The notes under the pieces were generated by a model. That model was given only the letters and a program-made list of their open reading frames with translations, was not told where the DNA came from and ran no database searches. A DNA stretch of 44,288 nt from Candidatus Zixiibacteriota bacterium (GTDB lineage Bacteria > Zixibacteria > MSB-5A5 > DG-27), in contig JAUWHO010000038.1 in assembly GCA_030605835.1 (NCBI GenBank), positions 1-44,288 of the forward strand, given 5' to 3'. The translations under genes and the position numbers were made by a program. Within the stretch, counting starts at the first letter, position 1. Every line of letters starts with the position of its first letter. This document shows, piece by piece, positions 1-44,288 of this stretch.

Positions 1-2
1 TG

Positions 3-1286
3 AGTTTATTCACATTGTATATGGAAAGCGACGGGGTTGACGATGAAAACCTTTCCACAGAAGATTGGGTAAGAAAAGCTATGAGGGGTGGACAAACCTC
101 CCTGGGCTGGCTTTTAGAAAAACTGGATAGCCTCGAGGCGCCGTTGGAGATAAAGCAGCATCTTTATGACAACGCCGAATTGACGCTAAGGTGGGAACTC
201 GGCAAAACAAAAGCAGCCCGGACTTTAGCTAAAACTCCTCCCCGGAGAATATATTATCAGAAGGCCCCATTGAAAAAGGCGAAGGTCTATCTAAAAGACT
301 CACTCAGAAAGGGATCGCCACCGTTTTCACTTCTTGCTCAGAAGGCCGGGACGGAAATAGTAAACACTCTTATACGAGCTCAACTGCCTCGCCACCGTGA
401 GCTTTATCCGGTGCTTTACGCCAATCCTGAAGAGGTTTACACGACCTCACCGGGGCGCGGGCTGGAGATATTCATGCTGGGGATGCTTCCCGAATACCGG
501 ATGCCCCTGGAGGCCAACTACAGCGCCCTGCTTGTGAAAAATGGCATGCCTATCGGCTACGGCATTGCGGTTCTCTTTTTCGAGCGCTGTGAGATCGCCA
601 TCAACGTCTTCGACACCTTCCGTTCAGGAGAGGCAGCGCTCATCTTCGAGCATTTCTTCAGGGTATTTTATCATCATTTCGGTGCCAGAGCGTTTCTCAT
701 GCGGCGGTGGCAGGTCGGCCACGAAAACGAGGAGGGGCTTCAGTCGGGATCGTTCTGGTTTTACTTCAAGCTCGGATTTCGGTCCCTCGATCCCCGAATA
801 AGCGAGCTGGCACAAGACGAATGGCAGAAAATACAGCGTGACAAGACTCATCGCACCGACATCAAGACACTAAAAAAACTTGCCCGAAGCGATCTCGTTA
901 TCGATTTGAGGCCAAAATCCGAAACGCCATTCAAAGAGCTTCTGGTGGCTGATATCGGAATGGCCGTAACCAGCATGATTGCCGATAGATTCCCGGCAGG
1001 CAACCGCCAGGCTCTGACGGTATCAAAGAGAGCGGTGATGAATGCGCTGAACATCGGGGATTTGAAATCGTGGACTGTTCCCGAGCGGCTGCAATTCGAG
1101 CGCTGGAGCCCACTATTGGCATCGATACCGGATCTCTCCGATTGGAGAACGGCGGAAAAGCAAAACCTCGTCAGATTAATAAGATCGAAAGCCGGGAAGA
1201 GAGAAAAGAGTTATGTGGGTTTGCTTCAGAGGCACCGCAGGCTTTTGGCCGCCCTTACAGATCTTGCCAGTCAAAACCGCGCATAG
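3..1286 (+). CDS. Unrecognised protein, possible GNAT-like core; 5' end uncertain
   Basis: I do not recognise this family. The frame is open to the left edge of the window. The first ATG is at 21 (a TTG is at 15), but no ribosome site precedes either, so the true start may lie outside. The N-terminal third is basic and helical. The middle, about residues 140-265, alternates strand-like stretches (YSALLVKNGMPIGYGIAVLF, AINVFDTFRSGEAALIFEHF) and ends in FWFYFKLGFRSLD. That ending resembles the last strand of GNAT acyltransferases, where a FYxKxGFR motif is common. The assignment is inference, and no acetyl-CoA P-loop (Q/RxxGxG/A) is evident. The C-terminal third is charged and helical. The stop at 1284-1286 is followed by a non-coding gap. 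Confidence 0.6.
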   Translation, partial: SLFTLYMESDGVDDENLSTEDWVRKAMRGGQTSLGWLLEKLDSLEAPLEIKQHLYDNAELTLRWELGKTKAARTLAKTPPRRIYYQKAPLKKAKVYLKDSLRKGSPPFSLLAQKAGTEIVNTLIRAQLPRHRELYPVLYANPEEVYTTSPGRGLEIFMLGMLPEYRMPLEANYSALLVKNGMPIGYGIAVLFFERCEIAINVFDTFRSGEAALIFEHFFRVFYHHFGARAFLMRRWQVGHENEEGLQSGSFWFYFKLGFRSLDPRISELAQDEWQKIQRDKTHRTDIKTLKKLARSDLVIDLRPKSETPFKELLVADIGMAVTSMIADRFPAGNRQALTVSKRAVMNALNIGDLKSWTVPERLQFERWSPLLASIPDLSDWRTAEKQNLVRLIRSKAGKREKSYVGLLQRHRRLLAALTDLASQNRA

Positions 1287-1464
1287 CCTAATAGCCTCTC
1301 CTTTGACTAGTTTGCGGTCGGCCTCGCGAGCTATCTTAGTCGGAAGCAGAACCTAAAAGTTCCATCTTTTGCGAGGTCATCCCCGTTTTTATTTTGTTGT
1401 CCATCAAAAACTTACGGGACACATAATTTCGAAAGTCGTAGTTTGACCCTTCTCCCCAAAGATC

Positions 1465-1493
1465 TTGACACTCCCCTCTTTCCCATGTATAGT
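1465..1493 (+). promoter_or_regulatory. Sigma70-type promoter for the secreted protein at 1556
   Basis: TTGACA at 1465-1470 and TATAGT at 1488-1493 are separated by exactly 17 bases. This matches the -35 consensus fully and the -10 consensus in five of six positions. Transcription would begin near 1500, leaving a leader of about 55 nt. The leader contains two minimal ORFs, ATG at 1504 (4 codons) and ATG at 1520 (8 codons). Whether they are translated cannot be judged. Confidence 0.65.
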
Positions 1494-1555
1494 GCTATTA
1501 TCTATGAAAAGAGCGTAAAATGAATGTTATACCCGTTAGAAAGTAGGATAGATAG

Positions 1556-2563
1556 ATGATACTAAGATTAAAACTAATGATCATTTTATGGTCATTCTTG
1601 GTTATTCCGCTCTTGTTATTTGGTCAGGAAACAACACCTGGTCAGATTACCTATAATCACAAGACATACGATCTCTATCCCGAAATACTCTCCAACTCGC
1701 CGGGAATCCCCTCTCCATTGACGATAGAGGACGGTACCGAGATCGTCACTTGTTTTTCACTAGACGGCAGATATTTCCTTACTCCTGTCACAATGGAGAA
1801 TGGCGAACCGCTGGATTATGAGAATGGCCAATGGTATGGCAAGGGTCGACAGCTTGATGTTGACTCCACAGATTTTCCGACATTAGCAAGAACGGGAGTT
1901 CATTCAGAAAAGGAATTAAATCAGACCAAAACAATAACGGGCAAATCGATTTCGGAAATAACGCAAATGGGTCGTCCTGAGGCATATTCTACGGCAGGTT
2001 TTATGAGTCATGATGAAGATATTATTTCTGTTTTAAGAGGCGATAATAGACTTGCTAGTCAGTTGGGAGCAACTCACCCTCAAATCGCTAAGCCCCTATT
2101 TCATGTATTCAACGTAATTATCACTGTGAAAAAAGATTCTGAACGAGGAAACGTCAAAGGGATTATATATAACAATAGGAAGATATATTTAAAATTCCGG
2201 GGTTCGAAAGGCTGGCAGGAATCTATATTTAATGATGAGATTCTGGGATACTGGCAAATTGAAATATGGAGAGAACTGGATCAAGAGGAGAAAGCGTTTC
2301 TATCTAGGAAATATCCGGATCTTACTGAAGGAGAAATGGCTGAATTGCTAAAGAAGCTCTCCTATATTCACACGGGAGAAATGGTTCCATACTATATCAT
2401 GCGTTATGGTTTCTATGAAGGACACACTTCCTATCGAGCAGACCCAATAGCTATCGCATTCATTTTTGGTCTACGAAGTATACAAGAGATTGAAGGAGCT
2501 TTCGAAGGTAACCTGTATGAAACCCTGAAGAAGCATTTTCTCGACGAGAACATTCGCGAATAG
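1556..2563 (+). CDS. Secreted protein of unknown function
   Basis: 335 residues. Residues 1-23 form a clear signal peptide: basic MILRLKLK-type start, hydrophobic core LWSFLVIPLLLF, then GQE. The start is supported by TAGGATAG just upstream and by a good promoter at 1465-1493. The mature part is hydrophilic, with no recognised catalytic motif, no transmembrane segment and no C-terminal sorting tail. It contains a charged helical stretch (REL..EEKAFLSRKYPDLTEGEMAELLKKLS, about residues 239-269). Base composition is visibly AT-richer than most neighbours, which may indicate transfer or low expression. It appears monocistronic. Export is well supported; function is unknown. Confidence 0.75.
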   Translation: MILRLKLMIILWSFLVIPLLLFGQETTPGQITYNHKTYDLYPEILSNSPGIPSPLTIEDGTEIVTCFSLDGRYFLTPVTMENGEPLDYENGQWYGKGRQLDVDSTDFPTLARTGVHSEKELNQTKTITGKSISEITQMGRPEAYSTAGFMSHDEDIISVLRGDNRLASQLGATHPQIAKPLFHVFNVIITVKKDSERGNVKGIIYNNRKIYLKFRGSKGWQESIFNDEILGYWQIEIWRELDQEEKAFLSRKYPDLTEGEMAELLKKLSYIHTGEMVPYYIMRYGFYEGHTSYRADPIAIAFIFGLRSIQEIEGAFEGNLYETLKKHFLDENIRE

Positions 2564-2860
2564 TCACGTGTGATAGAAGACATAACAACGGGTTGCGCTG
2601 GCCAGAAGGCTCTGTGCCAATTCGACATTCAAAGGATTCTCTAAGCCCTTGTAGTTCACGGTTGTAGTCCAGAATCCCTGCGGTTTTTAACGTTTTCTTT
2701 TTTGTCAGTAACGGTAGCTAGAGTAGATCGGGGTTCCGGGGCCGCCACGGCTGACGAGAAACCCTACACCTTGATTTGAAGTTCCGGTCGGTTACAAGCC
2801 ATACACTTCGAGCTCAACCGGACCTAATCGATTTGACAACATACAATTGGGAGAAGAGTA

Positions 2861-3733
2861 ATGAGTATTGTTAAGAAAGTTTTCGAAAATAGGCGCTTTG
2901 TACATGCTGTGCGGCTTTTGGGGATTCTCACGCTGTTATTTCTCATTCATTGTCAGGCTCCTGATGAACGATTTAGTCCTTATCTCATCTTATATGCCTT
3001 TGACGCCGAAGGCGTACTTCTTTCTCAGCAGATGACTATTATAGATAGCGTCACCGCCCTTGGCCGAACAACCTATGTCGGCCAGCTTTCAGGCAAAGAC
3101 ATTGTCCTGGCCGAATCAGGAATAGGCATGACCAATGCCGCCATGTCGGCACAGTATCTGATTGACCAATTCCACCCCAAGGCCGTCATCTTCTCCGGTA
3201 TCGCCGGAGCCATAGACACCTCGGTTCATATCGGCGACATTGTCATCTGCAGCGATTGGATCACGCATGATTACGGCTATTACGGCAAAGACGGCTTTAG
3301 ACCCTCGGCAATACAATATTTCGATAACAGCGCCGACAGCCTGACTACTTCGCGGTACTTTACGGTCGATCCCGTCTTGCTAGGCGCCGCCTATCAACTC
3401 GCCAATGACGATCTCGCACTCGAGAGGATCGGCGACCGGACACCCAGTCTGCTTGTCGGCGGTACCGGTGTCAGTGGCAACAGCTTTATCGACAGCCAGG
3501 AAAAACGCCTCTGGTTGAATGCGCAGTTTTCGGCGATGGTTACCGATATGGAATCGGCGGCAGTCGCCCAGGTATGTGTGGTCAACGGTCTTCCTTTTAT
3601 CATTTTCCGTTCGGCATCCGATTTGGCCGGCGGCTCCGGCTCAGAAACAGCCCGTGAAGAGATGGGACAATTCTTCGAAATCGCCGCTGATAATTCATCA
3701 ACTCTGGTGATGAAGTTACTGCGGTCATTATAG
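2861..3733 (+). CDS. Lipoprotein nucleoside phosphorylase / MTA-SAH nucleosidase-like
   Basis: 290 residues of the PNP/UDP phosphorylase fold. Family landmarks: GIGMTNAAMSAQ (about 87-98, nucleobase/ribose region), FSGIAGAID (phosphate-loop-like), VTDMESAAVAQV with Glu231, and FRSASDLAGG with Asp254. Glu50 in the segment DAEGV lies where MTA/SAH nucleosidases have their first catalytic Glu, so the Glu/Glu/Asp set of that hydrolase subfamily looks present. Residues 1-30 are a membrane-targeting segment ending LFLIHC, a lipobox-like site with an unusual His at -1 and Cys31 as the lipidated residue. This predicts an envelope-anchored enzyme, whereas Pfs is cytosolic. GGGAGAAG precedes the ATG. 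Substrate (MTA, SAH or another nucleoside) is not determinable. Repeat B1 and a weak hairpin follow the stop. Confidence 0.85.
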   Translation: MSIVKKVFENRRFVHAVRLLGILTLLFLIHCQAPDERFSPYLILYAFDAEGVLLSQQMTIIDSVTALGRTTYVGQLSGKDIVLAESGIGMTNAAMSAQYLIDQFHPKAVIFSGIAGAIDTSVHIGDIVICSDWITHDYGYYGKDGFRPSAIQYFDNSADSLTTSRYFTVDPVLLGAAYQLANDDLALERIGDRTPSLLVGGTGVSGNSFIDSQEKRLWLNAQFSAMVTDMESAAVAQVCVVNGLPFIIFRSASDLAGGSGSETAREEMGQFFEIAADNSSTLVMKLLRSL

Positions 3734-3772
3734 GTTATTGACGTTAATGACGTTACGTTGTAGCGTGCTGGA

Positions 3773-3805
3773 TTATCCAGTTGATGAAATCGTCTCGTCG
3801 GCCCC
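3773..3805 (+). repeat. Dispersed intergenic repeat, module B copy 1
   Basis: Contains TTATCCAG followed by TTGATGAAATCGTCTCGTCG and GCCCC. The 20-base core recurs with few changes at 11673-11708, 17173-17205 and 19813-19845, always outside genes. This copy begins 40 bases after the stop of the nucleosidase-like gene, in the same orientation. Confidence 0.7.
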
Positions 3806-3964
3806 ACATTTTGCATCATAGGGCTCTAAAGATGGCGAGGAAGATAAGAGATCTTCCTTGCTCCCTTCTCTTTCTGTCTCACCAGTGATCCATCACGTTT
3901 GAACTCTCGCTCGGCACTACGATTGCCCTCCTTTATGAGATTTCCGGCAAGCAACTGCAGGCAG

Positions 3965-3984
3965 AGACTAAGCTTTGAGTTTCC
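3965..3984 (-). repeat. Possible partial module A repeat downstream of the efflux operon
   Basis: On the minus strand the sequence reads AAACTCAAAGCTTAGTCTC. This shares the first 12 bases of module A (AAACTCAAAGCT) seen at 17099-17142. It sits just 3' of the CusA-like stop, in the direction of transcription, like the other A copies. The match is short, so confidence is low. Confidence 0.35.
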
Positions 3985-3993
3985 GGAGCGGCC

Positions 3994-6900
3994 TCATTTG
4001 CTCTCTTCCGCGGACGTCATTTCAAGCCCTCTCCGGGAGCTGGCTTTGAACTGCAATTCCTTAGTCAGGCAGTAGGTAACCGGCACCACATAGATCGACA
4101 TCAAAGCTATGAGCATCCCTCCGAAACTGGGAATAGCCATCGGTACCATTACATCGGCGCCGCGGCCCTTGCTGGTCAGGACCGCCAAGAGAGCCAGAAT
4201 GGTTGTGGCGGTGGTCATCAAGGCCGGACGGGCCCGGCGCACTCCCGCCCACACCGTATTCTCCCGAATTTCCGCGATGGATTTAGCCGGCCGCTTCGAG
4301 AAAATCTGTTCCAGATAGGTTCCCATCAGCACACCGTTGTCGGAGGCAATTCCAAAGAGCGCCAGAAACCCCACCCAGACGGCAACGCTTAAGTTGATGG
4401 GGTGTATCTGAAAAAGCTGGCGCATGTTGACCCCGAAGATGGAGAAGTCGAAGAACCAGCTCTGGGAATAAAGCCAGATGAGGATGAAGCCTCCCGACCA
4501 GGCGACGATTATGCCGGTGAACACCAGAAGGGAAGTCGATACCGAGCGGAAGTTGAGATAGAGGATCAGAAAGATAATCAGAAGGCTCAAGGGGACTACG
4601 ATCATCAGGGTCTTCTCCGAGCGCACCTGGTGCTCGTAAGAGCCCGCAAACTTGTAGCTCACCCCGCCGGCGATGACCAGCTCCCCGCTTTCGATCTTGT
4701 TCGCAAGATACTTCTGGCACTCCTCCACCACCTCCACCTCCGCATAGCCGGATCTTTTGTCGAAGACGACGTATCCGACCAGAAATGTATCCTCGCTCTT
4801 TATTACCTGGGGACCGCGGAGGTAACGGATTTCCGCCAACTGGATCAGGGGGATTTGGGAGCCGTCGGCGGCCGGCACTAAAATCCTGTCCAAAGCTTCG
4901 ATATTATCCCGCAACTCCCGCTGATAGCGCACTCGTATAGGATATCGCTCACGGCCCTCAATCGTGGTCGAGATCCTCTTACCTCCGATGGCGAATTCGA
5001 TCACATCCTGAACCTGGCGGATATTCACACCGTAGCGGGCAATTGCTTTTCGGTCGATATCGATTTCCAGATAGGGTTTGCCCACGATGCGGTCAGCGAA
5101 GACGGTCCGGGCGTCCACGGAGGGAACCTCTTTTAAGAACCTCTCAATATCAAGCCCCACTTTCTCCACCTCCTCGAGGGAGGGACCAAAAACCTTCACT
5201 CCCATGGGGGCGCGCATGCCGGACTGGAGCATGACGATGCGAGCCGCGATGGGCTGAAGTTTGGGTGCGGAGGTTGTCCCCACGATCTGTGCGGCCTCAA
5301 CGATCTCTTTCCAGATGTCATCCGGGGTTCGGATATGCTCCCGCCACTGCCGATGTCGCTTTCCGGTCACGGGATCGGGGGGGCTGTATTCCGGCTTGTA
5401 GTTTATGACGGTTTCTACCATGGAGACCGGTGCCGGGTCCAAGGGGCTCTCCACCCTGCCAATTTTGCCAACCACCGACTCCACCTCGGGGATGCTTCGG
5501 ATGGCCATGTCCTGTTTCTGGAGAATGTCTAAAGCTTCTCCGATGGAAGCATGTGGCATGGTAGTGGGCATCAAGAGATAGGAACCCTCGTCGAGAGGCG
5601 GCATGAACTCCTTGCCCAGCCCGGGGAATTTGTGGGAGGCGTTGACCCAAAGCCTGGTGCTGCGCACCGAATCCTCTGAGACCCCGAGCAGTCCAAGGCC
5701 AGCCGAGACAGGAGAAAGGGCGCGGTCGAACCCCTGCCAGATTACCAGGCCGAAGATCACAGCGGCCAGAGGCAAAGAGTAGAAAAGCAATTTCCGCCTC
5801 AGAAAGAACCGCAATATCGGCTCGTAGAAATGCTGGAACAATCTGAAGAAGCCCAGAAGCCCTCCGATGGTGAGAATCACGAACACTAGGTTTCTTATCG
5901 TTCCTTTGTTTATTCCCAGAGGCATCCAGTGATGGGTCAGGATTACGAGCACCAGAAGAGCTGCCAGGAGAATGGAGAGGGGCCCCACCCGTTTCCGTAT
6001 TTTCTCTGGAAGGAGAGGTTCAATGAGCCGGTAGATTCCGACCGAAGCGATCAACGCCCCGGCCCACCATAGGAATACGAAGCCGACGACCACCCCGATC
6101 AGGACGATAACGAAATTGACGATCAGCCGCCGGCCTCGCGAACTAACACGCTCTTTCAAGAACATGTGGGCGAAGGGAGGCAGGATGACGACCGCGACTA
6201 CCACCGAAGCTAAGAGAGCGAAAGTCTTTGTGTATGCGAGGGGCTTGAAGAGTTTCCCTTCCGGTCCTGTCATCGTGAAGACCGGCAAAAACGAGATAAT
6301 AGTGGTGCTGATGGCAGTGACCACCGCCCCGGCCACCTCTTTGGCGGCATTATATATAACCTCAAGCCTGGTCTCCCCCGGTTTTGCCTCCTGGAGACGC
6401 TTGAGGATGTTCTCGGACATGATGATGCCCATATCGACGATGGTCCCGATGGCGATCGCAATCCCCGAAAGCGACATTATGTTGGAATCCACCCCCGCCA
6501 TCTTCATGGCGACAAAACAGACAAGCACCGCCAGCGGCAAAAGGCCGGAGATGAGCATTGAGCTCCGGAGATGCATCACCATTATGATGACGACAATAAT
6601 GGTGATGAGGATCTCGTCGGTGAGGGCTCCCTCCAGGGTGCCGAGGGTTTCGTGGATGAGCTGGGTTCTGTCGTAGAAGGGCACTATCTTTACCTCAGAG
6701 ATGGTGCCGTCAGGTAGAGTCTTTTTGGGAAGCCCGGGGGAGATCTCCTGGATCTTCTTTTTAACGTTCTTTATGACTTCGAGCGGGTTTTCACCGTAGC
6801 GAACCACCACCACTCCCCCAACGACCTCCGCCCCCCCCTTGTCAAGGGCGCCTCGTCTGGTTGCCGGACCGAGGGCTAAAGTGGCAACATTCTTGATGTA

Positions 6901-7728
6901 GATAGGAACATTGTCAACCTCCTTGATGACGGCATTCTCAAGGTCTTCAATATCCTTCACGAAACCGAGACCTCGAACGATATATTCAACCCGGTTGATC
7001 TCTATGGTCTTGGCGCCGACGTCGATATTGCTTGACCTCACTGCATTGACAATCTCGGCAAGGGTGACGTTGTGGGCACGCATCGCATCGGGATCAACGT
7101 CGATCTGGTATTCCTTGACGTAGCCGCCAACGGAGGCCACCTCGCTTACCCCCTCTGCGGAAGCCAGAGAGTAACGCACATACCAGTCCTGGATGGTGCG
7201 CAGTTCCTGGAGGCTAAAACCCTTTCCCTCCAGGGTGTACCAGAATATCTGCCCCAAGGCGGTGGCATCCGGTCCGAGGGCGGGGCTGACACCTTGCGGC
7301 AAATCCTTCTGGGCAACGCTCAACCTCTCAAGGATGCGTGAGCGTGCCCAGTAAAAGTCCACCTTTTCGTCGAAGATGACGTAGATGCTAGAATACCCGA
7401 AAAAGGAAAAGCTGCGGATGGTCTTGACGGCGGGGACGCCGAGGAGGGAAACCGTCAGAGGATAGGTGATCTGATCTTCAACGTCCTGGGGAGATCGTCC
7501 CATCCATTCGGTGAAGACCACCTGTTGATTCTCGCCGATGTCGGGAATTGCGTCCACCGGCACCGGGTCGCGAGGAAACTCTCCCAACTCGATGTCAAAG
7601 GGCATCACATGCAGGCCCCATAAGAGCATGAGGATAAGAAGGACAAATACGATGAACTTGTTTTCCAGACAAAAACGGATCAGCTTGCCAAGCAGGCCTT
7701 CCTTTTGGTTCAGAGCATCTTTATTCAT
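3994..7728 (-). CDS. cusA: CusA/CzcA-family heavy-metal efflux RND pump
   Basis: 1244 residues. Inner-membrane proton-driven pump of a tripartite efflux system. The N-terminal helix is at about 25-45, followed by VDAIPDIGENQQVVFTEWMG, a heavy-metal RND signature. Porter-domain text such as DATALGQIFWYTLEG and the TM block SMLISGLLPLAVLVCF...SLSGIAIAIGTIVDMGIIMSEN follow; the IGTIVDMGI segment carries the proton-relay acid. MLQSGMRAPMGVKVFG is Met-rich and fits Cu(I)/Ag(I) handling. The usual family length is about 1040; the extra length is a hydrophobic insert at about residues 535-700 with several predicted helices, before GKEFMPPLDEGSYLLMP. The ATG lies 8 bases inside the upstream adaptor gene, with GGGAGAAGG as ribosome site. 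Metal choice (Cu/Ag over Co/Zn/Cd) rests mainly on the adaptor's domains. Confidence 0.93.
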   Translation of the reverse strand: MNKDALNQKEGLLGKLIRFCLENKFIVFVLLILMLLWGLHVMPFDIELGEFPRDPVPVDAIPDIGENQQVVFTEWMGRSPQDVEDQITYPLTVSLLGVPAVKTIRSFSFFGYSSIYVIFDEKVDFYWARSRILERLSVAQKDLPQGVSPALGPDATALGQIFWYTLEGKGFSLQELRTIQDWYVRYSLASAEGVSEVASVGGYVKEYQIDVDPDAMRAHNVTLAEIVNAVRSSNIDVGAKTIEINRVEYIVRGLGFVKDIEDLENAVIKEVDNVPIYIKNVATLALGPATRRGALDKGGAEVVGGVVVVRYGENPLEVIKNVKKKIQEISPGLPKKTLPDGTISEVKIVPFYDRTQLIHETLGTLEGALTDEILITIIVVIIMVMHLRSSMLISGLLPLAVLVCFVAMKMAGVDSNIMSLSGIAIAIGTIVDMGIIMSENILKRLQEAKPGETRLEVIYNAAKEVAGAVVTAISTTIISFLPVFTMTGPEGKLFKPLAYTKTFALLASVVVAVVILPPFAHMFLKERVSSRGRRLIVNFVIVLIGVVVGFVFLWWAGALIASVGIYRLIEPLLPEKIRKRVGPLSILLAALLVLVILTHHWMPLGINKGTIRNLVFVILTIGGLLGFFRLFQHFYEPILRFFLRRKLLFYSLPLAAVIFGLVIWQGFDRALSPVSAGLGLLGVSEDSVRSTRLWVNASHKFPGLGKEFMPPLDEGSYLLMPTTMPHASIGEALDILQKQDMAIRSIPEVESVVGKIGRVESPLDPAPVSMVETVINYKPEYSPPDPVTGKRHRQWREHIRTPDDIWKEIVEAAQIVGTTSAPKLQPIAARIVMLQSGMRAPMGVKVFGPSLEEVEKVGLDIERFLKEVPSVDARTVFADRIVGKPYLEIDIDRKAIARYGVNIRQVQDVIEFAIGGKRISTTIEGRERYPIRVRYQRELRDNIEALDRILVPAADGSQIPLIQLAEIRYLRGPQVIKSEDTFLVGYVVFDKRSGYAEVEVVEECQKYLANKIESGELVIAGGVSYKFAGSYEHQVRSEKTLMIVVPLSLLIIFLILYLNFRSVSTSLLVFTGIIVAWSGGFILIWLYSQSWFFDFSIFGVNMRQLFQIHPINLSVAVWVGFLALFGIASDNGVLMGTYLEQIFSKRPAKSIAEIRENTVWAGVRRARPALMTTATTILALLAVLTSKGRGADVMVPMAIPSFGGMLIALMSIYVVPVTYCLTKELQFKASSRRGLEMTSAEESK

Positions 7729-9601
7729 GCCGGCCTTCTCCCTCTCCTTCCTCCCCGGGGCCGGAGGAGAGCGTCTCTGTCAACTTTCCGCATTTGAACA
7801 TGGCTTTGCCGAAGTATGGATTCTCAACTTCGGGCTTGTTCTGCAGCCAGTCGGCGCCCTGCCCCTCGAAGGCCATAGAGCAGTGGAAGCGGAGGAGCGC
7901 CTCTCTGCCGCCGGGGCCGAACTTCCTTGCAGTTGCGATCAGGGACTCCGAGAGGGAGGCGAATCCCGAACGGGCGGCGGCGATATCCTCGGCAACGGCC
8001 ACCTCGCCGGCGGCCTTTTTCAGAGCCTTATATTGTCTCATCCATGCTGTATGGGTAACCCCCTTCAACAGTTCCATATCCACAGCATCGAGAGCGTTCA
8101 CTGCTTGCTTGGCCCCCTCCTGGGCATCCTTCAATCGATCTTGACTTAAGCCCTGTTGAACTTTGAAGTAAGTTGAGAAAACCGGGCCTAACTCGGTTTT
8201 GAATCTGTCGGGAGCTTCAAAAACTCCGGCTCTTGCCTCTTCGACTTTTTTGGTGGGAGTTGTCTGAGTCCCGCCATGTTGATGCCCCGGCGGTGTGCCG
8301 CCCCCCTGGGGATTCATCATGCTGGGCCGGGCCTCGATCTGAAGGGCGCTGTCGATCTTGAAATTTCCGTGAACCACTACTCGTTCCCCCTCGCTCAGCC
8401 CGGATTTAACCACGTAGTAGTCTCCAGCCCTCGGCCCCAACTGCACAATTCTGCCCTCATAGGTAGGGCGCTCCATCTCCGGAACTTCGACGTAGACAAC
8501 GGCACGCTTGCCGGTAATGAGAGGTGCGGTTGCTGGAATCACCAGTGGTCGGTCCTCTCCTCCTTCAGAAAGGTTGGCTTTTAGCTGGGCACGTATGAAC
8601 ATGCCGGGTTTCAATCTCCCTTGAACGTTGGGGACCTCCACCCGAACCCCCACGGTGCGCGTCTTCTCGTTTAAGAAAGGGTCTACGAAGACGATACGCC
8701 CTTTAAATGTCTCACCGGGATAGGCCTCGGCTCTAAATTCGATCTCCTGACCATGGCGAATCCAGACGAGATCCGACTCGTAGGCCTCCAACAGAGCCCA
8801 TACTAAAGAGAGGTCTGCTATACTGTAGATGCGGGTGCCGGTTTTGACATACATCCCTTCGAAGCCATTCTTTTCGATGACCGTCCCGCCTATGGGACTA
8901 TGAATGGTCATATGATCATCGGTCGTTCCCCTCTCTTTGATTTCAGCGATTTGAGCTGGTGAGATCCCTGCAAGGCGCAGCTTTTCTTCCGCGGACTTCA
9001 GGGTAGCTTCCGCCATCTCCTTTGACAGTGCATCGGCACTCCCTCTGAGTTGTTCTCTCATCTTGAGGGCCTGGAGGTACTCCTCCTGGCTGGAGAGAAG
9101 CTCAGGACTGTAGATGTAGACCATAGGAGCGCCCCGGTCCACCTGCACACCGGTGAAATTGTAATAGAGACGGTCGATACGGCCCGGCACCCAGGAGGCG
9201 AGGTGAAATACCCGGCTCTCATCGTAGTCAATCTTTCCGACCATCCTTATGCTTTTGACGACGCGCTTGCGAACAACTGCTGCGGTCTGGATTTCCGCCA
9301 GCTCTTTGGCTGCCTCTGACATGGTCAGTCGCCGGGGGTGCTCTTCCCCCAGATCTTCCCCCTTCACCGGAACCAGGTCCATGAAACAGATCGGGCATTG
9401 ACCCGGCTCCGGCAATCTGATCTGCGGATGCATGGAGCAGGTCCAGATCGCCGGCTCGGTTTCACCCGCCTCCAGAGGGGATGCCAGTTGCTCGCCGGTG
9501 GACAACTCTTGGGGGGTCGGCTTCAACATGTAGCCGAGTAGAAAAGCGAACAACACCAGCAGGGGTATCAATATCTTTCTTAGTTTGATTGAGAGTTTCA
9601 T
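7721..9601 (-). CDS. cusB: CusB-like periplasmic adaptor with metal-binding domain and DUF3347
   Basis: 626 residues. Membrane-fusion protein linking the inner-membrane pump and the outer-membrane channel. Residues 8-25 are a hydrophobic anchor or signal. Residues 52-78 form a heavy-metal-binding domain with CSMHP (Cys55, Met57, His58) and CPICFMDL (Cys69, Cys72, Met74), a standard N-terminal unit of Cu/Ag adaptors. The adaptor core (HlyD-type hairpin, lipoyl and barrel parts) spans about 95-440, with VVHGNFKIDSALQIEA near its end. After a His/Gly-rich linker (GGGTPPGHQHGG), residues about 470-615 match DUF3347, including FHCSMAF and NPYFGKAMFKCG. That domain is often fused or linked to copper systems. 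AGGAGG lies upstream of the ATG, 12 bases after the TolC-like gene; the 3' end overlaps the pump gene by 8 bases. Confidence 0.92.
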   Translation of the reverse strand: MKLSIKLRKILIPLLVLFAFLLGYMLKPTPQELSTGEQLASPLEAGETEPAIWTCSMHPQIRLPEPGQCPICFMDLVPVKGEDLGEEHPRRLTMSEAAKELAEIQTAAVVRKRVVKSIRMVGKIDYDESRVFHLASWVPGRIDRLYYNFTGVQVDRGAPMVYIYSPELLSSQEEYLQALKMREQLRGSADALSKEMAEATLKSAEEKLRLAGISPAQIAEIKERGTTDDHMTIHSPIGGTVIEKNGFEGMYVKTGTRIYSIADLSLVWALLEAYESDLVWIRHGQEIEFRAEAYPGETFKGRIVFVDPFLNEKTRTVGVRVEVPNVQGRLKPGMFIRAQLKANLSEGGEDRPLVIPATAPLITGKRAVVYVEVPEMERPTYEGRIVQLGPRAGDYYVVKSGLSEGERVVVHGNFKIDSALQIEARPSMMNPQGGGTPPGHQHGGTQTTPTKKVEEARAGVFEAPDRFKTELGPVFSTYFKVQQGLSQDRLKDAQEGAKQAVNALDAVDMELLKGVTHTAWMRQYKALKKAAGEVAVAEDIAAARSGFASLSESLIATARKFGPGGREALLRFHCSMAFEGQGADWLQNKPEVENPYFGKAMFKCGKLTETLSSGPGEEGEGEGRHE

Positions 9602-9613
9602 GATCAGATCCTC

Positions 9614-10975
9614 CTATTTGGATTTGCTTTCAGGTAGCTTAGCTCCGACTATCTCTTCGAGCCCAGCCAGATTTTGCTGAAAGTCCGCCTGTGCTCTCTC
9701 ATACGCAAGTTGGAAGTGAAGAAGCATGCGTTGAGAATCGATCAGATTCAAAAAGTCGGTCTTATCGGCCTTGTAGCTTTCTTCGCTCACCCGAAGCGAT
9801 TGCTCCGCTCTGGGTATGAGACTCTCTTTGTAGAGAATGATCTGTCGCTGGGCGGTATTGATTCTAAAATAGCTGTCTTTGACCTCGAAAAGGAGCATGT
9901 TTTCTCTATCGCTGTAGGCGAATCGTTCGGATAGGGTTTTTGTTTCGGCTTCGCTGACGCCGGCTCTTTTCTTGCCCCACCAGATTGGCAAACTCATTGA
10001 GAACATCACAGACCAAGCATCCAGACCCTCCTGGGGAGCCATGGGGGCCCCCAGATCGATCTGTTGGTATTGAACGCCCACGGCGAAATCTGGGAAGTAG
10101 TCGAGCTTTGCGAGCTTCAGCTCACCTTCTGCCTTCTCGATCAGTTGCCGGTGGAGACTCAGCTCAGGAGAAGAAGCTTTTGCCAGCTTATAAAGACTAT
10201 CAAGGTCAAGAGTAAGCGTTTCAAACTCGCTTCCCTCGGGGTCTCCCAATGGTGCCTCCGGCGAGCGACCAAGCAGGGCATTTAGCTTCGCCTCCACGGT
10301 GGTCTTCATCTCCAGGAAGGTGTCAAGGTCGTTTTGCAGTTTTGATATCTCCACCTGGGCCTTCAGCACATCCTGCTGCGGAACTTTGCCGGTTGCATAC
10401 TTTATCTGAGCTACCTTCTCCAGCTGTTTCAGCAGGCCCACGTTCGACCTCGTGATGGTGATGGCCTTTGTGATCCAGTAGAGTTCGAAATAGGTCTGCT
10501 TCACCCTGGAGGTTACCACAAGCCGAGTAGACTCATATCTCTCCTCGAAGACCCCTGCTTTCGACTGAGCGATCTTTGATTTGGTCTTCAGTTTGCCAAG
10601 CCACGGAAGCCTCTGAGAGAGCGTAATCCCTCCCCGGATGGGGCCATTTCTGGTCTCAATCTGTTCCCCAAAGTAGGTCACACCGACTGCCGGGTCCGGG
10701 AGACTGGAGACCACCTTCGGCCTACTTAAAGCTGCCTCCCAGCGAGACTTGGCAGCTGCGATCTGGGGGTTCGCCGCAAGAGCGTAAGCGACCGTCTCTT
10801 CGAGCGACAACAGAGAGTCAACCTCTCCCAGGTCTGGCAGTTCCCCTTTTGCACTCTGATCTGCCTGCTCACTCGAGGCCAGATCTGCACCGTAGTAATA
10901 GTCACGTCTCGAAGTGGCGCAGACCAGGGCGGGGAGTGCCACGATAAGCACTGTTACGAAAAGCAAATTCTTCAT
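9614..10975 (-). CDS. cusC: TolC-family outer-membrane efflux channel (CusC-like)
   Basis: 453 residues. The signal peptide ends about VCATS. Two repeats of the OEP fold are visible: SLEETVAYALAANPQIAAAKSRWEAAL (about 57-83), and TLDLDSLYKLAKASSPELSLHRQLIEKAEGELKLAKLDYFPDFAVGVQYQQ in the second half. PDPAVGVTYFG and FPDFAVGVQY are typical strand segments. Length and helix pattern fit the family. AGGAGG is seven bases upstream of the ATG, so the start is secure. It is the first of three channel/adaptor/pump genes on this strand, and its role follows from that context: exit duct for the CusBA-type complex. It lies 120 bases downstream of a Cys-rich exported protein and may be cotranscribed with it. 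Confidence 0.92.
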   Translation of the reverse strand: MKNLLFVTVLIVALPALVCATSRRDYYYGADLASSEQADQSAKGELPDLGEVDSLLSLEETVAYALAANPQIAAAKSRWEAALSRPKVVSSLPDPAVGVTYFGEQIETRNGPIRGGITLSQRLPWLGKLKTKSKIAQSKAGVFEERYESTRLVVTSRVKQTYFELYWITKAITITRSNVGLLKQLEKVAQIKYATGKVPQQDVLKAQVEISKLQNDLDTFLEMKTTVEAKLNALLGRSPEAPLGDPEGSEFETLTLDLDSLYKLAKASSPELSLHRQLIEKAEGELKLAKLDYFPDFAVGVQYQQIDLGAPMAPQEGLDAWSVMFSMSLPIWWGKKRAGVSEAETKTLSERFAYSDRENMLLFEVKDSYFRINTAQRQIILYKESLIPRAEQSLRVSEESYKADKTDFLNLIDSQRMLLHFQLAYERAQADFQQNLAGLEEIVGAKLPESKSK

Positions 10976-11095
10976 TTATGACCTCCTAAATCCTTCAAGC
11001 TACGAGTAGCTTACAAGCCTAGACGCAACCCGAATACCTGCGACTGTCAGGGCCGCCTGACATCCTAACAGCATTGCGGATGCGGGTTTCTGGAT

Positions 11096-11437
11096 TTAAG
11101 CTAAGGACTTAGGAGGATGATCAATTAGAGAGGGGAGGAGTGTTACCCTCTGGTGGGAAGGAAAAGGTTTGTAAATGGACAGATCAAAAGCTAACCATAC
11201 TTGGCCTGAATCTAAAATGGCCAGCGACGAATTGCCTGTGCAGAAAAAGGGCTTGCAGCCTTGAGATTCAGAGTCATTCTCAGTCTGGTCAGTGCAATCA
11301 CAGTTGTCTCCACAGCAATCCATCCTGCAAGAGTACGCGGCACGATCCGACAAGGCCTCCGCCACCGTCGCAACTGCGGGAGCAGCGTAAGGACTGAGAA
11401 TACAAAAGGCAATTATGTAAGCAAGTACGTGTCTCAT
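11096..11437 (-). CDS. Small Cys-rich exported protein heading the metal-efflux operon
   Basis: 113 residues from the ATG at 11437; a TTG two codons upstream is the alternative. Neither has a strong ribosome site. Residues 1-23 form a signal peptide (AYIIAFCILSPYAAPAVA). The mature N-terminus holds CRMDCCGDNCDC (Cys37, 41, 42, 46, 48), followed by an acidic linker and CKPFFC (Cys61, 66). That makes seven cysteines in 30 residues, with a nearby Met. I know no exact family name. Such short exported Cys-rich ORFs beside cus-type operons are plausible periplasmic metal chaperones or scavengers. Position on the same strand as, and directly before, the TolC-like gene supports a metal role. Function is inferred. 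Confidence 0.6.
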   Translation of the reverse strand: MRHVLAYIIAFCILSPYAAPAVATVAEALSDRAAYSCRMDCCGDNCDCTDQTENDSESQGCKPFFCTGNSSLAILDSGQVWLAFDLSIYKPFPSHQRVTLLPSLIDHPPKSLA

Positions 11438-11672
11438 TACCAAGCTGCAATCTCTCGTTTAGCTGTTCAACGCAAAAAGCATCCAAGAGTTCCCGGCAGA
11501 AGAGAAAAATACTAAATCGGCCACATTAACCACTCCGAACCGAATCTGACCTACCCTCGCCAAGCTGCCTCGTATGCCACCGCAGCGCGTCAGGCAGCCA
11601 GAAAGTTGAAGGTCACGGAGGTGGGCCCTAAGCGGCATTCAGGCAGTAGGACTTTCTAGCACTGGTTTCTAG

Positions 11673-11708
11673 TTACCCAGCTTGTGAAATCGTCTCGTCG
11701 GCCCCGCC
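11673..11708 (+). repeat. Dispersed intergenic repeat, module B copy 2
   Basis: TTACCCAGCTTGTGAAAT followed by CGTCTCGTCGGCCCCGCC. The last part is identical to copy B1 over GAAATCGTCTCGTCGGCCCC. A terminator-like hairpin starts ten bases later. Unlike the other copies, no plus-strand gene lies directly upstream. Confidence 0.65.
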
Positions 11709-11717
11709 ATAACCCTG

Positions 11718-11752
11718 GACCTCCCCGCAAGGGAGGTCTACTATTTTGATCT
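11718..11752 (+). terminator. Hairpin with T-rich tail after repeat B2
   Basis: GACCTCCC (11718-11725), loop CGCAA, and GGGAGGTC (11731-11738) form a perfect eight-pair stem, followed by TACTATTTTGATCTT. The shape is that of a rho-independent terminator on the plus strand. No gene is found upstream on that strand, so it may mark the end of a lost gene, a small RNA, or shield the downstream lipoprotein gene. Confidence 0.5.
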
Positions 11753-11848
11753 TAGGGGTAATCGTTATATCTTTCACCTGAATAAATCTAAAGTGGGCAG
11801 GAGAATATGGTTTCCACCCCAGTCATGCCAATGAAAGGAACAGATAAG

Positions 11849-12379
11849 ATGAGAAACCGATGGATCGTTCTTGGGGTGCTCATGCTCTCTGTAATTGCCA
11901 TCTTGATTGGCTGTTCGGAAGAGTTCAGGGTCAAGCAGCTGGAGGAACAAAACAAAGCGGTGGTGCGCCACGTGCACGAAGAGATAGCAAGGGGAAACGT
12001 TGCAGTGTTCGATGAGGTGCTTACATCTAATTATATCCGACATTGTCAGGCTATGCCCCCCGGTCTTCAGGAGCTGCACGGGACCGAGCAGTTTAAAACA
12101 TTTATCAAGGAGTTCTTGGAAGCTGTTCCAGACTGCCATGACACGATTGATCTTATGATTGCGGAGGGGGACAAGGTAGCTTACATCACTACGATGACCG
12201 GCACCCAAACAGGACCGATGGGTGACCTTCCAGCCAGCGGGAAGAGCTTCACGTTGGTGAACCTCATCATTCATAGATTAGAAAACCGTAAGATTGCTGA
12301 AACCTGGGTAAGCTGGGACAACGTCGCGATGTTGACACAGTTGGGACATTTCCCTTCTCCAGCAGAAGACCAGCCTTAG
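11849..12379 (+). CDS. SnoaL-like (ester cyclase family) lipoprotein
   Basis: 176 residues from the ATG at 11849, preferred because AAAGGA lies nine bases upstream and translation then begins with a proper lipoprotein signal (MRNRW, hydrophobic core, L-I-G-Cys22). In-frame ATGs at 11807 and 11831 would add an atypical leader. The mature part has the cone-shaped SnoaL/NTF2-like pattern: a helical start (NKAVVRHVHEEIARGNVAVFDEVLTSNYIRH), then GTEQFKTFIKEFLEAVPD, and strands VAYITTMTGTQTGP and SFTLVNLIIHRLENRKIAETWVSWD. The ester-cyclase COG carries nearly the same layout (HEE..GN...D.VL...Y..H; W...D). Members lack one common reaction; an envelope lipid-anchored form has unknown substrate. Confidence 0.8.
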   Translation: MRNRWIVLGVLMLSVIAILIGCSEEFRVKQLEEQNKAVVRHVHEEIARGNVAVFDEVLTSNYIRHCQAMPPGLQELHGTEQFKTFIKEFLEAVPDCHDTIDLMIAEGDKVAYITTMTGTQTGPMGDLPASGKSFTLVNLIIHRLENRKIAETWVSWDNVAMLTQLGHFPSPAEDQP

Positions 12380-12704
12380 CTGTGGCCACAGCCCGTTCTC
12401 ACAAGGGTGTAAGATAACATTGCTTGTCAGACATACTTGACTGCCTTCCAACGAGTTCTGCCAACCACCACATAATGTAACCGCACGCTGAGTTCAAAGC
12501 CCACAAAAGTTTGCGGAGAGTGATATTGCCCCGTTTGTTTGTTAACTTACTGACTTACAGCTAATTAACATATATTTATGATAACACATATAGAATCTAA
12601 AGAATTTGGTGCAGTTGATTTAACTTGTAAATCCTAAGAATATCTCTTAAATTTCTACTGGAAATATCCTGAATGTTCTGAGGATGTATAGATAGGAGGA
12701 TAAA
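12380..12704. other. Intergenic region with repeat A1 and an AT-rich leader
   Basis: The first half carries repeat A1 (12491-12533). The second half, about 12535-12700, is strongly AT-rich with several TATA-like stretches and probably holds the promoter of the gene at 12705. No -35/-10 pair stands out. TAGGAGGAT just upstream of 12705 is the ribosome site. Confidence 0.4.
12491..12533 (+). repeat. Dispersed intergenic repeat, module A copy 1
   Basis: TTCAAAGCCCACAAAAGTT followed by TGCGGAGAGTGATATTGCC. It closely matches 13353-13398 and, less well, 17099-17142 and 19434-19475. It lies about 110 bases 3' of the SnoaL-like gene in the same orientation. Confidence 0.7.
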
Positions 12705-13196
12705 ATGTCAAGGAAATGTCATGCATTGTTGGGACTTGCTGTCCTCGCTCTCATTTTCATCTCGACACCAGCAATGGCGCAGAACCGGCCGATTCAGCTT
12801 GCATTGTTCACGCCGGTTCAAATTTTCCCGGAAGATGACGCCATTTCAGGTGTTCGACTCAACCTGATTTACGGACGGAATGTTTTTGTTACTGGTCTGG
12901 ATTTGGGGTTGGTTAACCATACTACTACAGACATATCTAAGGGAGTACAGCTTGGGATGGTAGGTTTGGTGGATTCCGACTTCGTGGGCTGGCAGCACAA
13001 CTCGGTAAATGTGACGAAGGGCAATTTCAAAGGATTCCAATGGGGAGCTGTAAACTACGCTAATTATGCGAATGGGTTCCAGCTTGGGGTTGTAAATTAT
13101 GCCGTGAGTATGAAAGGCCTGCAGATCGGGCTTGTGAACATCATCCGGCAGGGAGGTGCGTTTCCGGTCTTTCCCATCGTCAACTGGTCATTCTAG
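12705..13196 (+). CDS. Exported repeat protein, LA_2272-like surface family
   Basis: 163 residues with a signal peptide cleaved after AMA (about residue 25). The mature protein is built of short degenerate repeats of the form GxxxGxVNxA: SGVRLNLIYG, TGLDLGLVNHT, KGVQLGMVGLV, KGFQWGAVNYA, NGFQLGVVNYA, KGLQIGLVNII. This pattern is characteristic of the LA_2272/LA_2273 family named from Leptospira surface proteins. It probably forms a beta-solenoid or barrel-like sheet at the outer membrane. AGGAGGATAAA precedes the ATG. It is likely monocistronic, flanked by A repeats on both sides. Cellular role is not known; the family label is from recall of the repeat pattern. Confidence 0.8.
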   Translation: MSRKCHALLGLAVLALIFISTPAMAQNRPIQLALFTPVQIFPEDDAISGVRLNLIYGRNVFVTGLDLGLVNHTTTDISKGVQLGMVGLVDSDFVGWQHNSVNVTKGNFKGFQWGAVNYANYANGFQLGVVNYAVSMKGLQIGLVNIIRQGGAFPVFPIVNWSF

Positions 13197-13606
13197 CGAT
13201 CCACGGAAATGAGAATGACCATTTAAATAATCGTTAGTGTCAGGAAATCGCGTTCCGGGGGGCCATTAAGACAGAATCACTGCAGGTGCCAGCTTGTACG
13301 TCTTCAGACCAGCGAATTCCACCTTCTGTCTTGAAATTTATAAAAAACCTCACACTCAAAGCTCACAAAAATCTGCGGAGAGTGATATTGGCCCCGCCTC
13401 CCCGTATGCGGTTCTATGGTAATGGACTGTGGGTGGGAGTATCCTTCACTGTCGAACAAGCTGTAAGAACCCCTGAAGGTATTTTTTTAGATTTACTTTT
13501 GCCAAGTTTTTGATTATCTTTGTTTGCAATTCGGTCCAAGTCCTCTTAGGAAGAGTGCTTTGGGACATTCGGAATATCTCACCTCTCTTAGTGAAGGAGC
13601 TATAAA
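13197..13606. other. Intergenic region with repeat A2
   Basis: About 410 bases. It holds repeat A2 (13353-13398) and, further on, CCCCTGAAGGTATTTTTTTAG near 13471-13490, a T-run that could end a transcript although the stem is poor. TTGCCA occurs at 13499-13504 without a matching -10 at the right distance. An ORF at 13286-13513 runs through the repeat and is not considered a gene. Confidence 0.4.
13353..13398 (+). repeat. Dispersed intergenic repeat, module A copy 2
   Basis: ACTCAAAGCTCACAAAAA followed by TCTGCGGAGAGTGATATTGG and CCCCGCC. It is the fullest copy. It shares GCGGAGAGTGATATTG with A1 and CTCAAAGCTCACAAAA with A3. It lies about 155 bases 3' of the stop at 13196, in gene orientation. 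Confidence 0.7.
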
Positions 13607-16600
13607 ATGAGACATTTCATTTTACTCTTCGGGGTGGTTGTGACATTTGGACTCTCGTTGCTGGTAATGCCTTGTGCTTTAGCTACAGGAGGAGGGCAGG
13701 CAATCACCGTTACGATACCCGCGGGCAGCTACCAGATCACAGACACAGAACGCGGACAGGAAATCACTGTTGAGGATTTTGGATACCTGCTGGTACCAGG
13801 AAAACCAGCTCTCCCCTCTAAGATCTTCGCTATTGCGATTCCTCCAGGTGCTGAGGTTGTTGATGTCAGTTTTGATGCCGGCCGCGGTATTACGCTACCC
13901 GGAGTTTATGAAATAGCTCCGGCTCCCTTGCCGAGAGTGATTGGTCAGGAGGACCCTTTCATTTACGAGAAAGAAAAGCAGCTTTATCAGAAGAATTTTG
14001 AGTCTGTTTACGGTAGTGATGACCTATATCCTCAAGAGGTTGTAGAATTTGTACGTGCTGCCGGTTACAGGAAATACAACTTGGTGGATGTGAGAGTTGT
14101 GCCATTTACATATCGTCCCATATCTGGCAAGTTGGTTTGTTACCCCGAAATTGCTGTCCGAGTAAGCTACAGACCCTCAAGCAGACTAAGCGAGGCAATC
14201 GTTGACAACTTGGAGCGAACTGAGCGAATCGCGGAGGAGATCATAGTCAACTATGACCAAGCTATGAGCTGGTATCCACAGGAGATGCCAATGGTCAGCG
14301 ATCTTCACGACTTCGTAATCATTACCCTGAGCTCGTTGGCAGAATCGGTTGCTCCTCTGGTGGACTGGGAAACCACAAAGGGGAGAAACGTTGAAGTGGT
14401 GACCACCTCCTGGATTGATGCCAACTATAGTGGCTACGACCTGGCGGAGAAGATGAGAAACTTCCTCAGAGAGAAGCACCCCTCCAGTGAATGGGGCATT
14501 GAAGATGTGCTGCTTGTAGGTCATTACGATGATGTTCCGATGCGTCGCACATGGCAGGATGTTGGCTACGGAAAGCCGGAGACTGATTTTTACTATGCGG
14601 ACCTCTCCTTACCGGATGATCAATCCTGGGATATCGACCAAGATCATCTATATGGTGAGGATGCGGACATAAATGATTTCTATGCGGAGGTGAGCGTTGG
14701 TCGAATCCCCTGGAGTGATCCCGGTGTTGTGTTGAGTATTTGTGAAAAATCCGTTGCCTATGAGCAAAACGACGACCCGACATTTAAAAAGAACATACTC
14801 CTTCTGGGGGCTTTCTTCTGGGACGATGATCCTAACCCTCGTACTGATTGTGCCGTGCTCATGGAGGCAAAGGTCGATCAACCGTGGATGTCTGATTGGA
14901 CTATGACCCGGATGTACGAGCTGGGCTACTCCACATATCCAATGGACTACGACCTGAGGAACAGTAACGTGGTCTCGGTGTGGTCGTCCGGCACCTATGC
15001 TTTTGTGAACTGGGCCGGCCACGGAAGCCCGTATTCCAGCCATAGATATCACGATACCGGGGAGGCTTTCATCCATTCGAGCAACTGTCCGCAGCTCAAC
15101 GACGATTATCCCGCAATTATTTTTGCGGATGCTTGCAGCAATTCAGATACCGATTATTTGAATATCGGACAGGCAATGATGCGGCAAGGGGCGGTGGGTT
15201 TTTGGGGGGCTACTAAAGTCGCCTATGGATGTCCAGGCTGGACCGGTCCGCTCGACGGCTCCAGTCAGTCTTTAGACTACTTCTTCACAACGTATGTCAC
15301 CTCAGGCGAATATAGTCAGGGTGGGGCTCATCAAAGGGCCTTGCGGGATATGTACCTGTATGGGCTATGGTATAATGTCAAGTATGAAACGTTTGAGTGG
15401 GGAGCGCTTTGGGGTAATCCGGATCTGGGGATGGCTCCTCCGGTGCCTCGGCCGTTGGTCATTCTCTTACCCGATGGCTTGCCTGAGTACCTCGAGCCAG
15501 GTGTCCCCACCACTTTTATAGTTCGGATCGAGAACGGCGGCCAGAATTATGTTGCCGGCACCGGGAGGCTCCACTATCGCTATGACGGTGGTGATTTCTT
15601 GACCTCCGAGTTGACCTCCATCGGAAAGGGCCTCTACGAGGCCACCCTCCCGCCCGCGGGTTGTGATGCCGTCCCGGAGTTTTACATCAGTGCCATGGGA
15701 GACGGGGGATCCACGGTACTGAGTCCGCCGGATGCGCCCAATTCAGTTTACACCGCATTGGTCGGGACCGTAACCATAGTCATGGAGGACAATTTCGAAA
15801 CCCATCAAGGCTGGACCGTCTCCGGCGATGCCCTCGACGGTCACTGGGAACGAGGTGTGCCCGTAGGCGGTGGTGGGCGAGGTGATCCGCCGAGGGATTT
15901 CGATGGCTCCGGGCGATGTTATCTTACCGGCAATGAAGTCGGAGACTCCGATGTTGACGGTGGGTACACCTACCTGACCTCTCCGACCATCGACCTCTGC
16001 GAGATTGAAGACCCTCAAGTCGAGTACGCCTTGTGGTACACCAACAATGTGGGCAACGCTCCCAACAATGATCTGTTCAAGACCTATATCTCCAGCGATA
16101 ACGGCGCAAGCTGGGTTTTGGCTGAGACGATCGGCCCCGCGAGCATCGGCGGTTGGGCAGAGCATTCGTTTAATGTCACCGACTTTGTGACCCCCACTGA
16201 GCAGACTAAGGTCCGCTTTGAGGCCTCAGATCTTGACAGCGCATCCGTCGTTGAAGCTGGGATTGATGCTTTTAGGGTAGTGATAGTGGAATGCGATGAG
16301 CTCCCCACAGTCTCCATCGACATAATCCCCGACAACCCGCCGATTGTGGTGCCTCCGGGAGGATACTTCACCTATACCGGTGTTGTCACCAACAACACCT
16401 CCACTTCCCAGAGGGTCGATCTCTGGGTGATGGTCACCTTGCCCAATGGTGATCCGTACGGGCCGGTCAAGCAGTTCAGCAATGTGCCTCTTGGGCCCAA
16501 CCAGACCAGAACCCAGACCGAGATCCGGCAAAACGTTTCCAGCCTTGCGCCTCCGGGAGATTACGTCTACACCGCCTACTGCGGCGAGTATCCCTCCAAT

Positions 16601-16972
16601 GTGATCTCCCTGGATTCCTTCGAGTTCACCGTCACCTCCGGAAAGGTGAGCGAGGGCGTTGATTGGACCCTGGAGGGATGGTTTGACGAGGGCAGGGAGC
16701 TGTTGCCGGAAAGGACCGAGCTGTTCGGCAACTTCCCCAATCCGTTCAACCTCACCACCACATTCAGCTACGCTCTGGCGAATGATGCTGATGTGACCCT
16801 GGAAGTGTATGACCTCCTCGGCCGAAAGGTGACTACGCTTATTAACAAGCAGCAGCAGGCTGGTTACCATCATCTGATCTGGAATGCAAAAGTGATATCA
16901 TCCGGCGTGTATTTTTACAGAATTCACGCAGGAGATTTTACTGAAGCTAAGAAGATGTTGCTGTTGAAATAG
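13607..16972 (+). CDS. C25 family (gingipain-type) cysteine peptidase with T9SS sorting tail
   Basis: 1121 residues. A signal peptide (about 1-27) is followed by a propeptide-like region to about 220. The peptidase C25 core starts near FVIITLSSLAESVAPLVDWETTKGRNVEVVTT. The catalytic dyad is visible as NWAGHGSP (His472) and FADACSNSD (Cys510), spaced as in gingipains. An Ig-like gingipain C-terminal segment follows (about 605-700), then a jelly-roll-like domain (about 720-895) and a further Ig-like segment. The last about 80 residues are a T9SS type A/FlgD-like tail: NFPNPFNLTTTFSY, VYDLLGRKV, SSGVYFYRIHAGDF, KKMLLLK. The product is predicted to cross the outer membrane through the type IX system. 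The start is followed by a typical signal; GAAGGAG lies upstream. No inhibitor gene is adjacent. Confidence 0.9.
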   Translation: MRHFILLFGVVVTFGLSLLVMPCALATGGGQAITVTIPAGSYQITDTERGQEITVEDFGYLLVPGKPALPSKIFAIAIPPGAEVVDVSFDAGRGITLPGVYEIAPAPLPRVIGQEDPFIYEKEKQLYQKNFESVYGSDDLYPQEVVEFVRAAGYRKYNLVDVRVVPFTYRPISGKLVCYPEIAVRVSYRPSSRLSEAIVDNLERTERIAEEIIVNYDQAMSWYPQEMPMVSDLHDFVIITLSSLAESVAPLVDWETTKGRNVEVVTTSWIDANYSGYDLAEKMRNFLREKHPSSEWGIEDVLLVGHYDDVPMRRTWQDVGYGKPETDFYYADLSLPDDQSWDIDQDHLYGEDADINDFYAEVSVGRIPWSDPGVVLSICEKSVAYEQNDDPTFKKNILLLGAFFWDDDPNPRTDCAVLMEAKVDQPWMSDWTMTRMYELGYSTYPMDYDLRNSNVVSVWSSGTYAFVNWAGHGSPYSSHRYHDTGEAFIHSSNCPQLNDDYPAIIFADACSNSDTDYLNIGQAMMRQGAVGFWGATKVAYGCPGWTGPLDGSSQSLDYFFTTYVTSGEYSQGGAHQRALRDMYLYGLWYNVKYETFEWGALWGNPDLGMAPPVPRPLVILLPDGLPEYLEPGVPTTFIVRIENGGQNYVAGTGRLHYRYDGGDFLTSELTSIGKGLYEATLPPAGCDAVPEFYISAMGDGGSTVLSPPDAPNSVYTALVGTVTIVMEDNFETHQGWTVSGDALDGHWERGVPVGGGGRGDPPRDFDGSGRCYLTGNEVGDSDVDGGYTYLTSPTIDLCEIEDPQVEYALWYTNNVGNAPNNDLFKTYISSDNGASWVLAETIGPASIGGWAEHSFNVTDFVTPTEQTKVRFEASDLDSASVVEAGIDAFRVVIVECDELPTVSIDIIPDNPPIVVPPGGYFTYTGVVTNNTSTSQRVDLWVMVTLPNGDPYGPVKQFSNVPLGPNQTRTQTEIRQNVSSLAPPGDYVYTAYCGEYPSNVISLDSFEFTVTSGKVSEGVDWTLEGWFDEGRELLPERTELFGNFPNPFNLTTTFSYALANDADVTLEVYDLLGRKVTTLINKQQQAGYHHLIWNAKVISSGVYFYRIHAGDFTEAKKMLLLK

Positions 16973-17098
16973 CAATTAGTGCTCCTAATGTGTAGCTGTG
17001 AGGTTTGCCAATCATTTCGGCAGAGCGATCAGGCTTTTCGCAACTAATTGTTTTCCAATAAGTTCCATGGACACTCTTTGTATCCAGCCGAAATGGCA

Positions 17099-17142
17099 AA
17101 CTCAAAGCTCACAAAAGTCTGCTGGGAGTGGGGTCGGGACCG
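17099..17142 (+). repeat. Dispersed intergenic repeat, module A copy 3
   Basis: AACTCAAAGCTCACAAAAG followed by TCTGCTGGGAGTGGGGTCG. The first half is identical to A2 over 16 bases; the second half is diverged. It lies 126 bases 3' of the C25 peptidase gene, same orientation. Confidence 0.65.
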
Positions 17143-17172
17143 AAAATGCTGTCTAAGTATCAGGCATTCTAA

Positions 17173-17205
17173 TTATCCAGTTGATGAACTCGTCTCGTAG
17201 CTCCC
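17173..17205 (+). repeat. Dispersed intergenic repeat, module B copy 3
   Basis: TTATCCAG followed by TTGATGAACTCGTCTCGTAG and CTCCCG. It differs from B1 by a few substitutions. It stands 30 bases after copy A3, the only place here where A and B are close together. Confidence 0.65.
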
Positions 17206-17300
17206 GTGTTTTATAAGCCTCTGCCCTGCAATTACTTGCGCTTACACGTAACTGCCTCGTTTTTTTTAGTGATTTGTTATTTTAAATTGATGGAACTTTA

Positions 17301-17329
17301 TTGACTTTTGTTTCATTATAATATATAGT
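17301..17329 (+). promoter_or_regulatory. Promoter of the AbiE-type operon
   Basis: TTGACT (17301-17306) and TATAGT (17324-17329) are spaced by 17 bases, each one mismatch from consensus. The predicted start site falls inside the palindrome at 17328-17347. The region is AT-rich. Confidence 0.6.
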
Positions 17330-17347
17330 TTTAGCGATTGCTAAAAC
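17328..17347. promoter_or_regulatory. Palindromic operator over the AbiE-type promoter
   Basis: GTTTTAGC (17328-17335), spacer GATT and GCTAAAAC (17340-17347) form a perfect eight-base inverted repeat. It covers the end of the -10 box and the transcription start. AbiEi antitoxins of other systems repress their own operon by binding inverted repeats, so this is the likely binding site of the protein at 17366. The site is seen directly; its function is inferred. Confidence 0.6.
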
Positions 17348-17365
17348 ATATGAAATGAGTGAAAC

Positions 17366-18454
17366 ATGATAAATGAAATACAGACCCTAGAAAAGATCAA
17401 AGAGTCGTTAATAAAGATATTTGAATCCGCCCAGGCAGCACGGATAGCAAAAGTGACAGAACAAGGATTTGTTAGCCAAGATCGATCCCAAGGCTTGCGG
17501 CCAGATTTAATTGTCGACCTCGAAACGCCAAATAATAAACGATACCGATTAATCGTTGAAGTAAAATCAAGTGGTCAACCACGATTGGTCCGGATGGCTA
17601 TTAATATTTTGCAGACATTAATTGATAATAAACCGAATGCGTATGGGGTTTTTGCAGCACCATATATTTCAGAGGACTCCCAGCAATTATGCAAGGAAGC
17701 TGATATAGGGTTTGTGGATATGGCGGGAAATTGTTTTCTTAAATTTGGCGAAATCTATATTAGCATTGAAGGCAAAAAAAATCCATATCCATCTTCATGG
17801 TCGCTCAAAACATTATTCTCTGCCAAATCATCGCGCGCATTAAGGGGGTTGCTTTCCAGTGAAAAAAGAGATTGGTTAACCATTGAGCTTGCGCAGGAAG
17901 TAAATATAAGTCTCGGATTAGCCTCGAAAGTAAAACAATACTTATTGGAGAATGAATTGGCGAAAGGGGTTCAAGAAGGTAAGTTGAGGAAATTCAAGCT
18001 GACAAATCCAGAGCAATTGCTAACGAGATGGTCAGACGAATACAATTATAAAAAGAATAACCTGAACGATTATTATTCGATAGAGGATATAAAAACACTT
18101 GAGCGAAAATTACCGGGGATTCTTTCTGGAAATGATATCAAATATGCCTTTTCATTAACCTCGGGAGCCTCATTTGTAGCCCCCCATTTGAGATATAGGC
18201 GCTCATTTGTCTATATCGAAAGTGGAAAAATCAATGAAGCAGCGGAGCTGTTGAAACTGAAACGTGTTACATCAGGGGCAAATGTCATATTAATGGAACC
18301 GTATGACGAGGGTGTGTTTTATGGTCTCCAGGACATTCGTGGAGCCAAAGTAGTTTCAGTCATACAGCTTTATCTTGATCTTCGAAATTTCAAAGAGCGT
18401 GGAGAAGAAGCAGCTGAATTTATTCTTCAACAGAGGATAAAAAATAGATGGTAA
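17366..18454 (+). CDS. AbiEi-type antitoxin with PD-(D/E)XK-like N-terminal domain
   Basis: 362 residues. The N-terminal 120 residues contain RPDLIVDL (Asp47) and, 18 residues on, VEVKSSG (Glu65-Val-Lys67). This is the order and spacing of a PD-(D/E)XK nuclease fold, followed by ADIGFVDMAGNCFL, a segment recurring in proteins annotated as type IV AbiEi antitoxins. A winged-helix region lies at about 150-210 (LRGLLSSEKRDWLTIELAQEVNISLGLASKVKQYLLE). The C-terminal domain includes YAFSLTSGASFVAPHLRYRRSFVYI. Role: transcriptional autoregulator and antitoxin for the nucleotidyltransferase encoded next. The stop overlaps that gene's ATG by seven bases. Composition is markedly AT-rich compared with the neighbours, suggesting horizontal gain. 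Whether the nuclease-like residues are catalytic is unknown. Confidence 0.82.
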   Translation: MINEIQTLEKIKESLIKIFESAQAARIAKVTEQGFVSQDRSQGLRPDLIVDLETPNNKRYRLIVEVKSSGQPRLVRMAINILQTLIDNKPNAYGVFAAPYISEDSQQLCKEADIGFVDMAGNCFLKFGEIYISIEGKKNPYPSSWSLKTLFSAKSSRALRGLLSSEKRDWLTIELAQEVNISLGLASKVKQYLLENELAKGVQEGKLRKFKLTNPEQLLTRWSDEYNYKKNNLNDYYSIEDIKTLERKLPGILSGNDIKYAFSLTSGASFVAPHLRYRRSFVYIESGKINEAAELLKLKRVTSGANVILMEPYDEGVFYGLQDIRGAKVVSVIQLYLDLRNFKERGEEAAEFILQQRIKNRW

Positions 18455-19290
18455 CAAAAAGCGATTATGGCGATTCAGCCGTTCAGGCATGTTTGTCCGT
18501 GATGGTCGAATTAATGACAGTGCTTGGTGAATTCCGCGACGGGATGGTCTTGGTAGGTGGCTGGGTTCCCTATTTTTTGTTTCCTGAAGACCAGAAAAAT
18601 CACATTGGCAGCCTTGATATTGATATTGCTTTTGACTTTAATAAAATTCCCGTGGATTCCTACGGAACTATATTGAAACTGCTCGAAAAACAGGGTTATG
18701 TACAAAGCGACAAACAGCCCTTTATCTTTTATCGTAGCGTTAAGGATAAGGACGGAGTGCCCATTAAAATAGAGATAGACCTGCTATCAGGCGAATATGG
18801 TGGGACGAAAAAATCTCACAGGACGCAGACCATCCAGGATGTTAAAGCGAGAAAGGCACGCGGTAGCGATTTAGCTTTCAGTATTAATTCATCTACAAAA
18901 TTGAGAGCGACTATGCCTGATGGCGCGATTAATGAAGTGAAAGTAACAATACCTGGCGCGGTTCCTTTTCTTGTTATGAAGGGGATGGCTATGTGGGACA
19001 CTATCAGGGAAAAGCACGCCTATGATATTTATTTTTCTATCGAACATTTTGAGGGTGGTATCGATGCTTTAGTTAAGGAATTTCAGCCTCATAAATCGCG
19101 CTCTTTGGTGAAGGAAGGTCTCGGCAAAATCAGAAACCTGTTTGAATCGATTGATTCACAAGGTCCAGTTGGTGTTGCTAATTTTCTGGAAATCCATGAT
19201 GGCGATGAGAGAGCGCAGCTAATCAGAGATGTCTTTGAGAAAGTGAATACTCTTATGGATTCCCTCGGAATAGATCCTTTTAGCGATTAG
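18448..19290 (+). CDS. AbiEii-type nucleotidyltransferase toxin
   Basis: 280 residues of the DNA polymerase beta-like nucleotidyltransferase superfamily. LVGGWVPYF (Gly37-Gly38) is followed by GSLDIDIAFD with Asp57 and Asp59 as predicted metal ligands. A further acidic strand, IKIEIDLLSGEYG, may supply the third carboxylate. The C-terminal half is helical (FLVMKGMAMWDTIREKHAYDIYFSIEHF), with a Lys and KHAYDIY typical of the AbiEii/AbiGii family. Known family members modify RNA or GTP-related targets and cause reversible growth arrest or phage abortive infection. It is translationally coupled to the AbiEi-like gene and shares its AT-rich composition. Family assignment is firm; target and phage role are inference. 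Confidence 0.85.
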   Translation: MVTKSDYGDSAVQACLSVMVELMTVLGEFRDGMVLVGGWVPYFLFPEDQKNHIGSLDIDIAFDFNKIPVDSYGTILKLLEKQGYVQSDKQPFIFYRSVKDKDGVPIKIEIDLLSGEYGGTKKSHRTQTIQDVKARKARGSDLAFSINSSTKLRATMPDGAINEVKVTIPGAVPFLVMKGMAMWDTIREKHAYDIYFSIEHFEGGIDALVKEFQPHKSRSLVKEGLGKIRNLFESIDSQGPVGVANFLEIHDGDERAQLIRDVFEKVNTLMDSLGIDPFSD

Positions 19291-19433
19291 ATTTCTTGGT
19301 GGCTACACTAATTCCCAATGTTCCCGGATGCCATTATGACGTCTAAAATACAGATATGAAAGCTTCCGATTGTTTATAACTTATTATTCTATAGCGTTTT
19401 CCGTTGATCGTGCCAAAGACAACTTTTATCTCG

Positions 19434-19475
19434 AATTCAAAGCATAAAGTTTGGGGAGAGTGAGGTTGGCCCCGC
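19434..19475 (+). repeat. Dispersed intergenic repeat, module A copy 4
   Basis: AATTCAAAGCATAAAGTT followed by TGGGGAGAGTGAGGTTGG and CCCCGC. It shares GGAGAGTGA and TTGGCCCCGC with A2. It lies about 143 bases 3' of the AbiEii-type gene, same orientation. Confidence 0.55.
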
Positions 19476-19630
19476 TGACTTATAACCCCTTGTATTATTG
19501 CGGGTTACACGTGAGGGGCTATTTTACTATAGAACTCTCCCGCTGATCATTTCAAATTCAGCAGATGACGCAAAGAGAAAACGGGCCGGTGAGATATCCC
19601 GACGCGTTTTGCTGCTGATATTATGGAGAT

Positions 19631-19726
19631 CTACTTCACCAGCATCATCCGCTTGGTCTCGGTGAAACCAGAAGCGGTGAGCTTGTAGAATCAGGTGCTG
19701 GAAGAGACCTCTGCGTTACGGCTCTC
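19631..19726 (-). pseudogene. Relic of a T9SS-sorted secreted protein, C-terminal tail only
   Basis: On the minus strand, ending with TAG at 19633-19631, the frame reads FYKLTASGFTETKRMMLVK. This is the typical last segment of the T9SS type A sorting tail (compare YFYKVQAGEFTATMKMLLLK at 40719). Directly upstream an in-frame TGA (19693-19691) interrupts SRNAEVSSST, where live tails read ...SSGxYFYK. No upstream coding frame continues, so this is the degraded end of a lost gene. Confidence 0.7.
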
Positions 19727-19812
19727 CCCTACTTCCGAATGAGAGCGGACAATTCGCGTTATATTGGCAGTAACCGCTTAGAAGAAAGCATGTTAGGCCG
19801 CCCTTTGGGTCA

Positions 19813-19845
19813 TAACCCAGTTGATGAACTCGTCTCGTCGCTCCA
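19813..19845 (+). repeat. Dispersed intergenic repeat, module B copy 4
   Basis: TAACCCAG followed by TTGATGAACTCGTCTCGTCG and CTCC. It shares a 17-base word with B3 (CAGTTGATGAACTCGTC). An intrinsic-terminator-like hairpin follows after 15 bases. Confidence 0.65.
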
Positions 19846-19860
19846 GCTTTGATGTAAATT

Positions 19861-19896
19861 GAGCCCCTTTGGCTAGTATGTCGAAGGGCTCTTTTT
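19861..19896 (+). terminator. Terminator-like hairpin after repeat B4
   Basis: GAGCCC (19861-19866) pairs with GGGCTC (19886-19891), with CCTT/GAAGG partly extending the stem, and is followed by TTTTTGTG. It could end plus-strand transcription from the AbiE-type operon and insulate the methyltransferase operon. Confidence 0.5.
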
Positions 19897-19935
19897 GTGT
19901 GGGGTAACCAACACAACGGACTGCATCCTTTTCCG

Positions 19936-19964
19936 TTGAAAAGGTAGCTTCTATTCCCTATCTT
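19936..19964 (+). promoter_or_regulatory. Candidate promoter of the methyltransferase operon
   Basis: TTGAAA (19936-19941) and TATCTT (19959-19964) with a 17-base spacer. A small CTATC-TTTG-GATAG hairpin overlaps the -10. No cobalamin or SAM riboswitch consensus was recognised in the remaining roughly 50-nt leader. Confidence 0.4.
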
Positions 19965-20019
19965 TGGATAGAGAGTGACCGAAACGTCCTGAAGATATGC
20001 CGTCGAGAGGAGCTTTGAG

Positions 20020-21477
20020 GTGAGACCTGCAGTAAGATTCCTGAGTGACGAACTGATAGAGAAGATCGTCTCTGAAGGCAGAGAACTGATATGCAAGCTC
20101 GGGGTGGAAATACACAACAAGGCTGTCCTTTCGATGCTTGCTGATCACGGCGCAAGGGTTGACATAAACAAGAGCCGTGCCTATTTCACCCAGGACATAA
20201 TCGACAAAGCCCTGGAGAGTGCGCCCGATTCGTTCAAGCTTTACGATTCGCTCGGAAACGAAGCCCTCGATCTTTCAGGATTTAAGGTCAATTTCACGCC
20301 CGGCTCTGCAGCCATAAATATCCTGGATTATAAGAATAACAGGATCCGCCCGCCGACAACAGCAGATTACATACAATACGCGAAGTTGATGAACAAGATG
20401 GACCACATCGCTTCACAGTCGACAGCGGTCGTCCCCTCTGATGTGCACGAAAGAATATCTGACAGCTATCGTCTCTATCTCTCACTCTTGTTCTGCGAAA
20501 AGCCGGTCGTGACCGGCGCATTTACGATTGAAGCCTTCGAGATCATGAAGGAGCTCCAGATCGCAGTGCGGGGATCGAAAGAGGAACTCAGAGCCAAGCC
20601 GTTGACGATCTTCTCATGCTGCCCCACCTCCCCCATCAAGTGGAGCGAGGTCACCTGCCAGAACTTAATCGACTGCGCCGACTATTCCATACCGGTGGAA
20701 TACGTATCGATGCCGCTTTCCGGATTCATGGCGCCGGTCACGCTCGTTGGAACGCTCATTCAGCACACCGCGGAGACGTTGAGTGGCTTGGTGATAAGCC
20801 AGCTGACAAGCCCGGGGACACCGGTGCTCTACGGTGGCTCGCCCGCCATATTCGATGTCAGATATGAAACCACGCCGATGGGCGCCATCGAGACCATGAT
20901 GATAGATTGTGCCTACAATGAAATCGGGAAGTGTCTCGGGTTACCGACTCAGGCATACATCGGGCTCAGCGACGCCAAACTTCTCGATGCCCAGGCAGGG
21001 CTGGAATCATCGATGGGTGCTACCCTGGCAGCGCTTGCGGGGATAAACAGCATTTCCGGTCCGGGAATGCTCGATTTCGAGAGCTGTTTCAGTCTTGAGA
21101 AGCTAGTCCTCGACAACGAGATCTGCGGCATGGTCTTTCGGATGATTGAGGGCATCCAACCGAAGGAGGACTTTCCCTCTCAGCCGAGATTCGAAGAGCT
21201 TCTAAAGGAAGGGCATCTCTTGATCTCGGATCATACTCGCCGCTATCTGAAAGAGGAAGTCTATTTCCCCGGGCCAGTGATTGACCGGGCAAACAGGTCG
21301 AGATGGCAGGAAGAAGGAGGTCTGACCCTGGGAGAAAGAGCACACCGGGAGGTGGAAAAACTGCTCGGGGAGCATGAACCGGTCAGATTACCCGACGATA
21401 TCAAGAAAGAACTTGCAGAGCTGATGGAGGCTGAGGCTCGTCGCCACGGGATGCAGAGCTTGCCGGAGATAGGTTAG
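20020..21477 (+). CDS. MttB-family (non-pyrrolysine) corrinoid-dependent methyltransferase
   Basis: 485 residues from GTG at 20020, set by GAGAGGAG seven bases upstream. It matches the trimethylamine methyltransferase (MttB) superfamily: N-terminal GVEIHNKAVLSMLADHGARVD and DLSGFKVNFTPGSAAINILD, then the TIM-barrel body with NKMDHIASQSTAVVPSD, FSCCPTSPIKWSE, EYVSMPLSGFMAPVTLVGTLIQHTAETLSGLVISQL and GTPVLYGGSPAIFD. There is no in-frame UAG, so it belongs to the large non-pyrrolysine group, in which characterised members demethylate quaternary amines such as glycine betaine. The reaction would be methyl transfer from a methylated amine to the Co(I) corrinoid of the protein at 22220. Its stop overlaps the next start by one base (TAGTG). 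The true substrate is unknown. Confidence 0.92.
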   Translation: MRPAVRFLSDELIEKIVSEGRELICKLGVEIHNKAVLSMLADHGARVDINKSRAYFTQDIIDKALESAPDSFKLYDSLGNEALDLSGFKVNFTPGSAAINILDYKNNRIRPPTTADYIQYAKLMNKMDHIASQSTAVVPSDVHERISDSYRLYLSLLFCEKPVVTGAFTIEAFEIMKELQIAVRGSKEELRAKPLTIFSCCPTSPIKWSEVTCQNLIDCADYSIPVEYVSMPLSGFMAPVTLVGTLIQHTAETLSGLVISQLTSPGTPVLYGGSPAIFDVRYETTPMGAIETMMIDCAYNEIGKCLGLPTQAYIGLSDAKLLDAQAGLESSMGATLAALAGINSISGPGMLDFESCFSLEKLVLDNEICGMVFRMIEGIQPKEDFPSQPRFEELLKEGHLLISDHTRRYLKEEVYFPGPVIDRANRSRWQEEGGLTLGERAHREVEKLLGEHEPVRLPDDIKKELAELMEAEARRHGMQSLPEIG

Positions 21478-22190
21478 TGCGAAGGACGATTTCCATTCCT
21501 CCAAAATATGTGGTTCCTTCAATAGACGCGGTCCTCAAGGGCCAGGGTATTCCGGAGGCCGTCACCCCTGATGAGACAACGACCCGGCTAGCTCAGCAGT
21601 CTATTTCAATTTACAGGGACCATTCAGATCCGACTGGCATCATCATGGAGATCTCGAAGCCGGACTTCACTGAAGTCTATCGCGGCGGAGGCAAAAACGA
21701 GGAAGAAACACCGCTAGACAAGATTTACAAAGCCTCTGACAGCCTCGCCCTTTTCGCCGTCACCGTTGGTGAAAGTGTTTCTGCGAAGATCTCCGGTCTT
21801 TTCCGCGAAGACGAATTCGCCCTTGGGTCAATGCTTGATTCGGCTGCCTCCCTCGGCGCCGAGATGGCAGCTCAAGCTTTGGAGACGTTTTATGCTGGTT
21901 ACTTGAAGGAAAGCGGTCGATTTGACTCCACAGTGGGAGTTATGCAATTTAGCCCCGGCTATTGCGGATGGCATATGAGCGGACAGAAGAAGCTTTTCCA
22001 GCACCTCCGACCGGATGAAGTTGGAATCACCCTCCGTGAGAGTTTTCTGATGCAGCCTCTCAAATCAATAAGCGGTGTTATCGTTGTCGGTGCGAAAGAG
22101 ATCTTCGAGTTCGATGATGACTTCCCGTTTTGCAGCGATTGTGACACCCATTCATGTCGGGACAGAATAGAAGCTGTATTGAACCAATAG
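21477..22190 (+). CDS. MetH reactivation-domain-like protein
   Basis: 237 residues, GTG start overlapping the upstream stop. It resembles the C-terminal activation domain of cobalamin-dependent methionine synthase, which binds S-adenosylmethionine and helps return Co(II) to methyl-Co(III). The hallmarks are QFSPGYCGWHMSGQKKLF (about 159-176), aligned with the RxxPGYxxCPD region of MetH, and ITLRESFLMQPLKSISGVIV, aligned with the LTESFxMxPxxSVSG segment. The N-terminal half has a helical VGESVSAKISGLF / LDSAASLGAEMAAQALE pattern also found in these domains. The C-terminus holds FCSDCDTHSCRDR, three cysteines that could bind a metal. In this operon it would reactivate the corrinoid protein; it is not a RamA-type iron-sulfur activase. 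Function is inferred from homology and context. Confidence 0.85.
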   Translation: MRRTISIPPKYVVPSIDAVLKGQGIPEAVTPDETTTRLAQQSISIYRDHSDPTGIIMEISKPDFTEVYRGGGKNEEETPLDKIYKASDSLALFAVTVGESVSAKISGLFREDEFALGSMLDSAASLGAEMAAQALETFYAGYLKESGRFDSTVGVMQFSPGYCGWHMSGQKKLFQHLRPDEVGITLRESFLMQPLKSISGVIVVGAKEIFEFDDDFPFCSDCDTHSCRDRIEAVLNQ

Positions 22191-22219
22191 CGTAGCGCTT
22201 CTGAATTCGGGAGAGCAAC

Positions 22220-22858
22220 ATGGACATACTCCAGGAGTTATCTAAAAGCTTGCAGAAGGGCGATGCAGACAGGGTCGCCGAGCTAACGCAGGAAGCAATC
22301 GACGAGAGGCTTGAATCGAAGAGAATCCTGGATGATGGACTCATTGCAGGAATGGCCGTCATCGGGGAGAGATTCAAAAAGCACGAGATATTCCTGCCGG
22401 AGGTTCTTTTTGCTGCCAAGGCTATGTATGCGGGAATGGATCTTCTGAAGCCGCTTCTGATCAAGGAGGGGATTCCGACCATCGGCAAGGTTGTGATTGG
22501 CACGGTGCAGGGAGACCTGCACGACATCGGGAAAAACCTGGTCGCTATAATGCTCAAAGGGGCGGGATTTGAGGTGATTGACCTCGGCAATGACGTCCCA
22601 CCGGAGAGATTCATCGAGGCCGCCCAAAAGGAAGCTGCAGAGGTGATCGGCATGTCGGCTCTCCTGACTACTACCATGCCGGTGATGAAAAAGGTGATCG
22701 ATCTGGCCAAGGAGCGCGGGATCTATGGCAAGACGAAAATAATCGTCGGTGGTGCCCCTTTATCGTCTGCGTATGCCAAAGAGATCGGAGCGGACGCATA
22801 CTGCTACGACGGTCTCAATGCCGTCGACTGCGTCAAGGGTTTCGTGGGGGTTGGGTGA
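22220..22858 (+). CDS. Corrinoid (B12-binding) methyl carrier protein, MtaC/MttC type
   Basis: 212 residues. The N-terminal four-helix cap (about 1-85) includes RFKKHEIFLPEVLFAAKAMYAGMDLLKPLL. The Rossmann-like B12 domain starts VVIGTVQGDLHDIGKNLVAIMLKGAGFEVIDLG, with the base-off/His-on motif Asp99-x-His101-x-x-Gly. IGMSALLTTTMPVMKKVI and IIVGGAPLSSAYAKEIGADAY follow, also standard. The His is the lower axial cobalt ligand. Length is as usual for stand-alone carriers. It lies 29 bases after the activation-like gene, with GGGAGAGC before the ATG. It would shuttle methyl groups between the MttB-type enzyme and the homocysteine methyltransferase. Confidence 0.95.
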   Translation: MDILQELSKSLQKGDADRVAELTQEAIDERLESKRILDDGLIAGMAVIGERFKKHEIFLPEVLFAAKAMYAGMDLLKPLLIKEGIPTIGKVVIGTVQGDLHDIGKNLVAIMLKGAGFEVIDLGNDVPPERFIEAAQKEAAEVIGMSALLTTTMPVMKKVIDLAKERGIYGKTKIIVGGAPLSSAYAKEIGADAYCYDGLNAVDCVKGFVGVG

Positions 22859-22859
22859 T

Positions 22860-23765
22860 ATGCAAAAACTGCTGGATCGCCTTATAGAGGGGGAGGTTCT
22901 GGTCGCTGACGGTGCCATGGGAACGATGTTGCTTGAAAGGGGACTGAAGGCCGGGGACTGCCCGGAGAGGATGAATCTTGAGCAACCGGAAATTCTCGAA
23001 GAGATCGCCAAGCTCTATCTTGAGACCGGCGCCGACATAATCCAGACGAACACTTTCGGAGCCTCCCCGCTAAAGCTTTCACAATACTCTCTCCGAGATG
23101 GGACCGAAGAGATCAATGCCGAGGCCGTCCGTGCCGTGCGTAAGGTTATAGGAGATAGAGCTTACCTCTCAGCCTCGTGCGGGCCCTGCGGGAGGCTCCT
23201 GAAGCCCTATGGAGATGTTAGTCCGCGGGAGGTGGCGGAGGGATTCAGAAGACAGATGAAGGCTCTGGTCCTCGAAGGAGTCGACATGATATGCATCGAG
23301 ACTATGACAGATCTGGAGGAGGCCAGGCTTGCAATCGAAGCCTCAAAATCGGTCTCGCCCTTTACACCGGTCTGCGCCACCATGACGTTCGATCCGACGC
23401 CGAAGGGCTTTTTCACCATCATGGGTGTCAGCATCGAGCAGGCCGCAAGAGGTCTCGCTGATGCCGGTGCAGACATCATCGGCTCAAATTGCGGTAACGG
23501 CATTGAGAATATGATTAAGATTGCTGCGGAGCTCAGAAAGCACACTACTCTCCCTCTGATTATTCAATCGAATGCCGGCCTTCCCGAGGTGAAAGAGAAC
23601 CAGCTGGTCTATTCGGAGACCCCGGAGTTCTTCGCGGAGGGAGCTCAAAAGTTGCTTGAGTGTGGCGTGAACATCATCGGAGGCTGTTGTGGCACCACTC
23701 CGGAGCATATCGCCGCAATCAGAAAAGTGGTGAACGCATTTAATAAGAGATTCGCGAAGATTTGA
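22860..23765 (+). CDS. Homocysteine S-methyltransferase (MetH N-terminal module-like)
   Basis: 301 residues from the ATG at 22860, one base after the upstream stop; GGGGGTTGGG serves as ribosome site. An in-frame earlier ATG at 22749 lies inside the corrinoid gene and is unlikely. The protein is a Hcy-methyltransferase TIM barrel: VADGAMGTMLLERG, ADIIQTNTFGASPLKL, SCGPCGRLLKPYGD, and the zinc ligands Cys211 (IIGSNCGNG) and Cys276-Cys277 (IIGGCCGTTPEHI). It corresponds to the first module of MetH without folate, B12 or activation modules; two of those are encoded upstream as separate genes. Expected reaction: methyl-Co(III) plus homocysteine gives methionine and Co(I). A methylthiol donor cannot be excluded. 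Confidence 0.93.
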   Translation: MQKLLDRLIEGEVLVADGAMGTMLLERGLKAGDCPERMNLEQPEILEEIAKLYLETGADIIQTNTFGASPLKLSQYSLRDGTEEINAEAVRAVRKVIGDRAYLSASCGPCGRLLKPYGDVSPREVAEGFRRQMKALVLEGVDMICIETMTDLEEARLAIEASKSVSPFTPVCATMTFDPTPKGFFTIMGVSIEQAARGLADAGADIIGSNCGNGIENMIKIAAELRKHTTLPLIIQSNAGLPEVKENQLVYSETPEFFAEGAQKLLECGVNIIGGCCGTTPEHIAAIRKVVNAFNKRFAKI

Positions 23766-23895
23766 ACTTCCGTTGTCAGTGTAATAGCGTATTAATCAGT
23801 TGTCCGGCTAATAATCTGGTCGCTGAAGCCATCCGCAGCTTCCGTTGCTGTTAGCAGAAGATAGAACCGCCAGACCTCTTCCGGGTGCACTGTTC

Positions 23896-25083
23896 TCAGA
23901 AGTATACTCTCACCCTCGCAAAACCGCCGAGGCCGAATTCGCCAAATTCGGTCTCGTCCTCCCCAAAGGGGACATACCCGACCAGAATTACCTCGGTATT
24001 GTCACTGAAGCTGTAATCAAACCAGGGGAAGAAGATGCCGCTTCTGTCATTCAGATTGATAATTAGATAGTTTGACCAGTTCAGTAGTTCCGTCACCGGA
24101 TACATCTCGCCCGAATATATGTAGTCTACTCCGAGATTTTCTCCATCGGCGCTCAGAAGACGCATCCAATCATCGAAAGTATATTCGCTTTTGTCGGTTC
24201 TCCCCAATTCATTGCGGTAGTATTCACCGATCAGGTAGAGTCCGCTCTCAAACGTGTAGTCAGCGCCCAGGAGGTATTGGCCGAAATCGTCAGAATCCTC
24301 CAATCGGTTGTAAGCTGCCTCCGCCCAGATGCCCAATCCCAACAGCTCTCCAGAAAAATCGCCGCCAAACAGTCTCCGCCTTTCAGACAGAGGCGACCAA
24401 AGGATATAATCGAAACTCTCCTGGGTTTTCTCCACAAAACAGGCGGAGAGGTCGAATCCGAGGAAATGCTCCTTGACTTTCAGTGCCTTTGTGGAAGTCT
24501 CCCATTCCTCGCCGATGCCGATGACGGTCGTCAACACTGCCTCCCTTCCGAACAGCAGCTCCAATTTGAAGGCATTGACGCCGACTTTCTCATAAGTTGG
24601 ATCCAGCAGATTCTTCTGGTTGAATATGTCCGTTGGATTCCAGGAATACCCGGAACCCCACGGCAACTGCTGTTTGCCGATTCTTATGTTTGCACGCTTT
24701 GAGTAGATTGTCACATAGGCGTTGTCCAAAAAATTCTCATCGGAATATTCGAAGTCGAAATCGGGGCGAAGGGAATCGATGGAGGCCTGTGAGTCACGAG
24801 CGTATTGTGACACCACATTCTCAGGAACAAAATCGAAGGAATTGAAACTCTTTGCGCCGTGAAAGAGCCTGCAGATATAGTCTCCGTTGAAACTTACATT
24901 TTCAGCCACCTGAGCCGAGAGGTCTATGCGCAGTTTGTTATAGTCCTGCAGGATTAGTTTGTCATTCAATTCTTGGGGGAAGAGCTGGTTCTCGTAATAT
25001 CCTGTAAATTCCAACGCCTGGGTACTGGCTTTGGAAGTAAAGGTAATCAGAATCAGCAGGAGTGAAAGGAATTGGCGCTTCAT
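23896..25083 (-). CDS. Outer-membrane beta-barrel protein of the RND/LolA-like operon
   Basis: 395 residues with a signal peptide ending about TQA-LEF. The body shows alternating amphipathic strands, often bounded by aromatic residues, for example LEFTGYYENQLF, NVSFNGDYICRLFHG, NAYVTIYSKRANIRIGKQQLPWGSGYSWNPTDIFN, and a C-terminal strand GLGGFARVRVYF ending in Phe, the normal outer-membrane insertion signal. The IGKQQLPWGSGYSWNPTDIFN segment resembles DUF1302/porin-like barrels found with RND-LolA pairs. It is the last gene of a three-gene minus-strand operon, 26 bases after the LolA-like gene. The likely role is the outer-membrane part of a lipid or hydrophobic-compound path; this is inference. 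Confidence 0.8.
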   Translation of the reverse strand: MKRQFLSLLLILITFTSKASTQALEFTGYYENQLFPQELNDKLILQDYNKLRIDLSAQVAENVSFNGDYICRLFHGAKSFNSFDFVPENVVSQYARDSQASIDSLRPDFDFEYSDENFLDNAYVTIYSKRANIRIGKQQLPWGSGYSWNPTDIFNQKNLLDPTYEKVGVNAFKLELLFGREAVLTTVIGIGEEWETSTKALKVKEHFLGFDLSACFVEKTQESFDYILWSPLSERRRLFGGDFSGELLGLGIWAEAAYNRLEDSDDFGQYLLGADYTFESGLYLIGEYYRNELGRTDKSEYTFDDWMRLLSADGENLGVDYIYSGEMYPVTELLNWSNYLIINLNDRSGIFFPWFDYSFSDNTEVILVGYVPFGEDETEFGEFGLGGFARVRVYF

Positions 25084-25109
25084 TTCACGTTATCCTTGTG
25101 GAGAGCATC

Positions 25110-25853
25110 TCAGCGCCGCTTCAAATTACCGGTTGTGAAAATCTTATCGTCAAGATCTATATCGAATTTGATCTCGGTTGTCTCCATTACGGTCTCGCCT
25201 CCCTCCTGCAGATCGGCCATCACCAGCTTCATCTGATACCAGTGCCCATCGACCTTCTTGACGTCATAGCATTTCAATCGCTTGAGAAGTTCACCGTCTT
25301 CATAATAATCAATCCGGATGGTCAGAAATCTCCCTTTATCTCCCCAGTAGATAAGTTTCGAATAGTGAGGACCGCTCTCTGTAGGAATCAACTCGAATTT
25401 ATAGCAACTCGTGCCGTCAATCTTCTCCTCCCCCAGCAGAGTGTATGTGTAATCTTCCTCTATGCTTCCGCTGGACATATCTTCATAAGAGAAGTCGCTT
25501 CCCTGAACCTTCTGCCTTTTGGCGTGGCTGGCAAGATGCCGCACCCGGTCTGTTTTGGGGGTGTAAAACCAGATGTCATTACCGTCATTAAGCATCAGAA
25601 TCTTATCCCCCTTTACCCGGCTTGGGTTCGTATAAATCATCAGCTGTTTATCATTCTGGTCTTTAGTAAATGACTTCATCTCCAGGGTGCGCTTTTTGCC
25701 GCCGGAGGTGGTGATTATCTGCTTTACAATCGCCTCGCTTGAGGCAACACGCTCAGTCTCGTCGATTCTCTGAATAATCTCTTTTGGGGTTAACTGTTGA
25801 GCTTGGGCTGTCAGGACAGCGGTCACCACCATGAAAACCATTTGTCTCAACAT
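25110..25853 (-). CDS. LolA-like outer-membrane lipoprotein-sorting protein
   Basis: 247 residues from the ATG at 25853, chosen because AAGGAG is about ten bases upstream. The GTG at 25862, which overlaps the RND stop, sits too close to that site. The signal peptide ends AQAQQ. The mature part fits the COG2834 LolA/LppX fold: TPKEIIQRIDETERVASSEAIVKQII, KRTLEMKSFTKDQNDKQLMIYTNPSRVKGDKILMLNDGNDIWFYTPKTDRVRHLASHAKRQKVQGSDF condensed around the WFYxP and GSDFSYEDM words, and YKFELIPT / LIYWGDKGRFLTIRIDYYEDG strands. Proteins of this type bind acyl chains in the periplasm. Genetic linkage to an MMPL pump and a barrel suggests a carrier between them. Confidence 0.87.
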   Translation of the reverse strand: MLRQMVFMVVTAVLTAQAQQLTPKEIIQRIDETERVASSEAIVKQIITTSGGKKRTLEMKSFTKDQNDKQLMIYTNPSRVKGDKILMLNDGNDIWFYTPKTDRVRHLASHAKRQKVQGSDFSYEDMSSGSIEEDYTYTLLGEEKIDGTSCYKFELIPTESGPHYSKLIYWGDKGRFLTIRIDYYEDGELLKRLKCYDVKKVDGHWYQMKLVMADLQEGGETVMETTEIKFDIDLDDKIFTTGNLKRR

Positions 25854-25858
25854 ATAAT

Positions 25859-28570
25859 TCACTCTCCTTCAGCGGTGTCGACCCTATTCTTTTTCTCCAT
25901 TAATCCTAACAGCGCCGGCAGAATGATGACGGAGGTCAAAAAGCACGTCCCCACGCCTATGAACAGTGCAATTCCCAGACTGCCCAGCCCGCGGTAGGTG
26001 GCAAATACCAGGGAGCCGAAAGCGAGCATCGTGGTGAGCGATGTCAACATAACCGCCTTTCCGGTGCTGGTGAAGACGGTTCTGATTTTTCCTCGGCCCT
26101 CTATTCTATAGCGATGGAGAATATGGACGCCGTCATCAATGCCGATGCCTAAGATAAGCGGCAGCCCCATTAGATTTACCAATGTCAACTGCAGGCCCAA
26201 AAGATGCATAGTCCCGACCATCCAGATCGCTCCGACGATGAGCGGCACCATTGCCAGTATCGCCAAGTGTATCTTCTTGAAATCCCAGAGCAGGAGAAGG
26301 AAAACGACGATGATTGTCAAAATCGCCGCTATCTTTCCGTCCCTACCGATGATCTGTATGAGAACGTAAAATACCAGCGGCATCCCGCTAACTCTCCTAT
26401 CAAGCTTCTGCATCTGAGCTGTGAACCTCTCCAGAAAGGCCAGGTTCCAGACCGACTCTTTGGGATAGAGCGTCACCAGGTATTTGCTGCCGTCTTTGCT
26501 CACAAACTGATCCAAGATGTTCTGGGGCAAACTGTTTACATCAATATGCTCTAACGAGGCCATTCCCAGTGCAGCCTGCCGAAAATAAGGTTCATACTGA
26601 TTCTGGAGGAGGTTGAGATTTCCAACAGTTTTCACACGGTCGGCACTGAGTCTGTCTATCAAGGAAGCGATCATGGTCTTATTCTCTGGATCCTCCAGAT
26701 CACCGATCAACTCCCTGCATTTCTCATCCACCTTATCCTGTCCGCCGAGATAGGCCAACTGGGCCAGCTCAATGACGTTATCCTCCAGCCGGTAGAGTTC
26801 GTCAAAAAGCTGCCCAATTTCGTTCTCCGCAAGGGGAGTCAATTTTCGATTGTGTTCTAAGTGCTCACGGATTTCCTGAACATGTGGGGTCCGCTTCTGC
26901 TGTTGTTCTAATGAGGGCACGTATTCAGAAATGCTCGTCACCATGCCGATCATCTTCAGATCCTTGGCTGCCTCAGATATTCTTCGGGCCTCTTCGACGG
27001 AGGCGGCGGTAATCATCGCGAAATCGGGGGTGACATCAAACTCCTGCTCCATTTCATGCTGCAGCTTAATCGATGTCAGACCGACAGGCTCCATGTTCAA
27101 ATAGTTATAGTCAAACGTGATATTCAATGCGGAATAGAAAAGCAGCGCGGTAACGATTGTGGCCCCCGTCAGAATGAGAATAGCTCTTCGCGAGATGATC
27201 TCACCAAGACTGCCCAAGAAGTTGAAGCTTGTGGATTTTGCTTTGTACCTCTCCCGGCGAAATCTTACCAATAGTGTATCGCGCAATGAAAGCATCGCCG
27301 GCAACGCCAAGAGAGTGGCGATCATACAGAATATGACGCCACTGCCGGCAATGATTCCGAATTCGGACATTCCCGCAGTCTTGGAAATTGTCAGTGTCAG
27401 AAAGGCACAGGCGGTGGTGAGGCCCCCGGTGATTATTCCCTTGCCCGACCTCAATAGCGAAAAATGAAGGGCCTCTCCCACGGAGTGACCACCGGCCCGG
27501 CTTTCGGAGTAAACCGTAATTATGTGAATGGAGAAGTCGATTCCCAACCCGATCAGAATCACCGCAAACATCGAGGTCATGATATTTAAGCTGCCCAGGG
27601 TCACGGCGGCAAAGCCTGCGGTCCATACAACGCCCAAAAGCAAGCTGACGCCGGCAAGAAGGGGGGCCACCCACATCCGGAAGGAGATAATAAACAGAGC
27701 GATGATTAAGAGGAGAGCAACTATCGAGGTGAGGTACATATCCTCACCGACGGCGACAGTCTCATCTCGGGCGAGGGCCATTGTCCCGGTGGTGCCGGCA
27801 AAGATGCTGGGGTATTCTTCAGCAACTTCAGCAATTACAGCATCTATTGAGTCCTCCGCGGCTATGACAATGTCGATATCGTTAATGGTGAAAGTCGGCT
27901 GCGCCAGAATAAGAAGCATGTCCTTATCCTGAGAGATCATGTACTCATCACCGATCAGGAACCGGTCCACCGCCATCTTTGCCACGTTGGAATCTAAGGT
28001 CTCCCCGTTGAGTGCGTATTCCTCCATGGTTTTGAGCCAGTATCTGATGCCGTCTAAGAACATTACCGCATTGTTTTCTTTCTCCTTGGTGGAGATGCTT
28101 TCCCCGTCGTACACATATGTCTTCTCGAAGTTGTCATTCAGATGTCCGAGGAAGGGCAGAAGACTGAGATCCTTGAAAATATCCTTGCTGTTTTTGAGAT
28201 CCTTGGCCTTCTGGAGCATAAATCCATGTTGGAGGAAAAAATCACGCTCCAGCTTATAATCAACCCGTTGGACATATTCGGTCATGGCCTCGATTTTGGG
28301 CGCAAGTTCATCGGCGAACTGTTTGAGTTCGCCTTCCTGGCCTCTGGCGGCAATAATGATCAAAGAGGCGGTGCTGTAGTCTTCAATAATCTGATTGAAT
28401 TCTTCTACCATGGGGTGGTCTTGGGGCATCAGGTTCTTGAAGTGCATCTCTAATTTCAGATTTGTGGCCAGGCCGGCGGCTATGACGGTGATCACCAGGG
28501 CGGTGCCGAACATCAAGAAAGGCCGTCTTTCAGCCAGCTTGGCTATTGCTGTAAGTAGTTTCTCTCTCAC
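25859..28570 (-). CDS. RND/MMPL superfamily exporter with sterol-sensing-like domains
   Basis: 903 residues, GTG start. Two internal repeats each contain one N-terminal helix, a large periplasmic loop and five helices. The first helix is MFGTALVITVIAAGLATNL. The central proton-relay motifs are VILIGLGIDFSIHIITVYSE (about 340-359) and LILGIGIDDGVHILHRYR (about 808-825), both with the acidic residues usual in COG1033/MMPL transporters. Characterised relatives export lipids, hopanoids or lipoglycans. It is the first gene of the operon with a LolA-like carrier and an outer-membrane barrel, so a trans-envelope transport path is likely. A possible promoter lies at 28607-28635. The ribosome site is weak. 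Confidence 0.9.
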   Translation of the reverse strand: MREKLLTAIAKLAERRPFLMFGTALVITVIAAGLATNLKLEMHFKNLMPQDHPMVEEFNQIIEDYSTASLIIIAARGQEGELKQFADELAPKIEAMTEYVQRVDYKLERDFFLQHGFMLQKAKDLKNSKDIFKDLSLLPFLGHLNDNFEKTYVYDGESISTKEKENNAVMFLDGIRYWLKTMEEYALNGETLDSNVAKMAVDRFLIGDEYMISQDKDMLLILAQPTFTINDIDIVIAAEDSIDAVIAEVAEEYPSIFAGTTGTMALARDETVAVGEDMYLTSIVALLLIIALFIISFRMWVAPLLAGVSLLLGVVWTAGFAAVTLGSLNIMTSMFAVILIGLGIDFSIHIITVYSESRAGGHSVGEALHFSLLRSGKGIITGGLTTACAFLTLTISKTAGMSEFGIIAGSGVIFCMIATLLALPAMLSLRDTLLVRFRRERYKAKSTSFNFLGSLGEIISRRAILILTGATIVTALLFYSALNITFDYNYLNMEPVGLTSIKLQHEMEQEFDVTPDFAMITAASVEEARRISEAAKDLKMIGMVTSISEYVPSLEQQQKRTPHVQEIREHLEHNRKLTPLAENEIGQLFDELYRLEDNVIELAQLAYLGGQDKVDEKCRELIGDLEDPENKTMIASLIDRLSADRVKTVGNLNLLQNQYEPYFRQAALGMASLEHIDVNSLPQNILDQFVSKDGSKYLVTLYPKESVWNLAFLERFTAQMQKLDRRVSGMPLVFYVLIQIIGRDGKIAAILTIIVVFLLLLWDFKKIHLAILAMVPLIVGAIWMVGTMHLLGLQLTLVNLMGLPLILGIGIDDGVHILHRYRIEGRGKIRTVFTSTGKAVMLTSLTTMLAFGSLVFATYRGLGSLGIALFIGVGTCFLTSVIILPALLGLMEKKNRVDTAEGE

Positions 28571-28606
28571 GATTACTTGTTTCTATTAACGACTGGCGTT
28601 TCGGTC

Positions 28607-28635
28607 TAAATAAACAGAAAGAGATAAACTGTCAA
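28607..28635 (-). promoter_or_regulatory. Candidate promoter of the RND-LolA-barrel operon
   Basis: On the minus strand TTGACA (28635-28630), a 17-base spacer and TATTTA (28612-28607). The -35 is perfect; the -10 is poor (three of six). It lies about 37 bases upstream of the GTG start. Confidence 0.4.
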
Positions 28636-28821
28636 GCGTTCCTGTGACTATTGCTCAAATGAGGCGGTAGATTGATGAGCCGAAAAAAGGTTTGTAAAAC
28701 CGAGAAATATCTCTTAGTTTCTGGCATGTTGTATCCAACAGGTTTTTGAAGAGACCACCTCTCAGGTTGGAAACGAGAAGATGTAGATGCTTTAGTTTGA
28801 GAATCAATGTGTGGAGCTTGA

Positions 28822-29667
28822 ATGAGAACCTATCTTGACTGCATTCCCTGTTTCTTTGGGCAGGCGCTTCGGGCCGCCCGGATAGCAACAAATGATGAGA
28901 AGCAGATAAAACGGCTTCTGGACGAAGTGGGAATGATGCTTCAAGAGATTTCTCTCGAAAGCACCCCGCCTGAGATTGGAAGATTGATATACGGAAAGGT
29001 GAGAGAGATTACCGGAAATCCTGACCCATATAGAGAAATTAAAAGAGAGAGCACCGAAAAGGGCTTGGCATTATATGACTCCCTGAGGGAGAAAATCAAA
29101 AGATCGGGCGACGGACTCCTCACCGCGATAAGAATCTCTATTGCCGGGAATGTGATAGACCTCGGGGTTAACAGGGAGTTCGATATCGAACAGGAGATGG
29201 AGGAGGTCGCCCAAAAAGAATTTGCGATCTGTGACTATGAAGCATTCAAGAGCTGTTTGGATAAAACCGAGGAAATTCTCTTCATCGGCGATAATGCTGG
29301 AGAGTCAGTCTTTGATAGAATCTTAATAGAGCAACTGAAAAAGCCGGTGATATACGTTGTCAGAGAGACACCGGTCATAAATGATGTGACCCATGAGGAT
29401 GCCATACAGGCGGGTCTTGACCAGGTCGCAACTATACTCTCCTCGGGGACCAATGCACCCGGGACGGTTCTGGAAACATGTAGCGCTGAATTTATAGAGC
29501 TGCTCAACAGCTCCGAGTTTGTGATAAGCAAAGGGCAGGGGAACTATGAAGGGCTTTCTAACGAAAAAGTCCGAATATTCTTTCTCTTGAAGGCGAAATG
29601 CCCCATTATAGCCAACGACATTGGCGTCACGGTCGACGATATCATACTGAAGGGAATCAACATCTGA
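28822..29667 (+). CDS. DUF89 (damage-control phosphatase-like) family protein
   Basis: 281 residues. The DUF89/ARMT1 fold of subfamily I (prokaryotic short form) begins YLDCIPCFFGQALRAAR, with the conserved CxPC pair. It continues with IRISIAGNVIDLGV, then LFIGDNAGESVFDRIL, where Asp157-Asn158 are predicted metal ligands. VISKGQGNYEGLS and CPIIANDIGV follow near the C-terminus. Family members are metal-dependent phosphatases proposed to remove damaged or excess sugar phosphates; the substrate of subfamily I enzymes is unsettled. GGAG stands eight bases before the ATG. It is divergent from the RND operon, with no partner gene on its strand before 29864. Confidence 0.88.
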   Translation: MRTYLDCIPCFFGQALRAARIATNDEKQIKRLLDEVGMMLQEISLESTPPEIGRLIYGKVREITGNPDPYREIKRESTEKGLALYDSLREKIKRSGDGLLTAIRISIAGNVIDLGVNREFDIEQEMEEVAQKEFAICDYEAFKSCLDKTEEILFIGDNAGESVFDRILIEQLKKPVIYVVRETPVINDVTHEDAIQAGLDQVATILSSGTNAPGTVLETCSAEFIELLNSSEFVISKGQGNYEGLSNEKVRIFFLLKAKCPIIANDIGVTVDDIILKGINI

Positions 29668-29863
29668 GAGTTCTTGACCTGCTGATTCCATGCGGGTCGC
29701 ACGTTAAATATCCACGTGAACACCAAGAGACATATCCTCTGATTGATCCAGCGACAACATGAAAGCGTTGTGAAACCGGAAACGAGTTCTTAACTTCCGG
29801 GTCAAAGCGACACAGTGTTTCGAAGAGATATAATCAGACCACTCTTAAAGATTGGGAATCAAA

Positions 29864-30610
29864 ATGAAGCTGCGAATAATCCTGTTTTTGATTTTGCTCT
29901 CAACTCCGACCTTGGGTCAGATCAACACCGAGAAAATGCGCCTGGGGCTTTCCGAATCGGGGTTCGCCGGGGATGTCAATCTCACCTATTCCGTCACCTT
30001 GGGGAATTCAGAGCTGACCAAGATCGGGCTGGGTCCTAATTTTATCTGGCGTATCGGAAGGAATCAGGTCTTTATGCTCAGCGACCTTGATCGGGTATAC
30101 TCCAAGGACGGAACCATTATCAACAAGGCATTCTCTCATCTGCGTTACAATCACGAGTTCACCGATCGGTACATCTACGAATTCTTTCTTCAGGCCCAAT
30201 ACAACCGCACCCAGAACCTCTCCCATTGCTATCTCGTCGGCACCGGGATTCGGATCATTCCCTTTCGGCGGGAAGCGTTCATGGTGGCGATTGGAATCAC
30301 CGGGATGTACGAGGATGAAGAACTCTCTTCGGGAGAAACATCCAGGATTGCTCGTGGCAGCAGCTATATTTTCGTGAAGGCCAATCGAGAAGATCTGATT
30401 TCATTCATAAATACGATCTATGTTCAGCCGGCCCTTGACAATTGGGAGGATTTTCGCGTCCTAGATGAAGCTGAACTGTCAGTCTGGATCACCAAGAATC
30501 TCGCGTTGACGACCGCACTTTCGTATAATTACGATTCCGAGCCCCCGGAGGGCATCAAGCATTACGACTTGGAGCTCAAAAACGGCTTGAAGTTCAGCTT
30601 TTCGATTTAA
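29864..30610 (+). CDS. Exported DUF481-like outer-membrane protein
   Basis: 248 residues from the ATG at 29864; a TTG four codons upstream is less likely because the signal peptide begins at MKLRIILFLILL and is cleaved about TLGQ. The mature part is a series of amphipathic strands: GFAGDVNLTYSVTLGNSEL, GPNFIWRIGRNQVFMLSDLDRVYSKDG, DRYIYEFFLQAQYNRTQN, CYLVGTGIRIIPF, NLALTTALSYNYDSEPPEGIKHYDLELKNGLKFSFSI. This matches DUF481 (YdiY-type salt-induced outer-membrane protein), which carries PPxxxxxxDxxLxxGLxxxF near its end. It is predicted to be a small outer-membrane barrel of unknown role. It converges on the gene at 30729, with a terminator between them. Confidence 0.8.
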   Translation: MKLRIILFLILLSTPTLGQINTEKMRLGLSESGFAGDVNLTYSVTLGNSELTKIGLGPNFIWRIGRNQVFMLSDLDRVYSKDGTIINKAFSHLRYNHEFTDRYIYEFFLQAQYNRTQNLSHCYLVGTGIRIIPFRREAFMVAIGITGMYEDEELSSGETSRIARGSSYIFVKANREDLISFINTIYVQPALDNWEDFRVLDEAELSVWITKNLALTTALSYNYDSEPPEGIKHYDLELKNGLKFSFSI

Positions 30611-30640
30611 TCGTCCCCTGTCACCAGAATTCGCAGGTGT

Positions 30641-30679
30641 AAAAAAGCCGAGTCCACTCTACTTTGAGGTGGACTCGGC
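30641..30679 (-). terminator. Intrinsic terminator of the secreted protein at 30729
   Basis: GCCGAGTCCAC (30647-30657) and GTGGACTCGGC (30669-30679) form a perfect 11-pair stem with an 11-base loop. On the minus strand it is followed by six T (30646-30641). It lies 50 bases past the minus-strand stop. On the plus strand the tail is AATTC, so it may be only partly bidirectional. Confidence 0.9.
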
Positions 30680-30728
30680 AATTCAACTCTGGCCAAGACT
30701 GCCAGAGAATCACTCAGACAATATCAGG

Positions 30729-32486
30729 TTATCTCAGAAGCAGCATCTTCCTGGTCTCGGTGTTTTCGCCCGCCTGAATCCTGTAGAAATAGATCCCGGA
30801 AGGCACCTCCCCAGCATTCCAGGACACTTCATAGTAACCCCCCGGTTGATGTCCGCTGGTGAGGGTCTCAATCTTCCGTCCGAGGACATCATAGACTTCG
30901 ATGCTCACTTCCATCGATCTGGGCAGGCTGTATCCGATCACGGTTCGGGCGTTGAAAGGATTCGGATGGTTCTGCAGAAGCTCGAAAGATGACGGGAAGC
31001 TGACCTGCCTGTCATCGACTGAGCTCTGGACATGCCAATCGAAATAGGCCGCCCTCGTCTGGGGTGAATTCCAGGTAAGATAGACGACACCGAAAATACC
31101 TCCTCCGATATACTCTATCGAAGGTTTATTCCAGTAGGGCTCATGATCTGAGTATGAAACCGGTGTCTCCCACGAACCTGCGTAATCGCGCCAGGTGTAG
31201 CGGGCTTCTCGAGTCGGGGTGTAGAAACGATATACAGCCGCCACTCCGCCGCCTTTGCGAGCGGCGATATCAGGAGATTCTGATATGGTGGTGGTGTCGT
31301 CCACGTAACCCCAGAGCCAGTTGGTTCCAGCATCGTAACTCACCAAATAGCGAACCTGGTATCCGGTCCCGTGATATTCAAAGAAGCTTGTAACGGTATC
31401 GTGATAAGCGCCGATTGCAGTATAGTCGACCGCGGTACCGGTCTCATAGGTAGTGATGCTGTCCCAGGTGGTGGCCTTGCCGTCAATCTGAAGCTGGTTG
31501 GCTGTGTTGACGTAGGAAGTCCAGAGAAAATAATCACCATAACCTTCGTTGCAGGTGGCATCCAGGCCCTTTTTAGCGTTGGTTACACCGGTTGCAATCT
31601 CCGTCCAGGTGGTGCAGCCGAGGTTATCCCAGAAGTACTTGAGGCTATCCTGTGTGGTAATCGCCAAGTAGTAGAGCCGATTGTCGTAATAGTCCTGGTT
31701 GGAAGTCAGGGCCACCTCCTCGATGGAATCGGGTGAAGTCGTAGTAAAGACAGTAATGTATGAAGAGCCATCCCCGAAGTTCTCCCGCTGTCCGTTTGTC
31801 GCGTCGAAACGGTAGAGCAAAGCCTGATCCTGGGCTGATCCCCGGCTGAAGCCAACGTAGCAGTGATAGGCTACTACCGAGGCGCTCAGAGAGTTGATAT
31901 CGTAGTTTGCCCACCAGTCATAGGTCTCACTCCAGTTTGCGCCATCGTCTGTTGAGATGTAAACGTCCCAGCGGTTGGTATTACCATCGCCTTGCAAGAG
32001 CAGCACCGCGAAGAGGTTGCCGCTGGAACGATGGATGTCAAGCGCGGTTACGAGCACCGAATCACGATTACCAATCCTCACATCTGAGTTCCAACAGATT
32101 CCATTGTCTGTTGGTATTGGGGTGCGCCAGGAATTCCCAATGGCCATCTCGTCGATATCAGTCAGAGTTTCAAGTTCCGGAAAGAGCGATAAGGCCTCTT
32201 CAAACTTCCCGCCGTTCCAGAGATCTTCAATTCTGTCTGCCATTTGCAGGGCTTGCGGGGTCGCATCTCTCTGGAGCACTAGATCTATTTCGGAGTTTTC
32301 CCTTTCATCCAGGGGCATTCGTTCCAGGGTCTTCCAAACCGGCTCGGTTATGACCAGCGGTTCTATCTGGTCATGTCGATACTGCGCTGGCTCAGGTGCG
32401 TTCTGGACACCCCTTAGGTAGGGAAACTCCTCCGCCAAAGCGACCGCCGCGAAGCACACCAAGAGAGCTATAACATATTTCTTCAT
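30729..32486 (-). CDS. Secreted protein with T9SS sorting tail, no recognised enzyme domain
   Basis: 585 residues. The signal peptide is MKKYVIALLVCFAAVALA. After a linker with LEELF-like helices, residues about 120-490 hold repeated beta-strand segments with a sialidase/BNR-like flavour: VYISTDDGANWSETYDWW, YLVSYDAGTNWLWGYVDD, and AxYRFDATNG. Asp-box-like SxDxGxxW words occur at least twice. No catalytic signature is evident, so a beta-propeller binding protein is a reasonable but unproved reading. The last 80 residues are the type A sorting tail (NHPNPFNARTVIGYSLP, VYDVLGRKIETL, PSGIYFYRIQAGE, RKMLLLR). GGGGGGAG stands just before the ATG. A strong terminator follows. It is monocistronic. 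Confidence 0.85.
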   Translation of the reverse strand: MKKYVIALLVCFAAVALAEEFPYLRGVQNAPEPAQYRHDQIEPLVITEPVWKTLERMPLDERENSEIDLVLQRDATPQALQMADRIEDLWNGGKFEEALSLFPELETLTDIDEMAIGNSWRTPIPTDNGICWNSDVRIGNRDSVLVTALDIHRSSGNLFAVLLLQGDGNTNRWDVYISTDDGANWSETYDWWANYDINSLSASVVAYHCYVGFSRGSAQDQALLYRFDATNGQRENFGDGSSYITVFTTTSPDSIEEVALTSNQDYYDNRLYYLAITTQDSLKYFWDNLGCTTWTEIATGVTNAKKGLDATCNEGYGDYFLWTSYVNTANQLQIDGKATTWDSITTYETGTAVDYTAIGAYHDTVTSFFEYHGTGYQVRYLVSYDAGTNWLWGYVDDTTTISESPDIAARKGGGVAAVYRFYTPTREARYTWRDYAGSWETPVSYSDHEPYWNKPSIEYIGGGIFGVVYLTWNSPQTRAAYFDWHVQSSVDDRQVSFPSSFELLQNHPNPFNARTVIGYSLPRSMEVSIEVYDVLGRKIETLTSGHQPGGYYEVSWNAGEVPSGIYFYRIQAGENTETRKMLLLR

Positions 32487-32892
32487 CTCTCCCCCCTTAT
32501 ATAGAGTCTTAGTGGTTTGTTGGTTTATGTTATCAGCAATATATTATCGGCGAGAGCCAAGATAAGTTTAGGTAGTTCACTACTCAACCTCTCGGCTTGG
32601 CTTATTATGTGGAGAACGGCAGTTCCTATCAGCGAGGGTGAAATCGATATGGATAGAGTTCATTCAAGGTCTGTTCAGAATCTAAGGGTATTTCCTGAAT
32701 TGGAGCGAAAGTCAAGCGAGATCCTCCCACAGGTCTTGAAAAGCTAATGGATATCCGCTATCTTGTTTTACTAAGACTCCAAGAGGTTCTGAAGATGTAC
32801 GGAAAGCAACTGAATAACCAGAATCTGAGAGACCCTTTAAAAAGGAACGCCCTGGGGAACTGTGAGTTCATGTCGGGGAGGATATCAGGACA
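32487..32892. other. Intergenic region between divergent genes
   Basis: About 400 bases. A short frame from ATG 32747 (about 56 codons, MDIRYLVLLRLQEVLKMYGK...) has no ribosome site and overlaps the next start, so it is not called. The word TGAAGATGTAC occurs here (about 32789-32800) and again at 33516-33527 just after the following gene. GGGGAGGAT (about 32876-32884) is the ribosome site for 32893. Confidence 0.3.
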
Positions 32893-33486
32893 GTGGGCAC
32901 TTTCGAGGAACCATTAAGAATCGCGACGCTACTGGCTCATTTCCAGAGGCCCTGGTTTGTGGCCGCTGGGTGGGCGGTTGATCTCTACCTTGGTCGTGTT
33001 ACCCGGCAACACAAGGATCTGGAGATAGCGATTCTAAGACACGATCAGCATGCCCTCCGCAGATACTTGAAGAGTTGGGAATTCAAGAAGGTGAAGAGAG
33101 TCTCTGCCGAAAGCGAGGGGCGGTTGGAACCGTGGTCTGAAGACGAATCACTGGAGCTTCCGACCCACGAGATCCATGCCCAAAGCGGCGACGGAGGTCT
33201 TACGAGGCTTGAGATTCTGCTTAACGAGTGCTCCGGTCAAGATTGGATCTTTCGTCGAAACCCTGAGATTACACGCCCGGTGTCGTTGATTGGGCTGCGC
33301 TCGCAAATTGGTGTGCCCTTTCTTGCCCCTGAAATTGTGCTTTTGTATAAAGCGAAGAATCCAAAGGCCAATGACGAAGCCGACTTTAACAGCGTACGGC
33401 AATTACTCGCCGAAGAGCCGCGAGCCTGGCTGCGATGGGCCATTGAAGCCTGTCACCCCGGGCACCCCTGGCTTTCCAAACTTTGA
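32893..33486 (+). CDS. Nucleotidyltransferase-fold protein (aminoglycoside adenylyltransferase-like)
   Basis: 197 residues from GTG, preceded by GGGGAGGAT. WFVAAGWAVDLYLGRVTRQH (Gly26-Trp27) and HKDLEIAILR (Asp42, Glu44) match the GG/GW ... HxDxE/D core found in ANT(2'')-like and related minimal nucleotidyltransferases. LEILLN and WIFRRNPEI carry further strand text, and YLxPEIVLLYKAKNPKANDEADF is the C-terminal substrate-side helix with a conserved K-x-K...D-x-D pattern. Stand-alone chromosomal members are mostly uncharacterised; a drug-modifying role cannot be assumed. No partner gene (HEPN or similar) is adjacent. Confidence 0.8.
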   Translation: MGTFEEPLRIATLLAHFQRPWFVAAGWAVDLYLGRVTRQHKDLEIAILRHDQHALRRYLKSWEFKKVKRVSAESEGRLEPWSEDESLELPTHEIHAQSGDGGLTRLEILLNECSGQDWIFRRNPEITRPVSLIGLRSQIGVPFLAPEIVLLYKAKNPKANDEADFNSVRQLLAEEPRAWLRWAIEACHPGHPWLSKL

Positions 33487-33553
33487 GCAGCCAAGCATCT
33501 TGTGTTAAGGAGCTTTTGAAGATGTACCCGCAGCTAAAGAGGATTATCCACAA

Positions 33554-34201
33554 ATGAGATTAGTCGTTGGCGAATTCACTTTTGCCGCACAGAGGGTTTT
33601 CTGCATCGGGCAAAACTATGCAGAGCACGTCAAAGAGATGAAGGGTGAGATTTCTAAACGCCCCGTTATCTTCTGCAAACCACCCACAAGTTTGGTTGCC
33701 CCTGGAGAAAGCATTCAGTTCCCAAAACATGGAGACGAACTCCACCATGAGGTTGAAGTAGTCGTTCTAATCGGAAAGGAGGGGCGAGCAGAGACGGCAG
33801 AAGAGGCCTCTTTGTTCATTGCGGCGCTTGCTCTCGGTTTAGACCTAACGTTGCGGGATCTTCAAAGGAGTCTAAGGCAGAAGGGACTTCCCTGGGAGAT
33901 AGCCAAGGGCTTTGACCAGAGCGCTCCGATCGGGAGTTTCGTTGCTCGTGATGAGATTCCTGATCTGAGCAATATTGACTTTGGCTGCCGGGTAAACGGC
34001 CAAATCCGACAACAGAGCAACACCCAAGATATGATTTTTCCCATCGGAAGACTGATCTTAGAGGTATCGAGGATATGGGAACTCAGACCGGGGGATTTGA
34101 TTTTTACGGGAACTCCTTCGGGAGTGGGCCCTTTGCGAATTGGAGACGGTGTAGAAATCGAAAGTCCCGCTCTGGGAACATTCTCCTGGGAAATCGTATG
34201 A
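33554..34201 (+). CDS. Fumarylacetoacetate hydrolase (FAH) family protein
   Basis: 215 residues, the short FAH form. The start of the fold is seen in VFCIGQNYAEHVKEM and PVIFCKPPTSLVAPGE. Metal ligands are predicted as Glu66 and Glu68 (HHEVEVVVLIG) and Asp97 (GLDLTLRDLQ). KGFDQSAPIG follows with the usual Lys, and GDLIFTGTPSGVGPLRIGD closes the active site. Characterised short members hydrolyse acylpyruvates or decarboxylate oxaloacetate. Length is near that of FahD1-type enzymes. AGAGGA lies about 11 bases upstream of the ATG. Nothing adjacent points to an aromatic degradation pathway, so acylpyruvase or oxaloacetate decarboxylase activity is more likely than true FAH. Confidence 0.9.
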   Translation: MRLVVGEFTFAAQRVFCIGQNYAEHVKEMKGEISKRPVIFCKPPTSLVAPGESIQFPKHGDELHHEVEVVVLIGKEGRAETAEEASLFIAALALGLDLTLRDLQRSLRQKGLPWEIAKGFDQSAPIGSFVARDEIPDLSNIDFGCRVNGQIRQQSNTQDMIFPIGRLILEVSRIWELRPGDLIFTGTPSGVGPLRIGDGVEIESPALGTFSWEIV

Positions 34202-34277
34202 TATCTGTTGCAGCAAGAATCGCCCGAAAACCAGTTCAAAACCCCGTACCCTATACGCTCGAATAGGACCAGCGTCC

Positions 34278-36368
34278 ATGCAACCTTCCAACGGCGGCAT
34301 CAACAGGAGAAGTGCAGTGTTGACTGGTATAGCGGTTGCTGTTGCCTCTTTTGCTGTCTATCTGCAAACTGCCTTCAGGACTATTACCTGGTGGGACAAC
34401 AGCGAGTATTCATTAGCTGCCATAACTTTTGGAATAGCACATCCACCTGGGTCGCTCATCACAACAATTCTGGGATGGATCGTAACCAAACTTCCCCTCG
34501 GAATCCCAAATGTTTTCAAACTCAATCTTCTTGCCGGGGCAGTGGCAGCGGTAACCGCAGGACTCCTCTGTCTTATCGTTTGGGGTCTTTTTCAGAGAAC
34601 CAACTCGACAAAGAACGTAAGACCGGGCAAGCTTTCGACTGTTGCTGTGCTGACAGGGGTGGCAATTGGAGGGCTCACCTTCTCTTTCAGCGAGACGGTT
34701 TGGCTTTACGCCATCAAATTCACACCTTACATCTTTACGGCCTGCTTAACTGCCGTAATTCTTTGGGCCTTGCTGCGCTGGTGGGAGCACGCCGACGAGG
34801 AGGGTGCTTTTCGGTGGTTGTTTCTTGTTACTCTCCTGTTCGGTTTGGACTTCAGCGTCCATCGGACCAACCTTCTAATGTTGCCAGGGCTTTTTCTCTG
34901 GATATTGCTCCGGCGTCCGCGGACTCTAACTTCCCTGAGAACTTGGATAAGCGGTGTCTTCGGTTTGGTCATCGGATTATCTTTTCATTTGCTGTTGATA
35001 CCTCTGGCAGCAAGAAGTCCCTTCCCGAATGTTGGGGACCCAAGTTCCTGGTCACGTTTCTGGGATTACATCACCCTTAAGCAATACGGCGGCGGGTGGC
35101 TTGTAAATCTTCTTCCCCGAAAGGCGCCTTTCTTCAAAGCTCAGGTGATGGATTATTTAAACATCTTCTCAGCTAATTTCTTCTCCTTAGATGGCAAGAT
35201 TAGCTTGTTGGGTCTTTTGCCCGCCGTCGCCGGGTTGTTCGGTCTTCTGATACTTTGGCGGCGCAATTGGAGATTGGCGCTGGGACTCACCGTTTTCTTT
35301 CTGTTCGCCAGCCTGGGAGCAGTGTTCTATTTCAACATCCCCGCCGATTTCTTTCGTTCATTCGACCGGCATTACCTTCCTTCATTTGTCATTTTTTCAG
35401 TGTGGATAGCATACGGCATCGGTTGTGTGCTTCTGATTCTCCTGAAGCTATCACAGCGTCATGGGTGGACGGTGTTTGGCGTAGCCGCGCTTCTGCTCGT
35501 TGCCCTGCCGGGAAGCCAACTTGTAAAGAACTTCAGACAGGTTGATGGATCCGACAACTACTTCACCTATGATTTCGGGAAGAACTTGCTCAATACCCTC
35601 CCACCCGATGCGATTGTCTTCACGAACGGCGATAACGACACCTGGCCCCCGTGGTATCTGCAGATTGCGGAGGGATACCGACCCGACGTTACGGTCATAA
35701 ACCTGCCGCTGTTTAACACCTCCTGGTTTGTCTCTCAGGTCATGGCCAGAGATCCCGATATCCCCCTTGCGCTTTCAAAAGAGGAGCTTGCAGGGCTTTG
35801 TCTGCGACCCTGGAGCGATACCACCATAGTTGTTCCGGTAGAGGGCGATCACGAGACCTTTCAGTTGTCAGCAGAAGTAGCCATACCGGACTCTGTCCGT
35901 TTTCAAATTCCACCAACTGTGAGGGAATCATACCTGCGGGTGCAGGACTGGCTCGTCATTCAGATTATTACCAATAATGCCTGGAAGCGCCCGATTTGCT
36001 TCTCAACGACTGTTTATCGCCACAATCAGATAGGGCTGCATCGATACCTTCGGCTGGAGGGGCTAGCCTGGCGATTGATGCCGGTCTCATCCCCGCCCCT
36101 GAACAGAGAACTGCTTCGGAGGAATCTGTTTGAACGTTATGCCTATCGCGGCTATGCCGACTGCGGTGTTTTGATAGGTGATGAGACCCGAGGTATGGGA
36201 TTTAATCTATTGAGCGCATGGTTTCATCTCGCTCAGGCCGAGATGGAAGGTGATAACGAAGTTGAATGCCGGCAGGTGAAGGAACGGATGCTCAGTTTCC
36301 TGCCGCCTGATCGCCTCGAGCCTCTTCCCTCTCAGTTGCGAGAAGCGATTGACAAGCTATGTGAGTAA
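34278..36368 (+). CDS. DUF2723 multi-pass membrane protein
   Basis: 696 residues. The DUF2723 signature is clear: VYLQTAFRTITWWDNSEYSLAAITFGIAHPPGS, with the loop acid pair DN.E and HPPG that resemble GT-C-type glycosyltransferases (loop-1 acidic residue). About ten to twelve hydrophobic segments fill residues 15-420. The C-terminal 270 residues are soluble and include IVFTNGDNDTWPPWYLQIAEGYRPDVTVINLPLFNTSWF, a conserved DUF2723 companion motif, ending in a helical part. The family is thought to be membrane O-mannosyl or related transferases in FCB bacteria. The donor would be a polyprenyl-linked sugar; the acceptor is unknown. It lies 76 bases after the FAH-family gene, possibly in one transcript. 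Confidence 0.88.
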   Translation: MQPSNGGINRRSAVLTGIAVAVASFAVYLQTAFRTITWWDNSEYSLAAITFGIAHPPGSLITTILGWIVTKLPLGIPNVFKLNLLAGAVAAVTAGLLCLIVWGLFQRTNSTKNVRPGKLSTVAVLTGVAIGGLTFSFSETVWLYAIKFTPYIFTACLTAVILWALLRWWEHADEEGAFRWLFLVTLLFGLDFSVHRTNLLMLPGLFLWILLRRPRTLTSLRTWISGVFGLVIGLSFHLLLIPLAARSPFPNVGDPSSWSRFWDYITLKQYGGGWLVNLLPRKAPFFKAQVMDYLNIFSANFFSLDGKISLLGLLPAVAGLFGLLILWRRNWRLALGLTVFFLFASLGAVFYFNIPADFFRSFDRHYLPSFVIFSVWIAYGIGCVLLILLKLSQRHGWTVFGVAALLLVALPGSQLVKNFRQVDGSDNYFTYDFGKNLLNTLPPDAIVFTNGDNDTWPPWYLQIAEGYRPDVTVINLPLFNTSWFVSQVMARDPDIPLALSKEELAGLCLRPWSDTTIVVPVEGDHETFQLSAEVAIPDSVRFQIPPTVRESYLRVQDWLVIQIITNNAWKRPICFSTTVYRHNQIGLHRYLRLEGLAWRLMPVSSPPLNRELLRRNLFERYAYRGYADCGVLIGDETRGMGFNLLSAWFHLAQAEMEGDNEVECRQVKERMLSFLPPDRLEPLPSQLREAIDKLCE

Positions 36369-36505
36369 ACTGAACCGGGTTGCCAAATTCAATCAGCGCT
36401 TCAGCTCCCTTGCTGTTGACCGCAGGGGAATCAAGATGTATATGAATACAACGAGTTGCGGGAAAAGAGAGTTCTCCGTTAGTTGATCCAACAGGAGGAA
36501 GAAAA

Positions 36506-36952
36506 ATGAAGGGTAAGACCAAAATCGGAATCATCATCTGCGACCGCTATCGGATGTGTGCTGGGGGCAAGTGCCTGAGAGCTCTCCGTAACAGAGATGG
36601 GGCATTTAGCATCTACAGTGAGGGGGAAGTGGAATTGGTTGGATATGCTACCTGCGGGGGTTGCCCCGGCGGAAATGTTGAATATGCTCCGGGGGAAATG
36701 GTTAAGAACGGGGTGGAGGTGGTTCACCTTGCGACCGGATTGGTGGTCGGATATCCCCCATGTCCCCACATAACCTTTTTCCGGGACTTCATCAGGACAA
36801 GATACGGGATAGAGGTAGTAGTCGGGACGCACCCGATTCCACAGAAATATTATGATATTCATATGAAGTTGGAGACCTGGGACTCTGCGGAGTGGAAAGA
36901 GATTATAAAGCCAACGCTGGGGAATGAGAAAAACCGTTTGTCTTACGACTGA
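36506..36952 (+). CDS. CGGC-domain protein
   Basis: 148 residues. The start IGIIICDRYRMCAGGKCLRALRNRDGAF holds Cys12, Cys18 and Cys23. ATCGGCPGGN gives the family its name (Cys50, Cys53), and VVGYPPCPHI adds a further Cys near residue 86. The cysteines are placed as expected for a metal or cluster-binding protein; the family is common in anaerobic bacteria and archaea and its role is unknown. ACAGGAGGAA precedes the ATG, a strong site. It lies 137 bases after the DUF2723 gene and 198 bases before the aminotransferase. Confidence 0.9.
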   Translation: MKGKTKIGIIICDRYRMCAGGKCLRALRNRDGAFSIYSEGEVELVGYATCGGCPGGNVEYAPGEMVKNGVEVVHLATGLVVGYPPCPHITFFRDFIRTRYGIEVVVGTHPIPQKYYDIHMKLETWDSAEWKEIIKPTLGNEKNRLSYD

Positions 36953-37150
36953 TAACGTATGAGCAGATCCGAACGAACCTGTGCTCAAATTGCAGATAGC
37001 TTCAGGAGCACGCTTGAGCTGGGTCTCACCCTTCGGGGATTGCTCTTTTCAATCGCAGGGTTCCGCTGGCCAGGATGGTTACATATCACATTTCAGACAA
37101 CTCTATAAGGAAGAATTATTCCGCCATTTCAGGGGAAAGGAGAAAAAAGG

Positions 37151-38320
37151 ATGAAAGATAACTTGAGAATATCAAACCGGGTTGCGCAAATACAGAAATC
37201 TGCAATCCACGAAATGACAAGATTGTCGAAAGAAGTGGAGGATGTGGCGTTTCTCTCCTGGGCAAAACCGACCTCCGACACGCCGGAACATATCAAAGAA
37301 GGGGCCGTCTTCGCCATACAGAATGGGCTCGTAGGCGGATATTCCGAAAATTCTGGCTTAATGGAGTTACGGGAGGAGATCGTCAAGAAGCTGAAAAGAG
37401 ATAACGGGATAGATGCCAATGTTTCCCAGATATTAGTGACTGTGGGCGCCATCGAAGGATTGGCCGCAGCGGTGATGGCTTCGATTGATCCCGGCGATGA
37501 AGTCATTCTGCCCTCTCCAACCTATTCCACCCATATTCGTCAGGTTGTTATCGCCTCGGGGAAGCCGGTTCTGGTCCCCACAATCGAAGAGGAGGGATTC
37601 ATCCTGGACATCGAGGCAATCCAGAATGCAATAACTCCCAAGACAAAAGCTGTTATGTATTGTTCCCCGAGCAATCCAACCGGCACTGTCTTCTCCGAGA
37701 AACAGCTTCGCCGGTTGGCCCAGGTTTCTCTGGAGAACAACCTGATGATCATCACGGATGAAGCCTACGAGTATTTTACCTATGATGGTCATAGGCACTT
37801 CAGCATCGGCTCAATTCCGGAAATGAGAAAGAGTGTAGTCAGCTGCTACACATTTACAAAGACCTATGCCATGACCGGCTGGCGGATCGGTTACCTGCAT
37901 GCGGATGAGGAATTGATTCCGCAGATCACGAAGGCTCACATCCCCTTTGCGATCTGTGCTCCGGTGGTCTCTCAATATGCGGCACTTGCAGCTTTGAAAG
38001 GTTCCCAAGACTGCGTCGCAGAATTCAGGGGACACTACCTCTCGGCTCGGAATTTGATGTGCGATCGTCTTGACGGTCTGCATTCAGTTTTCGAATACTA
38101 TAAACCGGATGGCTCCTATCTTATGTTTCCCAAAATACTATTGCCGGAAGGCGAAGACTCCACCACCTTCTGCAAGAAGCTTCTGAGGCAGGCCAAAGTT
38201 TCAACTACACCCGGAATAGCTTTTGGACCGACCGGCCAGGGGCACTTGAGGTTGTCGTTTTGCGTCCCTGAAGAGGAGATAAATAAAGCATTTGATAGAA
38301 TGGAGACTTACTTCAAGTAG
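37151..38320 (+). CDS. Class I/II PLP-dependent aminotransferase
   Basis: 389 residues. Fold type I aminotransferase: GGYSENSGLMELREEIVKKL, ILVTVGAIEGLAAAVMASIDPGDEVILPSPTYSTH, VMYCSPSNPTGTVFS (Asn for PLP ring/substrate), IITDEAYEYFTYDG (Asp and Tyr of the PLP site), and CYTFTKTYAMTGWRIGY with Lys237 as the Schiff-base residue. FGPTGQGHLRLSFCVPEEE carries the C-terminal Arg for the substrate carboxylate. Length is typical. Substrate is most likely aspartate, aromatic or branched amino acids; sequence alone does not decide. AAAGGAG lies 8 bases before the ATG. A zinc-ribbon gene follows after 12 bases and is likely cotranscribed. Confidence 0.93.
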   Translation: MKDNLRISNRVAQIQKSAIHEMTRLSKEVEDVAFLSWAKPTSDTPEHIKEGAVFAIQNGLVGGYSENSGLMELREEIVKKLKRDNGIDANVSQILVTVGAIEGLAAAVMASIDPGDEVILPSPTYSTHIRQVVIASGKPVLVPTIEEEGFILDIEAIQNAITPKTKAVMYCSPSNPTGTVFSEKQLRRLAQVSLENNLMIITDEAYEYFTYDGHRHFSIGSIPEMRKSVVSCYTFTKTYAMTGWRIGYLHADEELIPQITKAHIPFAICAPVVSQYAALAALKGSQDCVAEFRGHYLSARNLMCDRLDGLHSVFEYYKPDGSYLMFPKILLPEGEDSTTFCKKLLRQAKVSTTPGIAFGPTGQGHLRLSFCVPEEEINKAFDRMETYFK

Positions 38321-38332
38321 CCTTTCGAAAAG

Positions 38333-38563
38333 ATGATTACTATTAGATGTGCGAAGTGCAAAAGGAAGATATTCAAGTATGAGAAAATCGGGAAAGGTCG
38401 ATTGTGGCACTGCTGGCACGATCGAATAGCCGAGGATCGCAGCCTCCGGAGTGGAAATGAAGTCAGATGTGAGTGCGGGAACCTGATCGGTATCGCCGAG
38501 AGAAAATGGATCAAGATGAAGCAGCAATCTTTTGAGTGCTCCGGGGCGATAACGAAGAAGTAA
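38333..38563 (+). CDS. Small zinc-ribbon-like protein
   Basis: 76 residues. RCAKCKRK (Cys6, Cys9) and RCECGN (Cys46, Cys48) form two halves of a probable zinc site; Cys27 in LWHCWHDRI may add to it. Words such as KYEKIGKGRLWHCWHDRI and SGNEVRCECGNLIG...IKMKQQSF recur in small uncharacterised proteins of archaea and anaerobic bacteria, as far as I recall. It is basic, with no signal peptide, so cytosolic and possibly nucleic-acid or ribosome associated. It starts 12 bases after the aminotransferase stop. Confidence 0.75.
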   Translation: MITIRCAKCKRKIFKYEKIGKGRLWHCWHDRIAEDRSLRSGNEVRCECGNLIGIAERKWIKMKQQSFECSGAITKK

Positions 38564-39024
38564 GAATCAATCTCACGCCTGCTCGTTGGACTGTGCATAT
38601 CGGACTGAGAGAACTTTGCCCCAAGGATAATCCGGAAGTCAGCAGAGGTTCTGTTAGACACAAAGCTTCCCGGAAAGAAATGACGAGATGCTCCAGGAAT
38701 ATACTGCCCTGCACCTTGCCAGACTCACGCCCTCCCTCAACCTTGAGAGAGTGATTTCGTAACAGCAAACAGCAATCTAATCGAATTCATCTGGGGCTAA
38801 ATAGCGTCCGCCCTGACAGCATTTTGAACAGTTGGCGGGGCTCGTTCTTCTTGCTGTGGCCGCTCCCATTGCCCCAATTTGCCTGAAAGCATCAACAATA
38901 GATTGCTAACTAATCGGACAGCCTTAACCTAAAACCAGGCAGAAGTGATCCGATTTAGTAATGTTTGCTTTGACTCAGTTATCCATTTCCCCAGTGCATT
39001 CGAACAAATCGCAGGGAGGTTGAG
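38564..39024. other. Intergenic region before the papain-like protease
   Basis: About 460 bases without a convincing gene. Several short overlapping frames exist, one ending ...EYTALHLARLTPSLNLERVIS at about 38758, which has protein-like flavour but begins right after a stop and could be a decayed gene end. TTGACT at 38970-38975 has no suitable -10. GCAGGGAGGTTG (about 39011-39021) is the ribosome site for the next gene. Confidence 0.3.
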
Positions 39025-40719
39025 ATGAGCGTGAAATCACAGATAGTCGTGACGGCTGTTGTCTTAGCATTGCTTTTGAATTTGGGCATCTTATCGGCCA
39101 ACGCCCAGCTGCCTGTTAAGGCGCCGCGGTTACCAGAAAAGCAAGGAGATCTGCCTCCCCGGACCGGTTTTGTTCCACCTCCGATGGATCTCTCCCATTT
39201 GACTGGGGAGAAGTTGCCGGAGAGGTTTGAAACCTTAGTGCTCCCGATCCGGTGGGATTGGCGAGAGCAGGGCAAGGTCACTTCCGTTAAGGACCAGGAT
39301 ACTTGCGGGTCCTGCTATGCGTTTGCTGCAGTGGCCAACATCGAATCCAAGATGTTAATGGATGGCGCTGGCACCTCTGACTTTTCCGAGAACAATGCCA
39401 AGGAGTGCAACTGGTATGGGACCAGTTGCGACGGCGGCAACTACACCAAAATGGCAAGCTGGTTTTCCAAAGAGGGCACCGTGCTGGAGTCGTGTGATCC
39501 TTATGTCCCTTGGGACACCACCTGCAAATCAACATGCACCTATACGAAGACTTTGCTGGACTGGAGGATCATTTCCGGGAACAGCGTTCCCAGCATAAGC
39601 GTTCTTCAGAATTACATATACGCCTATGGGTCTGTATATACCTCTCTGTACGCTGGTGACGCTAACGACGCCAGCTGGTGGAGCGAATTCTCCAGCTATA
39701 ACGGTTCATATACGCTCTATTACACCGGCAGCTGGACACCCAATCACGCGGTGTTGATTGTTGGCTGGGACGACACCCTCTCTCACGCAGGTGGGTACGG
39801 GGCCTGGATTGTCAAGAACAGTTGGGGCACCAGCTGGGGTGGGACTTGTGGTTACGGCTCTGAAGATGGCTATTTTACCATAGCCTATGGCTCCGCCAGC
39901 ATCGGGAAGTACTCCTCCTATATGCATGACTGGCAGAACTACGACCAGAACGGAGAGATATTGTATTACGATGAGGGTGGCTGGACAGACAATTGGGGTT
40001 ACAGTGACGTGACCGCATGGGGGCTGTGCAAATTCGTCCCGGCCTCAACGAGTTACCTCAGCAGGGTGGAGTTCTGGACGAACGATACCACCACCGATAT
40101 TGATGTTTACGTCTACGACGATTTCGATGGATCGAACCTTAGTAACTTGCTGACGAGTAAACTAAACACCAGCTATGATGAGGCCGGCTACCATTCGGTG
40201 ACCTTAGATTCACCCCCTCAGATTGCGGGCGGCAACGATGTCTATGCAGTCGTCAAATTCACGAATTCAAGCTACCTATACCCTCTCGTGGCCGATGGTA
40301 TAGGTCCAAACGAGACCGGGATTACCTATATAAGCAGTAGCGGCAGTAACGGCTCCTGGTATGACCTCGGAGCAGGCCAAAGTCAGGACATAGCTATCCG
40401 GGTTCGTATGACCGCATATTCCGGCGTAAATACCGAGAGTCTTCTGGAGTTCCCGGAATCCTTCATCGTAACGCAAAACTATCCCAACCCCTTCAACGCC
40501 GGGACGACTATCGAGTACGAATTGCCCTTGAGCTGCGATGTCACCATCCACATCTATGATTTGCTCGGACGTGAAGTTGAGGCTCTCGTCAACAGAGACG
40601 AGAAAGCCGGCCATCACCAGATCGACTGGAATCCCCCTGACATTCCTTCGGGGATTTACTTCTACAAGGTTCAGGCCGGGGAATTCACAGCGACCATGAA
40701 GATGTTGCTTTTGAAATGA
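39025..40719 (+). CDS. Papain-like (C1A) cysteine protease with T9SS sorting tail
   Basis: 564 residues. A signal peptide (about 1-28, ending ANAQ) is followed by a short pro-segment and the C1A domain (about 72-300). The active site is complete: Gln91 (VKDQD), Cys97 (CGSCYAF), His241 (NHAVLIVGWDD) and Asn265 (VKNSWGTSWG). CDGGN and the surrounding cysteines supply disulfides usual in the family. A beta-sandwich of about 170 residues follows (YYDEGGWTDNWGY...; FVPASTSYLSRVEFWTNDT). The last 80 residues are a type A sorting tail (NYPNPFNAGTTIEYELP, IYDLLGREVEAL, PSGIYFYKVQAGEF, MKMLLLK). GGGAGGTTGAG precedes the ATG, and a strong terminator follows. It is predicted to be exported and released or anchored at the cell surface through the type IX system. 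Confidence 0.93.
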   Translation: MSVKSQIVVTAVVLALLLNLGILSANAQLPVKAPRLPEKQGDLPPRTGFVPPPMDLSHLTGEKLPERFETLVLPIRWDWREQGKVTSVKDQDTCGSCYAFAAVANIESKMLMDGAGTSDFSENNAKECNWYGTSCDGGNYTKMASWFSKEGTVLESCDPYVPWDTTCKSTCTYTKTLLDWRIISGNSVPSISVLQNYIYAYGSVYTSLYAGDANDASWWSEFSSYNGSYTLYYTGSWTPNHAVLIVGWDDTLSHAGGYGAWIVKNSWGTSWGGTCGYGSEDGYFTIAYGSASIGKYSSYMHDWQNYDQNGEILYYDEGGWTDNWGYSDVTAWGLCKFVPASTSYLSRVEFWTNDTTTDIDVYVYDDFDGSNLSNLLTSKLNTSYDEAGYHSVTLDSPPQIAGGNDVYAVVKFTNSSYLYPLVADGIGPNETGITYISSSGSNGSWYDLGAGQSQDIAIRVRMTAYSGVNTESLLEFPESFIVTQNYPNPFNAGTTIEYELPLSCDVTIHIYDLLGREVEALVNRDEKAGHHQIDWNPPDIPSGIYFYKVQAGEFTATMKMLLLK

Positions 40720-40740
40720 CGTTCTCGATATCACCGGGTA

Positions 40741-40770
40741 AAGGGAGCCGTTAAGGCTCCCTTTTTTGTT
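40741..40770 (+). terminator. Intrinsic terminator of the papain-like protease gene
   Basis: AAGGGAGCC (40741-40749), loop GTTAA and GGCTCCCTT (40755-40763) form a perfect nine-pair stem leading into TTTTTTGTTTGG. It begins 22 bases after the stop. Confidence 0.92.
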
Positions 40771-40858
40771 TGGCCACGCTCGAAGGAATCTCATTGGAGT
40801 TGAGGATTATGAGCTTGGATGTCCGGGCGACACTATAGTTGCTCTCGTGAATGATGGC

Positions 40859-41338
40859 TTATTTACCAGTCCAGACGTCCAACAGGGCTTCAATTCTCTT
40901 CGCCTCTTCAGGAATCACTATCTCTGGGACCACTATCAGCTCCCGGGCCCGTTCAACGAGCTTTAGCTCCATGGCTGATTTGTCCTGCCAGTCCCTCAAA
41001 TAGGAATCCTGAATTCGCAGGAATGCCGATACCACCAGATAGGCATCATCAAGGTAGCCGAACAGACCATGTTCTTCTTCGGGGAGGTAGTCGTCTGGAT
41101 TGTATATGTAGGTTATGATGTGACCGCTGAGTTTTTTCGCTTCCGAGGGCAATGATTTATCTTTCCAGTAGTCACTCAGCTGCTGCAATGCCGGCGGTAG
41201 CAGGAAGATGAACTCCTTTATGGCTTTTACTTGCTCTTCAGTGGCTCTGCCGCCCAGATGTTTCTCAACCGATTCACGAAAACCGCGCTCATCTTCCCTT
41301 GCCAGTGTTCTTAGTTGATCGGCCAGTGCTTTCAGCAT
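40859..41338 (-). CDS. DUF1232 (YkvA-like) family protein
   Basis: 159 residues. The DUF1232 core is KKLSGHIITYIYNPDDYLPEEEHGLFGYLDDAYLVVSAFLR (about 69-108 in outline), where the words NPDDYLP and GYLDDAYLV are diagnostic. The rest is helical and charged, with no signal peptide. GGAGG stands six bases upstream of the ATG. The family is widespread, often membrane-associated and of unknown function; this member lacks an obvious transmembrane helix. It lies on the same strand as the antiporter gene upstream, 273 bases away. Confidence 0.8.
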   Translation of the reverse strand: MLKALADQLRTLAREDERGFRESVEKHLGGRATEEQVKAIKEFIFLLPPALQQLSDYWKDKSLPSEAKKLSGHIITYIYNPDDYLPEEEHGLFGYLDDAYLVVSAFLRIQDSYLRDWQDKSAMELKLVERARELIVVPEIVIPEEAKRIEALLDVWTGK

Positions 41339-41554
41339 CTGAGACCTCCGAACTGAGTGCTGCCGACTAATCCATCGAGCGACCGAAGGAGTTACCCTGG
41401 TGCCTGAAATATATGGATCTTCTTACCAATAGGCAATCGAAAAGCTTTTCATCGGAGTGAGACGTAGGTATGTGGTATCCGGTCTCGTTTGATACTCATC
41501 CGGGCCGACGCTGGCCGCTGAGGCCGGCTGATGTGGGGGTGAGTTCTCTTCTCA

Positions 41555-41582
41555 ATACCCGGAGGGTTTGACCCTCGGCCAC
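41555..41582 (-). terminator. Weak hairpin downstream of the antiporter gene
   Basis: CGAGGGT / ACCCTCCG around a CAA loop on the minus strand, about 35 bases past the antiporter stop. There is no T-run after it, so termination by this element alone is doubtful. Confidence 0.3.
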
Positions 41583-41611
41583 TAAGCGGCACTGTTGTTC
41601 TCCTCTCCGGC

Positions 41612-43315
41612 TTATGCTGTTTTCTCCTGGCGAAGACTGCGAATTCGGGAAAGATGCACCGCAACCTGTTCGGGATCGACCTGGTGTCTGTTCAGTGTGC
41701 GGGAGACGACCTCCACGGCGGCTTCTATCTCGGCCGCTATTATCTCGTTAGCGCCAGCTTTGAGGAGAGGCCTGATATCGAGCTGGTAGCTTGCGCGAAC
41801 GACAATATGCAGATTTGGGGCGAGGCTGCGGGCGGCCTTGACGGCGCGCTGGTTAGCATCGGGGTCATTGATAAGCAACACCAGCTCCCCTGCATTTGCT
41901 GCCCGTAGGCACTCCAACACTTCGAGACTTGTGATATCGCAGAAGTAGGCCGGCTCCCCCCTGGAAACAGCGTTGCGCACGTTCTCCACATTCAGCTCCG
42001 CTATCACATAGGGAATTCCGTTCTGCCTCAAAGCCTGCGCCAGCTGTTGACCGGCAAGGCCGTAACCACCTATGATGACGTGGTCGTGCATGGTGCGGAC
42101 CTCCTCGGCAGCATCCTCGGCGGTGGACACTTTAAGCAGTCGAGTGAGAACCTGTATCTTTCCCACTCCAGCTGCAAGGTGCGGTCCTAGGGACAGGCCG
42201 AAGGGAGTCACAAACATAGAGAGAACCGCCACCACCACCAAGTTGCCCGCCAGATGGTCTGTAACCAGACCTGTTGTCTGAGCACCGCGCACCAGTATGA
42301 AGGAGAACTCCCCGACCTGTGCCAATGCAGCCGCTGCCAGCACGCACACCCTAAGCGGCAAACGCATTATCATCGCCGTTATGAAAACCAGACCGGACTT
42401 GCCCGCAAGAACTGCCATAAGCAAAATCAAAATGGGGATAATGTTTTCCAAGATGGCGCCGAGGTCGAGCAGCATGCCTATAGAAACAAAGAATATACTG
42501 GTGAACACATCTCGAAACGATATCAGATCTGCGAGGGCTTGATGGCGATACTCGCTCCCGGCCACTACCAACCCCGCGAGGAAGGCCCCCAGGGCAAGCG
42601 GGATGCCGCAGATCGATAAGACCCAGGCGGTGCCTATGGACACAAGCAAAACCGCTACAACGAAGAGATTTCGCTGCCGGGTCTTTGCTATCAGACGCAG
42701 CGCTTGAGGGACGATAAGACGTGCCGCGAGTAGAACACCGGCAAGAATCGCCACCGTCCGCAGCAACGCGCTAAACAGATTCTGAGCAGGAGGTCCCAAA
42801 CCACTCAAAAGTGGGATTGCCAGCATCATCGGCACAACAGAGAGATCCTGGAAAACAAGTATCCCCAAGGTTAGGCGCCCGTGGGGGGCGTCCAATTCAC
42901 CACGTGCTTCCAACCCTCGAAGGACGATAGCCGTACTGGAGATGGCAATCACAAAACCGATAAACAGCGCCAGGTTGGGGGGATAGCCCAGAAGTCGACA
43001 AACGGCGAAGGTGGCTGCTGCGGTCAATCCAACCTGTAGTGCACCCCCAACCAAAACCGGCCACCAGAGACGTCGCAATCGCTCAAGCGAGATCTCCAAG
43101 CCAATCCCAAACAACAGAAGGGCTACGCCGGTCTCTGCCAGGACCTCAACCTGATGAACGTCATCGATCAAACCGAAGCCCCGAGGACCCACGAGAATGC
43201 CGGCTAAGATGAACCCTGCGATGGATGGAATCTTGAGTCTGTGGAGCGCGGTTACGACCACGACCGCAACCGCAAATATCACCACCAGGTCTCGTAGATA
43301 AGGGATGTCATTCAT
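41612..43315 (-). CDS. CPA2-family cation/proton antiporter with TrkA-N domain (KefB/YbaL-like)
   Basis: 567 residues from the ATG at 43315; a TTG six codons upstream is the alternative. About twelve to thirteen helices fill residues 1-390: LKIPSIAGFILAGILVGPRGFG, ETGVALLLFGIGLEISLERL, IGFVIAISSTAIVLRGLE, LGILVFQDLSVVPMMLAIPLL (the QD pair of CPA2 ion sites), SIFFVSIGMLLDLGAIL. A cytosolic RCK/TrkA-N domain follows at about 412-530, with nucleotide-binding HVIIGGYGLAGQQLAQAL and the acidic end VIAELN. There is no TrkA-C domain. It is a likely K+/H+ or Na+/H+ exchanger gated by NAD(H) or another ligand. It is divergent from the peptidase gene at 43728. Confidence 0.93.
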   Translation of the reverse strand: MNDIPYLRDLVVIFAVAVVVVTALHRLKIPSIAGFILAGILVGPRGFGLIDDVHQVEVLAETGVALLLFGIGLEISLERLRRLWWPVLVGGALQVGLTAAATFAVCRLLGYPPNLALFIGFVIAISSTAIVLRGLEARGELDAPHGRLTLGILVFQDLSVVPMMLAIPLLSGLGPPAQNLFSALLRTVAILAGVLLAARLIVPQALRLIAKTRQRNLFVVAVLLVSIGTAWVLSICGIPLALGAFLAGLVVAGSEYRHQALADLISFRDVFTSIFFVSIGMLLDLGAILENIIPILILLMAVLAGKSGLVFITAMIMRLPLRVCVLAAAALAQVGEFSFILVRGAQTTGLVTDHLAGNLVVVAVLSMFVTPFGLSLGPHLAAGVGKIQVLTRLLKVSTAEDAAEEVRTMHDHVIIGGYGLAGQQLAQALRQNGIPYVIAELNVENVRNAVSRGEPAYFCDITSLEVLECLRAANAGELVLLINDPDANQRAVKAARSLAPNLHIVVRASYQLDIRPLLKAGANEIIAAEIEAAVEVVSRTLNRHQVDPEQVAVHLSRIRSLRQEKTA

Positions 43316-43727
43316 ACAGCAAGACCGTCGCAACCAGAACTGATTTTTAGAAGTGACGTTGAGCTGGCCATCAGGCCTCGCGCCTAATAGAAGGAGTCAG
43401 AAGCGCGATGTCAAACAAAATCTACACAAGCAATAGGGTGTTTGCACAGATTACCCCGTTTCTCGCAGGAAACCGGAATGAACTTCCAGCGGGGCTTACC
43501 AGAGTCGCCGATGCTGTCTGTCGACGCGCACTCAAAGCCTGACAGTTTGGGTCAAGTAATGACCGCAAAAGGATTTGTGCCTCTTCTTTAACCTTGACAG
43601 ACGGGGAAGAATTGGCTATATTTGAATTTCGTCAGGTTATCTACGACGACAATACATTTGTACAAATGCTTTCTCATCTGACAGTCGCAATATCGGAAAA
43701 GGCAAACTCACGATGTCTGGAGGAAAC
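43316..43727. other. Divergent intergenic region with a consensus promoter
   Basis: About 410 bases. It holds the strong plus-strand promoter described separately and, at about 43530-43558, ACTCAAAGCCTGACAGTTT, a possible diverged module A repeat. No gene frame is convincing. Confidence 0.4.
43594..43622 (+). promoter_or_regulatory. Consensus promoter of the C1-type peptidase at 43728
   Basis: TTGACA (43594-43599), 17-base spacer, TATATT (43617-43622). The -35 is perfect and the -10 is five of six. The predicted leader is about 100 nt. Confidence 0.7.
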
Positions 43728-44288
43728 ATGAAGAAGACTGAATTGTTTGCTGTCGTGTGTCTCTTGGCCCTCACGACCGGCATCTCGCTCGCGGATCCGC
43801 CGAGTCAATTTGACTTGCGCAACGTCGGCGGCCAGAACTACGTGACCTCAGTCAAAAGCCAGCAAGGGGGCACCTGCTGGACCCATGGGGCCATGGCGGC
43901 CATGGAAGGGAACCTGCTCATGACCGGCAACTGGGCCGCCGCCGGTGAGGTTGGGGAGCCCAATCTGGCAGAGTATCATCTGGACTGGTGGAACGGTTTC
44001 AACCAGTTCTACAATGGCGACCTCGACCCTCCCACCGGTAATGGATTGGAGGTGCACTATGGTGGTGACTACATGGTGACTTCAGCCTATCTCAGCCGCA
44101 GTGAGGGGGCGGTTCGGGACATCGATGGGCAATCCTACAACACTCCTCCGGAGAGGTACCTTCCGAGTTACCACTACTATTATCCCCGAGAGATCGAGTG
44201 GTATGTGGCCGGGTCTGACCTGAGCAACATCAACACCATCAAGGAGAAGATCATGAGCGAGGGGGTGATGGGGACCTGCATGTGTTAC
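43728..44288 (+). CDS. Exported papain-like (C1 family) peptidase, N-terminal part only
   Basis: At least 187 residues; the frame is open at the right edge. GGAGGAAAC directly before the ATG gives a firm start. The signal peptide is [22 protein letters not shown], with cleavage about residue 22. The mature start [35 protein letters not shown] condenses the C1 pattern: Gln upstream in SQQGGT, and Cys50 in GTCWTHGA in place of the standard [18 protein letters not shown] and [20 protein letters not shown] follow, as in secreted C1 peptidases of FCB bacteria. By comparison with 39025 it probably ends in a sorting tail beyond the window. The catalytic His and Asn are not yet reached. Confidence 0.88.

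Follow-up and report, generated by a model that had tools for sequence, protein, structure and literature searches.

A cysteine-rich leader in front of a cus-type efflux operon in a Zixibacteria genome: a candidate CutF-like nascent-peptide sensor of copper or silver

Copper sensing is usually described in terms of protein regulators that act on transcription. CutF and CruR show that a growing, exported polypeptide chain can sense copper. In Rhodobacter capsulatus, the exported peptide CutF senses copper while still nascent, and its translation opens a stem-loop that hides the Shine-Dalgarno (SD) sequence in front of cutO (PMC9973294). The authors list as features of CutF a signal peptide, a CxxxC motif, a C-terminal proline motif and the SD-hiding stem-loop, and they report that the peptide is degraded after export, that its tail alone did not cause stalling in a reporter, and that outer membrane efflux genes are the commonest neighbours of CutF-like proteins; CutF itself is assigned to DUF2946 (Ozturk et al. 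2023, PMC9973294). CruR of Bordetella pertussis, also a DUF2946 protein, senses copper via a CXXC motif and a C-terminal RAPP motif and acts by Rho termination, the regulation being independent of its signal peptide (Roy et al. 2022, PMC9426467). Arrest on CruR has been demonstrated in vitro, the P and A sites being occupied by its two prolines (PMC12992588). Marinimicrobia, Planctomycetes, Verrucomicrobia, Zixibacteria and Gemmatimonadetes are not mentioned in the main text of PMC9973294, and a few relatives in Planctomycetes are mentioned in PMC9426467. No account of Cys-rich leaders in front of cus pumps was found in the open-licence literature.

In this paper we describe such a leader in a Candidatus Zixiibacteriota genome (GCA_030605835.1). 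The window, that is, the whole stretch of DNA that was analysed, comprises 44,288 nt of contig JAUWHO010000038.1, and the coordinates of its features and of comparable leaders are collected in Table 1. A sequence-only reading had placed a small Cys-rich protein just upstream of tolC-, cusB- and cusA-like genes, with seven Cys in 30 residues after a signal peptide; the ORF is present at 11437..11096 on the minus strand, the order on that strand is leader, tolC, cusB, cusA, and the seven Cys occupy exactly 30 residues (37-66) after a signal-peptide-like start.

Table 1. Positions of the leader, its sequence elements and the pump genes in the window, and of comparable leaders at other loci.
Feature	Position	Strand	Details
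Leader (upstream) ORF	11096..11437	-	113 aa; signal-peptide-like start; C-terminus ...IDHPPKSLA
Signal-peptide-like segment	11366..11437	-	MRHVLAYIIAFCILSPYAAPAVAT; about residues 1-24; hydropathy filter, cleavage site placed by eye
Main Cys cluster	11294..11329	-	CRMDCCGDNCDC; C-R-M-D-C-C-G-D-N-C-D-C; residues 37-48
Second Cys pair	11240..11257	-	C-K-P-F-F-C; residues 61-66; Cys 52 and 47 residues from C-terminus
Pro108-Pro109 codons	11111..11116	-	CCU CCU; putative site of slowing or arrest
Anti-Shine-Dalgarno	11103..11116	-	CCUCCUAAGUCCUU; codons Pro108, Pro109, Lys110, Ser111 and part of Leu112
Leader-tolC spacer	10976..11095	-	120 nt; internal hairpins predicted to bring anti-SD and SD together
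tolC Shine-Dalgarno region	10982..10995	-	AAGGAUUUAGGAGG; core AGGAGG at 10987..10982
tolC/cusC-like outer membrane efflux protein	9614..10975	-	PF02321, 1.2e-53
cusB-like adaptor	7721..9601	-	HMBD and DUF3347 domains
cusA-like RND pump	3994..7728	-	TIGR00914 above cut-off
Own-phylum leaders	L063 2602..3153; L082 2766..3227; L045:1380-1838	L063 and L082: reverse strand as turned	11 to 19 Cys
CxMxCC family with terminal PLLI or close variants	L122, L123, L125, L129, L161, L163, L186-L215

The leader opens with an ATG at 11437 and closes with a stop codon at 11098-11096; a TTG at 11443, two codons further upstream, is also a possible start. Its product begins with MRHVLAYIIAFCILSPYAAPAVATVAEALSDRAAYSCRMDCCGDNCDCTDQTENDSESQGCKPFFCTGNSS and ends with LLPSLIDHPPKSLA, and carries one further Cys inside the signal-peptide-like start, beyond the seven. 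A survey of 158 proteins from the same genome, each 300 aa or longer, found no 30-residue window with seven Cys among 73,626, and the pattern CxxxCC was absent from all 78,366 residues. When ORFs of 80-150 aa were called mechanically in 396 kb of the source genome, only one out of 948, the leader, combined a hydrophobic start, at least five Cys with a CxxxC, and a PP among its final 15 residues. Codon usage failed to support the ORF, by the overall and by the synonymous-only score: it is atypical (98.8% of 608 true-gene pieces score higher) and no better than that of spurious ORFs. The leader frame scores best of the six by codon usage. A scan for sigma-70 promoters gave no match. A terminator-like hairpin of ten pairs, six of them G-C, lies at 11716..11740 (+), between the leader and a divergent SnoaL-like gene at 11807.

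The product of cusA aligns with E. coli CusA (3ne5) in two long stretches and, read by eye, has Met at three places, which we take to be those of the M573/M623/M672 copper-site cluster of the E. coli protein. Because Met occupies these places, the sequence makes Cu(I)/Ag(I) the likely substrate of the pump. The sequence-only reading had also suggested that the leader is unrelated in sequence to CusF. A PF11604 search found no CusF in the source genome and no CusF domain in the leader; the absence of CusF makes a substitute conceivable. Like CusF, the leader is a small, apparently exported protein of a cus operon, but it differs in being Cys-rich.

The last codons of the leader can form 14 pairs with the tolC SD region, including a single G-U. 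The energy of this duplex is -23.6 kcal/mol, against a mean of -13.3 for 500 dinucleotide shuffles of the upstream strip, none of which was as low (p 0.002, the floor of the test). For comparison, 50 gene pairs from the source genome and 46 from related loci were taken, all of them ordinary, on one strand and with similar gaps; none of the 96 reached p<=0.05, and their biggest excess over shuffles was -4.9, versus -10.3 for leader and tolC. The fold of 11130..10940 has a z of -3.27, with 1 of 200 shuffles as stable, and a tighter segment has a z of -3.94, with none of 200 as stable. In a 571-nt RNA, the SD core is predicted to pair with the anti-SD with a probability of 0.996. This pairing is predicted to persist (0.994-0.996) for each of the seven ribosome positions sampled as far as codon 100, and to be lost (0.000) with a ribosome on codon 108, 109, 111 or 113. 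When the anti-SD was covered and the whole RNA was folded, the SD found other partners and its unpaired probability was only 0.13; when only RNA 3' of the ribosome was folded it was 0.42-0.54. The idea that a stalled ribosome frees the SD fully is thus borne out only in part and, since the freed SD finds other partners, opening is predicted in direction rather than in full. An in-frame CCUCC must encode Pro-Pro, and the PP motif and the anti-SD are therefore one observation, not two. A search of Rfam gave one meaningless match (E 0.58).

CutF-like proteins were recruited by iterative sequence search from CutF clusters and defined by feature rules, and the locus was compared with these feature rules. 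With 113 aa, the leader is within the limit of fewer than 150 aa for a protein with a Sec signal peptide, although its hydrophobic start is judged by hydropathy only; CRMDC (residues 37-41) supplies the CxxxC, a feature of the seed list; PP at residues 108-109 of 113 is no more than 15 residues from the C-terminus; and tolC, on the same strand, follows at 120 nt, within the 1000 nt allowed. A stem-loop that hides the downstream SD, a feature of the CutF mechanism, is present by prediction only. The leader departs from CutF in four respects: it has no sequence match to DUF2946; it has seven Cys in two groups, whereas CutF has one CxxxC; its target would be tolC-cusB-cusA instead of a multicopper oxidase gene; and its anti-SD falls within its own Pro-Pro codons, not between genes as described for the stem-loop of cutF-cutO (PMC9973294). 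With CruR (PMC9426467) it shares its place as the first gene of a copper operon and a Cys motif some 45 residues ahead of a C-terminal PP, but it has neither RAPP nor a DUF2946 match. It likewise resembles the RAPP/RGPP arrest peptides, as presented in PMC12992588, in being a small, presumably secreted upstream ORF with a C-terminal PP, but its motif, DHPPK, is not RAPP-like.

Searches of Pfam, NCBIfam, PHROG, PDB and plasmids returned no sequence match to the leader protein. The DUF2946 model (PF11162) did not match it at E 10 and matched nothing in the source genome, where the leader has no homologue apart from itself. Across 132 genomes of the phylum the sole convincing match was again the leader itself; 13 weak matches (E 0.006-0.09) were also obtained, several of which run through stops. 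No candidate among wider genome contigs was confirmed, and the sole other genome of the genus, which is 52% complete, matched neither the leader nor CusB. As no homologue was found, nothing shows selection on the leader's own cysteines.

Comparable leaders were sought at 80 loci from many phyla, fetched with CusB as a hook, of which 59 were usable, with a tolC ORF preceded by 500 nt of sequence or more. In 19 of these, mostly from other phyla, a signal-bearing, Cys-rich small ORF lies just upstream of tolC; the 19 were chosen by eye from a filtered ORF list whose other ORFs were judged spurious, and L127, where no tolC was found, was omitted. Pfam and NCBIfam gave chance-level matches only on 17 leaders. 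Within the phylum of the window a Cys-rich leader was found in just 3 of 40 upstream regions, some of them short (G123, G071 and G125), and in G123 a YHS-type gene stands between leader and tolC; the three own-phylum leaders (L063, L082 and L045 in Table 1) resemble the window ORF in plan alone. Six cus loci without a leader (L088, L102, L107, L121, L137 and L156) have a gene upstream of tolC for a Cys protein that is presumably YHS-type, as is that of a similar gene (L045:2016-2726) which coexists with a leader.

Nine leaders of one group could be aligned, with invariant Cys and a terminal PLLI, and their profile matched in 83 out of the 245 genomes available for the phylum to which L163 belongs (Candidatus Marinimicrobia). 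Sampled members of this family matched no Pfam or NCBIfam model above chance. The sequence-only reading had staked itself on the Cys pattern recurring beside other cus operons, and CxMxCC leaders do precede tolC at several loci: CRMDCC of the window fits CxMxCC, the versions of the family being CDMPCC, CAMPCC, CDMSCC and CDMACC. Judged by sequence, this recurrence is a likeness of motif rather than demonstrated homology to the window leader, since the L163-type profile does not match the source genome; across the window's phylum it gave one poor match, with stops. Seven leaders from Gemmatimonadota, Planctomycetota, Verrucomicrobia and relatives (L097, L104, L111, L124, L131, L141 and L159) end in short Cys- and aromatic-rich tails such as HCCFLI, HCSFLI, FCSFRC and YCVYLL, possibly a different type of arrest motif.

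Complementarity to the tolC SD recurs among the comparable leaders, usually on or just after the leader stop codon. It reached p<=0.05 in 6 of the 15 related leader-tolC pairs tested (Fisher combined 2.9e-6) out of 21, L111, L113, L123, L124, L131 and L159 having been omitted for an unclear tolC start. In the CxMxCC/PLLI family 12 of 30 loci did so, with a combined 3e-10 that overstates the case because the sequences are related. None of the 30 was excluded, even though several starts that were assigned automatically, with gaps >200 nt, are probably wrong; eight of the 30 repeat loci of the 15-pair test, and the sequence of L199 equals that of L187. The distance from cysteines to the C-terminus is also conserved. 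Despite differing leader lengths, the last Cys lies 62-64 residues from the C-terminus in 28 of the 30 family members, and in leaders of other groups it lies at 62-71 in 9 of 12, compared with a mean of 0.6 and a maximum of 4 in 5000 shuffles, the range having been picked after the distances were known and Cys of the last 35 residues set aside. The main cluster of the window leader ends at 65, yet the very last Cys of this leader, at 47, falls outside 62-71. The spacer of about 45 residues in CruR and CutF, as given in PMC9426467 and PMC9973294, matches the second Cys pair of the window.

From this anatomy we consider it probable that the leader acts in cis, as a nascent peptide which detects Cu(I)/Ag(I) in the periplasm and governs how the pump is translated. 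Argued by analogy, it most likely works in the manner of CutF, a likeness of mechanism that does not establish relatedness. Given the 14-bp pairing, the pump genes are predicted to be closed while no ribosome stands at the leader end and codons Pro108-Leu112 are free to pair with the tolC SD. The nascent chain would be threaded through Sec, so placed that its cysteines are just outside the membrane when the ribosome has come to the C-terminal Pro-Pro, and metal bound to them would slow the final steps of translation, as reported for CutF. A ribosome paused there would cover the anti-SD, its footprint at Pro108 taking in all 14 nt, and one with Pro108-Pro109 in the P/A-site register of CruR would also cover it entirely. 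Once the SD was freed, tolC would be translated, and cusB and cusA by coupling. After its synthesis the peptide may be broken down, or it may bind some metal as well. What we infer here is that the peptide is exported, that it binds metal, that the ribosome pauses, and that control runs in the direction of metal opening the pump.

The sequence-only reading had instead proposed a periplasmic metal chaperone with the role of CusF. As such a chaperone, or as a sponge, the mature peptide with its many Cys would take up Cu(I)/Ag(I) and pass it to CusB/CusA. Much of this agrees with the sequence, which is consistent with an exported, Cys-rich, cus-linked and probably metal-binding protein, and the seven Cys, the signal-peptide-like start, the place in the operon and the lack of a CusF in the genome all suit such a role. 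A free chaperone is nevertheless not the best reading, because it leaves the tolC SD complement, the C-terminal PP and the constant Cys spacing unexplained; moreover, CusB already has its own HMBD and DUF3347 domains, and CutF, the nearest studied analogue, is reported to be degraded after export. We regard a chaperone as unlikely. Plain translational coupling, in which any ribosome passing the leader end opens the tolC site while the nascent chain senses no metal and the cysteines serve otherwise, would need nothing beyond the SD complementarity at the leader end, but it does not explain why Cys-rich, signal-bearing leaders of several phyla keep a fixed distance from their last Cys to the end, and it seems to us rather improbable.

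It is more doubtful still that the leader is an attenuator of the CruR type, with ribosome arrest governing Rho-dependent termination in the spacer rather than access to the SD, and with a possibly opposite response to copper. CruR does have a Cys motif, a C-terminal PP and a spacer of 162 nt, comparable to the 120 nt found here; against this stand the unmatched DUF2946 model, the lack of RAPP and the strong SD-hiding helix that is predicted, and copper would be expected to induce an efflux operon, not to shut it. Least credible is that the ORF is no gene but a frame that happens to be open across a structured 5' leader RNA. Atypical codon usage and the lack of a homologue would fit a chance frame, but a combination of features seen once in 948 ORFs would not, nor would the recurrence of this anatomy in front of tolC in other phyla, one family alone being conserved over 83 of 245 genomes.

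Judged by sequence anatomy alone, a CutF-like trick may be used in front of copper/silver pumps in several phyla which go unnamed in the main text on CutF (PMC9973294), by proteins that share no detectable sequence. It is possible, and we propose it only tentatively, that copper pumps in many phyla outside Pseudomonadota are under the control of Cys-rich nascent-chain sensors which are unrelated in sequence but follow a single plan. In this plan a Cu(I) site some 62-71 residues from the C-terminus would be just clear of ribosome and translocon when the ribosome is at the end, and an anti-SD would lie where that ribosome stands; in most leaders this is at the stop codon or immediately behind it, and in the window it is in the Pro-Pro codons. 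The constant distance from Cys to the end makes the model testable, as sensing should fail when the tail is lengthened or shortened.

Other genes of the window include one at 17366..18454 (+) with a match to AbiEi_2 (4.5e-12), the antitoxin of a type IV toxin-antitoxin system; it is overlapped by an ORF at 18448..19290 (+) which has no Pfam match and whose product may be its nucleotidyltransferase-type partner. At 13607..16972 (+) lies a gene for a C25 (gingipain-type) peptidase with a propeptide and a Por secretion tail, which suggests that the source organism has type IX secretion.

Follow-up and report, generated by a model that had tools for sequence, protein, structure and literature searches.

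Four adjacent genes of a Candidatus Zixiibacteriota contig combine an MttB-type methyltransferase with separate counterparts of MetH modules. This raises the question of what reaction such a set could catalyze, and whether methionine is its product. We addressed it by comparative analysis starting from the window, i.e., the whole 44,288-nucleotide stretch of DNA analyzed.

Organization of the Operon

According to the ORF list of the window and Pfam profiles, all four ORFs are intact, closely packed and located on one (forward) strand. The first gene (20020..21477, 485 aa; MTTB, PF06253, E=6.6e-78) is predicted to encode a non-pyrrolysine methyl donor:corrinoid methyltransferase of the MttB superfamily. 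Its stop codon overlaps by one base with the GTG start codon of the second gene (21477..22190, 237 aa; Met_synt_B12, PF02965, E=2e-8), which encodes a putative stand-alone MetH-type cobalamin reactivation protein (Act). It is followed, after a gap of 29 bases, by the gene of an MtgC/MtbC-type corrinoid carrier (22220..22858, 212 aa) with the B12-binding domain (PF02310, E=1e-30) and the cap domain (PF02607, E=2e-23), and, after one more base, by the gene of a predicted Zn-dependent methylcorrinoid:homocysteine S-methyltransferase corresponding to the Hcy module of MetH (HMT; 22860..23765, 301 aa; S-methyl_trans, PF02574, E=3e-68). The HMT start listed among the ORFs, GTG at 22749 (338 aa), is too early, since it produces a 110-base overlap with the corrinoid gene and alignments with relatives begin at residue 1 of the 301-aa form; hence, the start was corrected to ATG at 22860.

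The sequence-only reading of this locus, which had described four closely spaced genes of these families, including a carrier with the D-x-H-x-x-G motif (here, GDLHDIG) and a fourth protein from the homocysteine methyltransferase family, needed correction only in the start of the fourth gene. It had also noted that folate binding is missing from the operon, and indeed Pfam profiles detect no pterin-binding domain (PF00809) among the four genes. Thus, the modules that form a single chain in MetH are spread here over four separate genes, and the Pfam families agree with the proposed split MetH-like set having an MttB-type module in place of the folate module.

Conservation of the Gene Set

When 84,980 species genomes were scanned by alignment, relatives of the MttB protein were found to be encoded at 464 loci. 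The best 80 of these 464 loci all come from metagenome-assembled genomes (MAGs), mostly of uncultured phyla; named as in the record titles, they represent Zixibacteria, WOR-3/Stahlbacteria, Phycisphaerae and other Planctomycetota, Gemmatimonadota, Acidobacteriota, Aminicenantes, Fermentibacteria, Aegiribacteria, KSB1, Cloacimonadota, Bacteroidota/Ignavibacteria/Chlorobi, and Marinimicrobia. Of these 80 loci, 64 have 2.7 kb or more of downstream sequence, and the order MttB–Act–B12–HMT on one strand is observed in 51 out of 64 (50 counted by a script, plus locus L138 with its one-base overlap of Act and MttB), the other 13 being partial, devoid of Act, or having genes missing or split. The median intergenic gaps in the homologous loci are 8, 38, and 13 bases. 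This recurrence is far beyond chance; the search for the four-gene order across genomes, suggested as a check of the initial observation, thereby found it in many phyla.

The same-order operons in other families of the class encode MttB proteins that are 67–83% identical, while a second order, B12–HMT–Act–MttB, is found in four genomes (G030, G036, G049, G056) with MttB only about 50% identical. The existence of two gene orders for the same four families argues strongly for their joint function. Each of the 24 class relatives with MttB has one such protein per genome, and its gene adjoins that of HMT in nearly all cases where this could be checked on the contig.

No other neighbor is conserved: in 91 neighborhoods, forward-strand clusters beyond the four families reach only six loci, and the few larger reverse-strand clusters lie opposite the operon genes themselves. 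In particular, no folate- or CoM-dependent partner methyltransferase is conserved beside the operon in these neighborhoods, as the sequence-only reading had it for the window. Rfam models revealed no SAM, SAH, or cobalamin riboswitches at the gathering threshold, either in the window or in 28 homologous loci. Rfam matches to PYLIS_3 were rejected, as they lie inside the mttB coding sequence, have no TAG there, and reflect homology to pyl mttB.

The Corrinoid Protein, Homocysteine Methyltransferase, and Reactivation Protein

Asp99, His101, and Gly104 of the corrinoid protein are invariant in 68 homologs. Its best NCBIfam matches are MtgC and the pyl_corrinoid family, both under the cut-off, and its nearest solved structure is 1y80.

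The nearest solved structure for HMT is the Hcy domain of Thermotoga maritima MetH (1q7m, 183 bits vs. 79 bits for BHMT). Residues Asp17, Gly18, Glu147, Asn210, Cys211, Cys276, and Cys277, corresponding to Asp26, Gly27, Glu159, Asn216, Cys217, Cys299, and Cys300 of BHMT, respectively, are invariant in 65 homologs, Cys211, Cys276, and Cys277 being the predicted Zn ligands. At the same time, Trp44, Tyr77, and Tyr160 of BHMT (residue letters were checked against PDB), which we take to be its betaine-binding residues, are replaced by Cys34, Gly67, and Thr148, and direct BHMT-type use of betaine by HMT was rejected for lack of these equivalents.

The AlphaFold model of Act (pLDDT 96) matches TM0269 (1j6r, TM-score 0.67/0.80) and MetH reactivation domains. 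The C-terminal part of Act contains a C-x2-C-x4-C motif (Cys219, Cys222, Cys227), whose three cysteines are invariant in 73 out of 73 homologs and which may carry a metal or Fe–S center.

The MttB-Family Protein and the Methyl Donor

The MTTB domain spans the whole length of the first protein, the MttB superfamily being COG5598. The nearest solved structures according to sequence comparison are Methanosarcina MttB (7xcl) and the glycine betaine methyltransferase MtgB (9yce/2qne). The predicted model, of moderate confidence (pLDDT 73), has the MttB/MtgB fold, with a TM-score of ~0.78 to the MtgB and MttB structures vs. about 0.3 to MetH folate domains.

The match to the profile of MttB proper (TIGR02369) scores 377 bits, under the cut-off of 525, and in the alignment Leu316 and Ser346 occupy the positions of pyrrolysine and Tyr364 of MttB, respectively. 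With both the in-frame TAG/pyrrolysine and Tyr364 missing, assignment to MttB proper, i.e., the trimethylamine enzyme, was rejected. Pyrrolysine was also rejected for mttB of genome G017, where the single in-frame TAG is at codon 431, away from the pyrrolysine position, and more plausibly reflects a nonsense change or an error in the sequence. Residues Tyr94, Asn199, Arg309, and His345 of MtgB have been proposed from docking to hold glycine betaine (PMC6855144). According to the alignment, with the mapping partly scripted, they correspond to Ser96, Cys201, Gln311, and Ser346 of the operon MttB, so that all four differ. The operon protein has a strongly conserved residue set of its own, e.g., Ser96 and Cys201. 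Taking into account Leu316, Ser346, and the four changed MtgB residues, we conclude that it is not a trimethylamine enzyme of the known type, and that glycine betaine is not specially favored as a substrate.

Two further sources yielded no hint at the donor, namely, the gene neighbors, as neither transporters nor amine genes recur consistently beside the operon in the 91 neighborhoods, and the structure, as the model gives no more than the MttB/MtgB fold. A quaternary amine, as suggested initially, is a plausible candidate.

Methionine Synthesis in Genomes With the Operon

In six genomes with the operon, G008 (98% complete), G014 (96%), G034 (95%), G040 (94%), G028 (94%), and G049 (100%), PF02574 is represented by the operon HMT alone, and profile searches, for which control genomes gave the expected matches in each family, detected no MetH, MetE-type PF01717 proteins, or MTHFR. 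The full-length pterin-binding match in these genomes is one dihydropteroate-synthase-like frame, G028 having one additional fragment of 49 positions. Two single-contig chromosomes with the operon, G058 (CP070756) and G060 (CP070674), likewise have no PF02574 protein besides the operon HMT and lack MetH, MetE, and MTHFR; in G058, there is also a 22-bit pterin fragment, below the cut-off. The WOR-3 chromosomes G061, G064, and G065 have neither MTHFR nor MetE, but contain, in addition to the operon HMT, fragments or another gene with a weaker resemblance to HMT. No MtgD-like pterin:corrinoid methyltransferase was found in the genome of the window, G008, G014, G034, G040, G049, and G060. In the carriers devoid of MTHFR, methyl-THF cannot be the donor by established pathways, and their gene content suggests a bypass of methyl-THF, in line with the THF-independent route proposed initially.

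S-adenosylhomocysteine hydrolase (AdoHcyase) was found in 20 out of 20 genomes tested, which makes the AdoMet cycle a source of homocysteine. In addition, G028 has a pair of cystathionine beta-synthase-like and gamma-lyase-like genes, and no strong PF01053 enzyme was found in G060.

The operon is often redundant, as many carriers also have MetH, and the window's own genome encodes MetE (695 aa, above the NCBIfam cut-off) with MetF directly after it, so that the operon would provide an additional route to methionine there. The only PF00809 match in this genome is a dihydropteroate-synthase-like frame of 294 aa. The initial suggestion to look for the absence of full-length MetH and MetE was thus borne out by several other carriers, which lack both, but not by the genome in which the operon was noticed. 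Moreover, the presence of the operon does not track MTHFR loss: it is found in about 15 out of 19 MTHFR-positive vs. nine out of 20 MTHFR-negative genomes of the class. Some operon-free relatives keep HMT alone, and some class relatives, e.g., G029 and G035, have no methionine synthase at all. Hence, methionine auxotrophy is common in the class, and recycling of homocysteine, rather than net methionine synthesis, may be the role of the operon.

Proposed Mechanism and Alternatives

Taken together, the four genes probably encode a split, folate-independent, MttB-fed, corrinoid-dependent four-subunit methionine synthase that remethylates homocysteine. The MttB-family enzyme would demethylate a small compound, probably a betaine or an N-methylated amine, and load the methyl group onto the corrinoid protein in its Co(I) state, and the Zn-dependent HMT would pass it from methyl-Co(III) to homocysteine, yielding methionine. 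The PF02965 protein would rescue the Co(II) form through AdoMet-dependent reductive methylation. In most carriers, homocysteine released by S-adenosylhomocysteine hydrolase would probably be remethylated, closing the AdoMet cycle. What the sequences contain is the four families, their co-localization in two orders, the invariant Hcy/Zn and corrinoid-ligand residues, and genomes without a methyl-THF route; the partnership between the proteins, its direction, the class of the donor, and the reactivation chemistry are what we infer from them.

The donor need not be an amine. A halomethane, sulfonium, or methyl thioether could supply a methyl group still destined for methionine, which would be a sub-variant of the main reading rather than an exclusive rival. 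The MttB superfamily contains the chloromethane dehalogenase CdmB (PMC13222342), and the operon protein has kept neither pyrrolysine and Tyr364 of MttB nor the proposed betaine residues of MtgB, conserving its own set (including Ser96 and Cys201) instead; still, most characterized members act on quaternary amines, and a shared supply of halomethanes across so many phyla is unlikely, so that we regard a non-amine donor as possible but doubtful. A larger departure would be the conversion of the MttB-like barrel into a pterin-binding enzyme with methyl-THF as the donor. This is highly improbable given the carriers without any MTHFR and the TM-scores, which place the model with MtgB and MttB and far from MetH folate domains, despite the weak fold resemblance of MttB barrels to dihydropteroate synthase and MetH folate domains.

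Other alternatives concern the fate of the methyl group. The operon could be of dual use, like MtgBCDE of Ruegeria, with betaine demethylated for carbon and energy, THF as the main acceptor via a pterin protein encoded elsewhere, and methionine as a side branch. The subunit families are indeed those of MtgB, MtgC, and MtgE (PMC12478193), and MTHFR is also present in many carriers. We nevertheless consider this unlikely, as an MtgD-like gene is found neither in the genomes listed above nor near the operon in the 91 neighborhoods, and HMT is encoded inside the operon, whereas mtgE of marine bacteria is usually located away from mtgBCD. It is very unlikely that the acceptor of HMT is a different thiol or selenol, the operon then serving methyl detoxification or salvage rather than methionine formation: selenide-accepting corrinoid methyltransferases do exist (PMC10418091) and MetE makes the operon redundant in the window's genome, but the Hcy-pocket residues (Asp, Gly, Glu, and Asn) and the three Zn cysteines are invariant in all 65 homologs, and several genomes with AdoHcyase, either near-complete or single-contig, have no homocysteine methyltransferase other than HMT.

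If the four genes do form a methionine synthase, a widespread annotation would need correction, as mttB in MAGs of Zixibacteria, WOR-3, or Planctomycetota could no longer be taken as evidence of trimethylamine use. In many uncultured bacteria, methionine and AdoMet cycling would then rest on vitamin B12 and a methyl donor from outside, not on folate one-carbon metabolism. A stronger version, in which an MttB enzyme with a new donor replaced the folate module, the set is the sole methionine-forming enzyme of bacteria from several phyla devoid of methylene-THF reductase through loss, and the reactivase uses a Cys-ligated center, has in our estimate roughly even chances. Under this version, the many genes annotated in such MAGs as trimethylamine methyltransferases would belong to the methionine cycle and be no sign of methylotrophy.

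Comparison With Known Systems

A literature search, thin on subscription journals and preprints, found no description of the MttB–Act–B12–HMT operon.

The closest known system is MtgBCDE of Ruegeria pomeroyi and Phaeobacter inhibens, where mutant analysis revealed a requirement for both MtgC and the pterin protein MtgD in methionine formation (PMC12478193; PMC5764234). It also comprises separate MttB-family (MtgB), corrinoid (MtgC), and homocysteine methyltransferase (MtgE) proteins, and the bacteria usually lack MetH and MetE; MetH/MetE-free genomes are found among the operon carriers as well. However, MtgBCDE relies on MtgD, absent from the operon, and its reactivation is performed by RamA and DUF1638, with no PF02965 in P. 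inhibens, whereas the operon encodes a PF02965 reactivator, its four genes are compact, and its carriers belong mostly to uncultured phyla. An MttB-superfamily methyltransferase and a corrinoid protein are also shared with MtgB/MtgC/MtgA of Desulfitobacterium hafniense and MtqC/MtqA of Eubacterium limosum, but there the terminal acceptor is THF, via MtgA/MtqA, while homocysteine is proposed here.

Among folate-independent methionine synthases, MesA–MesD and core-MetE are of the MetE type (PF01717) (PMC7857596; PMC7005905). They form methionine from homocysteine without methyl-THF, as proposed for the operon, but are fed by MtrA, CoFeSP, or MesX, whereas the operon has no PF01717 protein and would use an MttB-fed catalyst of the PF02574 MetH/BHMT type. 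HMT shares with BHMT the PF02574 fold and the Hcy and Zn residues, differing in the three replaced aromatic positions and in the proposed delivery of the methyl group via the corrinoid protein.

The Hcy, B12 (PF02310/PF02607, DxHxxG), and reactivation modules of MetH are all recognizable in the operon, although on separate chains, without the pterin domain, and with an MttB-type donor module; the corrinoid protein is closer to the MtgC/MtbC type than to MetH. The operon would be a compact case of corrinoid module recombination, a swap of the donor module turning MetH into a different enzyme. The reactivation domain is separate also in T. maritima, whose TM0269 is the closest structure to Act, but MetH of this bacterium retains the folate domain (1q7m), and TM0269 does not have the C-terminal C-x2-C-x4-C extension. 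This conserved cysteine motif of the reactivase raises a new question about the rescue of Co(II).

Cysteine motif of Act and possible homocysteine recycling

At its C-terminus (window positions 22131–22157), the stand-alone cobalamin reactivation protein Act carries a C-x2-C-x4-C motif, which is invariant across 73 homologs, whereas TM0269, the stand-alone reactivation protein of Thermotoga maritima, lacks it; in the Act reactivase, these cysteines possibly form a metal or Fe–S site. The single-contig Zixibacteria chromosome G060 (locus L129) carries both the operon and AdoHcyase but no strong PF01053 (transsulfuration/MetY) enzyme, and this combination suggests that the operon there serves pure homocysteine recycling.

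The homocysteine methyltransferases (HMTs) of L080 (G015) and L083 (G021), respectively 64% and 59% identical to the window HMT, have no adjoining mttB, act, or corrinoid gene. The operon is incomplete at L123, L133, L158, L161, L184, and L189, where MttB homologs are about 70–74% identical and some loci lack a nearby HMT or Act.

PYLIS_3 match and in-frame TAG in mttB

An above-threshold Rfam match to PYLIS_3, a pyrrolysine insertion sequence, lies at window positions 20967–21064. The match contains no TAG and represents homologous mttB coding sequence; such matches inside mttB can mislead annotation. Separately, in the single-contig genome G017, an otherwise intact mttB (L072:7948–9396) has an in-frame TAG at codon 431, away from the pyrrolysine position.

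Other genes of the window

An AbiEi-like antitoxin (PF09952) and an overlapping 280-aa ORF with no Pfam match (17366–19290) may constitute an AbiE-type toxin–antitoxin pair. A DUF89/ARMT1-like damage-control phosphatase is encoded at 28822–29667, and the PLP aminotransferase at 37151–38320, whose top NCBIfam match, GntC, falls under the GntC cut-off, is most likely an ordinary aminotransferase. Two large secreted proteins are encoded at 13607–16972 and 39025–40719; the T9SS type A sorting domain of the latter makes type IX secretion likely in this lineage.
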